64,000 nt of DNA, taken from assembly GCF_000332075.2 (NCBI RefSeq), contig NZ_ALVU02000001.1, positions 2,492,324-2,556,323 of the forward strand. The letters run 5' to 3'. This document shows, one piece after another, positions 1 through 64,000 of the stretch. How positions within the stretch are numbered: position 1 is the stretch's first letter; the number at the start of each line of letters is the position of its first letter. Position numbers and translations under genes: made by a program. This stretch comes from Synechocystis sp. PCC 7509 (GTDB taxonomy: Bacteria > Cyanobacteriota > Cyanobacteriia > Cyanobacteriales > Chroococcidiopsidaceae). The notes beneath the pieces were generated by a model. The model made no database searches. It was not told where the DNA came from and saw nothing but the letters and a program-made list of their open reading frames with translations.

Positions 1-2
1 TG

Positions 3-1088
3 GATACAAGTCCCTTAGCTCAAGATCAATATGGCATTCCTCAAGGTTTTGTGCAACTTGTGGAAACTCAACAAGCATTAAATCTTCGCCAAGCGCAACG
101 GGCGGCAGCTTTTCAGTTTATTGCGCGTTTAGTAAATGTCTCTGTGGCAGAAGTTGGCAATAGTGACAGTAATCCAGACGATCCTAATCTTAAAGTTCGT
201 TTAGTCTCGGCTGTTGAGGATGGGCTAGGGACAACTTACCACGAGTGCGGCACTCTCTGGATGGGCGACGATCCTGAAACATCTGTAACTGATGCTAATG
301 GGCGTTTTCACCATGTTGCCAATGCTTACTGTGTCGATCAAGCTTTATTTACAACGGCGGGTTCAGCTAATCCAGTTCCTACAGGGTTGGGACTTGCCCG
401 AAAAGTTGCCCGCAGTATTACAAAGCGTTATCAAGAAGAACTACCTTTTGCTGATGACGATGCTGGTTTTCTAAATTTATTTAATGGTAGCTTTGCCGGA
501 ATGTGGCGCACGGCTGGAACTGCAAATTTTCAAGCCATCACTTTACCAGGTCAACCGCCCATAATTGAGGCAGGACTTGCAGGAGTAGATAGCGGACTGG
601 GAATACTATACTATACGCCCAAGCAGTTCAAGAATTTTGTCCTGCGCCTAGAATGGAAAGCATTTTCGATTGATGCCAATTCCGGCATTTTTCTTCGCAT
701 TCCTAACCCCGATGGAGTTGCTCTCGATAATAATTTTTATGCCGCCTGTACTGAAATCCAGATAGACGAAACTGGCAAAAATTTCTTAGCTAGCCGCTCT
801 CCACAATCAGTATTTGGTGGATTTCTAGAAAAAACTGGGGCTATTTATCAACTAGCGCCAGCAACTCAGGGAATGAGTAAAGCTATTCGACCAAGATTTT
901 CCGCCGAGGGAGCATGGAATGTCTACGAAATAACTGTACAAGATACAGCGATCGCCGTGGCTTTAAATGGTGTTGAAGTTTCTCGCACAAATATTGCTCC
1001 TCCTTTGCAAACTGAAGGATATTTAGCAATTCAATGTCACACCCAAATCGTTCAGTTCCGCAATATTCGCATCAAGGAGCTACCTTAA
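3..1088 (+). CDS. GMC oxidoreductase C-terminus fused to DUF1080-type domain (5' partial)
   Basis: The frame is open to the left window edge, so the start lies outside the window; the GTG at 51 is not a credible start. Residues up to about 135 match the C-terminal part of GMC (glucose-methanol-choline) FAD oxidoreductases: a YHECGTLWMG segment with the usual catalytic His and an ANPVPTG segment with the second active-site residue. From about residue 150 to the end the protein looks like a 3-keto-disaccharide hydrolase/DUF1080 beta-sandwich (FNGSF, LEWKAF, GIFLRIP, EIQIDETG, VYEITV, IQCHTQ, IRIKELP). GMC enzymes oxidise sugar or alcohol groups and DUF1080 proteins act on 3-keto sugars, so sequential oxidation and cleavage is a plausible inference. 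The FAD-binding N-terminus is not visible. Confidence 0.8.
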   Translation, partial: DTSPLAQDQYGIPQGFVQLVETQQALNLRQAQRAAAFQFIARLVNVSVAEVGNSDSNPDDPNLKVRLVSAVEDGLGTTYHECGTLWMGDDPETSVTDANGRFHHVANAYCVDQALFTTAGSANPVPTGLGLARKVARSITKRYQEELPFADDDAGFLNLFNGSFAGMWRTAGTANFQAITLPGQPPIIEAGLAGVDSGLGILYYTPKQFKNFVLRLEWKAFSIDANSGIFLRIPNPDGVALDNNFYAACTEIQIDETGKNFLASRSPQSVFGGFLEKTGAIYQLAPATQGMSKAIRPRFSAEGAWNVYEITVQDTAIAVALNGVEVSRTNIAPPLQTEGYLAIQCHTQIVQFRNIRIKELP

Positions 1089-1107
1089 AACAAATCTTTT
1101 TATCATT

Positions 1108-1134
1108 CGTCAGCTATTGCGGCAATAGCTGACG
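1108..1134. terminator. Hairpin between convergent genes
   Basis: A 13-bp perfect inverted repeat (CGTCAGCTATTGC and its complement) separated by one base lies between the convergent gene ends at 1088 and 1140. There is no strong U-tract on either strand, so it may act as a transcription-end hairpin for both genes. Confidence 0.5.
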
Positions 1135-1139
1135 AGTTG

Positions 1140-2432
1140 CTACAACTGCGATTGGAAAAACAACACTACGCGCCCTAATACTCGCTTCCAAAGCGATCGC
1201 TTACTCCAATCCTTTTTATTTATTTGCTTGCACCTTGAAAAGCCTGTAATAAATAGGTTTTCGATATGTTTTACTAATTCTGGCTGGGCGGTGGAAATAT
1301 CAAGCTCATCATTATGGAAAAAGCTGCGGGGGTCAAAATTCGCGCTTCCGGTACTAATCCAACAATCATCAAGTAACAAGGCTTTGGCGTGCATCATACT
1401 GGGTTGATATTCATTTATTTCAATTCCAGCAGCTAATAAATCGCCGTAGAGTTCGCAGGAGGCGTAATAAACAAACTTTTTGTCACACTGAGAGCCATTA
1501 GTTAAGATGCGAACTTCTACCCCTTTTTTCTTGGCAATAATTAAAGAGGCTCTTAAATTGCCGTCGGGTAAAAAGTACGGGCTAGAAATCCAGATTCTTT
1601 TTTTAGCAGCGTGAATACTGGTTAAAAATAGAGCTTTTACCGATGAAGAACGATAAGAAGGGTCATCCCCCGCCGTTACCATCATTACCGGATCGTCTGT
1701 AGGTTGGGGATTAAAGGCTTTTATATTGAGATCCGCAGTCCCATGAACATACGTCCAATGCTGCATAAACATACCTTGCAAGGCGGCGACAATTTCCCCG
1801 GTAAAACTCATCTCAAAATCGTACCAAGCCCCAGTGTCTTTAATATTGTCTACTCCATCCCAAAAATCTGAAATCCCAGCGCCGCCAATCAAAGCTTTTT
1901 TGCCGTCAATTACTAATAGTTTCCAGTGAGTGCGGGCAAAATAATCAATCGGTGCTTTCCAATTAAATTTATTGAAAAACCGGATATCTACCCCGCAAGC
2001 TTTTAATCTCTTCCAATAACGTTTTGAGAGCTTCTTTGAGCCGTGATGGTCGATAATCATCAATACTTCGATTCCAGCAGAAGCGCGATCGCATATAGCG
2101 TCTGCAAACTCTGTCGCCCGCCTTCCTGGAGTCATGAAAAATGTTTCAAAATGAATGCTGTGTTGGGCTTCCTTAATCGCTGCAATCCTAGCGGCGTAAA
2201 TATTTTCAGCTTCAACCCAATGCTCGGTACATTTGCCTGTTGTAAATACAGAGTTTGACAACGTTGCCAAAGCTAGGGGAAAACGGGGATCGTCGGGATT
2301 GGGAACATTAATTAATTTGTATTCAATGCGATCGCGAAAGGTTCCCCGAAAGTATAAAACAAATACTATTACAGCAATAGCGGCGAGAATAACCCCGCCG
2401 CTCCACCACAGCACCATGAAAATATTTAGCAT
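1140..2432 (-). CDS. Phospholipase D-like / cardiolipin synthase-type protein
   Basis: The protein has one N-terminal membrane segment (about residues 3-30) followed by two PLD phosphodiesterase motifs of the HxKxxxxD type: HWKLLVID with a following GGAGISD, and HAKALLLD with a following GSANFDPRS. Paired motifs form one active site in cardiolipin synthases and related phosphatidyltransferases at the membrane. The ATG at 2432 is preferred because AGAGGTG precedes it; an upstream TTG at 2471 would add 13 residues without a membrane-anchor rationale. The length of about 430 residues fits the family. The true substrate is not visible; a general PLD-family phosphodiesterase is the alternative. 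Confidence 0.8.
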   Translation of the reverse strand: MLNIFMVLWWSGGVILAAIAVIVFVLYFRGTFRDRIEYKLINVPNPDDPRFPLALATLSNSVFTTGKCTEHWVEAENIYAARIAAIKEAQHSIHFETFFMTPGRRATEFADAICDRASAGIEVLMIIDHHGSKKLSKRYWKRLKACGVDIRFFNKFNWKAPIDYFARTHWKLLVIDGKKALIGGAGISDFWDGVDNIKDTGAWYDFEMSFTGEIVAALQGMFMQHWTYVHGTADLNIKAFNPQPTDDPVMMVTAGDDPSYRSSSVKALFLTSIHAAKKRIWISSPYFLPDGNLRASLIIAKKKGVEVRILTNGSQCDKKFVYYASCELYGDLLAAGIEINEYQPSMMHAKALLLDDCWISTGSANFDPRSFFHNDELDISTAQPELVKHIENLFITGFSRCKQINKKDWSKRSLWKRVLGRVVLFFQSQL

Positions 2433-2498
2433 AGCTACACCTCTATATTTTAGGATAGAGGCGATCGGCAACTTTATCAGTCTGCTTTATAGCTAGGT

Positions 2499-2990
2499 TT
2501 AAATATCCGAACCAGCTTTTGCTTCTGCACCCATTGGTCCGACATAATCACGGAACAAAGTTATTTGTTGCTGAAATTCCATGCCTTTAATTTTGCCAAA
2601 TAATTCTTCAGCTTGAGCGGAAATTTTGTAATTTGAAGGCATAGGAATGATTTCGCCGCTATCCATTCCTTGAGATAAACGATACCAAAATAATAGCTTG
2701 GTGGTATCGCTCATCGAGCCATACATCCGGGTGTATTGATTATCCGCATTATTAATCAAGTCTCGCTGTAGCTGCAATTGCTCTTCATGAGACAATTCTT
2801 TGACTTGATTAAATAAGCCTTCTGCGATATCTGTTCCTACGGTACTCGCACCAGGTGCAGCCGGAGTAATTGAATGACCCATTTCTTTATAAATAAAGTA
2901 GAACAATGCTAGTTGGTCGTCTACTTCCAAGCTTTGAAATGATTGAACAGCTTGCTTAATATCTGGATCGTTAGTTTGAGTAAATGTCAT
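2499..2990 (-). CDS. Helical carotenoid protein (OCP N-terminal domain homologue)
   Basis: This 163-residue all-helical protein corresponds to the N-terminal carotenoid-binding domain of orange carotenoid protein and lacks the NTF2-like C-terminal domain. Family signatures include DQLALFYFIYKEMG, TPAAPGAS, LLFWYRLSQGMDSG and the closing QQITLFRDYVGPMG. Helical carotenoid proteins bind a ketocarotenoid and quench singlet oxygen, and some quench phycobilisomes. The start is supported by AGAGGT six bases ahead of the ATG. It stands alone, with no fluorescence recovery protein or OCP C-terminal homologue next to it. Which HCP clade it belongs to cannot be read from here. Confidence 0.9.
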   Translation of the reverse strand: MTFTQTNDPDIKQAVQSFQSLEVDDQLALFYFIYKEMGHSITPAAPGASTVGTDIAEGLFNQVKELSHEEQLQLQRDLINNADNQYTRMYGSMSDTTKLLFWYRLSQGMDSGEIIPMPSNYKISAQAEELFGKIKGMEFQQQITLFRDYVGPMGAEAKAGSDI

Positions 2991-3026
2991 AGTAACCTCT
3001 GCTTAATTGAATAACTACAGTCTTTT

Positions 3027-3047
3027 TCAAATTGATTGAAAAAACTA
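3027..3047. repeat. Inverted repeat upstream of the helical carotenoid protein gene
   Basis: TTTTTCAA and TTGAAAAA flank a 5-base spacer in the leader or promoter region of the helical carotenoid protein gene, with a TATAGT-like hexamer just beyond it on the minus strand. It could be an operator or a leader hairpin. Confidence 0.35.
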
Positions 3048-3317
3048 TACTGTGTTGGATTTAATACTTAGAAAATGTCTAAAATGACAACTTCCTATGA
3101 AGGTTAACAAAGGCAGAAACGACTATTAAACCCACTATAGACAGAGGTATATAACCTAACTCAAGATAGAGGTAGCGATCGCGTCGTTTATCAACAGCAA
3201 AATAAATAATCTGAATTTCCATTGGTATTTTTTTATGATTTAGCCCAGCAAATTATCTCAAAACTTCTAATTTCTTTACGAATACTGGACGATCGCGTTA
3301 CTCTTAGCGCATATTGT

Positions 3318-4010
3318 ATGCGTCCCCCTAAAGAAGTAAATCAACTTGTGAAAACTGAAATTCGCTACAAACCAGCGTTTGCGACGATTTTTTTGACTCT
3401 CAACCCTGGCGAAACTATCACGGCGGAAGCTGGGGCTATGACTAGCATGGATTCGCAATTATCAATGCGAACCGAGTTTTCGGGTGGGTTAATACCGGGA
3501 CTATTAAAAAAGTTTTTTGGTGGCGAGTCTTTGTTTGTGAATGTTTTTACCAATCAAACTAAAGATCCACTGAAGTTAACTTTAACTCAATCTACGATTG
3601 GCGATATTGACAGAATCGATCTAAATAACAGTGAAATTTGCTTTCAACCTGGGGCTTATATTGCTCATACTCCGGGGATAAATATGGGAGTGCAATGGGC
3701 AGGATTTGCTAGTTTTTTTGCTGGAGAAGGACTATTTAAACTGCGACTAAGCGGTAAAGGTAGAGTTTTTTTTGGTGCTTATGGTGGAATTACCAAAAAA
3801 CGCATTAGTAACGAGTTTATAGTTGATAGCGGTCATTTAGTCGCCTACGAACCACAAATTAAAATGAGCATTAAGCTTGCCGGCGGTTTGTGGGGTTCGG
3901 TTACGTCTGGTGAAGGAATAGTAAATAGACTTTCTGGACAAGGGGAAATATATCTACAATCTCGTAGCGTTGATGGGTTAGTTAGATATTTACGTCCCAA
4001 ACTTCGCTAG
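3318..4010 (+). CDS. AIM24 family protein, copy 1 of 3
   Basis: A TIGR00266/AIM24-family beta-rich protein of about 230 residues. It shows the family opening (AFATIFLTLNPGETITAEAGAMTSMD) and three spaced motifs, GGESLF, AGEGLF and SGEGIV, which suggests a three-fold internal repeat. The molecular function of bacterial AIM24 proteins is not established; the yeast namesake is a mitochondrial protein. The ATG at 3318 is used; the GTG at 3348 would give an N-terminus more like the two downstream paralogues. The 22-base gap to the next AIM24 reading frame suggests one operon. Confidence 0.8.
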   Translation: MRPPKEVNQLVKTEIRYKPAFATIFLTLNPGETITAEAGAMTSMDSQLSMRTEFSGGLIPGLLKKFFGGESLFVNVFTNQTKDPLKLTLTQSTIGDIDRIDLNNSEICFQPGAYIAHTPGINMGVQWAGFASFFAGEGLFKLRLSGKGRVFFGAYGGITKKRISNEFIVDSGHLVAYEPQIKMSIKLAGGLWGSVTSGEGIVNRLSGQGEIYLQSRSVDGLVRYLRPKLR

Positions 4011-4050
4011 AAAAAATATTTATTAGTAAAAATTGCTGGATTTAAAGACG

Positions 4051-4728
4051 ATGAATGTAGAAATTGTACATCAACCAGATAGCGCGATCGCCCATGTAAC
4101 CCTAGAATCTGGTGAAGAATTAGTAGCCGAAGCTGGGTGCATGATTGCCATGAGCGGTTATATCAATGCTAGTACCACTTTACGGCAAGGTAAAGGGGGC
4201 GGAATTTTAGGCGGACTTAAGCGTTTAGTTGCCGGAGAATCGCTATTTTTAAGTGTATTTCGTTCGCCTACTTCTGGCGGCGAGGTATTTCTTGCACCTA
4301 AATTCATGGGTGATATTTTACTGTACAAAGTAGTAGGAATGGGGTTAGTTGTCCAATCAACTTCTTACCTCGCTAGTGAATCAAACGTCGATATTGAGCT
4401 AGGTTTTCAAGGCTTTAAATCAGTATTTTCTGGAGAGTCAGTTTTTTGGCTAAATATTACTGGTAACGGCTACGTTATTTTGAGTTCTTTCGGCGCAATC
4501 TATGAAATAAATGTTGATGGCGAATACATTGTAGACACGGGACATATTGTTGCTTTTGAGAAAAGTTTAAGCTTTGAAATTACTAAAGCAGGTTCTAGTT
4601 GGATGGGAGCTTTTTTAGGTGGAGAAGGCTTAGTTTGCAAGTTCAAAGGACAGGGGAAAATCTATTGTCAAAGTCATAATGGTGGGGCCTTTGGTCGGGA
4701 AATTGGCTCAAAATTGCCAGCTAGATAA
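4051..4728 (+). CDS. AIM24 family protein, copy 2 of 3
   Basis: Second tandem AIM24 paralogue. The ATG at 4051 gives an N-terminus aligned with the family (MNVEIVHQPDSAIAHVTL); an in-frame TTG at 4033 is less likely. It has the AEAGCMIAMSG segment and the three spaced motifs AGESLF, SGESVF and GGEGLV. It is soluble-looking, with no signal peptide. It lies 24 bases from the third copy in the same orientation. The paralogues differ widely in sequence, so the triplication is old or has been diversifying. Confidence 0.85.
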   Translation: MNVEIVHQPDSAIAHVTLESGEELVAEAGCMIAMSGYINASTTLRQGKGGGILGGLKRLVAGESLFLSVFRSPTSGGEVFLAPKFMGDILLYKVVGMGLVVQSTSYLASESNVDIELGFQGFKSVFSGESVFWLNITGNGYVILSSFGAIYEINVDGEYIVDTGHIVAFEKSLSFEITKAGSSWMGAFLGGEGLVCKFKGQGKIYCQSHNGGAFGREIGSKLPAR

Positions 4729-4752
4729 AACAAAGTATTTGGAAATAAAAAA

Positions 4753-5457
4753 ATGACTGTTAAAAATAATGAGATTGCTTACGAAATTACTCATGCGCCC
4801 GCTTACGCTTCCTTAAAGTTGTGCTTGCAACCAAATCAAACCGTATTTGTGGAATCGGGGGGAATGGCAGCAATGGATACTTGGATAAAAATGCAATCTA
4901 AGGTACAAGGCGGGCTGATGAAGGGCTTGGGGCGAATGTTAGGGGGTGAATCGTTATTTATCAGCGAATTTACTGCCGTTGGGAAAGCGGGAGATTTATA
5001 TATATCTCCAGGAGTACCGGGAGATATTCAGCATTACTATATCGACGGTAGTACAGGGTTAATGATTCAATCTTCGGGGTTTGTGGCTTGTAGCACCACC
5101 GTAGAAATCGATACTAAGTTTCAAGGATTTAAAGGCTTTTTTAGTGGCGAATCCTTGTTTTTAATTAAAACCACTGGACGAGGTGATATTTGGTTTAGCT
5201 CTTATGGAGCAATTATTGAAATTCCCGTCGCTGGCGATTATGTAGTCGATACGGGTTACATTGTGGCGTTTGAAGATACTTTAAACTACAGTGTTGAGGC
5301 TTTGGGCGGACTATCTTTTAGAGGGCTAAGAACGGGCATTTTAGGCGGAGAAGGGCTAGTTTGTCGGTTTCGAGGAGAAGGGCGATTATGGGTACAATCT
5401 CGTAATCTCTATACTTTAATTAACTTTTTAAATCCCTTCCGTCCTACGAAAGATTAA
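4753..5457 (+). CDS. AIM24 family protein, copy 3 of 3
   Basis: Third AIM24 paralogue (234 residues), with VESGGMAAMDTWIKM near the N-terminus and motifs GGESLF, SGESLF and GGEGLV. It ends nine bases before the M48 protease gene, so translation of the two is probably linked. The arrangement hints that the AIM24 proteins and the membrane protease share a process at the membrane; that is inference from context only. Confidence 0.85.
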   Translation: MTVKNNEIAYEITHAPAYASLKLCLQPNQTVFVESGGMAAMDTWIKMQSKVQGGLMKGLGRMLGGESLFISEFTAVGKAGDLYISPGVPGDIQHYYIDGSTGLMIQSSGFVACSTTVEIDTKFQGFKGFFSGESLFLIKTTGRGDIWFSSYGAIIEIPVAGDYVVDTGYIVAFEDTLNYSVEALGGLSFRGLRTGILGGEGLVCRFRGEGRLWVQSRNLYTLINFLNPFRPTKD

Positions 5458-5466
5458 ACAGCGATT

Positions 5467-6273
5467 ATGTCCTCAGCAAATTACAGTAGTCGCAACCAGC
5501 CTCCTAGCAATCGTCAGTTATTAATTTTATTGGGCATTTTTGCCGGATTTACCATCGGGATTATTTGGTTAATTGGTTGGATTGCAAGTAGCATAGTCTG
5601 GCTAATTCCCCCCAGTGTAGAACAACAGTTAGGGGCGGTAATAGTTCCCGTCTACGATCGCCTAGCACCCCCATCACCCGCCCAAACTACCCTAAACCAA
5701 CTATTAGACCGCTTAGAGGCACAGTTGCCCCCCCAGCAGCGCCAAAATAGAGATTATCAGGTGCTGTACATTCCTGACGATACCGTTAATGCTTTAGCAA
5801 TTCCTGGCGATCGCATTATTATTTATGCTGGCTTAGTCAAACAGGCACAATCAGAAAACGAATTAATGATGGTATTGGGGCATGAATTGGGACATTTTGC
5901 CAACAGAGATCATTTACGCAGCTTAGGACGGGCGGTAATTGTCCAACTTGCGATCGCTTATTTTATTGGTGATGTTGGCTCGATTGGCTCTATAGCCGTC
6001 TCTGGAATTGAAACCATCAGCAATGCTCAATACTCCCAATCCCAAGAAACTCAAGCCGACGAAGTTGGTTTAACTTTATTACAACAAACCTACGGTCATG
6101 TCGCCGGAGCAACAGATTTTTTTGCGAGAATGAGTGAAAAACAAGCATTAGATATAGATTTTTTGGCAACCCATCCCGCACCAGCGAGGCGGGTTAAAGA
6201 GATCCAGCAATTAATCAAACAGCGCAACTATAAAATAGAACAAAAGTTACCTTTACCGCCTACTTTGTCCTAA
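5467..6273 (+). CDS. M48 family metallopeptidase
   Basis: A membrane-anchored zinc endopeptidase of the HtpX/Oma1-like M48 family. A single membrane segment lies near residues 20-45, the zinc motif HELGH at about residue 139 is followed by FANRDH, and the third ligand is probably the Glu of QADEVG about 60 residues later. The closing ATHPAPARRVKEI segment is typical of the family. It is the fourth gene of the AIM24 run. The length of 268 residues is normal and the active site is intact, unlike the M48-like protein at 57507-59711. Confidence 0.88.
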   Translation: MSSANYSSRNQPPSNRQLLILLGIFAGFTIGIIWLIGWIASSIVWLIPPSVEQQLGAVIVPVYDRLAPPSPAQTTLNQLLDRLEAQLPPQQRQNRDYQVLYIPDDTVNALAIPGDRIIIYAGLVKQAQSENELMMVLGHELGHFANRDHLRSLGRAVIVQLAIAYFIGDVGSIGSIAVSGIETISNAQYSQSQETQADEVGLTLLQQTYGHVAGATDFFARMSEKQALDIDFLATHPAPARRVKEIQQLIKQRNYKIEQKLPLPPTLS

Positions 6274-6274
6274 A

Positions 6275-7328
6275 TTACGGCTCTTTTTGCGGATATACCC
6301 AGTCGTTAAACAACTCTTGAATGTATTGCGGTTGCTGACTAACAACAGCTTGGTAATCTTCCCGCACTGGAACGTTATAACTTGCAGTGCGGCGAGCAAT
6401 TTTTGGCATCCAAGTTGTGTGTACTGTAAAGCCAAAATTCATTTGCGGATGGTAAAGCTTGCAGACTGCACCGCCACTGAGATTTTTTGCGTCAAAAATC
6501 CAGATTTCTTTACCTGTTTCAGTGTCGTTATCTGGTTCGTGGTACACAGTACAGACAATATAACCATCGGTTGAACCTTCTTTACCAGCAATGGGGACAA
6601 ACTGCGGCGATGTCCCGAAGTATCCCGCCTCAAACTCATACACATCTTGAATTTGCAAGCGATTTTGACCTTCTACAATGCTGTCAATAGGTGCAATGTG
6701 TAGCCGCAAAACATTAGCTTTTATACCTTGTTGGGTCAGTTTGCGAATTTCATCAACGGGTATGGCTCGATATTTATACTTACCATACATATCAATGCTA
6801 TGTTCGCTTAATAATTCTTCCCACGCACCCAAACAACTCCAATAAATGTTTTCTAGTCTCCCCGATGGCGGATTTTCCTGATAGGCATACAATTCAGGGC
6901 CCCAAGTGTAAGCAGAATAACTGTCATCATCGCCACTTACTGGCGTAATATCTCCTCTAATTATTTTGCCTTTCTCTGCATCAATTACATAACATCCCAA
7001 ACGGCTGATATCCATTGCGCCGATAATGACTCCATACAGCCGTTGCCAGCTATTATTGCTGTCATCTTGCCAATCAATAGTACGCAGCCACTCGGCGGGA
7101 TCCCAAGCGCACATATGGGCTATATGAATCGTGATTTGGCGATCGCTTGATTTGTAATCGACTAAAAAATGGGCAGTTTCGCGGGGAATTACAACTTTAC
7201 GCGCCACAACACGCTTATTTTCTGGCGTTAAATCGGCGCGACGAACGATATAAATGTTGTTATCTGGTAGTTGTGGCGTATCTATTAAGTTTCTGATAAC
7301 TCTTTCTACATCTACAGATTTTTTACTA
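6275..7328 (-). pseudogene. Carotenoid oxygenase, C-terminal fragment cut off by IS630
   Basis: This is the downstream half of a carotenoid cleavage oxygenase (RPE65/CCD family). Real homology starts at about 7328 with SKKSVDVERV; the ORF reads upstream into IS sequence and picks up foreign residues (MAGSPIAVAMFHPTENC). It holds two of the four iron-ligand histidine regions: IHIAHMCAWDP and, near the C-terminus, VHTTWMPK. Its 3' end is one base from the convergent M48 gene. The fragment lacks the other two His ligands and so cannot form the iron site alone. Removing the element rejoins it in frame with 8349-9444. Confidence 0.85.
7327..7328. repeat. TA target-site copy, left side of IS630
   Basis: TA immediately outside the left terminal repeat, matched by TA at 8349-8350. 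IS630/Tc1-mariner elements insert at TA and duplicate it. Confidence 0.8.
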
Positions 7329-7337
7329 CAGCAGTTC

Positions 7338-7901
7338 TCAGTTGGGTGAAACATAGCAACAGCAATGGGTGAACCAGCCAATAATGTCTTGGAGTGTCAC
7401 CGCAGCGAGAGCATCGGTAATTGCTTGGTCTAACTGAGCATAGGTTCGTGCCGCTCTGGCACGCAGAAACTCTTTGACTTTTGACCAACAGTTTTCAATT
7501 GGTGAAAAATCTGGCGAATAGGGGGATAAATAAATGACTGTTGCGCCTACCGATTCAATTGCCTCACGGATACCATTAACTTTGTGGGCGGGCAAATTAT
7601 CCATAACTACACACGCGCCTGTCCAGAGATTAGGCACTAATACCTGAGTCACATAGGTCTTGAATGCTAGAGCATCAGTTGCACCGGGAAAAGTAATTTC
7701 ACCTACCAGCCCCCGTAGCGCCATTGCACCAATCAATGTTACATTTTGTCCGCGCCCGTAAGGAGCGTGGTTATAGGCGCGGCTGCCTCGGACAGAACGG
7801 GCATAACGCCGTGTCATTGCTAAGTTGGAGCCTGTCTCATCTACAAACACCAAATCCTCCAAGTTGACTGCTCCAATTTCATGCCAATATTCTACCCGCA
7901 A
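7338..7901 (-). CDS. IS630 transposase, catalytic (C-terminal) part
   Basis: This is the DDE integrase half of an IS630 transposase: VFVDETGSNLAMTRRYAR carries the first Asp, VVMDNLPAHK the second, and YSPDFSPIENCWSKVKE the final acidic residue. The apparent start at 7901 is probably not used. The same frame stays open upstream through TLRATERDSERVQQLR to the A9 run near 7935, so the product is probably made as a frameshift fusion with the upstream frame. All three catalytic acids are visible. Confidence 0.85.
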   Translation of the reverse strand: MRVEYWHEIGAVNLEDLVFVDETGSNLAMTRRYARSVRGSRAYNHAPYGRGQNVTLIGAMALRGLVGEITFPGATDALAFKTYVTQVLVPNLWTGACVVMDNLPAHKVNGIREAIESVGATVIYLSPYSPDFSPIENCWSKVKEFLRARAARTYAQLDQAITDALAAVTLQDIIGWFTHCCCYVSPN

Positions 7902-8292
7902 CTGTTGTACTCGTTCGCTGTCTCGCTCCGTTGCGCGCAGAGTTTTTTTTTCTGGTAAGTTTGAGCTTTTGGACGTATCGTCCCATCGTAGCTCGACTGA
8001 TCCTTACTCCAACACGTTGCTCCAGTTGGTCGCATAACTCTACCAAAATGGCATCATTATTTTCGTCTACTAAATCAGCTACTACCGCCTCTTGTTCGGG
8101 GCTAAGTTTAGCTACTTGACCTCCTCCATGCGCTCTGGGTTCAACGGTTCCATCGGTGCGATAACGCTTTAATAAATTCTCAATAAATGTCAAACTGACC
8201 CGAAACCTTCTTGCCAACTGCCTCTGGGAACTCTCTTTTTGGTTATACGCATCAACTATTTTCTGACGCAGGTCTGTAGAGTATGCTTTCAT
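7879..8292 (-). CDS. IS630 transposase, DNA-binding (N-terminal) part
   Basis: A 137-residue frame beginning MKAYSTDLRQKIVDAY, with helix-turn-helix segments (SSQRQLARRFRVSLTFIENLL and a second region near residues 60-105). It overlaps the catalytic frame, which lies at +1 relative to it. A run of nine A residues on the minus strand near 7935, at the KKN codons, is the likely slippage site; after it the other frame gives the normal IS630 connector. Either programmed slippage or a single-base indel would explain the split. Confidence 0.85.
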   Translation of the reverse strand: MKAYSTDLRQKIVDAYNQKESSQRQLARRFRVSLTFIENLLKRYRTDGTVEPRAHGGGQVAKLSPEQEAVVADLVDENNDAILVELCDQLEQRVGVRISRATMGRYVQKLKLTRKKNSARNGARQRTSTTVAGRILA

Positions 8293-8348
8293 TTGTCTTC
8301 CATTCCAGTTTCATCTTTAACTGTATCTTGCTCAATCAAGAACTGCTG

Positions 8349-9444
8349 TATCTTCGGCAGGTAAAAGCTCCTCAATTAAAAACTTAAAAGCCGTATCCAT
8401 CAACACTATATAGTCTTCAGTAATGCCAATTTGGTGCATACTTTGCCTAATCTTAATCGGGCAACCTGTAGGGTGTACTACTTCCCACTTTTGCAGGCGA
8501 CTTTTACCATCCCAACGGATCACATAAACAAAGTTGGTAAATATATTAAATATTTGCAGTAAATAGTGCAGAAACTGAACGATTTTTTTAAAACCATTGC
8601 CTAGTTTTGTCCAAAGGCTTGTAGGAGAAGGCGGCGAAGTAAAAACTTTGCGTAACTTACTAGGTTCTCGTAATACTTTAATAATCGCCAAAAACCCATA
8701 AATTAAGGGGCGCAATTGCGAAATAAAAGAAGTTAACGATCGCCCGCTATTGACGGTAAACATCTCTTTAGTATTGACATCAAAACACGGATGAGCCGAG
8801 CTTTGAATTAATTTAAACGGAAAAGGTGGCAAAAAAGGAATATCTGCAAGTACCGGATTTATCGCCCGCCATTCATCATTCCAACCTACGGGAGTAACAA
8901 GTTCTAAGGTTTGCAGATCGATTTCGTAAGGTCGCCCAATATCCCATGTTACCAATAAGCGATCGCCTCCTTCGCCAAAATTCATCGGCAAAAAGGCTGT
9001 ATTTAACTGGTTGCGAACTCCTAATTTTCCCGACATTCGCGTAATTCCACGATTATCAAACTTACAATCACTAGCAACTTGACTTGTCGCCACATCTGCG
9101 TAATAACAGGGTGCTTTAGCTATTCGAGTTGTTAGCTTTACCTGAAAAGGGCGATCAAAATCTAGCCGATAAATCATCCCATCGCCGTTAAACAACGGTG
9201 TAAAACCATCACTAGAGGGATTGACAATATCGGAATTTGGGCAACCTTTTGAGTTGTAAGACCCCACTGGCCCCACAATAAATACATGACCACTGATATC
9301 TGCGGGTAATGAACCAGATTTAACTATTAATTCTAGGGGTGGTTTAGCATCAAGATTATCTTCTTTTAGCCCAAACTCCTCTCTACTAACCGATAGTATT
9401 GAACGCGGAAAAGGTTTATTTTTATTTTCTAGTTCTGAAATCAC
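8349..9444 (-). pseudogene. Carotenoid oxygenase, N-terminal fragment cut off by IS630
   Basis: N-terminal half of a carotenoid cleavage oxygenase. The ORF runs five codons into the IS and stops at 8332. Visible family features are FNGDGMIYRLDF, the first iron-ligand region SSAHPCFDV and the second MHQIGITEDY. Rejoined to 6275-7328 (…LLPAED then SKKSVDVERV) it makes a protein of about 715 residues, longer than typical 450-500-residue bacterial enzymes. The extra part includes a hydrophobic insert around residues 255-320. The GTG start follows the kinase gene by 14 bases with GGAG overlapping that gene's stop, so the two were co-transcribed. Confidence 0.85.
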
Positions 9445-9458
9445 TTAAATTAATGCTC

Positions 9459-12400
9459 CTAATTTGATGTTTCTTCTAGCAGATAAGCGGGAAGCAGCTT
9501 TTTAGCAACGGCGCGATTTCTCCCCTGTTTTTTAGCTTCGTAAAGTCCTTTATCAGCTACCGCAAACAATACTTCTGGGGCGTATTCTGAACTAGGAATT
9601 GTACTAGCAATCCCGATGCTTAAGGTTATATACTCACTCACCGCAGATGTATTATGAACAACTTTGCTTTGTTGGATTTCCTCAGCTATATTTTCAGCTA
9701 CGGCGATCGCACCCAGTTCATCAGTATGGGGCAAAACTACCGCAAATTCTTCACCGCCGTACCTTGCTACTAAGTCGGCGGGACGCTTAATAGCGCGGCT
9801 AATGGCTTTAGCAACAACACGCAGACACTCATCTCCAGCTTGATGACCGTAAGTATCGTTATAGAGTTTAAAGTAGTCAATATCGCAGACAATCAACGCT
9901 AAAGTTTCATTTTCTCGCTCTAATCTTTGCCACTCCAAATTTAGGTACTCGTCAAACTGGCGGCGATTGGCAATTTGTGTCAATCCATCGGTGACGGCGA
10001 GGCGTTTTAAATCTTGATTAGCTTTTTGAATCGCCGCTTCAGCTTGTTTTCGTTCGGTAATATCGCGAAATGTTGCCGCAAACCCATCACCCAACTTAAC
10101 AGCGACAATCTGAAACCAAGCTTGGATAGTGCCATCATCATAATAAAGTTCTTGTTCTTGAGGCTTAGTTGTTTCTACTACTCGAACATAAAAATCGAAT
10201 AAGCCTGTATCTCGATTAGTAGGCATTTCTACAAGTAAATGCTTGCCAATTAATTCGTTGGCAGTACGTTTTACTATGTATTCGGCGGTAGGATTGACTA
10301 AAAGCCATTCAAAGTCGGTAATACTACCGCGATTATCTCTAATAGATTTGAATGCCATAATCCCATCAATGGAACTATCTAATACGCTCGAAAGTAGCAA
10401 TTGAGAATGCTGTAACTCTTGGGTTCTCTCGATTACTTTTAATTCTAAGTTTCGTGAATAGTTTGCTTGTACTTCATACAATCTAGCATTGTCTATCGAA
10501 ATTGCAGCTTGAGAACAAAGCACTTTTAAAACTGTTAATCTTTCTAAAGTAAATGCGCCATTTATCAAGTTATTTTCTAGGTAAAGAATGCCTCTAAGTT
10601 GATTTTGTGATTGAATTGGGACGCACAAAACAGATTTGATTTGATATTTTATAATATAAGGATCTTTAATAAATAATCCACTATCAGTAGCATCGTTTAG
10701 CAACACACTTTCTAAAGTTCTAGCGACGTAATTAATTATAGATTTCGGTAAACAGTCGCTATTTAAAACGGGTAATGATTGCCGGACTGCTACTATTTCA
10801 GAACTAATTGCTGCCGCTTCTATCAATAACTCCCCATCAGCCTCTAAAATTAAAGTTCCCGATTGCGCTCCAGCATTTTCTATAGCAATTTCAATCAGTT
10901 TAACTAATAATTGATCGAAAGCTATTTCACTGCTAATTGCTTGCGAAGCTTTAGTTACAGTAGCTAAGTCTAAAGATTCTGAACTTGCTACAGTAGACGT
11001 TTCTAATTCAAATTGATTAAGTAATATTTCTTGAACAGGTATTTGGAGCGATTTACTTATTAACTGGGGATATCGTGTCTTTAAGTCGGCTACTTTTGCC
11101 GTCGCACCCCATATTGTATAGTAATAAACAGCTTCGCGCATATAAGCTTTAGCGATCGCTTCTTTTTTTTGTTGTAAATAAAACTTAGCTGTCAGTTCCT
11201 GTGCTAAGGCTTCTTCATTAATATAGTTATTTATTTTTGCTTGGTCTACTGCGCGGTCGTAATACTCTATGGCTAAATCGTTTTGACCTTGAACGCGATA
11301 GATTTCGGCAGTTACTAAGTAAAATTTATGTAAATAATTTGTAGGTGAGTAATGCGCCCACTTCTCCAGCTTTTTTTGAGTAATCGTTACTTGTTTTAGC
11401 AGGCTTTGTTGCGATAATTTTCCTAAGCGATCGTATATTGCTAACTTTGCTAGAGATTCATAAAAATAAAATAATGTTTCAAACAATGACCCAATTACTC
11501 CATTCAAATATTCCCTTGCTAAATCGGCATTTTCCACCGCTAAAGCATCCTCTCCAAATAGGTAACAAAGAATTAGCTTATGAAAGTAAAAATAAAAAAT
11601 TGTTGTCCGGTCGTTGGCTTGCTGATGCTGTAAAAACATTATGTCTTCATCGTAAGCCTCCCCTCTCAACTTACAAGGGTTTTCTGCTTGTCCTAACAAA
11701 TTAAGAATTACTTGACGATAAAGTTTATTTTGATGAAGTGATATAGATTGACCTATTCTGTGCAAAACTTGGCTATATTTAACCATTTCTTTCTCTAGCG
11801 TTACCAAATCTTTACCACAAAAATAAGCATAGAAAGAGTAAGTATTTATTGCATAACCGCTATAGGCTAAATCTCCTACTTCCAAAGCTTTATAATGAAG
11901 TTCTAAAGCAGGTTTTAGAGTTTGATTTAGCGGATTTTCCCAATGATTGAGGTAGGCATAAATTACAACTTTTGTTTTAGGAGCAAGTTCAACAATATTC
12001 AATTTATTAATTAACTTTAGGGCGACTTGTCCCATTTTACAAGCGCCGCTAATATTTTTTGCTCTACTAACTAAAATTAGGGAATATTGAGCATAAGCGA
12101 AGGGAGAATTTAAGCTGTTTCCATAAACAAGTGATAATTTTACTTGTTCTATTATCAATATAAAAAACAATTTCGGATTAGTTATATAAGCAGCCGTTGA
12201 TACCTTCGCTAAAATATTCATAGCTGCTATTTTATTAGGCTCGATCATTAATGGCAAAGCAATCAACTGTTCATTTTTTTTGAACGCCAAAATTATTCGC
12301 ATTTTCCACAACGCCAACATTACTTGCAATTTATTAGGATATTCTGGCAAGTTTATACCTAGTAAATTCAATGCTTCTAAGGCTATTTGTATAGCGGCTT

Positions 12401-14960
12401 TAAATTCATTTTGGGCTTCAGCAGCTTGAATTAATACTTCATATATTTTTATTTTGTCGTTGAGCGATCGCGCTTGCTGCATAATTACCGCAGCCAAAGT
12501 TCTCATCTGCTCAAAATTGGTTGATAAATAAGCTATTTCTGCGGCTTCCAAATATAAGCTTAGTGTTAGCTCATAACAGGACTTCCAACTGCTTTTTGGT
12601 AACAAAATTAAACCAGTTTTTAAGTATTCGTAGGCTGGTTGATAAGCAGCCGTTGCTTTAGCTTTTTTTGCCGCTATCAAATTCAATCTAGCTATATCGA
12701 TTTGCTGGGATTGCAAACTTATAAGTTTGCTTCCTAAGTTTAACTGATTAACAATATCAAATATTTTCTGTTCTAAGGCTTTAATTGAAGTGTGTTTTAA
12801 TAGAAATTTACCTACTTGTAAATGTACTCTTGGTTTATCTTGCTCAGATATTAATGAATACGCGGATTGTCGAATTTTGTCATGAGAAAATTTATATTCG
12901 CACTCAATCCCTAAATGTTTTAATAAATCTGTGTCAACGATCTTACAAACCTTATCATCTAAAGAAAAAATCAACCCGACGGCGACTGCTTTAAGTAAAT
13001 GATTGTTAGTTTCTAATAGTGTTTGATTAGCAACTATCGCTAACATCTCTCTTCCAAAAAGATTGCCGATTGCTGCTGCAATCTTTAACAAATTTTGTGT
13101 TGATAATGGTAGTTTTTGAATTTTGTTTACCATTAGTTCAACTACATTATCTGTAATATCCTGAGCTTGAATTTTATTAATATTCCATTGCCATTTTCCT
13201 ATTTGATTGTCAAAAGACAAAAGGTTTTCTGTATAAAGTAAATATAAAAATTCATTAATAAAAAATGGATTTCCTTGGGTTTTTGTGTTAACTAATTGGG
13301 CTAAAGATAAACAGTCTGCCAGCGAACATTTAAAACTATCAGCAATTAAATGATTTATATCATTCAATGTTAAAGGAGATAAATTAATCAAACTTATACT
13401 TGCTATCTTTTCTTTAGTAATTTCATTAATTGTTAAATGTAGAGGGTGGGTGGCATTTATTTCATTAAAACGATAAGCTCCCACCAAAAATAAATAACTG
13501 TTATTACTTGTAGATAGGAGTAGTTTAATTAATTTTAATGAATCTAAGTCTGCCCACTGTAAATCATCTAAAAATAAAATTAATGGGGTTTCGTTAGTAA
13601 ATATAGAAATAAAATTTTTGAATACTAAATTAAAACGATTGCTTGATTCTAGTGGTGGTAAATTGTTGATTGTTGGCTGTTCACCAATAATTTTTTTCAG
13701 ATCAGGAATTTCATCAACAATTACCTGAGCATTATTTCCTAGAGCTGTAATTATTTTTGTTTTCCATGACTGCAATTGGACTTCACTTTCTGTCAAAAGC
13801 TGTTGGACTAAATCCCCAAAAGCGCTGACTATTGCACTATAAGGAATATTGCGCTGATATTGGTCAAACTTCCCGGTGATAAAATAGCCTTTATATCTCG
13901 TAATTGGTCGATAAAGAACTTGTACTAATGTAGTTTTACCAATTCCAGAATACCCAGAAACTAATACAATTTCACTTTGGTTTAGAGCAGTTTTTTGTTC
14001 TATTGCTGTCCCTAACTTTTCAAAAGCTGCGATTAAAGTTTTACTTTCGTTCTCTCGTCCATATAGCTTTTGAATAACTTGAAACTTATCGGATATATCC
14101 GCCGTGCAAAGAGGAAACATTTGAATTAAACCATTATCTTCTAATTGCTCCAAACATTTTTCTAAATCGGCTTTAATTCCTCCAGCACTTTGATATCGTT
14201 CTTCTGGGGTTTTTGCTAATAATTTCATCACTATAGATGACAATACTAAAGGAATTTCGGGCTGAAGTTTACGCGGTGGTTTTGGTGTTATCGCTAAATG
14301 ACAATGAACTAATTCCATTGCATCTTTAGTATTAAATGGTAGTGAGTTGGTTAATAGTTGATAGAAGGTTACTCCAATTGAATAAAAGTCCGTGCGGTAA
14401 TCCAAGGAGCGGCTCATTCTCCCGGTTTGCTCTGGAGATATATAAGATAAATCGGCTTCTAAATTATTGGGATTTTTAATTGTGTTGTTTTCGCTCGTTA
14501 AAACTGTAGCAATACCAAAATCAATTATCTTTATTTCTCCAGTTTGAGCGTTCAAAACTATATTAGCTGGATTGAGGTTTTTGTGAATTATATTTAAGCT
14601 ATGAAGTTGCGCCAAAGCTTCTATAATCTTGATGGCAATTTTTAAAAAATTATTAATATTAAGCTGCTCTTTACTAAGCAGAGTTTTTAAAGATTCTCCT
14701 CCAAAATCTTCAAAGACTATTGCTAAAGTATTTCCACATTTTTCTATGCTATAAGCTTTGATAACTCCAGGAATATTTAAGGATTTTATAAGCTCATATT
14801 CCTGCTGATAACTAACAAGATTTTTTGGTAGGGGATAGTCAATCTTGAGGATTTTGAAAATAACCTCTTGGCGATCGCATTCTCGGATACCTTGATAAAC
14901 TAAAGAGCGATCGCTTTCGTAGATTTTTGTTTTAACTGTAATCCCTGGAATCACTATCAT
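9459..14960 (-). CDS. Giant Ser/Thr kinase-AAA ATPase-TPR-GAF-PAS-GGDEF signalling protein
   Basis: About 1833 residues. Order: protein-kinase-like domain (residues 1-270), PknK-type AAA ATPase with Walker A SGYSGIGKTT and Walker B LILFLDDLQWAD, a long helical repeat region, GAF (about 1340-1490), PAS (about 1510-1630), and a C-terminal diguanylate cyclase with GGEEF near residue 1735. The RPAD I-site lies exactly five residues before it, so product inhibition is likely. The kinase catalytic loop reads HKNLNPAN: the catalytic Asp of HxD is Asn, while IIDFG is kept, so kinase activity is doubtful. The ATG at 14960 is preferred to a TTG three codons upstream. It directly precedes the carotenoid oxygenase gene. 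Confidence 0.88.
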   Translation of the reverse strand: MIVIPGITVKTKIYESDRSLVYQGIRECDRQEVIFKILKIDYPLPKNLVSYQQEYELIKSLNIPGVIKAYSIEKCGNTLAIVFEDFGGESLKTLLSKEQLNINNFLKIAIKIIEALAQLHSLNIIHKNLNPANIVLNAQTGEIKIIDFGIATVLTSENNTIKNPNNLEADLSYISPEQTGRMSRSLDYRTDFYSIGVTFYQLLTNSLPFNTKDAMELVHCHLAITPKPPRKLQPEIPLVLSSIVMKLLAKTPEERYQSAGGIKADLEKCLEQLEDNGLIQMFPLCTADISDKFQVIQKLYGRENESKTLIAAFEKLGTAIEQKTALNQSEIVLVSGYSGIGKTTLVQVLYRPITRYKGYFITGKFDQYQRNIPYSAIVSAFGDLVQQLLTESEVQLQSWKTKIITALGNNAQVIVDEIPDLKKIIGEQPTINNLPPLESSNRFNLVFKNFISIFTNETPLILFLDDLQWADLDSLKLIKLLLSTSNNSYLFLVGAYRFNEINATHPLHLTINEITKEKIASISLINLSPLTLNDINHLIADSFKCSLADCLSLAQLVNTKTQGNPFFINEFLYLLYTENLLSFDNQIGKWQWNINKIQAQDITDNVVELMVNKIQKLPLSTQNLLKIAAAIGNLFGREMLAIVANQTLLETNNHLLKAVAVGLIFSLDDKVCKIVDTDLLKHLGIECEYKFSHDKIRQSAYSLISEQDKPRVHLQVGKFLLKHTSIKALEQKIFDIVNQLNLGSKLISLQSQQIDIARLNLIAAKKAKATAAYQPAYEYLKTGLILLPKSSWKSCYELTLSLYLEAAEIAYLSTNFEQMRTLAAVIMQQARSLNDKIKIYEVLIQAAEAQNEFKAAIQIALEALNLLGINLPEYPNKLQVMLALWKMRIILAFKKNEQLIALPLMIEPNKIAAMNILAKVSTAAYITNPKLFFILIIEQVKLSLVYGNSLNSPFAYAQYSLILVSRAKNISGACKMGQVALKLINKLNIVELAPKTKVVIYAYLNHWENPLNQTLKPALELHYKALEVGDLAYSGYAINTYSFYAYFCGKDLVTLEKEMVKYSQVLHRIGQSISLHQNKLYRQVILNLLGQAENPCKLRGEAYDEDIMFLQHQQANDRTTIFYFYFHKLILCYLFGEDALAVENADLAREYLNGVIGSLFETLFYFYESLAKLAIYDRLGKLSQQSLLKQVTITQKKLEKWAHYSPTNYLHKFYLVTAEIYRVQGQNDLAIEYYDRAVDQAKINNYINEEALAQELTAKFYLQQKKEAIAKAYMREAVYYYTIWGATAKVADLKTRYPQLISKSLQIPVQEILLNQFELETSTVASSESLDLATVTKASQAISSEIAFDQLLVKLIEIAIENAGAQSGTLILEADGELLIEAAAISSEIVAVRQSLPVLNSDCLPKSIINYVARTLESVLLNDATDSGLFIKDPYIIKYQIKSVLCVPIQSQNQLRGILYLENNLINGAFTLERLTVLKVLCSQAAISIDNARLYEVQANYSRNLELKVIERTQELQHSQLLLSSVLDSSIDGIMAFKSIRDNRGSITDFEWLLVNPTAEYIVKRTANELIGKHLLVEMPTNRDTGLFDFYVRVVETTKPQEQELYYDDGTIQAWFQIVAVKLGDGFAATFRDITERKQAEAAIQKANQDLKRLAVTDGLTQIANRRQFDEYLNLEWQRLERENETLALIVCDIDYFKLYNDTYGHQAGDECLRVVAKAISRAIKRPADLVARYGGEEFAVVLPHTDELGAIAVAENIAEEIQQSKVVHNTSAVSEYITLSIGIASTIPSSEYAPEVLFAVADKGLYEAKKQGRNRAVAKKLLPAYLLEETSN

Positions 14961-15330
14961 AATTAGCAATGGTTTAAGTAGCTCAACTAATTTTAGTCAA
15001 ACTTATACTTCTGAAGGTAGATGTAAAAACTATTAACTCACTATAACAAAGTTACTGCTAACGAAGGGGAAAGTTTAGTTAGTTCTTTGAAGATAAGCCA
15101 GCATAAAACAGACAAATTTCCGTTGCTAATTAAAGCAATTCTATTTTAATAAATGTGAATTGAATAGGTGGATCGCAATCCAATTAATGTTAAAAAATAT
15201 TTGCAATTAATTTGGAAGTAGAGACATTGTGTTTGTTGTGCTATGTATCTCTTGGGTCTAGGCGGCGGCTAATTGACTAATAGCAAAAACTATTGCGGTA
15301 GTTCACCTAATTTATTCGGCTTCAACAAGA
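14961..15330. other. Intergenic region, no gene seen
   Basis: About 370 bases of AT-rich DNA upstream of the giant signalling gene and downstream of the small membrane protein gene. It should hold the promoter of the minus-strand signalling gene, but I see no convincing hexamer pair, RNA gene or repeat. Confidence 0.4.
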
Positions 15331-15687
15331 TTAAAACAACAAACTACTAATTAATCTTTCTTTAATAACTGACAATCTGTTTAGGCGGCTGTAACGATAG
15401 GCGATCGCACTAATATTAGTGATTAAACAACCGCTAGAAAGCCACAACAGCACGTAGGTAGGAATCATCACTACCCCCACCTCAAACCACGTAAATACGT
15501 GCCACAGCAGCACCACAGCAAAAATACTTGCAACTCCTGCTGACTGCCATACTCTAATTTTTGAACGCCGCAACGCCGCCAGCACCATCGTTAAACCAGT
15601 AGCAACTAAGTTAGCTGGAACTAAAAAGGCACAAAGAGAAATGCAATGCGTGCGTGACAGTTCAGATAAATTAGTTAAGTCCAACAT
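15331..15687 (-). CDS. Small membrane protein, unknown function
   Basis: 118 residues with about three predicted membrane segments (roughly residues 16-38, 50-70 and 75-95) and a basic C-terminal tail. I do not recognise a family. It is isolated, divergent from the SDR gene at 15914, and its ATG has no strong Shine-Dalgarno sequence. The hydrophobic pattern and the lack of an overlapping alternative frame support it being real. Confidence 0.5.
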   Translation of the reverse strand: MLDLTNLSELSRTHCISLCAFLVPANLVATGLTMVLAALRRSKIRVWQSAGVASIFAVVLLWHVFTWFEVGVVMIPTYVLLWLSSGCLITNISAIAYRYSRLNRLSVIKERLISSLLF

Positions 15688-15913
15688 CAGCTTTTTACTT
15701 TAATGGGCAGATTTCTCTTATCCTCTCCCTAGAAACTCAATCTTGACCTCTACAAATTACATTTCTTGATATTTCCAAGAGTGGAATCTAAAAAAAATCT
15801 AAGTTTTATTACCAAATTCGTCAACCCTGCGGCTGATGTAATCAAGGGAAAAATTGACTTAGCTTATTAATAAAAGTTCATATTTATAAGCATAATTTTT
15901 AGGAGTAGAATTC

Positions 15914-16930
15914 ATGCAACTAAAGCCTATTAGCCAACAAGTAGTTGCTATCGTTGGAGCTTCTAGCGGTATTGGCAGAGAGACAGCCTTACAATTTGCC
16001 AAAAAAGGCGCAAAAGTAGTAGTTGCAGCCCGCAGTCAATCGGGTTTAGAAAGCCTTGTAAGTGAGATCAAACTTTTTGGTGGTGACGCAGTAGCCATAG
16101 TTGCTGATGTGAGCGAATTTGACCAAGTAAAAGCGATCGCCGATAAAGCTGTGGAAGTATACGGGCGGCTCGATACTTGGGTACATTCTGCCGCTACAGG
16201 CATCCTTGCACCTTTTGACCAAATCACCCCAGAAGAATTTAAACGGGTAATTGATGTCAACCTCAACGGACAAGCTTACGGCGCAATGGCGGCTTTACCT
16301 CACCTCAAAAGAGAAGGGCGAGGGGCGCTAATTCATATTTCTTCGGTAGAAGCTAGGCGATCGATTCCCTTGCAAAGCCCTTACTCGGCTTCTAAGCATG
16401 GTGTAGAAGGCTTATTAGATTCATTAAGGGTAGAATTGCAACATGAAGGTTGGCAAATTAGCGTTACAAATGTCATGCCTTCGGTAATTAATACGCCTTT
16501 TTACAACAAAGTTCGTACCAAGTTGGGTGTCAAACCCACCGGAGTACCCCCTTATTACCAGCCGAGTATAGTAGCTGACGCAATTTTGTATGTAGCCGAA
16601 CATCCCACCCGCGATTTTATTGTGGGAGATGTCGGGAAAGTTTTGGATGTTATGCAGCGCGTTTCGCCAGCATTGGTTGATAATTTATTACTACTAATCG
16701 GTTTTGCTGGACAACGGACAGACGAGCTAAAGTCCGAGGATGCGCCCAATAATGTATTTGAACCAATCGCAGGTTATGACACCGTAGAAGGTGATTTTGG
16801 TAGTTTAACAATCCCCACCTTTACAGATTGGTTAGATATGAATCCACCGATCAAATGGGGTGCGGTGGCGGTAGCGGCGGCTTTAGGATTGGGTGCGCTA
16901 TTGGGTGGATTGCCGGGTAAAGATGCTTAA
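15914..16930 (+). CDS. SDR family oxidoreductase
   Basis: Short-chain dehydrogenase/reductase with the NAD(P)-binding GASSGIG motif at about residue 15, an NxAT-like HSAATG segment, the catalytic Ser in HISSVEARR and YSASK as the YxxxK pair. At 338 residues it is longer than the classic 250; the extension ends in a glycine/alanine-rich hydrophobic stretch (about 310-332) that may anchor it to a membrane. GGAG precedes the ATG by ten bases. The substrate is not predictable from sequence. It may be transcribed with the small acidic protein at 17074. Confidence 0.85.
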   Translation: MQLKPISQQVVAIVGASSGIGRETALQFAKKGAKVVVAARSQSGLESLVSEIKLFGGDAVAIVADVSEFDQVKAIADKAVEVYGRLDTWVHSAATGILAPFDQITPEEFKRVIDVNLNGQAYGAMAALPHLKREGRGALIHISSVEARRSIPLQSPYSASKHGVEGLLDSLRVELQHEGWQISVTNVMPSVINTPFYNKVRTKLGVKPTGVPPYYQPSIVADAILYVAEHPTRDFIVGDVGKVLDVMQRVSPALVDNLLLLIGFAGQRTDELKSEDAPNNVFEPIAGYDTVEGDFGSLTIPTFTDWLDMNPPIKWGAVAVAAALGLGALLGGLPGKDA

Positions 16931-17073
16931 AACAAAACCTATTTCACCGCTCTAGATATCTGTCTCAAAACCTACACAATTTAATCCTCACGAAGGAGAC
17001 AAGCTAAATACAAACTAGGATACTTTTTTAGAAATACCAAGATAGTCGAGAAACCTAAAAAGCGAGATTAGAC

Positions 17074-17388
17074 ATGAGTAACGAACCAAATCAAGTATTG
17101 CCAGAAGATCCCACCGAAGCCGAACCCGGTAGAGGTGCGCCCGGAGACAACCATTATGGCGTGCAGACAGCACAAACAACCGCCGTCAATGCCCCCGATG
17201 CCATCATTCCTTCTAATGCTCCGACAGAACTTAGCGAACACCAAGTAGAAGCTTTAGAACAGGAAGAAGAAAAGGAATTTGAAGGTATTACAACTACCGA
17301 CGGCTACGTAATTGATGAAGCTGGTTTGTTAAACAACTTTGCCGTTGAGCCACCTATGTATATTGAAGGCGAAGAACCTAAAGTTTAA
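17074..17388 (+). CDS. Small acidic protein of unknown function
   Basis: 104 residues, rich in Glu, Pro and Ala, with no hydrophobic segment and probably largely disordered. It starts MSNEPNQVLPEDPTEAEPG and ends with YIEGEEPKV. I do not recognise it. It lies 143 bases downstream of the SDR gene in the same orientation. Codon use looks like that of its neighbours. Confidence 0.55.
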   Translation: MSNEPNQVLPEDPTEAEPGRGAPGDNHYGVQTAQTTAVNAPDAIIPSNAPTELSEHQVEALEQEEEKEFEGITTTDGYVIDEAGLLNNFAVEPPMYIEGEEPKV

Positions 17389-17508
17389 CTTTGAAGCTGG
17401 GAGCAGTTAACTATAATCTGTTCTCAGCTTTGAAGCTCGTGCGATCGCTTGCTTTAAGTAAAATATGTTACTAGCAGTTGTGATTTATCTAAATCGCCAC
17501 CTCTGAAA

Positions 17509-18576
17509 TTAAGCAAAAAATAGAAATCTCGAAATCCATTTAGCTTTCATTAAGTACAGCGTCACCACCCAACTTATTAGAAAAGCAACACTAGCACTAA
17601 TTAATAGTGTCAGCACAGTTATAGATCCAGGAAATACTTTATAAACAAAAGGCTGCACAACTGCAAGGGAAATAAAATGTATCAAGTAAATGCCAAAAGA
17701 GCATAACCCCAAACTTGTTACCGTGCCATTTTCCTTAAGCAAGTTTGATAAAGCTATACCAAAAAGCAAAGCAAAATAAGCTGTGGCAACTTCATTTATA
17801 GCTACTGGAAGATTTAAAATATTGAAAACATCAAGAGCATTAATACTCAAAGATATAATAATAAATATCAATGCGTACTTAATGTTAAAGCTAGAAAACC
17901 TCTGTTTTATAGATGGATGATTTAGAACCATCGCTACAAAAATATAGGGTAAACATCTTACCATCCAAGCAATTACTACTAATATCACCCTAGTGAAAGC
18001 ATTTGTATCATCATCCATTATTAAAGTAGAACTTTGTAAATTCTGCGATAATAACTGGTTTACAATAATACTTAGAATGATTAGTAAGCCTGAAATTTTA
18101 AGATCGATCGGCTTTTTAAACAACGGCTTCATGACTACAGTAACTAGAAAAATTCCTGAAAGTAAAAGTGGAATGAAATAAAGTTGACCTGAAGCGCTGC
18201 CAAAAAAGATAAGTGCAATTGGATCGCTAAATAATTCTCTTAGTTTAGTTAGATCGTTGTTAATTAAATGTTTAAATCCTCTAAAAAATAAATAGATTAA
18301 GCTCCAAACAATGTAAGGTACGACAAGACGATTAAATCTCGATTTAAAAGAGTAAAAAATACTATCATTAGAGTAAATTTTCTGAATCATCAAGTAGAAA
18401 GATGCCGCGAGAAAAAATGGCACAGCAAAATTATCAGAAAATTGAACAAGTTGTTCCGCCCAATAAACAGGGTTTCCCGAAGGTACAGAGCCAGTTTTGG
18501 CATGAATAACAACCACAGCAAAGGCTGCAAGACCTTTTAATAAGTCTATTCCTGTTAACCTAGGCTTTTTTTCCAT
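17509..18576 (-). CDS. Acyltransferase family 3 membrane protein
   Basis: A 355-residue polytopic protein with about ten membrane segments. The N-terminus GIDLLKGLAAFAVVVIHA is the hallmark of the acyltransferase_3 (OafA/YrhL/NodX) family, with the conserved His in the first membrane helix. Members O-acylate sugars of exopolysaccharide or lipopolysaccharide. No glycan genes sit next to it. It is transcribed away from the MFS gene at 18723. Confidence 0.82.
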   Translation of the reverse strand: MEKKPRLTGIDLLKGLAAFAVVVIHAKTGSVPSGNPVYWAEQLVQFSDNFAVPFFLAASFYLMIQKIYSNDSIFYSFKSRFNRLVVPYIVWSLIYLFFRGFKHLINNDLTKLRELFSDPIALIFFGSASGQLYFIPLLLSGIFLVTVVMKPLFKKPIDLKISGLLIILSIIVNQLLSQNLQSSTLIMDDDTNAFTRVILVVIAWMVRCLPYIFVAMVLNHPSIKQRFSSFNIKYALIFIIISLSINALDVFNILNLPVAINEVATAYFALLFGIALSNLLKENGTVTSLGLCSFGIYLIHFISLAVVQPFVYKVFPGSITVLTLLISASVAFLISWVVTLYLMKAKWISRFLFFA

Positions 18577-18722
18577 TGTTTTAAGAAGGTATTTAAAATT
18601 ACTTGATTATAATTTAAAGGCTGGCGAAATGGATGTTTTGATTAGAGGAGGGACTACGAGCAATTTTGTACCTGTAAAATAATAATTAACATAAAAGCAG
18701 CGATCGCACTTACAGGAATCTT

Positions 18723-19913
18723 GTGAACTCAATCAAAACTGACAAACATAGGGCAGATAAAAATTTATTTCAAGATCCAAACTTGTTAATTATTTTTGCC
18801 ATCTCTCTAATTGCCATTCTCGGAGTATCCAGCGTTACGCCAACGTTTCCCAGACTAAGAGAAGCCCTAAATGTACCTGTAGAAAGAATTGGCTTGCTAA
18901 TTACAGTCTTTACTTTTCCTACTCTAATACTAGGCCCAATTATTGGCGTTTTTGCCGATCGCATTGGCAGAAAAAAGATCCTTGTCCCTTCCCTTTTATT
19001 ATTTGGTATCGCCGGATTTGCCTGCGCCTTTGTCCGCGATTTTAACCTGCTACTTGGCTTGCGTTTCTTACAAGGAGTTGGCGCAGCATCTTTACTTTCT
19101 CTTAGCGTTACTTTAGTGGGCGACTTGTATACAGGCGATAAGCGCGTCACAGCTATGGGTTACAACGCTAGTGTCAGCAGCATTGGTACAGCCCTTTATC
19201 CCACCATTGGCGGCGCACTGGCAACTATGGGGTGGTATTTTCCCTTTATGTTGCCTATAGTTGCTATTCCCGTTGGGTTATTAGTTTTATTTGGACTCAA
19301 AAACCCCGAACCCCAAGGACAACGAAACCTTAAGGTATATTTGCAAAATGCTTTAAAAACTGTCAAAAATCGGCAGCTATTTGGCTTATTTATTGCTAGT
19401 GCGGCTAATTTTGTGCTTTTATACGGCGCTTACGTTACTTATTTGCCGAGTTTAATTGCTGACAAGTTTGGTGCAGAACCTTTTACAATTGGTTTGTTTT
19501 TGTCTAGTGTTTCTGTCGCGATCGCCTTTACTTCTTCTCAGCTTGGCAATTTAGCTAGACGTTTTTCGGAAACAACTCTAATTCGAGCTTCTTTTGTATT
19601 TTATGCTGTAGCTTTGGCGATCGTCCCTTTTGTATCATCTCTGTGGTTGCTGTTAATTCCCACTACAATTTTTGGGATTGGTTTAGGGATAGGTTTTCCT
19701 AGCATTCAAACGCTTTTAGCTACTTTAGCTCCTAAAGAATATCTAGCGACAGTTATATCTGTTAATGGTACGTTTTTCGGATTAGGGCAAACTTTAGGGC
19801 CGTTACTAATGGGTATAGCCTATGGTATCGGCGGAATTAATAGCGTATTCTATGCAGGGGTAGCTTTTGCTTTGGCTACATTAGTTGTGTTTAGATACTG
19901 TACTTGTTTGTAA
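18723..19913 (+). CDS. MFS transporter
   Basis: About twelve membrane segments over 396 residues. The loop 2-3 motif reads GVFADRIGRKKIL, the classic MFS signature of the DHA1 drug-efflux type. The GTG start is preceded by AGGA. The C-terminus is short and a VOC protein gene follows after 24 bases, so the pair could form a small resistance or detoxification operon. The substrate is unknown. Confidence 0.85.
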   Translation: MNSIKTDKHRADKNLFQDPNLLIIFAISLIAILGVSSVTPTFPRLREALNVPVERIGLLITVFTFPTLILGPIIGVFADRIGRKKILVPSLLLFGIAGFACAFVRDFNLLLGLRFLQGVGAASLLSLSVTLVGDLYTGDKRVTAMGYNASVSSIGTALYPTIGGALATMGWYFPFMLPIVAIPVGLLVLFGLKNPEPQGQRNLKVYLQNALKTVKNRQLFGLFIASAANFVLLYGAYVTYLPSLIADKFGAEPFTIGLFLSSVSVAIAFTSSQLGNLARRFSETTLIRASFVFYAVALAIVPFVSSLWLLLIPTTIFGIGLGIGFPSIQTLLATLAPKEYLATVISVNGTFFGLGQTLGPLLMGIAYGIGGINSVFYAGVAFALATLVVFRYCTCL

Positions 19914-19937
19914 CGCCGGAAATTATTGGAGCATTTT

Positions 19938-20333
19938 ATGGATATCAAAACTTCCTACACGCGGCTATTGGTAAATGACTTAAAAGCTTGCTTTGAATTT
20001 TACCGAGATGTGCTGGAATTTACCGTAGTTACGGAAGCCTTAGAAGATGGTTATGCAGAATTTAGCATCTCAGGGATGAAATTATCGCTATTTCGACGGC
20101 AAGAAATGGCTCAAATGATTGGCAGCGATCGCCCTCCCGTGACTGTAGAATGTCAAGATCAAGTCTCCCTCATCTTCACCATAACTAATGTAGACGAGGC
20201 GTATCACCACCTGAAAGCCAAGGGTGCTAACTTCGTTACCGAACCATTAAACAATCCCTATTACGCCCTCAAAACCGTCTACCTGCGAGATCCTGATGGC
20301 ACTTTAATCGGGCTATTTCAACCGATGATGTAA
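19938..20333 (+). CDS. VOC family (glyoxalase/bleomycin-resistance-like) protein
   Basis: A 131-residue vicinal-oxygen-chelate fold protein: VNDLKACFEFYRDVLEF at the N-terminus and YLRDPDGTLIGLFQP at the C-terminus. The ATG at 19938 is preferred over an upstream TTG because TTGGAG lies just before it. It follows the MFS transporter closely. VOC proteins include lyases, dioxygenases and antibiotic-binding proteins; the substrate cannot be assigned. Confidence 0.82.
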   Translation: MDIKTSYTRLLVNDLKACFEFYRDVLEFTVVTEALEDGYAEFSISGMKLSLFRRQEMAQMIGSDRPPVTVECQDQVSLIFTITNVDEAYHHLKAKGANFVTEPLNNPYYALKTVYLRDPDGTLIGLFQPMM

Positions 20334-20344
20334 ATGTTCGTGAG

Positions 20345-20370
20345 AAAGCTCTAGGAACTTTTAGAGCTTT
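20345..20370 (+). terminator. Rho-independent-like terminator after the VOC gene
   Basis: A 9-bp stem (AAAGCTCTA / TAGAGCTTT) with an 8-base loop starts 12 bases after the VOC stop codon and is followed by GTTCTT. It could serve the convergent ferredoxin-like gene too. Confidence 0.6.
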
Positions 20371-20431
20371 GTTCTTGCCAATAACTTGCAAAAATACCTG
20401 CTTATGCCAAGAGTAGTATTAACTAATTTTC

Positions 20432-21016
20432 TCAATTAACTTTAACTAGGTGATTTGCAATAATATCTGATTTGTCTTTAGCAAAATGCTTGTCAATTAG
20501 CGCTGGAATTTGCGATGCTTGAACTTTTGTATAACGCTTTTTGTCGGGCATCATCACAATATTAGGGCCGGCTTTGCAATCTTTTAGACATCCCGTGCCT
20601 TTAATACTTACTTGCTCCGCTAAACCGCGAATTTTTAAGGCTGTCTGCATTGCCTGACACGCTTCTTTACCACCTCGTTTCATGCAGCTAGACTTTTGAC
20701 AAACTAATATAGTTGCTTTATTCTTATCGGCTGGAGTGGTCGCACTGCTAGGCTCTTGACTAACAGTGCTAGGGATAATTTGTTCGGCTTTCAGCTTCAG
20801 CTTACAAGTTTTGCTGTCAAACTGTTTTTCCCCAGAAACTTGCACCCAATCACCAATTATTAAACGTAACTGAAAGTTATATTGCAAAGATTTTGCCAGC
20901 TTGATCTTAGACTCACCTTGAGAAGTCGCAACTATTAACTTTTTTGGTCTACTACCTTCAAATTCAAAACCAAGAAATCGCCCTTCAATGCTAAAACTTA
21001 CTGCTTTTTTACTCAT
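20432..21016 (-). CDS. (2Fe-2S) thioredoxin-like ferredoxin domain protein
   Basis: The C-terminal half (from about residue 100) is a thioredoxin-fold [2Fe-2S] ferredoxin: VCQKSSCMKRGG with early cysteines and GCLKDCKAGP with the CxxxC pair. The N-terminal half is a separate beta-rich domain (FSIEGRFLGFEFEG) that I cannot name. The ATG at 21016 follows GAGGAG by eight bases and replaces a longer frame from 21043. The fusion suggests an electron carrier with an extra binding domain. The preceding small gene at 21054-21302 is probably co-transcribed. Confidence 0.82.
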   Translation of the reverse strand: MSKKAVSFSIEGRFLGFEFEGSRPKKLIVATSQGESKIKLAKSLQYNFQLRLIIGDWVQVSGEKQFDSKTCKLKLKAEQIIPSTVSQEPSSATTPADKNKATILVCQKSSCMKRGGKEACQAMQTALKIRGLAEQVSIKGTGCLKDCKAGPNIVMMPDKKRYTKVQASQIPALIDKHFAKDKSDIIANHLVKVN

Positions 21017-21053
21017 TATCTGACTCCTCATTTTTAACAGCAAACAAAAATCC

Positions 21054-21302
21054 CTAAACCAAGTACCAGCAACGCTCTAAACACTCCACTAGGTTTTGCC
21101 TAGAAGTATTTAATTGCCGAGAAATGCTCCAAAGTTGAATTGCTGCCGAAATGCTAGTAATTTGCACCTGCAAAGGTTGGTCTATAGCACAGGAACAAGG
21201 AATCGCTAGTTGCTGTAAGCGCTGGTAAACGTACCACCTATCTGCCCAACTTACTTCAACCATTACGCTTGCGGCTTGACAGCTAAAAGACTTCACTAGC
21301 AA
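21054..21302 (-). CDS. Small conserved-looking protein, unknown function
   Basis: 82 residues starting at TTG, with GGAG seven bases ahead. The start MLVKSFSCQAASVMVEVSWADRW is followed by a helical C-terminal part with several Cys, Trp and Gln residues. No family is recognised. It lies 37 bases upstream of the ferredoxin-domain gene in the same direction and may work with it. An ATG at 21263 is an alternative start. Confidence 0.5.
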   Translation of the reverse strand: MLVKSFSCQAASVMVEVSWADRWYVYQRLQQLAIPCSCAIDQPLQVQITSISAAIQLWSISRQLNTSRQNLVECLERCWYLV

Positions 21303-21542
21303 TTATCTCCAAACAAGTAAGACCTTTTTGTAGCCAATGTACAAATTTAGTAGTTCGGCTACTTGTTTATTAGCATACATCTAATTGCAAATAATTCTCA
21401 TAAAGATTCTAAAAAGTTTTAGCTGTATTAGTGGAGACAGAGCGATCGCACTGCTTGGGCTTAAACTAATAAGTGTTAATCGCTAAATAAATTTTTGGGC
21501 AGTCGGAAAATACTTTTAAGCTGCCCAAAACAGAGGCTAACT

Positions 21543-22097
21543 ATGTCAGAATCTCAAACCCAACTACGGAATTTCGGTCAAGTCTACGATAATCCAGTAA
21601 TGCTGGATCTCAGCGTCACAAGCCCAGTTTGTGAAGGATTAAACGTAGCCTTAGCAAGTTTTCAAGCGCTGTACTTGCAATACCAAAAGCATCATTTTGT
21701 AGTAGAAGGTGCAGAATTTTATATGCTGCATCAGTTTTTTGGAGAAAGCTACGAACAAGTACAAACTCACGTCCACGACATCGGCGAACGCTTAGATGGT
21801 ATTGGTGGGGTACCTGTGGCAAGTTTTAGTAAATTAGCTCAACTATGTTGTTTCGAGCCAGAAGCCGACGGAGTTTTCAACTGTAGAGCAATGGTAGAAC
21901 ACAATTTAGTTGCCGAACAAGCAGTGATTGGTTTAATTCGTCGCCAAGCTAACCAAGCCGAGAGTTTAGGCGATCGCGCAACTCGTTATTTGTACGAAAC
22001 AATTCTCCTCAAAACCGAAGAAAGAGCCTATCATCTAGCCCACTTTTTAGCTCATGACAGCCTCACCTTGGGGTTTATGAGCAATGGCAAAAATTAG
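21543..22097 (+). CDS. Dps family ferritin-like protein, His-type ferroxidase centre
   Basis: A 184-residue Dps-type mini-ferritin that oxidises and stores iron and protects DNA from peroxide. The start at the ATG (21543) follows GAGG; the longer frame from 21495 adds foreign residues. Aligning by motif, the inter-subunit ferroxidase ligands are His51, His63 and Glu82, while the usual Asp is His78 (THVHDIGER instead of HLDxxxER). This His-type centre is known from cyanobacterial Dps proteins such as Nostoc punctiforme Dps4. The C-terminus is short, with no obvious DNA-binding Lys tail. Confidence 0.87.
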
Positions 22098-22720
22098 CTA
22101 GAAGGGCGCATCGGTAGGGTGCGTCTTACATGAAACATAAATATAGTAGAGCGATCGCACTGGGGGATTTTACAAGAGTGCGATCGCGGAGTGTTCGCTC
22201 TGCGAAATCGCTCTTTTTTATTTGCGATGCAAAATATCCGGTAATAACTACTATTTCCTACTTTTGTAATTCATTTATTCAAAACTTTTTATATTAATAT
22301 TTATTCTCAAAAAACTATCTACCTATAATTTACTCTTTAACGCAAATTTCCTAGTAAAAAGTTATCAGAAAAGAATAACATTTATAAGTTTTTAATAAAG
22401 TGTCAGCCTATTCACTAGGTTAAAAGTTTCCGTGAAAATACCCTTGAAATAAGCATTAAGGGGGATTAGATTATTGTCATGTAAGTGTTTTAACTTGCAG
22501 GTAGGTTTTTTGATTAATAGCAAAACTTACAGTGTTCCAATATTTGTATTACTGCTGCTATCTGTTTGCACTACTATTTTGTATTGAGATATTACCAAAA
22601 TTTATGTGTTTGACTGCCTAGGATTTTAGCCGCGTAAGCTTGCGATTTTGGCACTAATGCTCCATCGATTTTTAGGGAATTTGCGAACAACTCGATATTT
22701 AATTTAATGGAGAAATATTT
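22098..22720. other. Intergenic region with HIP1 hairpin
   Basis: About 620 bases without a credible gene. Near its left end are a GCGCATCGGTAGGGTGCGT hairpin and a HIP1-based hairpin (separate entry). The rest is AT-rich and ends in the promoter and leader of the lipase-like gene (GGAG seven bases before its ATG). No RNA gene is recognised. Confidence 0.45.
22151..22187 (+). terminator. HIP1-containing hairpin after the Dps gene
   Basis: An 11-bp perfect stem GCGATCGCACT / AGTGCGATCGC with a 15-base loop, about 50 bases after the Dps stop. Just downstream, ATCGCTCT followed by six T residues can pair instead with AGAGCGAT at 22148-22155. Two alternative hairpins are therefore possible, one with a U-tract. 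Confidence 0.5.
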
Positions 22721-24283
22721 ATGTCAATTAAATACTGGCTACCTCTAATGGCGGTATTATTATTAATACCAAAGCCAGTTTTTGCTGCTCATTCTGGTTC
22801 AGCACCGACAGATCCACAAGCAGCAGATGATGAGAACTTTGTCCTAGATACAGATCCCGGATTAGACACTGGCTGTACTTTCCGTGATGGAGATCCTTTG
22901 ATATTTAAAGTCAAAATTGACCGATATGTGGGGGAAACTAACGGTGACGGCACTCTCAAAGAACCACAAAAGCTGATTACGAATAAAGTAGTATCTACCG
23001 CCGCCCATTTGAAAATGCCAGCCTATGATATTGACTTGAGTGATGGAGAAATAGACGAAGTTTATTTCAACGGTCGCAAGTTGGACACTCCCTTGCAGGG
23101 TTCAGATGGCACTTGGCAGGAAAACGAATTTACAATACCGATTGAGTGGGTCAAATTTCCCACAGCTAGGGGTATAAATGGTGAGAAGCCCATTGCTGCT
23201 GAAAATGAAATTCGGGTGGATATTGATACTAGAAATGCAGGTTGGTGTACTTCTATTGATTGGGCAGAACTTCATTTTAAGGCGATTTCTCCCCTGATTT
23301 TAATTCATGGTATTGGGGCAAACCCACAAGCTGCCTGGGAAGAACTACCTGGTGTTACTAACTACTTAACAAGTTTGGGAGTCCCCTTTGAACATAGAAT
23401 TCCTATTGGTCCAAACGATAGGATACTTCCTTTGAGGAATCGACAGGGTCAAGTTACTGAACCTGGTAACGCCGATGCTTTAGAGCGAGAAATTCGCCGC
23501 ACTGCTGCAAGCTTTGGTGTCCAAAAAGTACATATAGTAGGACACAGTAAAGGTGGACTAGACAGTCGCGGCTACCTTGCTCAAAACTATAACCCTAAAG
23601 AAGTTAGAGTATTGTCTCTTCATACTATAAGTACACCACATCAAGGTTCTGTCCTATCTGATATCTCCTTTGAGGCACGTACTAGGTTACTTAGACCAAT
23701 GCCGCAACAAGGAGATGATGAAATGTTCGCGTATCTTACTAATGACTATTATTATGGGGAGTTAATCGGAGGAGCTTTGGGAAGAGGACCTCAGCTTCCT
23801 GGGCTTGGAGAACTACGGACTGGAGCCATGCGAGATTTTAATAGAGAAAATGCCATTCCCAAAGACGTAAAGTTTTATACCTATGGGGCTGATGCAGATT
23901 TAGATCGCGATGGGAATATTACTGTAGTTGAGGCAGAACCCTTGCTTCCTAATCTACCTCTTGTCGGCTTTGACGCAGGTGAACAAGGTACTGTGCTATA
24001 CCACCTTTTACGTGATGTTACCACTGTTACTCTTAATGAAGAAAGAATACCCTTCCTCCCTAGGCTCGTTTTTAGGCGAGAGTTGGTTCGGGTTCCTACA
24101 ACTTCAATTCAACTCAACGATTTAGCGGTTACAGACAGTAGTTCTCAGCATCCAAGCCAGTTGCAGCATTTTGGACCCTCTTCAGAAAATAGGTGGTTAT
24201 GGAGAAATCATAGAAACGTTAAGCATCCAGGAGTGATAGATAACATACTGAACAAAATACGCAGAGATTTTCCATCAAATTAG
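22721..24283 (+). CDS. Secreted alpha/beta-hydrolase (lipase/esterase-like) with EF-hand loop
   Basis: A cleavable signal peptide covers residues 1-22 (ending VFA-A). An N-terminal beta domain (about 30-190) precedes an alpha/beta-hydrolase: oxyanion segment ILIHGIGANP at about 196, nucleophile elbow GHSKGG with Ser at about 276, and STPHQGS after it, as in triacylglycerol lipases. Residues 393-404 fit an EF-hand calcium loop exactly (DLDRDGNITVVE). The presumed function is extracellular or periplasmic ester hydrolysis. It is the first gene of a likely three-gene operon with 24303 and the interrupted gene at 25107. Confidence 0.8.
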   Translation: MSIKYWLPLMAVLLLIPKPVFAAHSGSAPTDPQAADDENFVLDTDPGLDTGCTFRDGDPLIFKVKIDRYVGETNGDGTLKEPQKLITNKVVSTAAHLKMPAYDIDLSDGEIDEVYFNGRKLDTPLQGSDGTWQENEFTIPIEWVKFPTARGINGEKPIAAENEIRVDIDTRNAGWCTSIDWAELHFKAISPLILIHGIGANPQAAWEELPGVTNYLTSLGVPFEHRIPIGPNDRILPLRNRQGQVTEPGNADALEREIRRTAASFGVQKVHIVGHSKGGLDSRGYLAQNYNPKEVRVLSLHTISTPHQGSVLSDISFEARTRLLRPMPQQGDDEMFAYLTNDYYYGELIGGALGRGPQLPGLGELRTGAMRDFNRENAIPKDVKFYTYGADADLDRDGNITVVEAEPLLPNLPLVGFDAGEQGTVLYHLLRDVTTVTLNEERIPFLPRLVFRRELVRVPTTSIQLNDLAVTDSSSQHPSQLQHFGPSSENRWLWRNHRNVKHPGVIDNILNKIRRDFPSN

Positions 24284-24302
24284 CACTCTTTAATTGGGCA
24301 TA

Positions 24303-25097
24303 ATGTTCAAACTTATATCTGATTTTTTTGGTTATCTTTTTCTCCTGTTCTTGCGGCTAAAACCATTGTTTCTCATGATAGCAGCTTTGCTAATTTGGAA
24401 AGGATCTGGCGCTATCCGAATTTTGGGGTGGCTGTTACTTCTAATGGTTGCATACTACCAAATTAGCTGGGTTAGCCCCTGGTTTGTTATGGGCAGAGCC
24501 GAGATTATACAAGAATTTAAACTGCATGATGTTCCCTTCGGGTCAAGTCCTTCCGTGCGCTGGATAGAGAGTTCCAATCAATTGTTATTAGTGCCAGACG
24601 AAATGGTGACTTTTCATCCTGAACCACCAGAATACAACCATGTTTTGGTAGTTGACCCAGAAGCACGAACATCTCATTGGCGACCAAAGGCTGAAGTAAA
24701 TATTGATGCAGCCAGATTAATTGAGTATTTGCCTATTATTCCAAATAAGCTTGAAAAGAAATCTGACTATAGCTCTGTAGGATTTAGCTTGCCAGTTCTG
24801 TACTACAAAATACCTTGGGTCTTTAGTGAAACTTCTGGATGGCGATGGGAGAAAACTTACTTTGGGTTGGTACGCGATGTTGTATGGCTATCTGAGACTG
24901 GTTCAGACGTAGTGAGAATGACCCAAATAGTTTTCAATGCACCGCGAAATTTAGCTGGAGCTAGTAGTAGATGGGTAATGGATGGCAAGTTTTTAATATT
25001 TGAACCGCCAGCGTACATAGATCGCCGCGTCATCGTACTCGGTCCCTTTGGGACTTCACAAACCACTCAATCTCAACTAATAGATAAAAATAAATAG
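24303..25097 (+). CDS. Membrane protein of unknown function
   Basis: 264 residues from the ATG at 24303 (an upstream TTG at 24294 is less likely). Hydrophobic segments near residues 8-35 and 40-60 anchor the N-terminus, and the remaining 200 residues look soluble and beta-rich. No family is recognised. It is 19 bases after the lipase-like gene and nine bases before the start codon of the interrupted secreted protein, so it was probably the middle gene of one transcript. A role in secretion or assembly of its neighbours is only a guess from context. Confidence 0.65.
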   Translation: MFKLISDFFGYLFLLFLRLKPLFLMIAALLIWKGSGAIRILGWLLLLMVAYYQISWVSPWFVMGRAEIIQEFKLHDVPFGSSPSVRWIESSNQLLLVPDEMVTFHPEPPEYNHVLVVDPEARTSHWRPKAEVNIDAARLIEYLPIIPNKLEKKSDYSSVGFSLPVLYYKIPWVFSETSGWRWEKTYFGLVRDVVWLSETGSDVVRMTQIVFNAPRNLAGASSRWVMDGKFLIFEPPAYIDRRVIVLGPFGTSQTTQSQLIDKNK

Positions 25098-25106
25098 GAA
25101 GAATTT

Positions 25107-25120
25107 ATGCAAAACTACAA
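25107..25120 (+). pseudogene. Detached 5' end of the secreted-protein gene
   Basis: AGGAAG precedes an ATG at 25107 and codons M-Q-N-Y run up to the IS5 end at 25121. Joining base 25120 to 26016 (losing the IS and one CAA) yields MQNYKRLGLLLVLF and so on, a normal signal peptide in frame with the large ORF downstream. Confidence 0.8.
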
Positions 25121-26013
25121 GAACCTATCCCAGTAATAAAATTCTGTTAATCCAAATGTGAATTGTTGCAAGGGAAATAAAAGCATTAAAGCAGGCAGAA
25201 ATTCTTTCCCATCGAACAACAAGTCTACGGTATTTCCGTTGAAACCATGCAAAGCAGCGCTCTTGTTGAAAACGAGGGACTGACATTTTTATGGGTCTAC
25301 CTCGATTTCTTTTAGTTTTCCAGGCTCGCTTCGGCAACTGCGGTCTAATACCACGTTTGCGTAAAGCCGCACGCAAATCTTTGGAGTCATAGCCTTTGTC
25401 CCCAGCCAGCACTTTGACCCGTTTACGGGGTCTGCCAGGAGAATTAGTTTTGACAGTAACGCTATTCAATAGCGGCATCACTTGTTCTCTTTCACTACCA
25501 TTAGCTGCGGTCGTGCAATTAGCCAGAGGCATACCATTACCGTCGGTCAAAGTATGAATTAAAATTCCTTTGCCCTTATAGCCATAAGCAACGTCCTCAC
25601 CTCCTCCTTTCCCAGGGGGAAAAAGAGCCATCGACCGCACCATGACTCCAGTTAATTAATCCTTTTTCCGAGGCGATGCCTAATATCCTTGCTTGTAGTC
25701 GCTCTAGCGTTCCATCTGCTTGCCAGCTTTTTAGCCATCGGTGGGCTGAACTTTTTGATGCCCAAACTTCTCCCTTCGGTACATCGCACCAACGGCAGCC
25801 CGTAATCAATTGCCTTCATTAAGGTGTTGATTACATGACGGAAAGGCGCATGGGGCATTCCCCGTCCCCGTTTTTCTCCTTTCTCGCCGATCACATCCTC
25901 AAACAACTTCCATTCTAGATCGCTTAATCCCTCAAATCTTCCCGCCATATTCTGTAGGACTTAATCACTCTGACAATTAGATTATCACCTTTTGACCTTA
26001 GTGGGATAGATTC
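25121..26013 (-). mobile_element. IS5-family insertion sequence with broken transposase
   Basis: About 893 bp. The terminal inverted repeats are GAACCTATCCCAGTAA at the left and, read on the minus strand, GAATCTATCCCACTAA at the right (two mismatches in 16). The flanks share CAA (25118-25120 and 26013-26015) or AA, so the exact end and the duplication length are ambiguous by one base. It splits the signal peptide of a secreted protein gene. The transposase reading frame is disrupted twice. Confidence 0.82.
25125..25948 (-). pseudogene. IS5-family transposase, two frameshifts
   Basis: Three consecutive minus-strand frames make up one IS5 transposase. The first starts at 25948 (MAGRFEGLSDLEWKLFEDVI). 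The second covers GCRWCDVPKGEVWASKSSAH through GAVDGSFSP with the first catalytic Asp. The third, from about 25640, covers GKGGGEDVAYGYKGKG, LAGDKGYDS with the second Asp, and the ERCFAWF/RLVVRWER region. The changes lie near 25815 and at a C5TGGG stretch near 25637, each a one-base shift. Unless both are programmed or are sequencing errors, the element cannot move itself. Confidence 0.82.
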
Positions 26014-26015
26014 AA

Positions 26016-27897
26016 ACGTTTAGGATTACTGCTAGTTTTATTTGTAGCAGCAGTAGCGCCAGTGGTAGCTCAATCTACTAGCCCATCTCCAAACTCACAA
26101 CCAGAGCCACTCAAATTTGATTTGCTTGCTCAAGTAAATCGCACTCACCTACTGACTCCTACACTTCCAACAGTTACGGATACTATCAATATCGATGATG
26201 CTGATGAAGTAAACATTGGTTTTGGCAGCCCTTCCAAGACTCTGAAAATAGAGCTAATCTCTCCTAGTGGTCAGCGTTTTTCTAGCGGCAATATTAATAC
26301 TGGTGGGGTTAAAAGCCGCATCTTTCCAGATCCGAATGATCCAAGCACTACAGGTTTAAATTATATATTTGTGCTAACTCGACCTCAAGCCGGAAAGTGG
26401 ACTTACATCATTGCTGATACAGTCCCTCTAACCAAAAATCGCGGCGTACTAATGGATATGTTTTCCAGTAGTCTTGTCCGCGCTGGGATGTTGAGTACCT
26501 ATTTCAACAATCGAGCAAACAGTGATGTTTATCTATCTTTAACCGTTGCAGACGATCAAAACATTCTCAAAAATCCATCCATTAAAGCTACAGTAGCGAA
26601 AGTTGATGACTCTAACTTTTCAGAAGCTACGGTAAACTTTCTTGATGATGGTGCTAATGGTGATGCAACGGCTGGTGATGGTTTATTTACTGCCTCATTC
26701 AAATCCCAAGTTTCGGGGGAGTTTCAAGCTTTTGCAGATATAACGGGAACAACATCAAGGGGTACTGCTTTTCAACGCAACGCTTACACTGCTTTTAAAG
26801 TTAACCCAGACCTAGCGCATTTTTTAGGTTCTTTTACTAATCGCGGTATCGATACAGATGGAGACGGATTATTTAATCAAATAGGTATTTCTCCAACTGT
26901 TCAAGTGCTAGAAGCTGGAAAGTATGATGTCCAAATGACGCTTACGGCTAGTAATGGCGAATCAATCACCGCCCACAAATTATTCGATTTACCTACAGGT
27001 AATGTTACTCCAGAGGTGACATTCAACTCAGAAGATGTTAAAAATTTCCTCAAAGTCAATGGTGCTTATGTAGTTAGTAAGGCATTTATATTTAGTTACA
27101 ACGATCTGGCTATATCTGTCGATCGCGCCTACAACCTAGGTAACACCGAACCCTACCAAATAGCACAGTTACAGCGCGAAGCAATCGAAGCCTCTGGTAC
27201 TGGTAGCGCCGTTGGTATAGATACAAATAGCAATGGTAAGTTTGATTATCTTGATGTCACTATTTCTACAAATCTCCTCAAGGATGGTGACTACAACTGG
27301 AGCGCTCGTCTAGTAGATCAAAACGACAATCAAATTGCTCTAGCCTCTGGCAGTGATTTTTTAAGTGCGGGTAATGCTAGTGTCAAACTACGATTTAACG
27401 GTGCAGCTATTGGCAATAGTAAAGCCAACAGTCCCTACTATGTCAAAAACTTAATTGTCTATGGTGGGGGTCAATCCTTAAGAGCAAGCGACGCATTAAC
27501 AATTCAAAACTTCACCGCTTCGCAATTTGAAGGGTTTGTTTCTCCTGATAATGAACCACCAAAGCTAAGTGTAAGCGTCACTCCAAATACACTTTATCCG
27601 CCCAATCATCAAATGGTCGAAATTAAAGTCAATACTACTGTCAGCGATAATATCGATCCCAACCCCACCGTCAGTTTGCTATCGATTACTAGCAATGAAG
27701 GACAAAACGTTAGAGGGGATGGTAATACATCAACAGATATCCAAACTAAGCCTAACGGACAGGTATTTTTACGCGCCGAACGTTCGGGGACAGGTACAGG
27801 GCGAATTTATACGTTAACTTATCAAGCTACCGATGCGGCAGGCAATATTAGCCAAGCTACGGCGGAAGTTAAAGTGCCACACAATAAAGGTAAATAG
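26016..27897 (+). pseudogene. Secreted multidomain (choice-of-anchor X type) protein, signal peptide split by IS5
   Basis: An open frame of over 620 residues. It begins with the rest of a signal peptide (KRLGLLLVLFVAAVAPVVAQ); its start codon is now at 25107, beyond the IS. The next in-frame start, GTG at 26062, would lack the export signal. The mature part has an N-terminal beta-sandwich of the choice-of-anchor X type (LTRPQAGKWTYIIAD, FLDDGANGDATAGDGLFTA), two EF-hand/dockerin-like calcium loops (DTDGDGLFNQ and DTNSNGKFDYLD), and a C-terminal Ig/HYR-like domain (ATDAAGNISQATAEVKV). It probably acted at the cell surface with the lipase-like neighbour. Confidence 0.78.
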
Positions 27898-28006
27898 AGG
27901 TTCTAACTATACTTTTTTAGCAAAATGATAAATAAATAGCAACGAGAAATACAATAGACGCGTAAAATAGTCAAGATTTGCCTATTCGTACTACGAATTA
28001 ACTACT

Positions 28007-31000
28007 ATGCCCCGTCGTGACGACCTCCATAAAATTTTGCTGCTTGGCTCTGGGCCAATCGTAATTGGACAAGCCTGCGAATTTGACTATTCCGGGACTC
28101 AAGCTTGTATTGCACTCCGAGAAGAAGGTTATGAGGTGGTACTCGTCAATTCCAACCCTGCCACCATTATGACCGACCCGGAAACCGCCGATCGCACTTA
28201 CATCGAGCCACTAACACCGGAATTAGTCGAAAAGGTAATAGCTAAAGAACGTCCCGATGCTTTATTACCAACAATGGGCGGACAAACGGCTCTCAATATA
28301 GCTGTATCTCTAGCAAAAAGCGGCGCGTTGGAGAAGTACGGCGTAGAGTTAATTGGCGCAAAGTTGCCAGCCATTGAAAAAGCTGAAGACCGACAATTAT
28401 TTAAAGAAGCAATGGATCGCATTGGGGTAGCGATGTGTCCCTGCGGTACAGCTTCAACGGTAGAAGAATCAAAAGCCGTAGCCCGCACTATTGGCTCTTA
28501 CCCGTTAATTATTCGTCCAGCCTTCACAATGGGCGGTAGTGGAGGTGGTATTGCCTACAATCAAGAAGAATTTGAAGAAATGGCGCAAGTAGGCATTGAT
28601 GCAAGTCCCGTTTCGCAAATTTTGATCGATAAATCTTTGCTCGGTTGGAAAGAGTACGAACTAGAAGTAATGCGCGATTTGGCAGATAACGTTGTAATTA
28701 TCTGCTCCATTGAAAACCTCGACCCAATGGGCATTCATACCGGAGACTCTATAACCGTTGCTCCGGCTCAAACGCTTACAGACAAAGAATATCAGCGTTT
28801 GCGAGATGCGGCAATTAAAATTATCCGCGAAATTGGCGTAGAAACGGGCGGCTCTAATATTCAATTTGCGATTAATCCAGTAAATGGCGATTTCATTGTC
28901 ATTGAAATGAACCCCCGCGTCTCACGTTCTTCGGCTTTAGCTTCTAAAGCTACAGGTTTCCCCATTGCTAAATTTGCGGCAAAGTTGGCGGTAGGCTACA
29001 CCTTAGACGAAATTACTAACGACATTACCAAAAAAACCCCCGCATCTTTTGAACCAACCATTGACTATGTAGTTACAAAAATTCCCCGGTTTGCTTTTGA
29101 AAAATTCCCCGGTTCTGAACCCGTGCTAACTACGCAAATGAAGTCTGTAGGCGAAGCAATGGCAATTGGACGCACCTTTAACGAGTCCTTTCAAAAAGCT
29201 TTGCGGAGTTTGGAAACTGGACGCGCTGGTTGGGGTTGCGATATTAAAGAAAAATTACCCAGTGGGGAGCATATTCGCCCGCAATTACGGACTCCTAACC
29301 CAGAGCGGATTTTTGCCGTGCGTCAAGCAATGCTCCTAGGAATGTCTGTACAGGAGATTTACGAACTAACAGGTATCGATCCTTGGTTTTTGGACAAGAT
29401 GCAGATTTTGATCGAAACGGAAAAGTTTATCAAAAAAACGCCGTTAAATCAGTTGACTAAGGCGCAAATGTATAATGTTAAACGGGAAGGATTTAGCGAT
29501 CGCCAAATAGCTTTTGCCACTAAAACCACTGAAGACGAAGTAAGAACTTATCGCAAGCAGTTGGGGGTTATTCCTGTTTATAAAACTGTAGATACTTGCG
29601 CGGCTGAATTTGAAGCTTTTACTCCTTACCATTACTCTACCTATGAGGAAGAATCGGAAGTTAGACCCACCGATAAGCCGAAAGTAATGATTTTAGGCGG
29701 TGGGCCAAATCGGATTGGACAGGGAATTGAGTTTGATTATTGTTGCTGTCACGCCAGTTACGCCCTTAAAGCGGCGGGATTTGAGACAATTATGGTCAAC
29801 TCCAACCCCGAAACAGTATCAACAGATTACGATACAAGCGATCGCTTATATTTTGAGCCGCTAACTTTAGAAGATGTCCTCAATGTCATCGAAACAGAAA
29901 ACCCCATCGGGATCATTGTCCAATTTGGCGGTCAAACTCCCTTAAAACTTGCTTTACCATTGCAAAGATACTTGGCTGCAAATAGTGACACCTTATCCAC
30001 AACTAAAATTTGGGGAACTTCTCCCGACTCTATCGACACTGCCGAAGATCGGGAACGGTTTGATCAGATTCTTAACGAGCTAAATATTGCTCAACCAGCC
30101 AATGGTATCGCCCGTAATTTTGATGATGCTTTAATTGTGGCGGGAAAAATCGGTTATCCCGTAGTTGTGCGTCCTAGCTACGTTTTGGGAGGACGAGCAA
30201 TGGAAATTGTTTACTCCGACGCAGACTTAGAGCGCTACATGGCTTATGCCGTAAAAGTAGAACCCGACCATCCGATTTTAATTGATAAGTTTTTAGAAAA
30301 TGCTATTGAAGTCGATGTAGATGCGATCGCCGACCATACAGGAAAAGTTGTGATTGGCGGCATTATGGAACATATCGAGCAAGCTGGGATTCACTCCGGC
30401 GACTCGGCTTGTTCTTTACCTACAATCTCTTTGCCGACGGCGGTTTTAGACAAAATTCGTACCTGGACAACGCAACTAGCTAAAGCCTTAAATGTCATCG
30501 GTTTAATGAATATTCAGTTTGCGGTTGTCAACGCCCACAGCTACAACCCCCAAGTCTACATTATTGAGGCAAATCCCCGCGCTTCGCGGACTGTACCCTT
30601 TGTCTCAAAAACAACGGGCGTACCCTTAGCAAAACTCGCCTCCTTAGTCATGTCGGGTAAAACCTTAGAATCCCTCAACTTTACGAGCGAGCCTACCCCT
30701 ACCCATATTGCTGTTAAAGAAGCCGTTTTACCCTTTAATAAGTTTCCAGGGACAGATACAATTTTAGGCCCAGAGATGCGCTCTACCGGGGAAGTAATGG
30801 GCATTGATAGCGATTTTGGACGGGCATTTGCTAAAGGCGAATTAGGCGCAGGACAGGTACTCCCATTAAGCGGAACGTTATTTGTCTCCATGAGCGATCG
30901 CGACAAAGTTTTAGTAGTTCCAGTCATCAAAGAATTTATCGAACTAGGCTTTCACATTTTAGCCACCGATGGAACGCGCCGTGTCTTGCAAGAGCATGGC

Positions 31001-31288
31001 TTAAAAGAAGTTGAATTAGTGCTAAAACTCCATGAAGGTCGCCCCCATGTCTTGGATGCGATGAAAAATCACAACATTCAACTGATTATCAATACGCCTT
31101 CAGGAGAAGAAGCTCAAACCGATGCTCGTTTAATTCGTCGCACTGCCATCACTTACAAAATTCCCATTATTACAACTATTGCCGGGGCTAAAGCTACGGC
31201 GGCGGCGATTCGCTCCATGCAAACTACACCTCTAGATGTCAAAGCATTACAAGACTACTTGCAACCTAATATTGCGGCAGCCGTCTAA
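28007..31288 (+). CDS. carB: Carbamoyl-phosphate synthase large subunit
   Basis: A 1093-residue full-length CarB. It makes carbamoyl phosphate from bicarbonate, ATP and ammonia supplied by CarA, feeding arginine and pyrimidine synthesis. It opens with [24 protein letters not shown], and the second half repeats this as [19 protein letters not shown], so the two ATP-grasp halves are both present. The C-terminal MGS-like allosteric domain (about 950-1090) is intact ([20 protein letters not shown]). carA is not adjacent, as is common in cyanobacteria. A 9-bp hairpin follows the stop. Confidence 0.97.
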
Positions 31289-31294
31289 TTGCAT

Positions 31295-31321
31295 AGGGGA
31301 GAATTAGTCAAGTTCTCCCCT
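31295..31321 (+). terminator. Hairpin after carB
   Basis: AGGGGAGAA and TTCTCCCCT form a 9-bp stem with a 9-base loop, starting seven bases after the carB stop codon. There is no U-tract, so it may stabilise the 3' end rather than terminate alone. Confidence 0.5.
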
Positions 31322-31475
31322 GACCAAAAAGGAGTAGTCGTAAATCCTAAGAAATGTTACAATTATTAATATTGCCAAACCAATATACGAGTCAAACAAA
31401 AAAGCAACTTAATGTATAATTGACGCTCCCCCTATAGAAGTTTTCTGTTAAATGATAATTTATTTGTAATCGGAG

Positions 31476-31504
31476 TTGACAATAATACATAATTATTGTA
31501 ATAA
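31476..31504 (+). promoter_or_regulatory. Sigma-70-type promoter of the sigma factor gene with internal inverted repeat
   Basis: TTGACA (31476-31481), a 17-base spacer and TAATAA (31499-31504) make a near-consensus promoter 73 bases before the sigma factor ATG. An 8-bp perfect inverted repeat, ACAATAAT / ATTATTGT (31479-31486 and 31492-31499), occupies the spacer and touches both hexamers, which is a good position for a repressor dimer. Confidence 0.6.
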
Positions 31505-31576
31505 GACTGCAAAAAATTGAACTATAAAGCGCTCTCGTTTTCCTGCCAAGCCCATTAATAATAAAAAAGTAGCGTT

Positions 31577-32536
31577 ATGAAGACCGCTCAGACTGCCACC
31601 GATCTAGTACGTACATACTTGCGTGAAATTGGTCGCGTACCCCTGCTAACCCACGAGCAGGAAATCTTATACGGAAAGCAAGTACAGCGTTTGAGCGCCT
31701 TACAAACAGTAAGAGAAGCGTTACTCGCTGAATATGGACAAGAACCAACTCCTGATGAATGGGCAAAAGCCAGCGATTTAGCAGATAGTGAAGAACTAGC
31801 AAAAATTATCGCCGCCGGAGAACTTGCCAAGCGCAAGATGGTAGAAGCTAATTTGCGTTTAGTCGTATCGGTTGCTAAGAAATATATTAAGCGCAATGTA
31901 GACTTGCTAGATTTAATCCAAGAAGGCACCATTGGTATGCAGCGTGGGGTAGAAAAATTTGACCCGACCAAAGGCTATAGGTTCTCAACCTATGCTTACT
32001 GGTGGATTCGCCAAGCCATCACTCGCGCGATCGCCGAAAAAGGGCGAACAATTCGTTTACCTATTCATATCACCGAAAAACTCAACAAAATTAAAAAGGC
32101 TCAACGCCAACTTTCCCAAAAACTAGGACGCGCACCTACAGCCGGAGAATTGGCGACAGAACTAGAATTAACTACTAAGCAAGTTAGAGAGTATTTAGAA
32201 CGGGCGCGTTTACCACTATCTTTAGATTTGCGCGTGGGAGATAACCAAGACACTGAGCTTGGAGAATTGCTAGAAGATACCGGCGCATCTCCAGAGGAGT
32301 TTGTGATGCAATCTTCTTTGGCTACAGACTTAGATTTATTAATGGCAGATTTGACTCCCCAGCAACGGGAAGTATTAATCCTGCGTTTTGGTCTATCCGA
32401 CGGACAAGCGCTAACTTTAGCTAAAATAGGCGATCGCTTAAATATTAGCCGCGAACGAGTTAGACAAATTGAGCGCGAAGCCTTGACCAAACTCCGCAAA
32501 CGCAAAGCCGATATGGATCAATACTTAGCAAGCTAA
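31577..32536 (+). CDS. Group 2 RNA polymerase sigma factor (SigB/SigD-like)
   Basis: 319 residues. Region 1.2 is [22 protein letters not shown]. Regions 2.1-2.4 run through [22 protein letters not shown] and [19 protein letters not shown]. Region 4.2 ends [20 protein letters not shown]. It lacks the long N-terminal extension of the primary SigA and has the size of cyanobacterial group 2 factors, which respond to light, nitrogen or stress. It stands alone behind a strong promoter. Which of SigB to SigE it is cannot be settled without a tree. Confidence 0.9.
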
Positions 32537-32703
32537 AGCTAAAAGGAAGAAATTACACCCAAAGAAGGTTCGGTTTCATCTACTACATCTCCAAACACTG
32601 CCTGTTACATTAGTTAGCACAACAAATAAATCCTACAGTTCAAAAGATGGCGACCGCAGCCCAAAATCAAGCTAAGGAAGCCAAAACCAAACGGAGGTAT
32701 CAA

Positions 32704-33036
32704 GTGAGCAATTCACCCAATCAAGTCTCAGAGTTTTTCAGTGGCGAATCAGAAAATAGCAATTTGCTATGGCATTACGTTCAATCTCTGAGTCCAGAAA
32801 CCATTACTCAACTGTCTAAGCCTACTTCTGGTGATGTTTTCCAGGTGATGGAACGTAATATTGTGGGACTGTTGGGTGGCTTACCCTCCGAACACTTTGA
32901 TGTCACCATCAGCACTAACCGGGAAAATTTGGGCAGGCTTTTAGCTTCAGCAATGATTAGCGGCTATTTTTTACGCAACGCCGAACAAAGAATGACCTTT
33001 GATAAAGCCTTGCAAGGTTCGGAAATTAGCGAATAG
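32704..33036 (+). CDS. DUF760 family protein
   Basis: About 110 residues with the DUF760 core: LWHYVQSLSPETITQLSKP, QVMERNIVGLLGGLPSEHF and LGRLLASAMISGYFLRNAEQR. The family occurs in cyanobacteria and plastids and has no settled function. The GTG at 32704 is chosen because GGAGG lies six bases ahead; the ATG at 32647 would add 19 residues and has no ribosome binding site. A strong terminator follows. Confidence 0.85.
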   Translation: MSNSPNQVSEFFSGESENSNLLWHYVQSLSPETITQLSKPTSGDVFQVMERNIVGLLGGLPSEHFDVTISTNRENLGRLLASAMISGYFLRNAEQRMTFDKALQGSEISE

Positions 33037-33063
33037 AACTGGTAAAGCTTAATCTAAATAAAC

Positions 33064-33100
33064 AAGGACAGACAAATTTTTAGTCTGTCCTTATTTTTAT
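33064..33100 (+). terminator. Rho-independent terminator after the DUF760 gene
   Basis: A 10-bp perfect stem AAGGACAGAC / GTCTGTCCTT with a 9-base loop is followed by ATTTTTAT. It ends just before the mutT start, separating the two genes. Confidence 0.8.
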
Positions 33101-33105
33101 AATTT

Positions 33106-33498
33106 ATGAATCAAAAACTTATTGGTGTCGGTGTAATTTGGAACGATAGAGGACAGATTTTAATCGATCGCCGCCGCCAAACTGGGGTATTTGGAGGTTT
33201 TTGGGAGTTTCCAGGGGGCAAAATTGAACCAGGCGAGACGGTAGAAGAATGTATTAAACGCGAAATTTGGGAAGAATTAGGGATTTTAATTGCCGTTGGT
33301 CAGCACTTAATAACTATCGAACACACTTATTCTCACTTCCACGTTACTTTAATTGTCCATCACTGCCAACATCTAGACGGCACACCGCAACCCTTGGAGT
33401 GTGAGGAAATTCGCTGGGTGACATTAGAGGAAATAGATAAGTTTTCTTTTCCCGAAGCAAATTTTCAAATTATTGCTGCTTTGCGTCACGCCGGATAA
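33106..33498 (+). CDS. mutT: MutT-type NUDIX hydrolase (8-oxo-dGTP diphosphatase)
   Basis: A 130-residue NUDIX protein with a complete box (GX5EX7REUXEEXGU) at about residues 36-58: [15 protein letters not shown] then REIWEELGI. The ATLIVHH and [10 protein letters not shown] segments fit MutT, which removes oxidised dGTP from the nucleotide pool. Its last 13 bases overlap the end of the convergent sasA gene. Other NUDIX substrates are possible. Confidence 0.85.
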
Positions 33499-34670
33499 AT
33501 GGGAATTGTAAAGTGGAAGCAACTACCGCCTGTAGGTGGTGAATCTACCCAAATTTGTCCATAATGAGCATGAATAATGCCTTGACATAGAGATAACCCA
33601 ATTCCGTAGCCATCAAGCGCTTGATCACGTTCTAAGCGCACGCGCTCCGCAAAAATGCGATCGCAATCTTCTGGCGGAATCCCAGGTCCATTATCGCAAA
33701 TACTTACTTGGGCTTTTTGACTTGTGCGGTGTAGCACTGATAAGCGAATAGTGCCATTTTCTGGCGTGTACTTAATTGCGTTATCTAATAAATTGCTTAA
33801 TACCTGGTGTAGCCTTTCACTATCGGCATAGACATAGGGTAAATCACTCGGCAAATCGGTTTCTATAGTTTGACTCTTGGCTAACGCGCGATCGCACTGA
33901 TGACTTAAAACTTCATGGCAAAGCGCACTTATATCTAACTTAGCGGGTTCAATATGCAATTGAGCGCTCGTATCGCGAGCTACCTGCAATAATCCCGCAA
34001 TCATGCGATCAATATTTTTAGTTTGATTGCGAGCTTGCTTAAACAACTGGGCGGCTAATTCCGGTTTGAGGCGAGGAATTTTGTTTTCTTGGGAGACTAA
34101 ATAATTTGCTTCTAAAGTTTCAATTGCAATTGATACCGCCGTTAAAGGATTGCGGAGATCGTGAGCCAGCATAGCAATTACTCGATCTTTAAACTGTAAC
34201 TGCTCAGTAAGTTTTTCTTGTTCTTGCTTTAAATGGAAAATTTCATCAGCAAGTTTTATTAGTTCAGCAGAATTACTCACAGAACGAATCGGTGATGAGG
34301 GTAAGTTGATATTATAGTCTTGGTCTAAAATTTTGGGAAGTTGGTCTACTTTTAAGTACGCTTCTGCCGATTGTTGCCAGCGCAGCCACCAAGTTTTTAA
34401 TTGCGCGTCTAAATTGCTACCCGCTAAAACTTGCAAAGGTGTGGGGTGAATTTTGACCAAAGCCGGAGTTGCTACCAGTTTAAAATGCTCTACTAAATAA
34501 GGCTGTTCGCCCACATTAATAATTTGCAGTTCAAACGGGTAATTGGCTTGTAACTGTTTGAGATAGCAACAAATTTCCGACACTTGATTTCGCGCACTCG
34601 AACGTTCGTCAACAAACAGTAATAGTTGAAGTGGTAATTCGGAGTAGGTTGGTTGCGACGAAACCTGCAT
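33486..34670 (-). CDS. sasA: Circadian clock output histidine kinase SasA
   Basis: The N-terminal KaiB-like thioredoxin domain ([45 protein letters not shown]) binds KaiC. The kinase core follows: H-box [12 protein letters not shown]-box [13 protein letters not shown]1 [10 protein letters not shown] and G2 GYGIGLSLC. SasA autophosphorylates when bound to KaiC and passes phosphate to RpaA. The ATG at 34670 is preferred over a GTG at 34688. No kai genes are in the window, which is usual. Confidence 0.92.
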
Positions 34671-34892
34671 GCAAACTTTTTTCAGCACTGAAAACAGGCA
34701 ACTTTTTGAGGGTGGGCGGAGGTATAAACTAACAATGTATTAGATTTACTTCTTTAATAAATTTAATATCAATTTAAGATTTTGCCTATAGGTAGAGTTT
34801 AATAATTTGGTTTAATTTCTGATATTTAGAGTTTTTTAAGTGCCAATAGCCACTTAGCGAAGGCTTTTGCAGCTACACGCCGTTAGTTAAAA

Positions 34893-35939
34893 CTAAGGAG
34901 TTTCACAAAAAACTTGGAGTAAATGAGCGCAATTGGAAATTGCCCCCAAATGGGCAATCTCAAACCCGTGAGTATTTTGAGTAGGAAATGCCAAACACGC
35001 AGCACGGGCAACATGACCTAACTTCATGGCAATTGAGCCATCACTACCAAAGCCGCTAATCGTCGCTAGTTGTACGGGCATATTTAGCTGTTTGGCAGCT
35101 TGACGCAACTGAACGTTTAAGCCTTCGTCGTAGATGCCGTAACCATCTTGAGCCAAAATTACTGGATTTGATCCAGATTCAACAGGGTATTCAGGTGCTA
35201 GAGGGCAAATTTCTAAAGCAATTAAGGCATCTAGTTTTTGCTGTCCGCTAAAATAGAGCGCTCCAATTGCGCCGACTTCTTCTTTAGCAGAGGCGACTAA
35301 ATAAGTATCATAGACGGGCTGAGTTAAGTTTTTTGCTAAAGCCAGCAATATAGCTAAGGAAGCTTTGTTGTCTAGGGTGTAACTTGCAATATAGTCTTTT
35401 AATCGGATTGGGCGTTTGCGGTGCTTGCCAACTACTACGCGCGTTCCAGGGCGTATACCAGCTAGTTCTAATTCTTCTAGTGTGCATTTAGTTTCAATCC
35501 AGGCATCTTCCCAACGTACCGCCGTATCTTCTTGCTGTACTTTTTGGGGCGATTCGTGGGAGACATGACGCGAACCAAAGCTAAGAATTCCGCTAATAGT
35601 GGCGTTATCTCCCAGCAAATCGACAACTCCTTCCCCATAAACCCAAGGAAAAGAGCCGCCTAATTTGCGCACAGAGACTTTACCATCAAATTCGATAGTT
35701 TTGGCGATCGCTCCTATTTCATCTTTATGAGCAGTAATAGCGACAGATCCAGCTTCTCGCCCTGGAAGGAAGGCAATAATATTATCTGCTTTGTCTTGCC
35801 AAACTTCTACCCCAATTTCGGCAAAGCGGCGTAGCAATAGCTGATTTATTTGCGTTTCTACGCCACTAGGGGAATGGTGCATTACCAGTTCTTCAATGGT
35901 AAGAAATAACTCGTCGTAGTTCAAAAAATTATTGCTCAA
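34893..35939 (-). CDS. M42 family aminopeptidase
   Basis: A 348-residue dinuclear-metal aminopeptidase of the glutamyl aminopeptidase/FrvX family. It has SVAITAHKDEIGAI with the first metal ligand, TLDNKASLAILLALA with the bridging Asp, ASAKEEVGAIGA with the catalytic Glu, and ALEICP. Starts are TTG at 35939 or TTG at 35927; neither has a strong ribosome binding site. It begins four bases after the stop of the GDSL hydrolase gene, suggesting translational coupling. Confidence 0.85.
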   Translation of the reverse strand: MSNNFLNYDELFLTIEELVMHHSPSGVETQINQLLLRRFAEIGVEVWQDKADNIIAFLPGREAGSVAITAHKDEIGAIAKTIEFDGKVSVRKLGGSFPWVYGEGVVDLLGDNATISGILSFGSRHVSHESPQKVQQEDTAVRWEDAWIETKCTLEELELAGIRPGTRVVVGKHRKRPIRLKDYIASYTLDNKASLAILLALAKNLTQPVYDTYLVASAKEEVGAIGALYFSGQQKLDALIALEICPLAPEYPVESGSNPVILAQDGYGIYDEGLNVQLRQAAKQLNMPVQLATISGFGSDGSIAMKLGHVARAACLAFPTQNTHGFEIAHLGAISNCAHLLQVFCETP

Positions 35940-35943
35940 AAGA

Positions 35944-36879
35944 CTAGCGGGTGATTGTTATTTTTTTAAATTTGCGTTGAGCCATTATTCCTATACCTAA
36001 CACGCCAAAGGCTAGTATCCCAATTCCACTACTAGGTTCGGGAATTGGTTGAGAACTCAACCTTGTTAAAGCTAAATTACCAATTTGTTCGTGCGCCGCC
36101 GTTGTGGGGTGTAAATCATCCCAAAATAAGTATTCATTTGGGTTTTGACAACTAGGATCTGTTAAGCAAGCATCGGTTACATTTGTAAATCCAAATAAGT
36201 CGGGTTGAGCGATCGCGCTGGCAAATAACGAACTAACATCAACATCATAAATATCAATCCCATAACTTAAGCTCAAGCTATTAAGGACGGTATCCAAACC
36301 TGTATTATGAGCGTCAGTTAGAGCCGTAAAGCTGCTAGATAAAACACTACTATTTGTTGCTGGAAGTTGCCCCAAATCTGGTAAATTGAGAACTAAAAAA
36401 TTCTCTGCTCCAGAGGCAGCAAGGGAAGTAATAGAACTTGCTAGATTACTTACAGGTACGCTAGGGTCAGTAATCCCCGCGCCAAGATAGTCATTAGAAC
36501 CTGCCCAAACTACATAAAGTGCGTTCGGATCGGCAAAGGAATTAGTAGCTTGAAAATTAGTAATTTGCTGTTGTAGTCCAATTAAACCGGGGATAAATGT
36601 ATTATCGCTGCCAGTAGTTGCACCAGCAAAAGCATAATTGGTTGTATTTGCGCCCAAGTCTTCAGTCAAATATTCTATCCATAGGCGATCGTTAGAAGCA
36701 CGTCCTGGACTGTAGGGCGGACTAGGAGGAAACGCACCCCCTGTAGCCGTAAACAAATTGCCCGTATCTGACAAACTATCGCCAAAAACATAAATATCTG
36801 TAAAGCTGACTGCAAAGGCTCGTAGCGGCAAGAAAAAAGATAGAAAAACAACGCTTGTAGCCAAAAATTGCTTTTGCAT
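35944..36879 (-). CDS. SGNH/GDSL hydrolase with PEP-CTERM sorting signal
   Basis: The signal peptide covers residues 1-23. GDSL block I is YVFGDSLSDTGNLF with the nucleophile Ser, block III is VWAGSNDY, and the catalytic Asp/His are in WDDLHPTTAAHEQ. The C-terminus is a PEP-CTERM signal: PIPEPSS, then a hydrophobic segment (GIGILAFGVLGIGIMA), then basic QRKFKK. Such proteins are exported and processed by exosortase-type enzymes. It is probably an extracellular esterase, and may be co-transcribed with the M42 peptidase. Confidence 0.85.
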   Translation of the reverse strand: MQKQFLATSVVFLSFFLPLRAFAVSFTDIYVFGDSLSDTGNLFTATGGAFPPSPPYSPGRASNDRLWIEYLTEDLGANTTNYAFAGATTGSDNTFIPGLIGLQQQITNFQATNSFADPNALYVVWAGSNDYLGAGITDPSVPVSNLASSITSLAASGAENFLVLNLPDLGQLPATNSSVLSSSFTALTDAHNTGLDTVLNSLSLSYGIDIYDVDVSSLFASAIAQPDLFGFTNVTDACLTDPSCQNPNEYLFWDDLHPTTAAHEQIGNLALTRLSSQPIPEPSSGIGILAFGVLGIGIMAQRKFKKITITR

Positions 36880-36958
36880 ACTAAAACTTATCCAGTATTT
36901 TTACTGAATTTACCTTAAATTGGCGTTGATTAATCGCAAAAATAATTAAATTTTTATC

Positions 36959-38239
36959 TTATTGTGGGGATGGTTCCGTCGTTTCTGGCGTACTGTTAAT
37001 TTGCAATACTTCCTGGGCGGACAAGCCCTCAGTAGCGTTGCCAAAGTACCATAAAACTGCGGCAGCTTCCGCACGGGTGACGGGTTTTTTGGGTTGAAAT
37101 AGGGTTGTATAGCCAAAAGCGCGGCGAATATTGGATCTGTCGCTATTTTGAAAGTCGGCAAAAACTGCCCGTAATGCTTTAGGTTCAATTTTGGCTACAT
37201 CTTGAAAGCCCCAACTATCTTTTATAGACTCTACCGACGCATTAGGTAAGGCTTGGCGGCTATCTAAAGGAACTTTCCATACAATCAACTGTTCGCGGGT
37301 TAAAGGGGCGTTAGGGCGAAATAAAACGGCGCTGCTATCTCCCGATAACGCACTAGGAATTAAGCCAGCATCGGCTAATCCTTGAATTGCTGCAAAATCG
37401 CGATCGCTTGGAGGTACATCTTGAAAAGTTTTTTGACTATCTTTGGCGGCTTCCCGAATCTGCAACGCCGGACGGCTGCTATTAATTTGATTATTGGCAG
37501 CAAATAGCAAGCGGGCATATTCGCGGCGAGTAATAGTTTTTGCTGGGTAAAACAGCGAACTAGAGCTAGTTTTATTACCTGTAGTTGGAAGCGACAATAC
37601 ACCCAAGGCTGCCAAGTCTTCAATATACGATCGCAATTGTGGAGATGCTTTATCGATATCTGTAAATACTTGGGTTGTAGTTGTACCTGTGTTTGGTGCA
37701 GGATTTGATTGTGGTAAAGGTCCAACAAAGTTTTCGTCGCCGCTTTGTGGCACTGGTGATACTGTTGCCTCTGGAGTAGCGGCTTGAGTTGTATCCCCAT
37801 TACGAACATACTCAATAGTAAATTCTGTTGTCCCTGTTGAATCTTGGATTGCTACTGTTACTTGCAAATTGTTTTGACGAGCTATCAAAGCGTTGCTTTC
37901 GGGCGTTGGCTGGCTAACAATTTGCCAGTTTTGGGCTAGTAACTGGTTTTGATAGAAGCTTTGAACGGCGTTAGCAGGATCGGCACTAACCCAAGTAGTA
38001 AATATAGTTGCAGTATTGGCGGTTGGCGTTGGTGGTACAGTCCCTTGCAATTGCGCATTGGGATAGAGCGGAAAATCCGTAGGTAAGCCAGAATTGCGAT
38101 CGCTTTGTTGGTTTTCTGTCGCCGACAACCGAGGATCGGCGCTTAACAAATTCTCTAAATTACTGCCTGTGGGACTGTTTGCACAGGCGCTCAACGTCAG
38201 CACTAATAAACTAATAATGGCAGTAAATCGGTGGAACAC
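36959..38239 (-). CDS. SLH-domain lipoprotein
   Basis: A GTG start with a lipoprotein signal: hydrophobic core, then LSAC with the acylated Cys at residue 19. A Pro/Thr/Gln-rich region (about 20-190) follows. Three S-layer-homology repeats come next: VFTDIDKASPQLRSYIEDL, TFQDVPPSDRDFAAIQGL and WGFQDVAKIEPKALRAVF. SLH domains bind pyruvylated wall polymers and in cyanobacteria tether outer membrane to peptidoglycan. Its role is envelope structure or anchoring. It is isolated from its neighbours by hairpin-rich DNA. Confidence 0.82.
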   Translation of the reverse strand: MFHRFTAIISLLVLTLSACANSPTGSNLENLLSADPRLSATENQQSDRNSGLPTDFPLYPNAQLQGTVPPTPTANTATIFTTWVSADPANAVQSFYQNQLLAQNWQIVSQPTPESNALIARQNNLQVTVAIQDSTGTTEFTIEYVRNGDTTQAATPEATVSPVPQSGDENFVGPLPQSNPAPNTGTTTTQVFTDIDKASPQLRSYIEDLAALGVLSLPTTGNKTSSSSLFYPAKTITRREYARLLFAANNQINSSRPALQIREAAKDSQKTFQDVPPSDRDFAAIQGLADAGLIPSALSGDSSAVLFRPNAPLTREQLIVWKVPLDSRQALPNASVESIKDSWGFQDVAKIEPKALRAVFADFQNSDRSNIRRAFGYTTLFQPKKPVTRAEAAAVLWYFGNATEGLSAQEVLQINSTPETTEPSPQ

Positions 38240-38544
38240 GGCAATTATTTAACAAAAAAACGCTTCTTTATCTACGCTAACGCACAGACAACGCCGTTAT
38301 GAACTAGAAAAAATAGGGTTACGTGGCAAAAAGCTTGTCCGTAGCAAAAACGAGGCGTTGCCAAAGTTCTAATTACGCTCCACTACCAAGATTTGGTTGA
38401 GCAAGAGAACCTCTATAGTAAAGGCTGTCTTACTCTACCTTAAAGCGATCGCTCTAGGCGGCTATGTCTACTAACCGCCCAGAGCGCTAAATGATTAGCT
38501 GCCAAATATAAAGATGTGCAAATCCTCTAAGCAAAAACGACGAT
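38240..38544. other. Intergenic region with strong hairpin
   Basis: About 305 bases between the NblB-like gene and the SLH lipoprotein gene, both on the minus strand. It holds the imperfect hairpin at 38450-38486 and presumably the lipoprotein promoter. No ORF or RNA gene is seen. Confidence 0.4.
38450..38486 (-). terminator. Hairpin downstream of the NblB-like gene
   Basis: CGCTCTaGGCGG pairs with CCGCCcAGAGCG (one internal mismatch) around a 13-base loop, about 60 bases after the NblB-like stop on the minus strand. It is GC-rich and strong but lacks a U-tract, so termination is only probable. Confidence 0.5.
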
Positions 38545-39207
38545 TTAATGCAAATAGCTCCGGGCTTCAGTAGCTACAGCTTCTACATCATCTTTTGCTA
38601 AGACTTCTAAAGTAGCACGAGCGCGATCGCCACCCAAGTTATTCATAGCTTGAACGACTCGATAGCGAATTTGCCAATCAGAATTTGTAGCATAAGGAAC
38701 TAATAGCTCCACAGCACGACTTTCTCCCAATTCTCCTAAAGAGCTAATCGCCGCCGTTTGCACTAAATCGTTATCCGAATTTAAAGCTTCACTTAGCAAG
38801 TCAAAGGAGCGCGGATCGCCAAGTTCGCCTAAAGTAGCTATAATGCTAAACTTCACAAGCCATTCCGGCGTATTGTAATAAAGTTGCTGTAAGTCTTCAA
38901 AGGCTTCGGTAAGCTTCAAAGCACCCAAGCAATCGGCGGCGGCGGCTTGAACATCAGGTTCTGGATCGTTATGCAACCTTTCGCGCAACACCTCTAAAGA
39001 TCGCTCTAAATCTTGTCCTCCTAGAGTATCCATTTGACTTACCGCCGCGTAACGCACGCGAGTATTGCGATCTTTGATGGCAGTTTGAGCAAGTTCAAAA
39101 GCAATTTTTTGATCTTCTAGTTCCCGAATTTGATTTACCGCCCGCAATCTGTCGCCCAAATCTTCCGAGGCGAGCATTTGCTTAATAGATTCAGAATTGG
39201 CACTCAT
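38545..39207 (-). CDS. HEAT-repeat protein, NblB-like
   Basis: 220 residues made of HEAT/PBS-lyase repeats of about 30 residues (for example VRYAAVSQMDTLGG, VQAAAADCLGALK, VKFSIIATLGELGDPRS, VQTAAISSLGELGESRA, IRYRVVQAMNNLGGDRA). Size and repeats match NblB, needed for phycobilisome degradation during nutrient starvation, and also resemble phycobilin lyase subunits of the CpcE type. It follows the CBS protein gene by 26 bases, so the two are probably one operon. The NblB assignment is likely but not certain. Confidence 0.7.
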   Translation of the reverse strand: MSANSESIKQMLASEDLGDRLRAVNQIRELEDQKIAFELAQTAIKDRNTRVRYAAVSQMDTLGGQDLERSLEVLRERLHNDPEPDVQAAAADCLGALKLTEAFEDLQQLYYNTPEWLVKFSIIATLGELGDPRSFDLLSEALNSDNDLVQTAAISSLGELGESRAVELLVPYATNSDWQIRYRVVQAMNNLGGDRARATLEVLAKDDVEAVATEARSYLH

Positions 39208-39233
39208 TTAGTTTGTCTGGTTGTAAGGATAAG

Positions 39234-39698
39234 TTAGTCTGAACTTGCTGCCATCGCGCGGATAATATCACCACGAGTTAGAATCCCAACTACGAGGTTG
39301 TTCGCATCAACTACTGGCAAGCGTCGGATATCGCGATCGTGCAGCAATTGAGCCGCATTTTTAAGGGGTTTGTCGGCAGAAATAGTAATAGGATCGGTAC
39401 TCATAACTTCGCCTACAGTTTGCCCTAAAGCCTTATGCAAGTCGCGCTCGTAGGTGGCAGGATTTTGCAGAAAAATCACGCTATCAAGAAACATAATGTA
39501 GGCAGGAGGCGTGACTCCCGTTTCTTGCCACATGAGATCAGTTTCGGAAATAATTCCTACTAAGCGATCGTCATCTCCGACTACGGGAAGTCCGCTAATT
39601 CGACGCTCTGCCATGATTTTAATTGCTTCATTTAGGGGCGTTTGGGGCTTAACGACAACGGGCAATGAAGTCATCGCCTCAGCAACGGTTTTAGGCAT
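39234..39698 (-). CDS. CBS-domain pair protein
   Basis: 154 residues with two CBS motifs: VAEAMTSLPVVVKPQTPLNEA…GIISETDLM, and VGEVMSTDPITISADKPL…VGILTRGDIIRA. It is a stand-alone Bateman module that would bind adenine nucleotides and regulate a partner. It is co-directional with and just upstream of the NblB-like gene, which raises a possible link between energy state and phycobilisome turnover (inference). Confidence 0.85.
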   Translation of the reverse strand: MPKTVAEAMTSLPVVVKPQTPLNEAIKIMAERRISGLPVVGDDDRLVGIISETDLMWQETGVTPPAYIMFLDSVIFLQNPATYERDLHKALGQTVGEVMSTDPITISADKPLKNAAQLLHDRDIRRLPVVDANNLVVGILTRGDIIRAMAASSD

Positions 39699-40032
39699 TT
39701 TTGGGGCTGCTACCTGTGAAAAAACTTCTCTACAGTTTCATTGTAGAAAATAGCGGCGATCGCCCGGATTTAATTTAATGATTATTACTACTTGGTCAAA
39801 GCTTATTTTTTGGTTGTAGGGCAAAAAATGGTATTTTCCCTTACGTCCAGCTCAAGAGAGTTGCTGAATTGGTAATGCAATATGAAAACGGGTGAGACAG
39901 GAGAGTTGTAGACAAGAAAAAACATCCTACTTTCCGCTACTCAACCAAATCTCTACAGTGCTTGCATAATTGGCATTTCTGCCACTGTTTTCTGTCTTCA
40001 CAAGCTTTTTGTCACGCCACCGATATCCCTAT
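39699..40032. other. Intergenic region upstream of the CBS protein gene
   Basis: About 330 bases that should hold the minus-strand CBS promoter. A HIP1-like site lies near 39757. No ORF with coding character is seen. The small-RNA terminator lies just to the right. Confidence 0.35.
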
Positions 40033-40081
40033 AAAAAGCTATCCGCTCCTACCAAGGTTAGTTAACCTTAAGTAAGAGCGG
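40033..40081 (-). terminator. Terminator of the small-RNA/small-ORF transcript
   Basis: On the minus strand, CGCTCTTAC, AAGGTTA, a short loop, TAACCTT and GTAGGAGCG build a long hairpin (40043-40081), followed after GATAGC by five U residues (40033-40037). It ends a transcript coming from about 40.3 kb and separates it from the CBS gene. Confidence 0.65.
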
Positions 40082-40145
40082 TGTAGTGGATCTTCAAGTT
40101 GAAATCAGACTGCCGGAAGGAACTCCAAGCAAGCCTAAGCTTTAT

Positions 40146-40217
40146 TTAGAGAACAGCCCCGGCGCGCAGCCGGCTCATTTCAACTTGATGACCCAAGGAT
40201 ATACTACTTTCTATCAT
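40146..40217 (-). CDS. 23-codon small ORF with perfect ribosome binding site
   Basis: The ATG at 40217 lies eight bases after GGAGG of an 11-nt sequence fully complementary to the 16S rRNA 3' end. The peptide starts MIESSISLGHQVEM and ends SRLRAGAVL; it has no membrane segment or signal. A second ATG two codons upstream overlaps the Shine-Dalgarno sequence. The back half is basic. It could be a leader peptide or a functional small protein. Its coding sequence contributes one arm of the long-range inverted repeat, so translation should change the RNA fold. Confidence 0.5.
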   Translation of the reverse strand: MIESSISLGHQVEMSRLRAGAVL

Positions 40218-40338
40218 GGGCATCACCTCCTTGTTGCCTTTACGGCGTAAATCTCAAAGGGACAAAGCTTGTTGCTTTGGGTGTTTGTCACCTTCATTTA
40301 AGATAACACAACATTTTGTAATTGTTGCCTGCAAAAAG

Positions 40339-40371
40339 AAAAAACCCCTACTTTTTTAATCGGGGTTTTTT
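40339..40371 (-). terminator. Terminator of psbD
   Basis: A 10-bp stem AAAAAACCCC / GGGGTTTTTT (on the minus strand it ends GGGGTTTTTTC followed by five more T), 38 bases after the psbD stop. The structure is classic and also separates psbD from the small-RNA locus downstream. Confidence 0.8.
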
Positions 40372-40408
40372 TGATTTTATTTTCTAAACCTAATTGATCC
40401 AAACCGAG

Positions 40409-41464
40409 TTAGAGAGCGTTACCCCGTGGTAGAACCTCTTCAGGGAATTGGAATTGTTCGTGAGGCTGATCTTGAGGAGCCATCCAAGCGCGGATGCCTT
40501 CATTCAGCAAAATGTTTTTGGTGTAAAAAGTCTCAAACTCTGGATCTTCCGCCGCCCGTAATTCTTGGCTAACGAAATCGTAAGCGCGTAAGTTTAGGGC
40601 TAAACCAACTACGCCCACCGCACTCATCCACAATCCAGTTACGGGTACAAACAACATAAAGAAGTGCAACCAACGTTTGTTGGAAAAGGCAATTCCAAAT
40701 ATTTGCGACCAAAAACGGTTTGCCGTGACCATCGAGTAGGTTTCTTCCGCTTGAGTGGGATTGAAGGCGCGGAAAGTATTGGATTGCTCGGAATCCTCAA
40801 ACAAGGTATTTTCTACGGTTGCGCCGTGAATGGCACACAATAGCGCTCCTCCTAATACTCCGGCTACTCCCATCATGTGGAAGGGGTTAAGTGTCCAGTT
40901 GTGGAATCCTTGGAAAAATAGCAAGAATCTAAATATTGCTGCTACCCCAAAGGATGGCGCGAAAAACCACGATGATTGTCCCAAGGGATACATGAGAAAT
41001 ACACTCACAAATACCGCAATCGGGGCGCTAAATGCTAGGGCGTTGTAAGGACGAATCCCGACCAAGCGGGCAATCTCAAACTGACGCAACATAAATCCGA
41101 TTAAGGCAAAGGCTCCGTGCAGGGCGACAAATGCCCATAGTCCCCCTAGCTGACACCATCGGGTAAAGTTCCATCCAGCTTCTGGTCCCCATAAAAACAG
41201 CAAGGAGTGTCCCATGCTGTCGGCGGGGGTTGATACCGCTACGGTCAGAAAGTTTGCTCCTTCTAAGTAGGAACTAGCGATGCCGTGAGTATACCAAGAG
41301 GTGACAAAGGTTGTCCCTGTTAACCAGCCGCCTAGAGCCATGTAGGCGCAAGGGAATAGTAGGATTCCGCTCCAGCCTACAAATACAAATCTGTCGCGCT
41401 TTAACCAGTCGTCTACGGTATCAAATATGCCGCGACTCGGTGCGCTACCAACTGCAATTGTCAT
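40409..41464 (-). CDS. psbD: Photosystem II D2 protein
   Basis: 351-residue D2 reaction-centre protein in the thylakoid membrane. With D1 it binds P680, pheophytin, QA and the non-haem iron. The sequence is canonical from [20 protein letters not shown] to [12 protein letters not shown], including [26 protein letters not shown] and [12 protein letters not shown]. Five membrane helices are intact. GGAG lies 11 bases before the ATG. psbC, which often overlaps psbD, is not downstream, so this is a stand-alone psbD copy, possibly the light-induced second copy (psbD2) known in cyanobacteria. Confidence 0.98.
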
Positions 41465-41816
41465 TACAGTAAAACTCCAAATATTATAAGTACGACAAGA
41501 GAATCGCCCGACAGAATAATGTAAGTTGTAAATAATACAAATAATCCATCGGTTGACAAGTTTAGTTTACGATTCTTTACTTGTTCCTAATCTAGTTGTA
41601 CAACCAACTGCCAATATGTGGCAAGATAATTAGAAAAATTTAATCTTTACATTATTAATAAAAATTAACTTGCTTATACTGTAGTAAGTTAATTTTTGTC
41701 AACGAAAATAAATTTTTATGAGAATCTAAGTAGAGATACTCAGGGCGATCGCCCGCGATTGTCCTAGCGCAAGCAAACGTTAGAATGGATTATACATAGC
41801 GCTTATTGCCAAAAAC
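41465..41816. other. Divergent intergenic region between psbD and the UPF0367 gene
   Basis: About 350 AT-rich bases holding both promoters. A TATAAT-like hexamer lies 28 bases before the psbD ATG on the minus strand, too close to be the main start unless the leader is very short. The major feature is the inverted repeat at 41660-41697. Confidence 0.4.
41660..41697. repeat. 12-bp perfect inverted repeat upstream of psbD and UPF0367
   Basis: AAAAATTAACTT and AAGTTAATTTTT flank a 14-base spacer midway between the two divergent genes. The spacing (26 bases centre to centre) would suit a dimeric regulator spanning two helical turns; a hairpin in a transcript is the alternative. Confidence 0.5.
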
Positions 41817-42092
41817 ATGATTTTTATCGACTTAACCTTAAAAAGCACAGCCTTCCCCGTATCAGTACAGCGAAAAACTAGCGAAGAAGCGGAGGCAGTT
41901 TATACCCAAATAGTGGAGGCGATGCGTTCCGGTCAGCCAGAGATTATCGAATTGACGTGCGATCGCCAAACAGAAAAAAAAGCTGCGGTGCGTGTAAGTG
42001 AAATTCTCAGCGTCCAGATAGCTCAAAAAGATGGTTCTGCCGTTGGTGGTGGTAGACCTCCAGGATTTTTTGCTTTATCCGAATCCACCTAA
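41817..42092 (+). CDS. UPF0367 family protein
   Basis: 91 residues matching the cyanobacterial UPF0367 family: FIDLTLKSTAFPVSVQRK at the N-terminus, IIELTCDRQTEKK in the middle and GGGRPPGFFALSE near the end. The function is unknown. It ends 14 bases before the ABC ATPase gene, so the two are probably co-transcribed. Confidence 0.88.
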   Translation: MIFIDLTLKSTAFPVSVQRKTSEEAEAVYTQIVEAMRSGQPEIIELTCDRQTEKKAAVRVSEILSVQIAQKDGSAVGGGRPPGFFALSEST

Positions 42093-42106
42093 CAACTAGA
42101 GTCAAA

Positions 42107-42784
42107 ATGGCGGAGATTGCCGTTCAAGTCAGCAATTTAGATTTTAGTTGGCATCAAGGAGAGCAAGTTTTGACCTCTTGCTCTTTAGAAGTACCAAAAG
42201 GTGAATTTTGGATGCTTTTAGGGACAAATGGCAGTGGCAAATCTACTTTACTCAAATTGTTAGCAGGGTTGCTAACACCTAAATCGGGACTTGTACAAGT
42301 TCTGCCTCCAGTGGGCTTCGTCTTCCAAAACCCCGACCATCAATTAGTCATGCCCACGGTGGGCGCAGATGTAGCTTTTGGATTGGTGGAAGAACAACTG
42401 CCAATATTGCAAGTGCGGCAAAGAGTGGAAGAAGCTTTAACCGCCGTCAATATGCTGGCATTACAAAGAAGACCAATTTATGCTCTTAGTGGCGGACAAA
42501 AGCAACGAGTAGCGATCGCCGGAGCGATCGCCCGCCAGTGCGAAGTGTTGCTATTAGACGAACCTACAGCTTTACTCGATCCTGATAGCCAATTGGAATT
42601 AGTAGCTCAAGTACGAAATTTAGTTAAAAGTCGCGGTTTAACAGCCTTGTGGGTGACTCATCGCTTAGAGGAGTTAAATTACTGCGATGGTGCATTTTTG
42701 CTAGAGCGAGGTTGTTTAGTAGATCGTGGCGACGCGCAACGCTTAAAGCAACGTTTGATCCAAGAACCACCGCCCTTAGATTAA
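42107..42784 (+). CDS. ABC transporter ATP-binding protein (ECF/CbiO-like)
   Basis: A 225-residue ATPase with Walker A GTNGSGKST, Q-loop VFQNPDHQLVMPTV, signature LSGGQKQRVAIAGA, Walker B EVLLLDEPTALLD and the switch His in VTHRLEEL. The NPDHQL/TVGADVAFGL segment is typical of energy-coupling-factor and CbiO-type ATPases and their plastid relatives. No membrane partner is adjacent. It carries out energised uptake of an unknown substrate. Confidence 0.88.
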   Translation: MAEIAVQVSNLDFSWHQGEQVLTSCSLEVPKGEFWMLLGTNGSGKSTLLKLLAGLLTPKSGLVQVLPPVGFVFQNPDHQLVMPTVGADVAFGLVEEQLPILQVRQRVEEALTAVNMLALQRRPIYALSGGQKQRVAIAGAIARQCEVLLLDEPTALLDPDSQLELVAQVRNLVKSRGLTALWVTHRLEELNYCDGAFLLERGCLVDRGDAQRLKQRLIQEPPPLD

Positions 42785-42790
42785 GACATT

Positions 42791-42820
42791 AAAACCCCAA
42801 GACTTGTCTTGGGGTTTTTT
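42791..42820. terminator. Bidirectional terminator
   Basis: A 13-bp stem AAAACCCCAAGAC / GTCTTGGGGTTTT with T and A runs on both sides, between the convergent ABC ATPase gene and the disordered-protein gene at 42833. Confidence 0.85.
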
Positions 42821-42832
42821 GCTAGTTGTAAC

Positions 42833-43180
42833 TTACTCTTGAGGAGCAGTTTCAAACTCAGACTGGGGTTCAGAGCTTGACTCTACCTGCTCTGGAGTAG
42901 CGGCAACTACTGGAGGCTTGGTTTTTGTGGGTTTAGGACCGCGCATCAACGCCATATTCATTGGCGGTGCGGTGGTTTCTTCCCGATTAGAGCCTTTGCC
43001 TCTACTTTTAGTTTTCTCTTTACCTGGTACCGAAGGAATCACTTTGCGTTTTTCCGGTGATGTGGTTGTAGCTTCAAGATTATCCTCAACAGCTTTGGGT
43101 TGAAGTTCTTGTATTTCTTCTCCAACCTCACTAGGGGGATCGATTTGACGCTCTGATTTCTTAATGGGACGTTCCACCAT
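42833..43180 (-). CDS. Disordered Pro/Glu/Lys-rich protein, unknown function
   Basis: 115 residues, highly charged, rich in Pro, Glu, Thr and Lys, with no hydrophobic core. The most distinctive segment is PPMNMALMRGPKPTKTKPPV. It is probably intrinsically disordered; I do not recognise a function. It is isolated between a terminator and the divergent NYN gene. Confidence 0.6.
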   Translation of the reverse strand: MVERPIKKSERQIDPPSEVGEEIQELQPKAVEDNLEATTTSPEKRKVIPSVPGKEKTKSRGKGSNREETTAPPMNMALMRGPKPTKTKPPVVAATPEQVESSSEPQSEFETAPQE

Positions 43181-43393
43181 AAATTTTGCACATTTATTTA
43201 TTAGTATTTTTGCACTGTCCTACTATTTTAAGGAAGCTTAAGTGCAAATAAAGTTGTAGCATGGGCATTGCTAACTCAAAACCTTAACTTTAATCTGATA
43301 GCGCTGGGCTTGAGAATGTTAGAACCGATACTTCGATTACGATTAGAATTGTGAATAAATATATGTAACTTCAGCACTCAGTGAGAATGTATC

Positions 43394-43942
43394 ATGCCAC
43401 CCTCTTTACCCGAAGCTGTTTTGTTAGTAGACGGCTATAACATGATTGGCGCTTGGTCTTATTTAAAAAAAACTCGCGATCGCCTTGGACTGGAAGCTGC
43501 ACGCGGGGAATTGGTTTCAGCACTCATAAACTATAGTGCTTTACAAGGCTATGCAACTCAAGTTGTATTCGATGCCCAGTATCAAAATACTTGTAGCAGC
43601 CAAGAAACAATTAACGACAATTTATTAGTACACTACACTGATTTTGGTCAGACTGCTGATACTTATATAGAGAAGTCCTGCGCGGCGTTGCGTCCTTATT
43701 TAAAACAATCTCACCTCTGTCGGCTGATTGTCGCCACCAGCGACCGCGTCCAGCAGCTAGTAGTAGTCGGCTATGGGGCAGAATGGATGTCTGCCCAGCA
43801 ATTAAATTATGAGGTCGAATCGACCCTCAAAACTTCTCTGAGCAAGCATAAGCAACGCAAACATTCCGCTAGTCGGTTTTTGGCTAATTCCATTGATGCC
43901 AAAGCTAGGCAAAAGCTCGCTGAAATGCGCCGGGGCTTGTAG
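43394..43942 (+). CDS. NYN (YacP/Rae1-like) PIN-fold nuclease
   Basis: 182 residues with AVLLVDGYNMIGAW at the N-terminus (first acidic metal ligand), an AQYQN segment, TADTYIEK with conserved acids, and LIVATSDRVQQLVV. This is the NYN/YacP pattern; the Bacillus homologue Rae1 cleaves mRNA in the ribosomal A site. It lies just upstream of tRNA-Asn and is transcribed alone. A role in RNA processing or decay is likely. Confidence 0.83.
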   Translation: MPPSLPEAVLLVDGYNMIGAWSYLKKTRDRLGLEAARGELVSALINYSALQGYATQVVFDAQYQNTCSSQETINDNLLVHYTDFGQTADTYIEKSCAALRPYLKQSHLCRLIVATSDRVQQLVVVGYGAEWMSAQQLNYEVESTLKTSLSKHKQRKHSASRFLANSIDAKARQKLAEMRRGL

Positions 43943-44053
43943 TAAGCTTCTCAAATATTTTTATAATTAAATTGGCAAGGGACAGATTTATAAAAAAATT
44001 TGGCAACCCCCTTGCAAAATACCACTGCTTACAGTTAATATAAATATTCGCAG

Positions 44054-44125
44054 TCCTCAGTAGCTCAGTGGTAGAGCGATCGGCTGTTAACCGATTGGTC
44101 GCAAGTTCGAATCTTGCCTGGGGAG
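44054..44125 (+). tRNA. tRNA-Asn (GTT)
   Basis: A 72-base cloverleaf. The acceptor stem TCCTCAG pairs with CTGGGGA (one G-U pair), with discriminator G. The D-arm is AGCTCAGTGGTAGAGC, the anticodon GTT lies at 44086-44088 within CTGTTAA, and the T-arm contains GTTCGAATC. CCA is not encoded. Confidence 0.95.
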
Positions 44126-44266
44126 TTAACTAAATCAACAATTATTGCTTAAAGCGATCGCAGTTTTGCTTAATGGTGGCTAAGAAAAGTTTGTTAATTT
44201 TAAACAGGCTTTACAAAAAGTTTGCCAAGGTAGAAAACCGGGTGTTTTTACAACCTCTCCCGCAAC

Positions 44267-44401
44267 TATAGCAATCCTATTTGATGCATAAACATTATCT
44301 CGTAGGGGCGCAATGCATTGCGAAGGCATCTTTTGGGGAGAATCCTTCTTCCCAAAAATGCCGCCCCCTACAACGTTCACAATTGATTTAGGATTGCTAT
44401 A
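44267..44401. mobile_element. MITE with TA-type ends (IS630/mariner-like)
   Basis: A 135-bp non-coding element with perfect 13-bp terminal inverted repeats TATAGCAATCCTA / TAGGATTGCTATA that begin and end in TA. Inside, GTAGGGGCG near the left and CGCCCCCTAC near the right extend the inverted symmetry, so the whole can fold into one long hairpin. It has no transposase and would be moved by one acting in trans. Confidence 0.72.
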
Positions 44402-44604
44402 ACCTTTAAAATAGGAAGGTTGGGCTCTGCTATTCTCCATAGAATAGGTTTTCTATTTTTAGCTTGCCTAAAAATAGAATTCTACAAATTGAATTTAAAT
44501 AATAAAACAGTGTTAAAAATAATTACTAAGCCATGGGCAGTCTATACTTCATGATTGAGTAACTTATACTACCAGCAAGCTATAAGCCGTTAAGTATTAA
44601 TATT

Positions 44605-45264
44605 ATGTTTATTTTGAAAAGACAAGATGTAGAAATTTTTAACATCAAACACCCAACCCTCAACCAACTTATTCCGATTATTAATTATCAAAGGCAGACT
44701 TTTCGTTTGCTGCAAATATTCCCTCTCAACCAGGCACAAGAAGCTTTAGCTTTATGGCGAGACTTGACAGATAACAAAGGCAAAGCCTGCATTCTGCTTG
44801 AAGAACCTGATCGCTACACACTTTGGGGAAAAATTAAACCAGAACAGCTAAATATTAGCAACAAAGTTGGTGAAGTCTCTCATAAATCTTTAGTTAAAGG
44901 CAGCTTGTTATTGTTGCAAGCAGTTTATACAGATATTGAAGACCTTTTAGGCACTAAGCAAGCAAATTTATTTCAAAAAGATTTTAAAGACTTTCTCGAC
45001 AAAGTAGATTTAATTGAAAAATCTCCCGAAGCAGTCAATTACTTACTAGCTATCGATCCGCTTAGTGTCGAACAATTACCTGTTTGGCAAGAAGCTCAAT
45101 TACTCAACCTTTTGCAAGAAACTCATCGCCTTGGTAAAAGATATTTTGGCGACAGCGAATTTACTAAAAATGCCCTAGACAGCTTAGAAGATATGTCAAA
45201 AGATGAACAATCGGGGTTTGTACAGTGGCTAAATCAATCAAGCCTTGGTAAGCTGTGGCAGTAA
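44605..45264 (+). CDS. Unknown cyanobacterial protein
   Basis: 219 residues, soluble and mostly helical, with no recognised domain. The N-terminus is MFILKRQDVEIFNIKHPTLNQ, with a central KACILLEEPDRYTLWGKIKPEQL and a helical C-terminal half. It is likely real because of the long frame and native codon use. It stands alone behind an AT-rich promoter region. Confidence 0.6.
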   Translation: MFILKRQDVEIFNIKHPTLNQLIPIINYQRQTFRLLQIFPLNQAQEALALWRDLTDNKGKACILLEEPDRYTLWGKIKPEQLNISNKVGEVSHKSLVKGSLLLLQAVYTDIEDLLGTKQANLFQKDFKDFLDKVDLIEKSPEAVNYLLAIDPLSVEQLPVWQEAQLLNLLQETHRLGKRYFGDSEFTKNALDSLEDMSKDEQSGFVQWLNQSSLGKLWQ

Positions 45265-45433
45265 CAAAAAAAATTAGGAGCAGGCGATCGCCTATTAATT
45301 GCCTTTACTTGTAGCAAAAAGATAGATATAAGTAAAAACTTACATCTTCAAAATTTTAACCAGTAAAAAATAGATATGACTATAGTATCAAATCATAGCC
45401 TTGGTCGCTGCTTACCTTGCGACAGGAATTTTT

Positions 45434-46312
45434 ATGAATAAACCTATAAATAGTTCAAAATCCCGGTTATCTCTGCAAACTATTGTTTCGGTTGCCCTTT
45501 TTTGGGGTGTACTCGCACTTTTATTAACTTTATTATTTAGTTTACCTGTAGAAAATTCTGAAGGTGTGGCAAGACGCGCCCAGTGGTATGTAATTAGTGC
45601 TTATATATTTCAATCGGTAGCTTATTTAAGTGCGATAATATTGTGCTTTAGAAATATGCTCAGTCCCACAATAATTAGCGGGCGTAGCGTCTGGTTAGGA
45701 ATCGGGTTTGGGCTGATGTCTTACCTAATTGGTAACTTAATTTTAGGCTATTGGGAGCTAATACTTCAGCAAGAGCCAACTAATGTATCGCCAGCAGATT
45801 TATTTTTTGTAGGTGCGTATTTATTTTTGGGTGGGGGGATGATTTCCGCTTTGAGCGCTAGACGAGTGCATCTAGAACGCTGGCAATGGGGAATAGTTGC
45901 AGTAATTGCTGTAGTTGGCATTGGCATCGGAATTTGGGTTTCTAACCCGGCAACAGGTACAGCCGTTGAAACTTCTGCACCGATGTGGTGGTCAGGTTTA
46001 GAAAAATCTTTATTATTGTTCTATACCGTTACTGATGTCTTGCTATTAATTATCGCTACAATGGTACTGCTAACTTTTTGGGGTGGTCGTTTTGCTCAAT
46101 CGTGGCGATTGATAGCGGCAGCAGTGTTCTCGCTCTACATTGGAGATGTGTGGCTTAGTTATGCCCAAAATCACATTGAAAACTACCAAAGTGGAGCGCT
46201 GCTAGAAGTATTTTGGGTATTTAGTGGCGTGCTATTTACTATGGGCGCGGCGGTGGAATATGAAGTATCAAGTCGTTCTCGGCGAGAAAAGCGTGGGCGG
46301 AAGCGGGCTTAA
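45434..46312 (+). CDS. Polytopic membrane protein, unknown function
   Basis: About 292 residues with seven to eight membrane segments and a very basic C-terminus (SRSRREKRGRKRA). The ATG at 45434 follows AGGA; the in-frame GTG at 45401 is less likely. Some resemblance to sensory or GGDEF-linked membrane modules is possible but unproven. It is followed after 14 bases by the HTH protein gene, so they may be an operon. Confidence 0.6.
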   Translation: MNKPINSSKSRLSLQTIVSVALFWGVLALLLTLLFSLPVENSEGVARRAQWYVISAYIFQSVAYLSAIILCFRNMLSPTIISGRSVWLGIGFGLMSYLIGNLILGYWELILQQEPTNVSPADLFFVGAYLFLGGGMISALSARRVHLERWQWGIVAVIAVVGIGIGIWVSNPATGTAVETSAPMWWSGLEKSLLLFYTVTDVLLLIIATMVLLTFWGGRFAQSWRLIAAAVFSLYIGDVWLSYAQNHIENYQSGALLEVFWVFSGVLFTMGAAVEYEVSSRSRREKRGRKRA

Positions 46313-46326
46313 ATAAAAATTGAATT

Positions 46327-47388
46327 ATGACTGGAAAAAAAATTTCTGAATCGATAAAAAATGACATTATTCACTTGTATAAACATACAGGGGAAACAAC
46401 TTCAACTTTGGCAGAACGTTACGGGGTGAGCAATTCAACCATTAGTCGGATGTTGAAAAGTACGTTGCCAGAACAAGAGTATGAGGTATTAATTGCGTCT
46501 AAAAGAGCGGCGAGAGTACCGGGAAACGATTTAGGTACACAAGTAGCGGTTAACTCAAAAGAGGTAGATCCTGTAGAAGCATTAGTCTCACCGCCAATAG
46601 AACTTAAATCAATTATGCGGCTAGAGGAGAAAAGTGTTACCCCTACGCCAATTATCAAACGCCGCAGTGTTAGTAGCCGTGCGGACAATTTACCTGTATC
46701 TATAGATGATGCTCCCACGCAACTAAATAGTACGCCAACGGCAATAAGCGATGCGGATAAGAGTCATGTTAAAGGCGATCGCCAATCCACTATTATTAGT
46801 CAAAATCCTGAAATTAATAATCTCCTACCAATTAGCAAAGTTATACCCTTATCACCGGAGTCACCAACAACTAACAACTTAAATTTTCCCAGCGACGAAG
46901 AAACTAGCGCCATCGTTGCCGAAATGCTCGGCGAAGATATGTTGGAGGAAGCTGAAGATAGTGAAGACTTGGAAGAAGATGAAGATTTAGATTACTTAGA
47001 TGACAATGACGATGACGACGAGGAGGAAGAACCGACTAAAATAGTCAAAAGGCGTTCATCAAGTAATGTTTTAATTCAAGTGTTGCCGTTATCAGAAGCT
47101 AATTTACCTAAAACTTGCTATTTAGTAATCGATCGCTTGTCAGAGTTAATTACTCGTCCCCTCAGAGATTTTGCCGACTTGGGGCAAATCCCGGCTCAAG
47201 AGACTAATCAAAAAACTTTACCAATATTTGATAATCATCGTGTAGCCCGTCGCTTTTCTACTAAACGCGATCGCGTAATTAAAGTCCCGGATAGTAAAAT
47301 GCTGCAAAAAGCGTGTTCCCACCTCCAAGCAAAAGGGATTACAAGGCTATTGGTAGACGGTCAAGTTTACTCTCTTTATCCTAGTTAA
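46327..47388 (+). CDS. HTH protein with long acidic linker
   Basis: 353 residues. An N-terminal transposase-type helix-turn-helix (residues 1-50: KNDIIHLYKHTGETTSTLAE, then YGVSNSTISRML) is followed by a low-complexity linker. A strongly acidic run lies near residues 195-240 (EEAEDSEDLEEDEDLDYLDD), then a folded C-terminal part (about 245-353) with DGQVYSLYPS at the end. It is not a transposase, since no DDE domain is present. The shape suggests a domesticated DNA-binding protein with its own effector domain. Confidence 0.6.
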   Translation: MTGKKISESIKNDIIHLYKHTGETTSTLAERYGVSNSTISRMLKSTLPEQEYEVLIASKRAARVPGNDLGTQVAVNSKEVDPVEALVSPPIELKSIMRLEEKSVTPTPIIKRRSVSSRADNLPVSIDDAPTQLNSTPTAISDADKSHVKGDRQSTIISQNPEINNLLPISKVIPLSPESPTTNNLNFPSDEETSAIVAEMLGEDMLEEAEDSEDLEEDEDLDYLDDNDDDDEEEEPTKIVKRRSSSNVLIQVLPLSEANLPKTCYLVIDRLSELITRPLRDFADLGQIPAQETNQKTLPIFDNHRVARRFSTKRDRVIKVPDSKMLQKACSHLQAKGITRLLVDGQVYSLYPS

Positions 47389-47411
47389 GCAATATTGGTA
47401 GTGAGTTTTGC

Positions 47412-47768
47412 ATGGACAATAATCCTCAACTTCTCTCTAGCGCTAGTTATGGTGTAGTCCTAGTCAGCGCCAGTTCGCAAATTGAAGCAGAGAAAATTGC
47501 TACAGCTTTGGTAGAATCTCAACTAGCAGCTTGTGTTAGTTTAATGCCGATTACTTCTATTTACACCTGGCAGAACAAACTACATCAAGACCAGGAATGG
47601 CAACTAATAATTAAAACTAAGCAAGCAATGTTTGCCGCAATTATCAATACAATTCAAGAACTACATTCCTACGAAGTGCCAGAAATTATTGCCCTTCCCT
47701 TGATTGCAGGCTCTCAATCTTATCTCCAGTGGATTTCAAAACAAGTCAAGCAGTCTGAAGAAGTATAA
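47412..47768 (+). CDS. cutA: Divalent-cation tolerance protein CutA
   Basis: 118 residues: VLVSASSQIEAEKIATALVE, LAACVSLMPITSIYTWQNKL and EVPEIIALPLIAGSQSYLQW. This is the trimeric, PII-like CutA1 fold. The family name refers to copper tolerance in E. coli, and the role in cyanobacteria is unsettled. It is 23 bases after the HTH gene in the same direction. Confidence 0.9.
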   Translation: MDNNPQLLSSASYGVVLVSASSQIEAEKIATALVESQLAACVSLMPITSIYTWQNKLHQDQEWQLIIKTKQAMFAAIINTIQELHSYEVPEIIALPLIAGSQSYLQWISKQVKQSEEV

Positions 47769-47800
47769 AAAAAGACAAGGGAAAATAGCGTCTCCCTTGT
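47765..47800 (-). terminator. Terminator for the DUF2839 gene, shared with cutA
   Basis: A 10-bp stem AGACAAGGGA / TCCCTTGTCT with a 10-base loop, followed on the minus strand by seven T residues. It lies 24 bases after the DUF2839 stop and just after the convergent cutA stop. Confidence 0.75.
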
Positions 47801-47823
47801 CTAGATTACTTTGACTTTCGTGC

Positions 47824-48036
47824 CTAGTTGACTTGCCACCAGCCTAAAGCTGGTCCAAAAAATAATACTGTCAACCACCACACAACCAACAAACCAATCC
47901 CAATCCAAGCACCACGAGTACTCCAGTCTACAAACTGTTGTGCTTTTCCTTTGCTAATTGGCAACCAGGGCAAAAATCTTTCTTCTTGCCCGTATTTTTC
48001 TTTTAGTGCAGTCTTACGCCGTTTTGATTCGCCCAT
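47824..48036 (-). CDS. DUF2839 family protein
   Basis: 70 residues: a basic N-terminus MGESKRRKTALKEKYGQEE, then WLPISKGKAQQFVDWSTRGAW and one membrane segment (IGIGLLVVWWLTVLFF). It matches the cyanobacterial DUF2839 family, which has no known function. Confidence 0.85.
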   Translation of the reverse strand: MGESKRRKTALKEKYGQEERFLPWLPISKGKAQQFVDWSTRGAWIGIGLLVVWWLTVLFFGPALGWWQVN

Positions 48037-49746
48037 AACTCTAATAAAATACGCCTTCTGTGCCTGATGATAGCGCTACAGGTAAAGTTATTGCTAATTT
48101 TGCAAATTAACTTGACAACAAAATAGAGGTAGCTACCTAACTTGGAGGCTAAGGGAAAAATCAAGCTCTTTGCTGCCGCCGCAAAACCACTATGACCTCT
48201 AGTTTTATGGCGCACCACAAAATTAAACAAAATTGACCGTTTTTAGAACCAAGAATAATTTTAGCTTTAGAACCAATATATTTAATATGTACAACTTTTT
48301 CTTGGTTCAACAACTCTATGGTAGGGGCAAACCAATGAACTTAGCAAAAATTGTGATGCTATCTATGGCTTTAGTAAAGTTAAATTGAAAAACATCTTTT
48401 GTAAAGGGTAGCATCATCCTCGACAGCGCTCTATGATAATGTATGTAGCAATCTTTAATATTGTTTATAGTTAAAACTTTTAGCATTCTATCTAACTTGT
48501 CAATAGCATCTTTAATAGTCGTGCCAATATTTAAGTTGATAATTATAGAACTTCGCAGTTGGCACAAGTTAGCTGCTTGCAATGTCTCTAATTGAGTTCT
48601 CCATGCTGTTGATAATCTACAATCAAATGTGTCATCCGAGACAATATTGTGGCTTTAGCAATGAAATAATGGGAGTCTTGAGACGAATACAAGAAGCCTT
48701 GGGGGTAAGCTTCTCTACCTAAAAAGATGGAGTAAAAATTTCCTTCCGTACACCGTAAATTACCTAAACCCAAAATGCTTGACCATGAATTTTGGGTTTA
48801 TCAGCTATAAAAAACCAATGTTTCTTGCTCAAATTTGTGCAGGAAGCCTAACGTGGGCTTCAATCAATTAATATCCCGCGTCAATTAATAGATAGTTAAA
48901 AAACTTTGATACTAATGTCTAATCGCCAGTCAAATTATTAGAATAGCCGACATAAATTGCTGTCTTTTGTTTCAAAGAATGCACAAAAATTGATGATTAT
49001 AGTGTAAAATTATGGGAGTTTATGTCTATACGGTTTTTTGTGAATAAATATTTACTAGCATTCACTATTTGCATATAAATTAAATTTAGATTAGGGAAAA
49101 GCACCTAAAAAAACAAGCTGGAAAGTTAATAATTAAGTGTTTATACGGTGTTTTTGTCATCGAAATAGCGCTAAAAAATCAAGTATACGAAAACTTAACT
49201 ACAAGGAAAATGACTTACCAGTCGTTTTATTGATGTGAATAATTATCAGCGTCAAGCTGTGTTAATACCTCGAAATTTAAGTATTTTAGAGCCTTGGGGT
49301 TTTTGTTTAACACGTACTGAAGGCTGGACTGGGAAAGCACCAGTATCGCTGCGTACCCTAGCCACCAACCGCGCCTCACTCAATGCCTTACCCGACTGGA
49401 TACTACAGATTAATAGGTGGGGGATTGTCAATAGTTTAGTTGCCAAAGGCGATCGCCTAACTGCCAACGATTTTGCAGGCAAACCACCTTGACAAAATTC
49501 TGCCAGCAGGCGATCGCTGGGTCGGCAGAACTGATTGAGACAAACGGTTTTGAGTAGACACAGAGGAAAAAAAATCCCCATTTATTACCAACTCAATCTA
49601 GCGTTGAACCTATGCCGCAATTATTAAACGATCCATTGTTAATTGGTTGGATAGAAGTGGGAAAACTAGAGTACAGTCGCAGCGACATTGATTTAATTTA
49701 ATAACGTTTACAGTTATCCTCCCATTTGGACAAACCGTATAAATCT
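48037..49746. other. Gene-poor region with decayed or spurious frames
   Basis: About 1.7 kb without a recognisable gene. A minus-strand frame (about 48316-48654, open without a good start) encodes TFDCRLSTAWRTQLETLQAA and so on. Plus-strand frames at 49235-49492 and 49612-49701 look like pieces of something but match no family I know. Frames are short, starts lack ribosome binding sites and stops are frequent. HIP1 sites occur near 49450 and 49511. It could be degraded accessory DNA. Confidence 0.4.
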
Positions 49747-51324
49747 ATGACAAAAATTTTAGTAATTGAAGATGAGCAGTTAGTTCGAGAAAATATTTTA
49801 GACTTGTTAGAAGCTGAAGGCTTTGATGGTGTAGGCGCAGAAAATGGTCATGTAGGCGTAACTTGGGCGTGGGATTGCAAACCCGATTTAATAATTTGTG
49901 ATGTCATGATGCCAGAACTTGATGGTTACGATGTCCTCAAGCTACTCCGCAAAGAACCCGTTACCGCCACAATTCCCTTTATTTTTCTCACTGCCAAAGC
50001 CGATAAAGACGATTTTCGCCAAGGAATGCAACTAGGAGCAGATGATTATTTAACTAAGCCCTTTACTAGCGCTGAATTATTGGGAGCGATCGCTGCGCGG
50101 TTAGAACGAAAAGCTGCTACTGCTAGGCAAGCAGAAAAAAGACTAGAAGAATTGCGTAAAAGCCTAACCAGTAAGCCAAAATATACCAGCACGGCGGTTT
50201 TTGATAATGAATTTGCTGCTCTTAAGCAATCTCAGTTTACCGGACAGTTGACGGTTAAAGGGGACGGCGATATTGAGTGGATATTTTACCTTTACTTGGG
50301 GCGGCTTTTGTATGCAACAGGTGGGACTCATCCCCTACGGCGTTGGCAAAGAAATATCTCAACTTACTGTCCGCACATCACCTCCTATCAAGAAAATGTG
50401 CCATCGGCTACATATTTGCCTACCGAGTACTCATTATTGACTTTATGGCTCGAACGCAAACAAATTAGTAGAGAACAAGTAGCTCAAGTAATTCGCGCGA
50501 TCGTTCAGGAAGTCCTGTTTGATAGTATGCAGGCAAAACAATTAAACTATCAAATTCAACCAAAAGAAAATTCCTCCGCTCAATTACTATTAATTGATGC
50601 CGAACAAGCGACGGCGGCGGCGAGGCAAAGTTGGCAAATCTGGCAAAGCGCTAAGTTTGCTGACATATCTCCCAATCAAGCCCCAATCATCAAACGACCA
50701 GAAGAATTACAGCAAAAAGTCTCTATAGCTGCCTATCAACAGCTAACAGTTTTACTCAACGGACAGCGTAGTTTGCGGGAGTTAGCTTTACAGATGAAGC
50801 GTCAAGTTGTCGAAGTTACATCCTCTTTGCTGCCTTACATTCAGTCTGGCGTAGTAGAATTGACGGATATTACCGACTTGCCTATTTTAACTACTGTGCC
50901 GCCCAATTCTGCCACTATTGGACAGCAATCAAACCAGCCTTTGATTGCTTGTATTGATGATAGTCGCTTGGTTTGTCAAACAATGGAAAAGATTTTAACG
51001 GCAGATGGCTACCAGTTTGTATCCATAAATGACCCACTTCGAGCCTTAGCAACGCTCCTTTCCCGCAAACCAGATTTAATCTTTTTAGATTTGGTAATGC
51101 CTAATCTTAATGGTTATGAGATTTGCGGTCGTTTACGCAAAATTCCAACTTTTAGCAATACGCCGATTATAATTTTGACTAGCAATATTATCGATCGCGT
51201 CCGAGCTACGGGGGTGGGTTGCTCTGACTATCTAAGTAAGCCTGTAAAAGCTGAAAGCGTACTGGCGATTATCTCTAAACACTTGTCGTGTGCTATTGAA
51301 AACCGCCAAGAGTTCGCACTCTAA
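49747..51324 (+). CDS. REC-PATAN-REC response regulator (PatA-like)
   Basis: About 525 residues. REC 1 (2-120) has LIICDVMMPELDGYD with the phospho-Asp, and FLTAKADKDD. A PATAN/DUF4388-type domain (about 155-400) contains FTGQLTVKGDGDIEWIFYLY and GGTHPLRRWQR. REC 2 (about 405-520) has LIFLDLVMPNLNGYE, ILTSN and YLSKPVK. The PATAN middle and C-terminal REC are arranged as in PatA of heterocyst patterning and PixG-type regulators of motility. The ATG at 49747 is preferred over a TTG at 49726. No cognate kinase is adjacent. Confidence 0.87.
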   Translation: MTKILVIEDEQLVRENILDLLEAEGFDGVGAENGHVGVTWAWDCKPDLIICDVMMPELDGYDVLKLLRKEPVTATIPFIFLTAKADKDDFRQGMQLGADDYLTKPFTSAELLGAIAARLERKAATARQAEKRLEELRKSLTSKPKYTSTAVFDNEFAALKQSQFTGQLTVKGDGDIEWIFYLYLGRLLYATGGTHPLRRWQRNISTYCPHITSYQENVPSATYLPTEYSLLTLWLERKQISREQVAQVIRAIVQEVLFDSMQAKQLNYQIQPKENSSAQLLLIDAEQATAAARQSWQIWQSAKFADISPNQAPIIKRPEELQQKVSIAAYQQLTVLLNGQRSLRELALQMKRQVVEVTSSLLPYIQSGVVELTDITDLPILTTVPPNSATIGQQSNQPLIACIDDSRLVCQTMEKILTADGYQFVSINDPLRALATLLSRKPDLIFLDLVMPNLNGYEICGRLRKIPTFSNTPIIILTSNIIDRVRATGVGCSDYLSKPVKAESVLAIISKHLSCAIENRQEFAL

Positions 51325-52859
51325 ATTCGCCTTGCTTGGCAAGACTTTCGTTCGCTGTCTAGCTGGGGTTCTTGCCAGGAAAAAGCAAAGTGACTTACAC
51401 CGCGCACTTGGGGCGCAACAGTGCGAATTGCTTGCATTTGGGCTTCTAGGGAGGGGCGATTGGAGATGGTTTTTCCCCAAACTCCAGCGATCGCCGGAAT
51501 GACTTGGGCTTCGGGAGCTTGGGTTGTCACCTTTTGGACTAAAGCTGCGATACACGCTGCGTTGCCGCAGTTAGCATAAGCCATAGCGTGCCACTCTAAA
51601 GTCTTAGGAAATCGATGCCAAGGTTGCAAGCGCGAGTCATAACCTTGACCTACAGTTTGATTGGCATCAGGGAAAAATACAGCCCCAGCTTTGATTCCTT
51701 GACGCTGTACAGGCCAAGCAGCCACCGCTAAAAAGTCCAAAACACCTTGAATTGCATGAGCAACGCTCAACTGCCACAATTCCCATTGCAGGCGCGGCTG
51801 TCTTTGGGCAGCACTAGGTAAAACGATCGCCTTTGGGGTCGGGGTTGACGGTACATCTTCTTTGGGGGAGGCGATGATAGGCGGTGGAGCGGGTGGCGTG
51901 CGCCCTTGCCACAGGGGTTCGCTTTCTTGAGGATACAGTTTGTCTACGGCGGCAACATCAGCGACTGATATAGAGCCTTTTTTGGCGTAGCGTCCGATTA
52001 GCTCTAGTCCTTTAGAATTTAGCGCTCGTTTGGACAAAGCAAGTTGGGCCGCGTCGCCATAAATCCAGAGGTCTTGAACTTTGGTAATCACAGAATTTGC
52101 GCCCAAACCTCGTGGATAACGGACGTAATCGAATAACACTCCATCTGGGCGACGACGCGCGATTTCGTTTACCAATTGGTAATAGTCTCTTTTGGCTTGC
52201 AAGTTGTAAGGATCGACAAAAACTTGGCTTTCATTATCGACAAAATATAAACTTGTTTGCCCTTTGCCGTTTCGAGCTAGTACCGATTGGCGATCGCTTC
52301 TTTGACCATAGGAGTAGCCAAAATTCATCATAAACATCCAAGCGTAAACCTTTAAGCCTCGCTCGTGACCTTTTTGGATTGCTTGAGCTAAAAGGTCTAC
52401 TTTTTCGCTCCCAGGGGCGCGAACCACTGATGGCCAAGCGGTACGATTAGATCCCATTGGTAGCAATACTTGCCCATCGGCAAAAACTTCAACATAAACT
52501 TGGTTATAGCCTAGGTTGATAATCCGATCCATAATTTCGTCTAGTTTGCCTGCTTGCAAATCGCAAGGATATAACCTTAGCCATATAGCTTGAACTTGCG
52601 GCCAAGTCCGACTGCGACATTCTTGCAGTTGCCTAGAGTGTTGATTTAACAACCCTTGGTAGCGATTTTGAGCCTCTGTGTCGCCTTTTAGTGTTGCTTG
52701 CAATAAATTTTGTTTTTCTAGCTTTGCCGATTCTGTAAACTGGCAGTAGGCAGCAGTTTGAGCTTGGGCTGGGTAAAAACCAATATTTGTAGCCACTAGA
52801 CTACTAGAAATACTTGTGGCGATCGCCTTTCGCCAAGACAATATAGTTTTTTTTAATTT
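51321..52859 (-). CDS. Secreted GH10-like (GHL10) glycosyl hydrolase
   Basis: A signal peptide (about residues 1-34, ending AQAQT) is followed by a TIM-barrel of the bacterial family 10-like glycosyl hydrolases: IWLRLYPCDLQ, YNQVYVEVFADGQVLLP, GLKVYAWMFMMNFGY, FVDPYNLQAKRDYY and DGVLFDYVRYPRG. A Pro-rich insert lies near residues 330-360. GTG at 52859 fits the signal peptide; GTG at 52889 is an alternative. Its 3' end overlaps the convergent regulator gene by four bases. The substrate is unknown. Confidence 0.82.
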   Translation of the reverse strand, partial: KLKKTILSWRKAIATSISSSLVATNIGFYPAQAQTAAYCQFTESAKLEKQNLLQATLKGDTEAQNRYQGLLNQHSRQLQECRSRTWPQVQAIWLRLYPCDLQAGKLDEIMDRIINLGYNQVYVEVFADGQVLLPMGSNRTAWPSVVRAPGSEKVDLLAQAIQKGHERGLKVYAWMFMMNFGYSYGQRSDRQSVLARNGKGQTSLYFVDNESQVFVDPYNLQAKRDYYQLVNEIARRRPDGVLFDYVRYPRGLGANSVITKVQDLWIYGDAAQLALSKRALNSKGLELIGRYAKKGSISVADVAAVDKLYPQESEPLWQGRTPPAPPPIIASPKEDVPSTPTPKAIVLPSAAQRQPRLQWELWQLSVAHAIQGVLDFLAVAAWPVQRQGIKAGAVFFPDANQTVGQGYDSRLQPWHRFPKTLEWHAMAYANCGNAACIAALVQKVTTQAPEAQVIPAIAGVWGKTISNRPSLEAQMQAIRTVAPQVRGVSHFAFSWQEPQLDSERKSCQARRI

Positions 52860-53125
52860 CACAGGATATTTGGTTATGCACAAAAGCACAAATAAAGGTA
52901 TTAATCTAATTAAGCTAACTTTTTAAACTCAGATCCCTTGTTAAACTGTGCAACTACCTTTATTTGGAAGCTTTGCCTAAAAATGACAATATAGTCATTG
53001 AATAATGACTAATTGCTAGGAGGTAAAATTTTCTAAACAGCCAGTAATAAGCATTTAGTAAGTTTTCCTCTGCTTTTCACTGACTGTTTCCAGCTTGTAT
53101 AAAGTTCCCATTTTGGGCAGCTAAA

Positions 53126-53527
53126 TTAGCCACCTCTAGAAAGACTTGCTTCTACTTGCTTAAATTCTTGTTGTAGGCGTTGCTTGAGCTTCTGCGGTAC
53201 AGGGCGGTTGGGATAAGAACTATAGTGTCCAGCTAAAGAGTTTAATGCTGTCCGCATAGTAGTAAAAGAGTTAAGAACTGTAATCGATGTATCTCTTTGG
53301 TAACGAGCAGAAAATTCATTAATTTTTTCTCTGGCTACGGCTTGAGACTGGGCTTTTTCGGGGTCATCTTCCGGCAAATCTAAAGCAGTTCTTAAAGTAT
53401 TGACTACGCTTAAAGTGTCTTGACGATAATCTCCACTTAGGGAATTAGAGCCATTATTAGAACAGCCCATTAAGCCAATGACGGCAACCAAAACCAAGGC
53501 AATTAGACGCGACCAGTAGCGCTTCAT
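53126..53527 (-). CDS. psb27: Photosystem II assembly protein Psb27
   Basis: 133 residues. A lipoprotein signal with LMGC (acylated Cys22) is followed by the four-helix Psb27 domain: DYRQDTLSVVNTLRTALDLP, INEFSARYQRD, FTTMRTALNSLAGHYSSYPNRPVP and KQRLQQEFKQVEASL. Psb27 binds CP43 on the lumenal side during photosystem II assembly and repair. Confidence 0.93.
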   Translation of the reverse strand: MKRYWSRLIALVLVAVIGLMGCSNNGSNSLSGDYRQDTLSVVNTLRTALDLPEDDPEKAQSQAVAREKINEFSARYQRDTSITVLNSFTTMRTALNSLAGHYSSYPNRPVPQKLKQRLQQEFKQVEASLSRGG

Positions 53528-53641
53528 AAGTTTTTAAGTAAGTAGACATTAAATTAACGTCTATCCTATCAGTGATTGGTGCAAAGGCGATCGCCTTTGG
53601 TGCAACGCCGTCGGTAGTTAAGCGCCGAAACCAAGCAACTC

Positions 53642-54796
53642 TTACAATGCCTTGTTAGTTGCAATCGGGTGGTACAGAGTATCTCTTTGCTGATAAGGGC
53701 GATTGTTTAACGAAGAAATTGCCTTTTGGAGAGTTTCTACTTCCATGCACGTACCCCCCAAAGCGCCAGCCATGGTTGTAATGTGTTCTTCCATCAATGT
53801 GCCGCCAATATCGTTACAACCCCAGTTAAGCGCTTCTGTTGCTCCGGTTAGCCCTAATTTGACCCAGCTTGGTTGATGGTTGGGAATCCAATTACCTAAC
53901 ATAATTCGCGCTACGGCGGTAAGGAGTAAGGCATCTTCTAATACTGGTTGGTCGCGTCCTACTCGTTTGCGTAATGGCTTAGGAGCTTCTTGACCAACAA
54001 AGGGCAATAAAATAAATTCACTAATAGTTGCAGGGTAGGCTTTTTCTAAAGCGGTTTGTTGCAGAGTTCGTAATTTATCTAAATGCTCTATTTGTTGCTC
54101 TGGGGTTTCGATATGCCCGGAAAGCATAGTGCTAGTTGTGGGTAAACCTAGTTTGTGAGCGATACTAACAATTTCTAACCAAGTAGCTGTATCAGTTTTT
54201 TCTGGGCATAAAATGCGCCGTACTTCATCGTTTAATACTTCCGCCGCCGTACCGGGCATCGAATCCACCCCCGCAGCTTTTAAGGCTGTAATTACATAGG
54301 CGTAACTAAGGTTGTCTTCTTTAGCGATAAATTGAACTTCTTGAGGAGAGAAGGCGTGGAGGTGTAGCTGGGGGTATTTGCCTTTGATAGTTGTAACTAA
54401 ACGTAAATAATAATTTAGACTTAGCCCGTTGATTTTAGCGGCGGGGTTTAAACCTCCCTGCATACAGATTTCTGTAGCATTACGCTCTACTGCATCGGTA
54501 GCTTTAGCTAAAATTTGCTCCCAGTCCAACCAGTAAGAACCCTCCGCATTAGCATCACGCCTAAAGGCGCAGAAACTACAATGCTGTTCGCAGATATTTG
54601 TATAGTTAATGTTGCGGTTGATTATATAAGTAACTGTATCGCCTGCTTGACGCTGGCGGAGTCGGTCGGCGGTGTGTTTGATTGCAGACTTGACATTGGG
54701 ATCGGTCTGCTTTAGTAACATTACTCCTTCAGTGGCTGACAAATCGCACCCATTCAAGGTATTTTCTAGAATTGACTCAATAGTTTTAGTCGTCAC
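53642..54796 (-). CDS. cofH: FO synthase subunit CofH
   Basis: A 384-residue radical-SAM enzyme with [10 protein letters not shown] (CxxxCxxC cluster motif) at about residues 68-75, followed by [38 protein letters not shown] and [14 protein letters not shown], all characteristic of CofH. It adds the 4-hydroxybenzyl radical from tyrosine to 5-amino-6-ribitylaminouracil. CofG then closes the deazaflavin FO, the antenna chromophore of some cyanobacterial photolyases. cofG is not in the window. Confidence 0.92.
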
Positions 54797-54943
54797 GAGG
54801 CATCCAATAAATAATTTCTGCTATAACTTTAATTTTGTCAGAATTCTTGGCAGAAGGTAAAAGTTAGCATGATGCTTCCGCAGTTAATCAGACTATATTG
54901 CTAACTAAATAGGTTAGAGAATTTACCGAAAAAATGGTGAGGC

Positions 54944-56626
54944 GTGAAACTTAAAACTTGTTTACTGCTGCTACTGTGGACAACTATAGCCCTAGGTTTG
55001 CGTTTAACTCAACTTACTGCTAAGTCACCTTGGACTGATGAATTTTCGACTTTGGTGTTTAGTTTGGGGAATAGTTATCGCACTGTGCCTTTAGATAGCG
55101 TGGTTTCTCTCGATCAACTATTGCAACCATTACAAATAAATCCTAATGCTGGTGTAGCTCAAGTTATTCATAACTTACTGACTGAAAGCAACCATCCACC
55201 GCTTTACTTTATGCTGGCTCATTGGTGGATGCAATTATGGTCTACAGATAGCGGATTAGTCTCTTTATGGGTAGCCAGAAGTCTGAGCGCTATATTTGGC
55301 GCGTTGTCTATTCCCGCTATTTATTTTCTCAGCGCTTTTGCTTTTCGCTCCTCGTTGGTTGGATTGCTGGCGGCGGCGATGATGGCGGTTTCTCCTTATG
55401 GCATTTTTTTAGCTCAAGAAGCCCGTCATTATACCCTTGCCATTTTGTGGGTAATTGCTTCTTTTGGTTGCTTGGTAGCTGCTACAAAGCATATTCAAGA
55501 GCGCACAAAACTACCTATCTTAATCGTTATAAGCTGGATAGTAGTCAATACTTTAGGTATTGCTACCCATTACTTTTTTGTTTTAACTTTAGCGGTGGAA
55601 GCTGTGATATTGCTTTTTTGGCAATATCGCCAGAGGAAAAAAGCTTTTACTGCTCCCTGGGGACAAATTTACGCTGTGGCGCTAGGTACGGCTATCGGGG
55701 GAATAGTTTGGTTGCCAATATTTTTACAAAATAATAGCAAGTTGACAGAATGGATTGAAAATGGCGATAAATCGAGTATTTTGGCGCTATTAAATCCTAT
55801 TTTTCAAGCATTAGCTGCCTGGATTACGATGTTGTCGTTGCTACCTGTTGAGGCTTCAGCGTTACCAGTAATTATTGCTTCCGGTTTAGTGATGATTAGT
55901 TTTTTTGTTTGGGCTACGCCTTTACTCAAGCATGGCTTAGTAACTAATTTACGGCAACCAAAAACTCGTTTAATTACTCAGACATTTATGGCAATTGTCG
56001 GCAGTGCGATCGCCATATTTTTCTTTTTCACCTATATTTTAGGTATCGATCTTACTCGTGGCGCTCGTTATAACTTCGTTTATTTTCCCGCCGTAATAAT
56101 CTTAGTGGCGGCAAGTTTGGCTACCTACTGGAAAAATTCGGCAACTAAACTGCCAACAAATAATTGGTCATCGGGGAAAACTGCTGTAGCCTTAATTTGG
56201 TTAATGGGATTTATAAGTGCGATCGCCGTTATTAATAACCTAGGGTATCAAAAGTATTATCGTCCAGACTTGTTTTTGCAGTTGGTACAAAAAACAAATC
56301 CTTCTATCCCGGTTTTGGTTGCCACAACACATAAAACTCACGTCCAAACTGGCGAAATGATGGGAATTGCGAGAGAGTTTAAACTTGCTAAAATGCCTAA
56401 TAATCCTGAGTTTCTTTTAGCCCATCAAACTCAAGATCCTGCTACTTCAACCGCCGTTTTGCAAAACACTGTAAGTAAAAAACTTTTACCCTTTGACTTA
56501 TGGTTAGTTAATTTTTATGCTCCTGTAAAGCTCGATAGGTGTGCTTTGCAAGACTTAAAAGTTCCGGTAGACGGTTATAATTATCAACTTTATCATTGTC
56601 AAGATAGGGTAGTCAGTAATTGGTAA
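54944..56626 (+). CDS. GT39-family membrane glycosyltransferase
   Basis: 560 residues with about 11 membrane segments. The first loop has the family acidic motif SPWTDEFST (Asp-Glu), and SNHPPLYFMLAHWW is typical of dolichyl- or polyprenyl-phosphate-sugar mannosyltransferase-like (PMT/ArnT) proteins. It would transfer a lipid-linked sugar on the periplasmic side. The GTG start has GAGG very close to it. The target glycan is unknown. Confidence 0.8.
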   Translation: MKLKTCLLLLLWTTIALGLRLTQLTAKSPWTDEFSTLVFSLGNSYRTVPLDSVVSLDQLLQPLQINPNAGVAQVIHNLLTESNHPPLYFMLAHWWMQLWSTDSGLVSLWVARSLSAIFGALSIPAIYFLSAFAFRSSLVGLLAAAMMAVSPYGIFLAQEARHYTLAILWVIASFGCLVAATKHIQERTKLPILIVISWIVVNTLGIATHYFFVLTLAVEAVILLFWQYRQRKKAFTAPWGQIYAVALGTAIGGIVWLPIFLQNNSKLTEWIENGDKSSILALLNPIFQALAAWITMLSLLPVEASALPVIIASGLVMISFFVWATPLLKHGLVTNLRQPKTRLITQTFMAIVGSAIAIFFFFTYILGIDLTRGARYNFVYFPAVIILVAASLATYWKNSATKLPTNNWSSGKTAVALIWLMGFISAIAVINNLGYQKYYRPDLFLQLVQKTNPSIPVLVATTHKTHVQTGEMMGIAREFKLAKMPNNPEFLLAHQTQDPATSTAVLQNTVSKKLLPFDLWLVNFYAPVKLDRCALQDLKVPVDGYNYQLYHCQDRVVSNW

Positions 56627-56640
56627 TGGGGAAAATTATT

Positions 56641-57261
56641 TTATTTTTGTAAAAAATCTGTTCTTTCTGAAGTGGGTACGCTTACAGGAGATAAACCAGA
56701 AATTGCTCGGAGATTTTGGCAGCGAATTAAATCTACAAAGTTTAAGCTTGAACGCTTTTCAATTTGCGCTACTGCTTCAATTGCTGATAATAAATATTGT
56801 GCCGCTTCTGCTTCGGAATAACCGCGTCTTTGGGCTACTTTGATCGCTGCTTCGTCTGCTTCTAACTCTACTTTAGAACTGCGACTATTACGCCAAATCT
56901 GAGCCGAGGCAAAAGCACTCAATCCTGCACCAATAACTACACCCACCGGATCGCTTTGCACTAACTCCACCGCCGCTCCCAGTAGCCCAGCTAATACTAC
57001 GCCTTGGGAGATATCTGGTTTAAACCATTTAATCCCTGTTAGCCAACTAATATTGGTTAACAGTAATAAGTCTCGCTGCGGTTTAGATAAACGCCGCCAC
57101 AAATCAAAATTAATATATACTTGCCGTTGTTGCTGCCAAGGAAGGGGCAAAGGACTATTAATTATTTGTCTTTGCTCTGGTTTACTAACAATTTTCGTCA
57201 TCATTCGCCCAGAGGCTGGCATTAAATCTAACAGGCGGCGAATTTCAGCGTTTTGCTCCAT
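56641..57261 (-). CDS. DUF3318 family protein
   Basis: About 206 residues from the ATG at 57261; the longer frame from 57378 lacks support. The start is MEQNAEIRRLLDLMPASGRM and the core is QVYINFDLWRRLSKPQRDLLLLTNISWL. One or two hydrophobic segments (GVVLAGLLGAAVELV, VGVVIGAGLSAF) lie in the middle and ELEADEAAIKVAQRRGYSEAEAA near the C-terminus. It matches cyanobacterial DUF3318. The LEADEAA segment recalls the third zinc ligand of M48 peptidases, but no HExxH is seen. It is divergent from the M48-like gene. Confidence 0.8.
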   Translation of the reverse strand: MEQNAEIRRLLDLMPASGRMMTKIVSKPEQRQIINSPLPLPWQQQRQVYINFDLWRRLSKPQRDLLLLTNISWLTGIKWFKPDISQGVVLAGLLGAAVELVQSDPVGVVIGAGLSAFASAQIWRNSRSSKVELEADEAAIKVAQRRGYSEAEAAQYLLSAIEAVAQIEKRSSLNFVDLIRCQNLRAISGLSPVSVPTSERTDFLQK

Positions 57262-57506
57262 AAAAATAGTTTTTGTGCGATCGCCAACTAAGTAATATCC
57301 CTTATTTAACACCCTACACCCTTTTAAGGCTCTGCTTGATGAGCAAATACTGGCAAAAGTCAAAAACAGAGTGGTCATTCATTACTAAATTTGGGTAATT
57401 GAGGCAACAGGTTAATATTTGCATGGGTTTTCCTGTCTTTCGATCCCGATTGTTAGACTAAAAATTGAAAAATGCTCTTAGTAAACTATGAGCCGGAGAA
57501 TATTTT

Positions 57507-59711
57507 ATGGCTGCTGTTCCTGAATCGTCGCTTGAAGCTGGTTTGACGGCATTAGAACAAGGTAATTTTAATAGGGCGATCGCTATATTAAAAGTTGTCT
57601 GTAAAAATTCCTCCCAGCCAACGGCTACCAAGGTGCAAGCACAAAAAGGTTTAGTCACAGCTTACCTAAGCAAGGGAGAAAATAATCAAGCGATTTCCCT
57701 ATTACAAACTCTTAGTCAAAGTAGCGATCCTGACGTGAGAACATGGGCTATCAGTAATTATCCTCAACTTGTAAATACATTACCTATCGACGCAACCGGA
57801 TTTATAGCCTTTGTCGAGGATATAGAGCAAGTTACTAAGCAAGAGGCAATAGTAGTAAAAGTTGAGGCTGTACCCGCGCTTTTGCCGCCCCTAGCAGACA
57901 AAGAAGAAAATTTATTAGTTGTGTCACCTTTTGAGTGGCGACACGCACCTAGGGCGCAACGGTGGCAACCTTTAAAAGCAGTGAATTTTGTGCCTTTGTG
58001 GCTGTTAATGGCGGGAAGTGCGATCGCGCTTTTTTGGCTGCTGCGCGAAGTGACAATATTTGTCATGAGCTTTATTAACGATCTGCTGGTTAAATTACCT
58101 TATTTAGAGCCATTTCAACCTTTTTATCACGATCCATCAAACTTACTGCGTATCTTGCTTTTATTACTAATAGTTTTCTGTCCTTGGTTGCTAGACAGGC
58201 TTTTGCAACTAAGTTATCAAATCCAACCTTTATCTATAACTCAGCTTGCCGAATATAGCCCCGAATCAGAGCGATTATTACAACGCCATTGCCGTCAACA
58301 AGGCTGGCTTTTGCCTCAATTAGTTATTTTGTCTACTGCCGCGCCCGTAGCCTTCAGCTATGGCAATCTCCGGCGCACGGCTCGAATTGTCGTTAGTCGA
58401 GGGTTGCTGACACAATTGGCGGCGGATGAAATTGCTAGTATTTATGCTTTGCAACTTGGACATATTGCTAGTTGGGATTTTGCCCTTATGTCCTTATTTA
58501 TAGTGCTAACTCAAGGAGTTTACGCTGTCTATCGTTATGTAGCAACTTGGGGCGATCGCCAAAAAAATGCAAACATTAAAATTGCGGCGGTGATAATTTC
58601 TAGCACTGCTTATGGTTTATGGTGGCTGCTATCGATTCCGGCTTTGTGGTTGTCTCAATTACGGATATATTATAGCGATCGTTTTACGGCTAGTCTTACA
58701 GGCAATCCCAACGGCTTAACTCGCGCTTTAATTAAAATCGCGATCGGGATTACCACTGATGTACAGCAACAAGAATGTACTAGCTGGTTGCTGGAAAGTC
58801 TCAATTTATTTATGCCTATAAGTTTTTACCAAGCTATTACTTTGGGTAGCCTCTACCCAAAAATTGAGCCGATTCTAGCTTGGGATTGTTTTAATCCCTA
58901 TCGTTACTTACTCACTATCAATAATACTCATCCTTTAATTGGCGATCGCCTTCAACGTCTAAATGCTTTTGCTCAATATTGGCATCTAGATCCAGAACTA
59001 AATTTAGCTCCTAACTCCAAATTAGAGCTAACTTTGTCAAGCTTACGACTGCAATTAAAACCCCTGTTTAATTACCGTACCTTATTACAATTTACTGCTG
59101 TTTTTGGGTTGCTTTTTGGATTGCTAATTGGAGCAATATCTTGGCTAATTGGGGCAGTTACGCATATAATCTGGATTCCTCAGCTTGCTTGGATGTATGG
59201 CGACTGGTTGCTAATTAAAGCTTTTATTCCGATTGCTTTAAGCATCAGTCTATTTTTGCGGATAAATTTTTTGTTTCCAGATATTACCCGGACGACGCTT
59301 CGCTCTACTCCAAGTTTAGCCGACCAATTAACAAGCTCTACGGCTTTACCTATCGATAGTAACCCCAATCGCTTAAAAGGTAAGCTTCTAGGGCGACGGG
59401 GTATAGCTAATTGGTTAGGACAAGATTTACTGTTAAATTCTTCTCAAGGTCTATTTAAGCTGCATTATGAGTCCCCATTGGGTTCTATTGGTAATATCTT
59501 TTTGCGCCAATCCCTCAACCCCATGGATTTGCTAGGAAGACATATTTTAGTTACAGGTTGGTTTCGTCGCGGCGCTACTATATGGATAGACCTTAGTACC
59601 TTGCAAACCCAAACAGGCAAACTTAGCAATAGTTTTCAACCCCTGTGGGCTACTATTATGGCAAGTGCGATCGCTTTATATGGCACTTCCATAATTGTTT
59701 TGGGTAGATAA
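57507..59711 (+). CDS. Degenerate M48-like membrane protein with TPR-like N-terminus
   Basis: 734 residues. The N-terminus (about 5-95) is TPR-like (LEAGLTALEQGNFNRAIAIL). Membrane segments lie near 155-190, 205-230, 330-350, 365-385 and 525-590. The M48 core region reads LLTQLAADEIASIYALQLGHIASWDF at about 300-325: where active enzymes have AHELGH this has ALQLGH, so the first His and the Glu are gone. The later REYxAD ligand region is RIYYSDRF. It is therefore a likely non-catalytic homologue. GGAG precedes the ATG. Confidence 0.78.
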   Translation: MAAVPESSLEAGLTALEQGNFNRAIAILKVVCKNSSQPTATKVQAQKGLVTAYLSKGENNQAISLLQTLSQSSDPDVRTWAISNYPQLVNTLPIDATGFIAFVEDIEQVTKQEAIVVKVEAVPALLPPLADKEENLLVVSPFEWRHAPRAQRWQPLKAVNFVPLWLLMAGSAIALFWLLREVTIFVMSFINDLLVKLPYLEPFQPFYHDPSNLLRILLLLLIVFCPWLLDRLLQLSYQIQPLSITQLAEYSPESERLLQRHCRQQGWLLPQLVILSTAAPVAFSYGNLRRTARIVVSRGLLTQLAADEIASIYALQLGHIASWDFALMSLFIVLTQGVYAVYRYVATWGDRQKNANIKIAAVIISSTAYGLWWLLSIPALWLSQLRIYYSDRFTASLTGNPNGLTRALIKIAIGITTDVQQQECTSWLLESLNLFMPISFYQAITLGSLYPKIEPILAWDCFNPYRYLLTINNTHPLIGDRLQRLNAFAQYWHLDPELNLAPNSKLELTLSSLRLQLKPLFNYRTLLQFTAVFGLLFGLLIGAISWLIGAVTHIIWIPQLAWMYGDWLLIKAFIPIALSISLFLRINFLFPDITRTTLRSTPSLADQLTSSTALPIDSNPNRLKGKLLGRRGIANWLGQDLLLNSSQGLFKLHYESPLGSIGNIFLRQSLNPMDLLGRHILVTGWFRRGATIWIDLSTLQTQTGKLSNSFQPLWATIMASAIALYGTSIIVLGR

Positions 59712-60214
59712 AAATATATCATTTCAGTTTTTCTAAAAATGCTATAAAGCAATTATTACTCAAACAGACTAACCGCAGGTATTTGGCTACTTACGTTTGC
59801 TAAACTTAATAAATTCAAAAATACCCGTATTTAGAAAGATGAAATCAGTCAAAGCCAAGCACAAGTATTGCTAAAGGCGGAATTATAAGCAATTAGCTAC
59901 CCTACTATCCCTGGGCGTGATATTGTAAAAAATAGTGTCACCGTTACAGGCAAGTAGCATTAGAAGCGTTACTCATGGCAAAGAAGCTATCAACTGAGCA
60001 ATCGTCAAAAGAAAAACCAGTTGTGAAGCCAAAGTTTTTTCAGGAGATTAATAATTGAAATGCTGAATTAACAAACTGTACCTGTACTGCAAGGATTAGC
60101 TAGATAAAATTAGTTGATGACAGCGTATGTCAATTTTTAATTTATTATCAACCAATCTATGCTAAATGGTTCGATGCCAAGTTATTTTTGTGTCAATTTG
60201 TAGAGGAATAGTTC
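59712..60214. other. Intergenic region upstream of the RRM gene
   Basis: About 500 AT-rich bases. A 27-codon frame (59974-60057, MAKKLSTEQSSKEKPVV onward) has no ribosome binding site and is probably not a gene. The right part should be the promoter and long leader of the RNA-binding protein gene. No RNA gene is recognised. Confidence 0.4.
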
Positions 60215-60721
60215 ATGTCAGTTCGTTTATATATTGGTAATCTGCCCAAAGAAGAAGTAGAACGTCAAGACCTGCAAGCAGTGTTTGCAGAGGAAGGCGA
60301 TTCAGTGGTTACAAAAGTAATCAAAGACCGTAAAACAGGCAAATGCCGTGGTTTTGGTTTTGTTACAGTTAATGACGACGAACACGCTGACAAAATAATT
60401 GAAAAATTTAACGGTTATTTATTCAAAGATACTCCTATAAAAATAGAGAAAGCTTTACCACGTACCAAGGGTGCAGAAGAAGAAGGTGAAGGGCGCTCGG
60501 TGGACAATGAGGGTAGTCCAACGACCACTAATAGCAATGTAGACAAACCAGCCCCCACTCGCCGTAGTAATAATAATAATAATAAAAAATCTCGTCGCCC
60601 AGCTACTAGCACTACAACTAGCACCAGCGAAAGCAGTGAAGGAGTCCAACCAGATCCTCGCTGGGCTGCGGATTTAGAAAAACTCAAACAAATGTTGGCA
60701 GCACAGACTACAAATGGGTAA
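60215..60721 (+). CDS. RRM-domain RNA-binding protein with extended C-terminus
   Basis: 168 residues. A single RRM covers about 1-82: RNP2 VRLYIGNLP and RNP1 KCRGFGFVTV. The next 50 residues are low-complexity Asn/Ser/Thr (including an Asn run), and the end (PDPRWAADLEKLKQMLAAQT) looks like a short helix. Cyanobacterial Rbp proteins are usually about 100 residues, often with Gly-rich tails, and are involved in cold response and mRNA localisation near thylakoids; this one is longer. GAGGAATAGTTC precedes the ATG. Confidence 0.88.
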   Translation: MSVRLYIGNLPKEEVERQDLQAVFAEEGDSVVTKVIKDRKTGKCRGFGFVTVNDDEHADKIIEKFNGYLFKDTPIKIEKALPRTKGAEEEGEGRSVDNEGSPTTTNSNVDKPAPTRRSNNNNNKKSRRPATSTTTSTSESSEGVQPDPRWAADLEKLKQMLAAQTTNG

Positions 60722-60743
60722 TGGGTAATGGGTAATGGGTAAT
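60715..60743 (+). repeat. Heptamer tandem repeat (STRR-like)
   Basis: Four copies of the heptamer ATGGGTA/GGGTAAT run across and after the stop codon of the RRM gene. Short tandemly repeated heptamers are a known feature of filamentous cyanobacterial genomes. Confidence 0.7.
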
Positions 60744-60793
60744 TATTGCCCACTACCTATTATTTCGAGAAAATATTTTGCCAGTAGTCTAGA

Positions 60794-61189
60794 TTAAGCA
60801 GTTGGCAAAGGAACTTGTAGCCAAGATCCTAAATGCGATCGCAATTGACTAGCAAAATCGGCACGTTGGCTAAATAGTTCGGTACGAATAGGTTTGCGCT
60901 CTTTGTCCAATGTCCAGCCATAATCGCTACTCAGTCTTAATTTATTTTGCCAATCGGCTACCGATACTACTAATTTTGGTGCGGGGCTGTTGTCGCCATC
61001 ACTAACAACAAATACATAATTAAAATTATTTTGGGTAGCTGCGGCAATCGTTGAAGGTTCTCCACAAACAAACTCTAAACGCGATCGCACTTTCTCAACC
61101 AAATCCTCATCACCAATATCTTCCAATGGTCGCACTGCCAGCGTCAAAGCAAAATAAAAATCTTCAATTGGCACAAACTCTAATTGCAT
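60794..61189 (-). CDS. Unknown cyanobacterial protein
   Basis: 131 residues, soluble, alpha/beta in character: MQLEFVPIEDFYFALTLAV, then GEPSTIAAATQNNFNYVFVV and the C-terminal LGSWLQVPLPTA. I do not recognise the family. It is convergent with the RRM gene. The clean ATG frame and native codon use support it. Confidence 0.6.
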   Translation of the reverse strand: MQLEFVPIEDFYFALTLAVRPLEDIGDEDLVEKVRSRLEFVCGEPSTIAAATQNNFNYVFVVSDGDNSPAPKLVVSVADWQNKLRLSSDYGWTLDKERKPIRTELFSQRADFASQLRSHLGSWLQVPLPTA

Positions 61190-61629
61190 AGCTGTATCGT
61201 AATACTTGAATTAAACTTTTTATTAATTACTACTAAACTTAGTATTAACTGATGAAGTTAACTAATTAAGCATACTGTGATTAATTTTACTTATACCCAA
61301 TATAAGATAGAATGTAAATAATTATCCTTGTGTTACTTTATAATCAATGTATAAAAGTTTATACCAATAATTGCGATAAATAAACTTAAAATACTCTAAA
61401 TGTATGAGTATTGGGGGATTGACAAAACTTTATAAATGCACTCTAGCCCTAGAAAAAAATCCCAAGACGGACATAGAGAGCTAACAAAAATATTTCCCGC
61501 AGTGGATGCCCAGAACATAAGACAAAATTATATTAAACAATAAGAATAAAAAATATTCCGCTCTCACCATAGGAAATCGCCCAGAGCGACTCTATCCAAA
61601 ACTTAGTTAAAATCCGGTAATTATCAGCT
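61190..61629. other. Intergenic region upstream of the glycosyltransferase gene
   Basis: About 440 AT-rich bases between divergent genes. A small repeat ATACTC / GAGTAT lies near 61392-61412 with TTGACA soon after (about 61419), but no convincing -10 hexamer at the right spacing. No gene is seen. Confidence 0.4.
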
Positions 61630-62916
61630 ATGAGTATCTCTAATCGAAAGCATATTGCCTTAATTTCAGTTCACGGCGATCCTGCAATTGAAATTGGGAA
61701 AGAAGAAGCTGGTGGACAAAATGTTTACGTGCGTCAAGTAGGCGAAGCTTTAGCTCTCCTTGGATGGCAAGTAGATATGTTTACCCGCAAAGCCAACGCC
61801 GAGCAAGCCGCGATAGTTCAGCACTCTCCTAATTGTAGAACAATTCGTTTAGTAGCTGGGCCAGAAGAATTTGTACCAAGAGATAATATATTTCCCTACG
61901 CCGCCGAATTTGTCCAACAAATATTAAAGTTTCAAAAAGATAACGGCATTAAGTATGCTTTAGTTCATACCAATTATTGGATCTCTGCTTGGGTAGGAAT
62001 GCAGTTAAAGAAAATCCAAGGTAGCAAGCAAGTTCACACTTATCACTCCTTGGGTTACGTTAAATACAAATCAGTTTCGACAATCCCTTTAATCGCTAAG
62101 ACGCGCTTGGATGTGGAAAAAGCAGTATTAGAAACTGCCGAAAGCATTGTAGCCACAAGTCCCCAAGAAAAAGTTCATATGCGACAGTTGGTATCGAAAC
62201 AAGGGAATATTGATATCATTCCTTGCGGTACAGATATACATCGTTTTGGCTCGATAACTAGAGCGCAAGCAAGACAAGAATTAGGTATAGATACCGAATC
62301 GGCGGTAATTCTATACGTAGGTAGATTCGATCCGCGTAAAGGGATTGAAACACTTGTTAGAGCCGTAGGTCAATCGAAACTACGGGGCAAAAAAGATATA
62401 AAATTAATTATTGGCGGTGGTTCACGTCCGGGACAAAGCGACGGGATGGAACGCGATCGCATTGAGAGTATTGTAGCTGAACTAGGACTAACAGACATTA
62501 CTATTTTCCCTGGTCGTTTGGGTGACGAGACATTGCATACTTATTATGCGGCGGCGGATGTATGCGTTGTTCCCAGTCATTACGAACCTTTTGGATTGGT
62601 AGCTATTGAAGCAATGGCGAGTGCAACCCCAGTAATTGCTAGTGATGTAGGTGGATTGCAGTTTACAGTAGTTCCCGAAGAAACAGGCTTACTAGCACCA
62701 GCAAAAGATGATGCGGCTTTCTCCCAAGCAATAGATCGTATTCTGTCGTTATCTCCAGAAGAACGTGAAGAAATGGGCGTTGCAGCGAGAAAACGTGTAG
62801 AAAAACTATTTAGCTGGGAAGGTGTAGCCGCTCAATTGGGCGATTTATATACTGATCTAATGCAGCCAAAAACCCAGCTTATCCCTGTAAAGCAAAAAGA
62901 AGCTGTTAGTGCTTAG
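61630..62916 (+). CDS. GT4-family glycosyltransferase
   Basis: 428 residues of the GT-B fold. The N-terminal segment EAGGQNVYVRQVGEALALLGW is shared with sucrose-phosphate synthase and related retaining transferases. The sugar-nucleotide site includes YVGRFDPRKGIETL and the E-x7-E segment HYEPFGLVAIEAMA, then VIASDVGGL. The acceptor is unknown; sucrose-related or exopolysaccharide transfer are both possible. Two hairpins follow the stop. Confidence 0.85.
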   Translation: MSISNRKHIALISVHGDPAIEIGKEEAGGQNVYVRQVGEALALLGWQVDMFTRKANAEQAAIVQHSPNCRTIRLVAGPEEFVPRDNIFPYAAEFVQQILKFQKDNGIKYALVHTNYWISAWVGMQLKKIQGSKQVHTYHSLGYVKYKSVSTIPLIAKTRLDVEKAVLETAESIVATSPQEKVHMRQLVSKQGNIDIIPCGTDIHRFGSITRAQARQELGIDTESAVILYVGRFDPRKGIETLVRAVGQSKLRGKKDIKLIIGGGSRPGQSDGMERDRIESIVAELGLTDITIFPGRLGDETLHTYYAAADVCVVPSHYEPFGLVAIEAMASATPVIASDVGGLQFTVVPEETGLLAPAKDDAAFSQAIDRILSLSPEEREEMGVAARKRVEKLFSWEGVAAQLGDLYTDLMQPKTQLIPVKQKEAVSA

Positions 62917-62938
62917 TTATCTAGTTTGGCAAACCCAA

Positions 62939-63003
62939 GTGAAAATTACTACAGTAATTTTCACAAACCTCTAAAGCTTCCATTATTCGGGCATTAGAGG
63001 TTT
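62939..63003 (+). terminator. Two tandem hairpins after the glycosyltransferase gene
   Basis: The first stem is GTGAAAATTA / TAATTTTCAC (62939-62964) and the second AAACCTCTAA / TTAGAGGTTT (62965-63003), each 10 bp. The second is followed by ATTATTG. Together they are a credible terminator. Confidence 0.65.
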
Positions 63004-63208
63004 ATTATTGCCTTCGTGACTACCAATATTATCAAAAGCGATCGCGGTTTCCGGGTACAGTAGCAGCAAATGCGATCGCCCGTTGCAGATGTACAATATC
63101 GCTCATATAGCAATTAGAGTAAAGAGAATTATTTAGGAATCAATCTACACCTAACCCCAATGTACGAATGCTCATGTCTTAACAATTAATGTTTTCAACG
63201 CCGACACT

Positions 63209-63709
63209 TTATTGATATGCAAGGAGGTTAAGTTGTTCACTCAAAAGCCCTTCTTGCATCAGTTCGTATCTTCCTCTATTTAACGCTTCTACCCACTCGG
63301 ATTGAATGTGCCAGTTTTTACGCCAATTGATTGTAGCTTGTGGTGGTACAAAACCAGGGCAGAGTTTATGTATTTGAGCCAAAGACAAACCACTAAAACA
63401 AAAGCTTTGATAAACTAAGGTTCCGTAAGCAACTTCGCAGTTATCAAAATAACTATCGTAAAACTCTTTTTCTACGCCCATCACAGAATTATATTGAACC
63501 CACATTTTGGCAACAGGCAAGGATACTGTTTTATCTGCTATAAATCCACCTTTAATAATAGAATCAGGAGCAGTTTCATAGAGAAGAATCAGATCGCCTA
63601 ATTCCATCCCAATTGGACGCTTTCGTAACTCTATATTTTTTACGCCAGAAACAATACGTTCTGCGTAAATACGTTTAATACTTAGAGCTTTGATGTACTT
63701 AGCCTGCAT
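63209..63709 (-). CDS. ASCH-like domain protein
   Basis: About 166 residues from the ATG at 63709. The opening YIKALSIKRIYAERIVSGVKNIELRKRP, with GDLILLYETAP and IKGGFIADKTV, fits the ASCH/PUA-like fold, whose members bind RNA or modified nucleotides. The C-terminal part (about 100-166) is unassigned. Its start overlaps the 3' end of the upstream gene by 11 bases, so they are translationally coupled. Confidence 0.6.
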   Translation of the reverse strand: MQAKYIKALSIKRIYAERIVSGVKNIELRKRPIGMELGDLILLYETAPDSIIKGGFIADKTVSLPVAKMWVQYNSVMGVEKEFYDSYFDNCEVAYGTLVYQSFCFSGLSLAQIHKLCPGFVPPQATINWRKNWHIQSEWVEALNRGRYELMQEGLLSEQLNLLAYQ

Positions 63710-64000
63710 AAATCCCTCCAATCTCAACAGCTTTTTTATACCGATATAGAGGAAGACTGTGCATTTTTTGTGGCGTTCCCTTCAGAATACTATTGCTGAG
63801 TAAATCCTTTAGACGAATCACCTGACGCAAGGGCATAAGGCGATCAAATTCAATAGCTTGTTTCCGTTGTCCTTCAATGCCAATTTCTTGCAAATCAAGA
63901 ATGCCTTTCATGCCTAAATCGCTGTAAAGTTGAGTAGGAATCCCCATGTATCGAGCGACAATTCTAGCAATAGCTACTACTCCAGAGACAGGTCTGCTGG
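63699..64000 (-). CDS. Unknown protein, partial at the right window edge
   Basis: The frame is open to the right edge (SRPVSGVVAIARIVARYMGI onward) and ends at 63699. The visible 100 residues include PTQLYSDLGMKGILDLQEIG and end YRYKKAVEIGGIYAG. I do not recognise the family. Overlap with the ASCH-like gene suggests a two-gene unit. The N-terminal part lies outside the window. Confidence 0.55.
   Translation of the reverse strand, partial: SRPVSGVVAIARIVARYMGIPTQLYSDLGMKGILDLQEIGIEGQRKQAIEFDRLMPLRQVIRLKDLLSNSILKGTPQKMHSLPLYRYKKAVEIGGIYAG

Follow-up and report, generated by a model that had tools for sequence, protein, structure and literature searches.

A conserved cyanobacterial small RNA beside psbD with a short reading frame over competing helices: a candidate self-gated micro-mRNA

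Introduction

The closest described systems are two small RNAs of cyanobacteria. In the available part of its account, Sye_sRNA1 is the most abundant sRNA apart from 16S rRNA in Synechococcus elongatus UTEX 2973, with TU475 and TU2045 as its counterparts in Synechocystis; it is a free-standing, conserved sRNA of conserved structure, found mostly downstream of psbD or cobB, and this part of the account mentions no peptide, alternative hairpins or non-cyanobacterial homologs (PMC6091082). For ncl0160 of Synechocystis, the part of the report available to us gives 83 homologs, widespread in cyanobacterial genomes, with a conserved peptide of 23-25 aa behind a ribosome site; translation was proposed by its authors, and the same part is silent on any overlap of the ORF with a stem and on gating (PMC4734099). 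Also, a transcript table for Acaryochloris marina, seen in part, places AM1_NC230 (291 nt) second by expression under control conditions (PMC5295598). AM1_NC230 could be the RNA analysed here.

The locus analysed here lies on the minus strand of a 64-kb stretch of DNA from Synechocystis sp. PCC 7509, the whole of which we call the window. The first-pass annotation could name no cyanobacterial RNA that matched it. This has to be corrected, as the locus fits both Sye_sRNA1 and ncl0160, that is, published transcripts and a published peptide of 23-25 aa (PMC6091082, PMC4734099). The features in common are a location beside psbD or cobB, a 23-25-aa ORF using all three stop codons, and a conserved structure. 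The stops in our 165 cyanobacterial rows are TAA 95, TAG 67 and TGA 3, against TAA 47, TAG 34 and TGA 2 for the 83 homologs of ncl0160 in the part of that report available (PMC4734099), while the main transcript of Sye_sRNA1 is given as ~200 nt compared with ~260 nt predicted here (PMC6091082). The locus is thus very probably the local copy of Sye_sRNA1/ncl0160, an RNA reported to be very abundant, judged from synteny, the peptide, the stop proportions and published descriptions rather than published sequences. The RNA belongs to a known kind; the gating and the Chloroflexota relatives reported below are described for neither Sye_sRNA1 (PMC6091082) nor ncl0160 (PMC4734099) in the available parts of those accounts.

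Results

Anatomy of the locus

The features of the locus and its neighbours are as follows (positions in the window).

about 40.03-40.31 kb, minus strand: conserved RNA gene, free-standing, predicted ~260 nt
40300..40310, minus strand: predicted extended -10 element TGTG-T-TATCTT (sequence motif)
40222..40232, minus strand: Shine-Dalgarno (SD) sequence AAGGAGGTGAT, 11 nt, complementary to the 16S 3' end
40217..40224, minus strand: predicted 5' arm of helix 1, GAUGCCCA, extending to the A of the start codon
40146..40217, minus strand: conserved reading frame, a 23-codon ORF MIESSISLGHQVEMSRLRAGAVL plus TAA
within the ORF, minus strand: GC-rich hairpin CCGGC-TGCGC-GCCGG
40187..40195, minus strand: predicted 3' arm of helix 1, UGGG-U-CAUC, equal to ORF codons 8-11
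40147..40194, minus strand: 5' strand of helix 2, from the last base of codon 8 through the first base of the stop codon
40088..40126, minus strand: 3' strand of helix 2, covarying partner of the ORF strand
40033..40086, minus strand: intrinsic terminator, with a hairpin at 40086-40038 and T5 at 40037-40033
40409..41464, minus strand: upstream neighbour with a Pfam Photo_RC domain, which we take to be psbD (D2 protein)
39234..39698, minus strand: downstream neighbour, a CBS-domain protein, a kind of neighbour found in 1 of 133 loci

The minus-strand layout reported at first pass is real, since its SD, ORF, GC-rich hairpin, long-range helix and terminator were all located. The two leader hairpins claimed with them have to be cut back: the first (about 40327-40309) probably lies outside the transcript because it overlaps the predicted extended -10 element. 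From this sequence motif, transcription would be expected to start near 40295. Of 98 cyanobacterial loci, 70 carry the motif T[GA]TG[CT]TAnnnT at 25-150 nt before the anchor, compared with 1.5 expected from shuffles, and a consensus promoter scan of both strands gave one weak plus-strand site within the RNA locus. At the other end, the terminator pattern CCGC..GCGG..TTTT was present in 85 of 100 relatives, and the pairs of the terminator stem vary together. The folding of the 298-nt locus beats all of 200 dinucleotide shuffles (z = -4.9).

The SD was said to match the 16S tail in full, and this was borne out. Its complement GGATCACCTCCTTT is present twice in the Synechocystis sp. PCC 7509 genome, in copies taken as the 3' ends of 16S genes, and AAGGAGGTGAT occurs once in the window with 0.00 expected by shuffles. 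The SD/start letters GATGCCCA (40224-40217) are able to pair with TGGGTCATC (40195-40187, codons 8-11), forming helix 1. Helix 1 and helix 2 would compete, with shared nucleotides within GGGUCAUC.

Distribution in cyanobacteria

By DNA similarity, homologs were found in 5 of the 6 genomes of the genus, the one miss being a genome 65% complete, and in 254 of the 291 genomes of the order; the peptide alone as a query reached E<=0.001 in 36 of these 291. A covariance model matched 294 of 388 genomes of the class, covering 139 of 160 genera, with one match per genome among the matches listed, except for G907 with two. It missed 94 genomes altogether, and 13 of the 20 misses listed fall in families f41 and f39, where it nonetheless matched two genomes and one genome, respectively. 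The exact core pattern was present in 98 of 386 genomes of the phylum, with no match in phylum rows labelled outside the class. Among viral contigs it had 0 matches, and carriage of the RNA by viruses was dropped. No family of Rfam 15 reached its gathering score at the locus, so this RNA escapes Rfam-based annotation. A riboswitch or another Rfam family was rejected as an identity; most of the weak matches (to E=10) fall on the region of the psbD terminator, ahead of the RNA. Draft contigs L002-L005, L012 and L024 end inside psbD, within a few hundred bases of the RNA, perhaps due to more than one copy of psbD.

The 165-row set consists of the cyanobacterial loci after removal of three Chloroflexota loci, short stretches and identical stretches. 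A 93% identity filter reduced it to 100 non-redundant RNAs. The sequences are related throughout, and the counts are not independent.

A long covarying stem

The covariation set of 66 diverse cyanobacterial sequences was made from 68 chosen by leaving out the two longest, L124 and L128. In this set helix 2 has 34 pairs with 94.1% of cells paired, and 22 of the 34 pairs show double changes compared with 10.3 in shuffles, a value that 0 of 500 shuffles reach. The double-change cells number 141, against 45.5 in shuffles, and the register of the helix is a clear optimum relative to slid versions. The 5' strand is ORF codons 9-23, plus the last base of codon 8 and the first of the stop. The long-range helix proposed at first pass, with one arm in the ORF, is thus kept in relatives with strong covariation, and a ribosome on the ORF would have to melt it, as was also proposed.

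The reading frame

In the 165 cyanobacterial rows the ORF has 23 codons in 156, 24 in 7 and 17 in 2. A stop is found at the aligned position in 161 rows; L016 has an alignment gap, and the stop is lost in L085, L148 and L165. On a tree of all 165 rows, including those not ending at the aligned stop, 19 changes of the stop codon exchange it for another stop and 2 abolish it. Codons 9-23 carry 148 synonymous changes, while the null, which excludes stop-creating placements, gives 122.8 (sd 8.8) and reaches 148 in 1 of 400 runs. There is no synonymous excess in codons 2-8 (36 against a null of 43.2). The synonymous and stop-codon patterns favour translation, and from this comparative evidence the ORF is probably translated. 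AGUAGU (codons 4-5) shows no change in 156 sequences, an invariance that is partly by construction, since 117 loci came from a pattern fixing those letters; the region varies in the deep loci found by the covariance model.

The 17-codon ORF belongs to two Thermosynechococcus loci and an S. elongatus-like genome. As some lineages stop after 17 codons, we conclude that the C-terminal residues are not needed everywhere. L241 (1495-1620, S. elongatus-like) has psbD upstream and a pterin dehydratase downstream of the RNA. L241 and L243 are alike, with TGA at codon 18 and hence a 17-aa peptide; past this TGA the frame goes on as AGTVL with a second TGA, the corresponding stretch of other lineages being Cys, Arg or Trp followed by AGAVL-stop.

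Helix 1 and the start codon

The folding of 98 of the 100 non-redundant RNAs was evaluated, the other 2 being without an anchor. On average, the AUG is unpaired with a probability of 0.115 in the 5' half. The value is 0.442 for the RNA running from 35 nt upstream through the helix 2 end, and 0.445 when the remainder of the ORF is shuffled; the AUG of the 5' half is the more closed in 88 of the 98 RNAs, both against the longer RNA and against the shuffled ORF. The SD barely moves, from a mean of 0.385 to 0.464, and is more open in 67 of the 98. For the RNA of this window, the 5' half folds with helix 1 and the longer piece with helix 2; between them the unpaired probability rises from 0.34 to 0.90 for the AUG and falls from 0.29 to 0.24 for the SD, so that no opening of the SD is predicted here.

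Helix 1 is conserved in the 66 cyanobacterial sequences, with 89.1% of cells paired. No covariation was found for it in this set (1 double change against 0.7 in shuffles), and a position-free duplex test gave p<=0.05 against shuffles in only 2 of 100 cyanobacterial RNAs and 1 of 17 deep loci. These 17 came from 25 deep loci, the 8 unmatched by the anchor being omitted from folding, and 11 of them, like all 6 Chloroflexota loci, have an AUG whose unpaired probability in the 5' half is not below 0.25. The divergent homolog L256 has a GTG start and a 28-codon ORF, and its start region has a matching partner CGGGCAUC (p 0.0055 in the duplex test). The L256 start region pairs with GCGGGCAUC, late in the ORF.

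Relatives in Chloroflexota

Three loci were labelled Anaerolinea or Anaerolineales, and three further genomes were obtained from 301 Chloroflexota searched (the query's own included). The cyanobacterial covariance model gives E values of 2.9e-6 to 2.8e-5 on these six loci (rough values, for 91 kb), which represent about three distinct sequences. They keep the SD, the start and GANAGUAGU, whose letters were fixed by the search pattern, and then the ORF diverges. The later part of the ORF is the 5' strand of a second hairpin, and a terminator-like hairpin follows. The SD/start pairs with other letters of the ORF than in cyanobacteria, the duplex test giving p<=0.05 in all 6. Extension of the RNA beyond the stop is predicted to open the SD in L092 and L175 and, at 90 nt, in L201; no SD opening is predicted in L142, L199 and L200, and L199 and L200 retain helix 1 in the longer fold. 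In L092, L142 and L175 (Anaerolineales) the ORF holds CAUCCCUCCU, the complement of their own SD and start region. Downstream of the RNA, L092 has a B12-binding protein and a MeaB GTPase (Pfam). If the RNA has relatives in a second phylum, its layout would be either old or mobile.

Discussion

A start codon gated by the RNA itself

The comparison of ORF and helices in relatives that was called for at first pass found both conserved. At the level of sequence comparison, the conservation of the RNA, the covariation of helix 2 and the maintenance of the ORF are established. A small-protein mRNA with a switch, as the first-pass annotation put it, fits the layout best, and our best reading is a self-gated micro-mRNA, which we would put at close to an even chance of being right. 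In the folding model, when only the 5' half has been made, helix 1 would pair codons 8-11 with the SD/start and hide the AUG; once the 3' half is made, helix 2 would capture the same nucleotides and the AUG would be freed. It would follow that mainly complete transcripts are translated, and that an RNA without its 3' end shuts itself off. A ribosome on the ORF would melt helix 2, letting helix 1 close behind it, so that about one ribosome would be loaded per RNA. The output could be the small peptide or the RNA with its ribosome, or the two together. This reading was graded slightly lower because opening of the full-length RNA is not predicted in 3 of the 6 Chloroflexota loci.

Competing explanations

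The gene neighbourhood bears on two other explanations. Counting the three Chloroflexota loci, of the 109 loci having more than 700 nt upstream, 49 have a same-strand psbD gene there and 15 a CobB/CobQ-like gene (Pfam domain), together 64 of 109. The RNA adjoins psbD in this window, and could be merely the psbD 3' UTR or a decayed remnant, but this is scarcely credible given the promoter and terminator motifs, the covarying stem, and homologs behind CobB/CobQ-like or other genes, where the RNA is present without psbD. The RNA might instead be a cis leader or attenuator, with the micro-ORF as leader peptide, for a downstream pterin-4a-carbinolamine dehydratase or for a gene that we take to be porin-like. 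Of 133 loci, 67 have the dehydratase downstream in the same orientation, its start lying ~20 nt past the terminator in L067 and L074, and 77 have the porin-like gene (from one query, with no Pfam match). However, the distance from the anchor to the downstream gene ranges from 220 to >1400 nt, and no fixed regulated gene was found directly downstream among the 133 loci. The downstream genes of this window are of the CBS and HEAT-repeat kinds, neither dehydratase nor porin-like, the CBS-domain gene beginning 335 nt beyond the terminator; three Thermosynechococcus loci and the Chloroflexota loci are also without such neighbours. The terminator pattern ends the RNA in 85 of 100 relatives, and the published homolog has a main transcript of ~200 nt in the available part of that report (PMC6091082). 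A leader for a fixed downstream gene was ruled out by the variable neighbours, and the leader explanation as a whole is improbable.

The serious competitor, although we consider it rather unlikely, is a structured RNA with a regulatory or ribosome-docking role, its peptide being irrelevant. Ribosomes or 30S subunits would be recruited by the strong SD, and the RNA, being abundant, would buffer or report initiation capacity. Its 11-nt SD and strong structure would suit such a role. So would the 17-codon truncations in lineages that retain the RNA, the lack of synonymous excess in codons 2-8, and the Chloroflexota loci, which keep the SD and the layout though most of the peptide differs. Evidence against an irrelevant peptide is the synonymous excess in codons 9-23, the 19 stop-to-stop changes against 2 losses, and the 163 of 165 ORFs that are 23 or 24 codons long. 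Mutually exclusive hairpins around an SD also resemble those of toxin mRNAs, and the RNA could encode a small toxic peptide under metastable-hairpin control. By inspection, however, the peptide is not a hydrophobic membrane helix, and among the matches listed each genome has one except G907 with two, so that a type I toxin mRNA is very improbable.

Possible meaning

A broader reading, which is speculative and which we hold to be unlikely, takes the self-gated micro-mRNA as an old RNA of Cyanobacteria and Chloroflexota that senses ribosomes rather than a metabolite. As one of the cell's most abundant RNAs in the available part of the Sye_sRNA1 report (PMC6091082), with a start opened by its own 3' end, entered by about one ribosome and closed behind it, it would report or buffer initiation capacity, and the peptide would be a by-product or a second signal. 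We found no evidence for a ligand of the RNA or for a fixed downstream target gene. The homolog is reported as the most abundant sRNA of a model cyanobacterium, and the available parts of PMC6091082 and PMC4734099 give no function for it. The anatomy described here makes this gap testable, through translation, opening of the start by the 3' half, and ribosome exclusion.

Comparison with known systems

In type I toxin mRNAs such as AapA1 and hok, a transient hairpin covers the start site while the RNA is being made and refolds later. The locus shares with them a start site hidden by a transient hairpin, as predicted; unlike them, it has no membrane-toxin-like peptide and no known antitoxin, and its full-length form is predicted to be open. 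In leader-peptide attenuators such as trpL and ermCL, a short ORF lies over mutually exclusive helices and the ribosome changes the fold. A short ORF overlapping mutually exclusive helices is also what we find here, but there is no fixed downstream gene, and the RNA closes at its own terminator.
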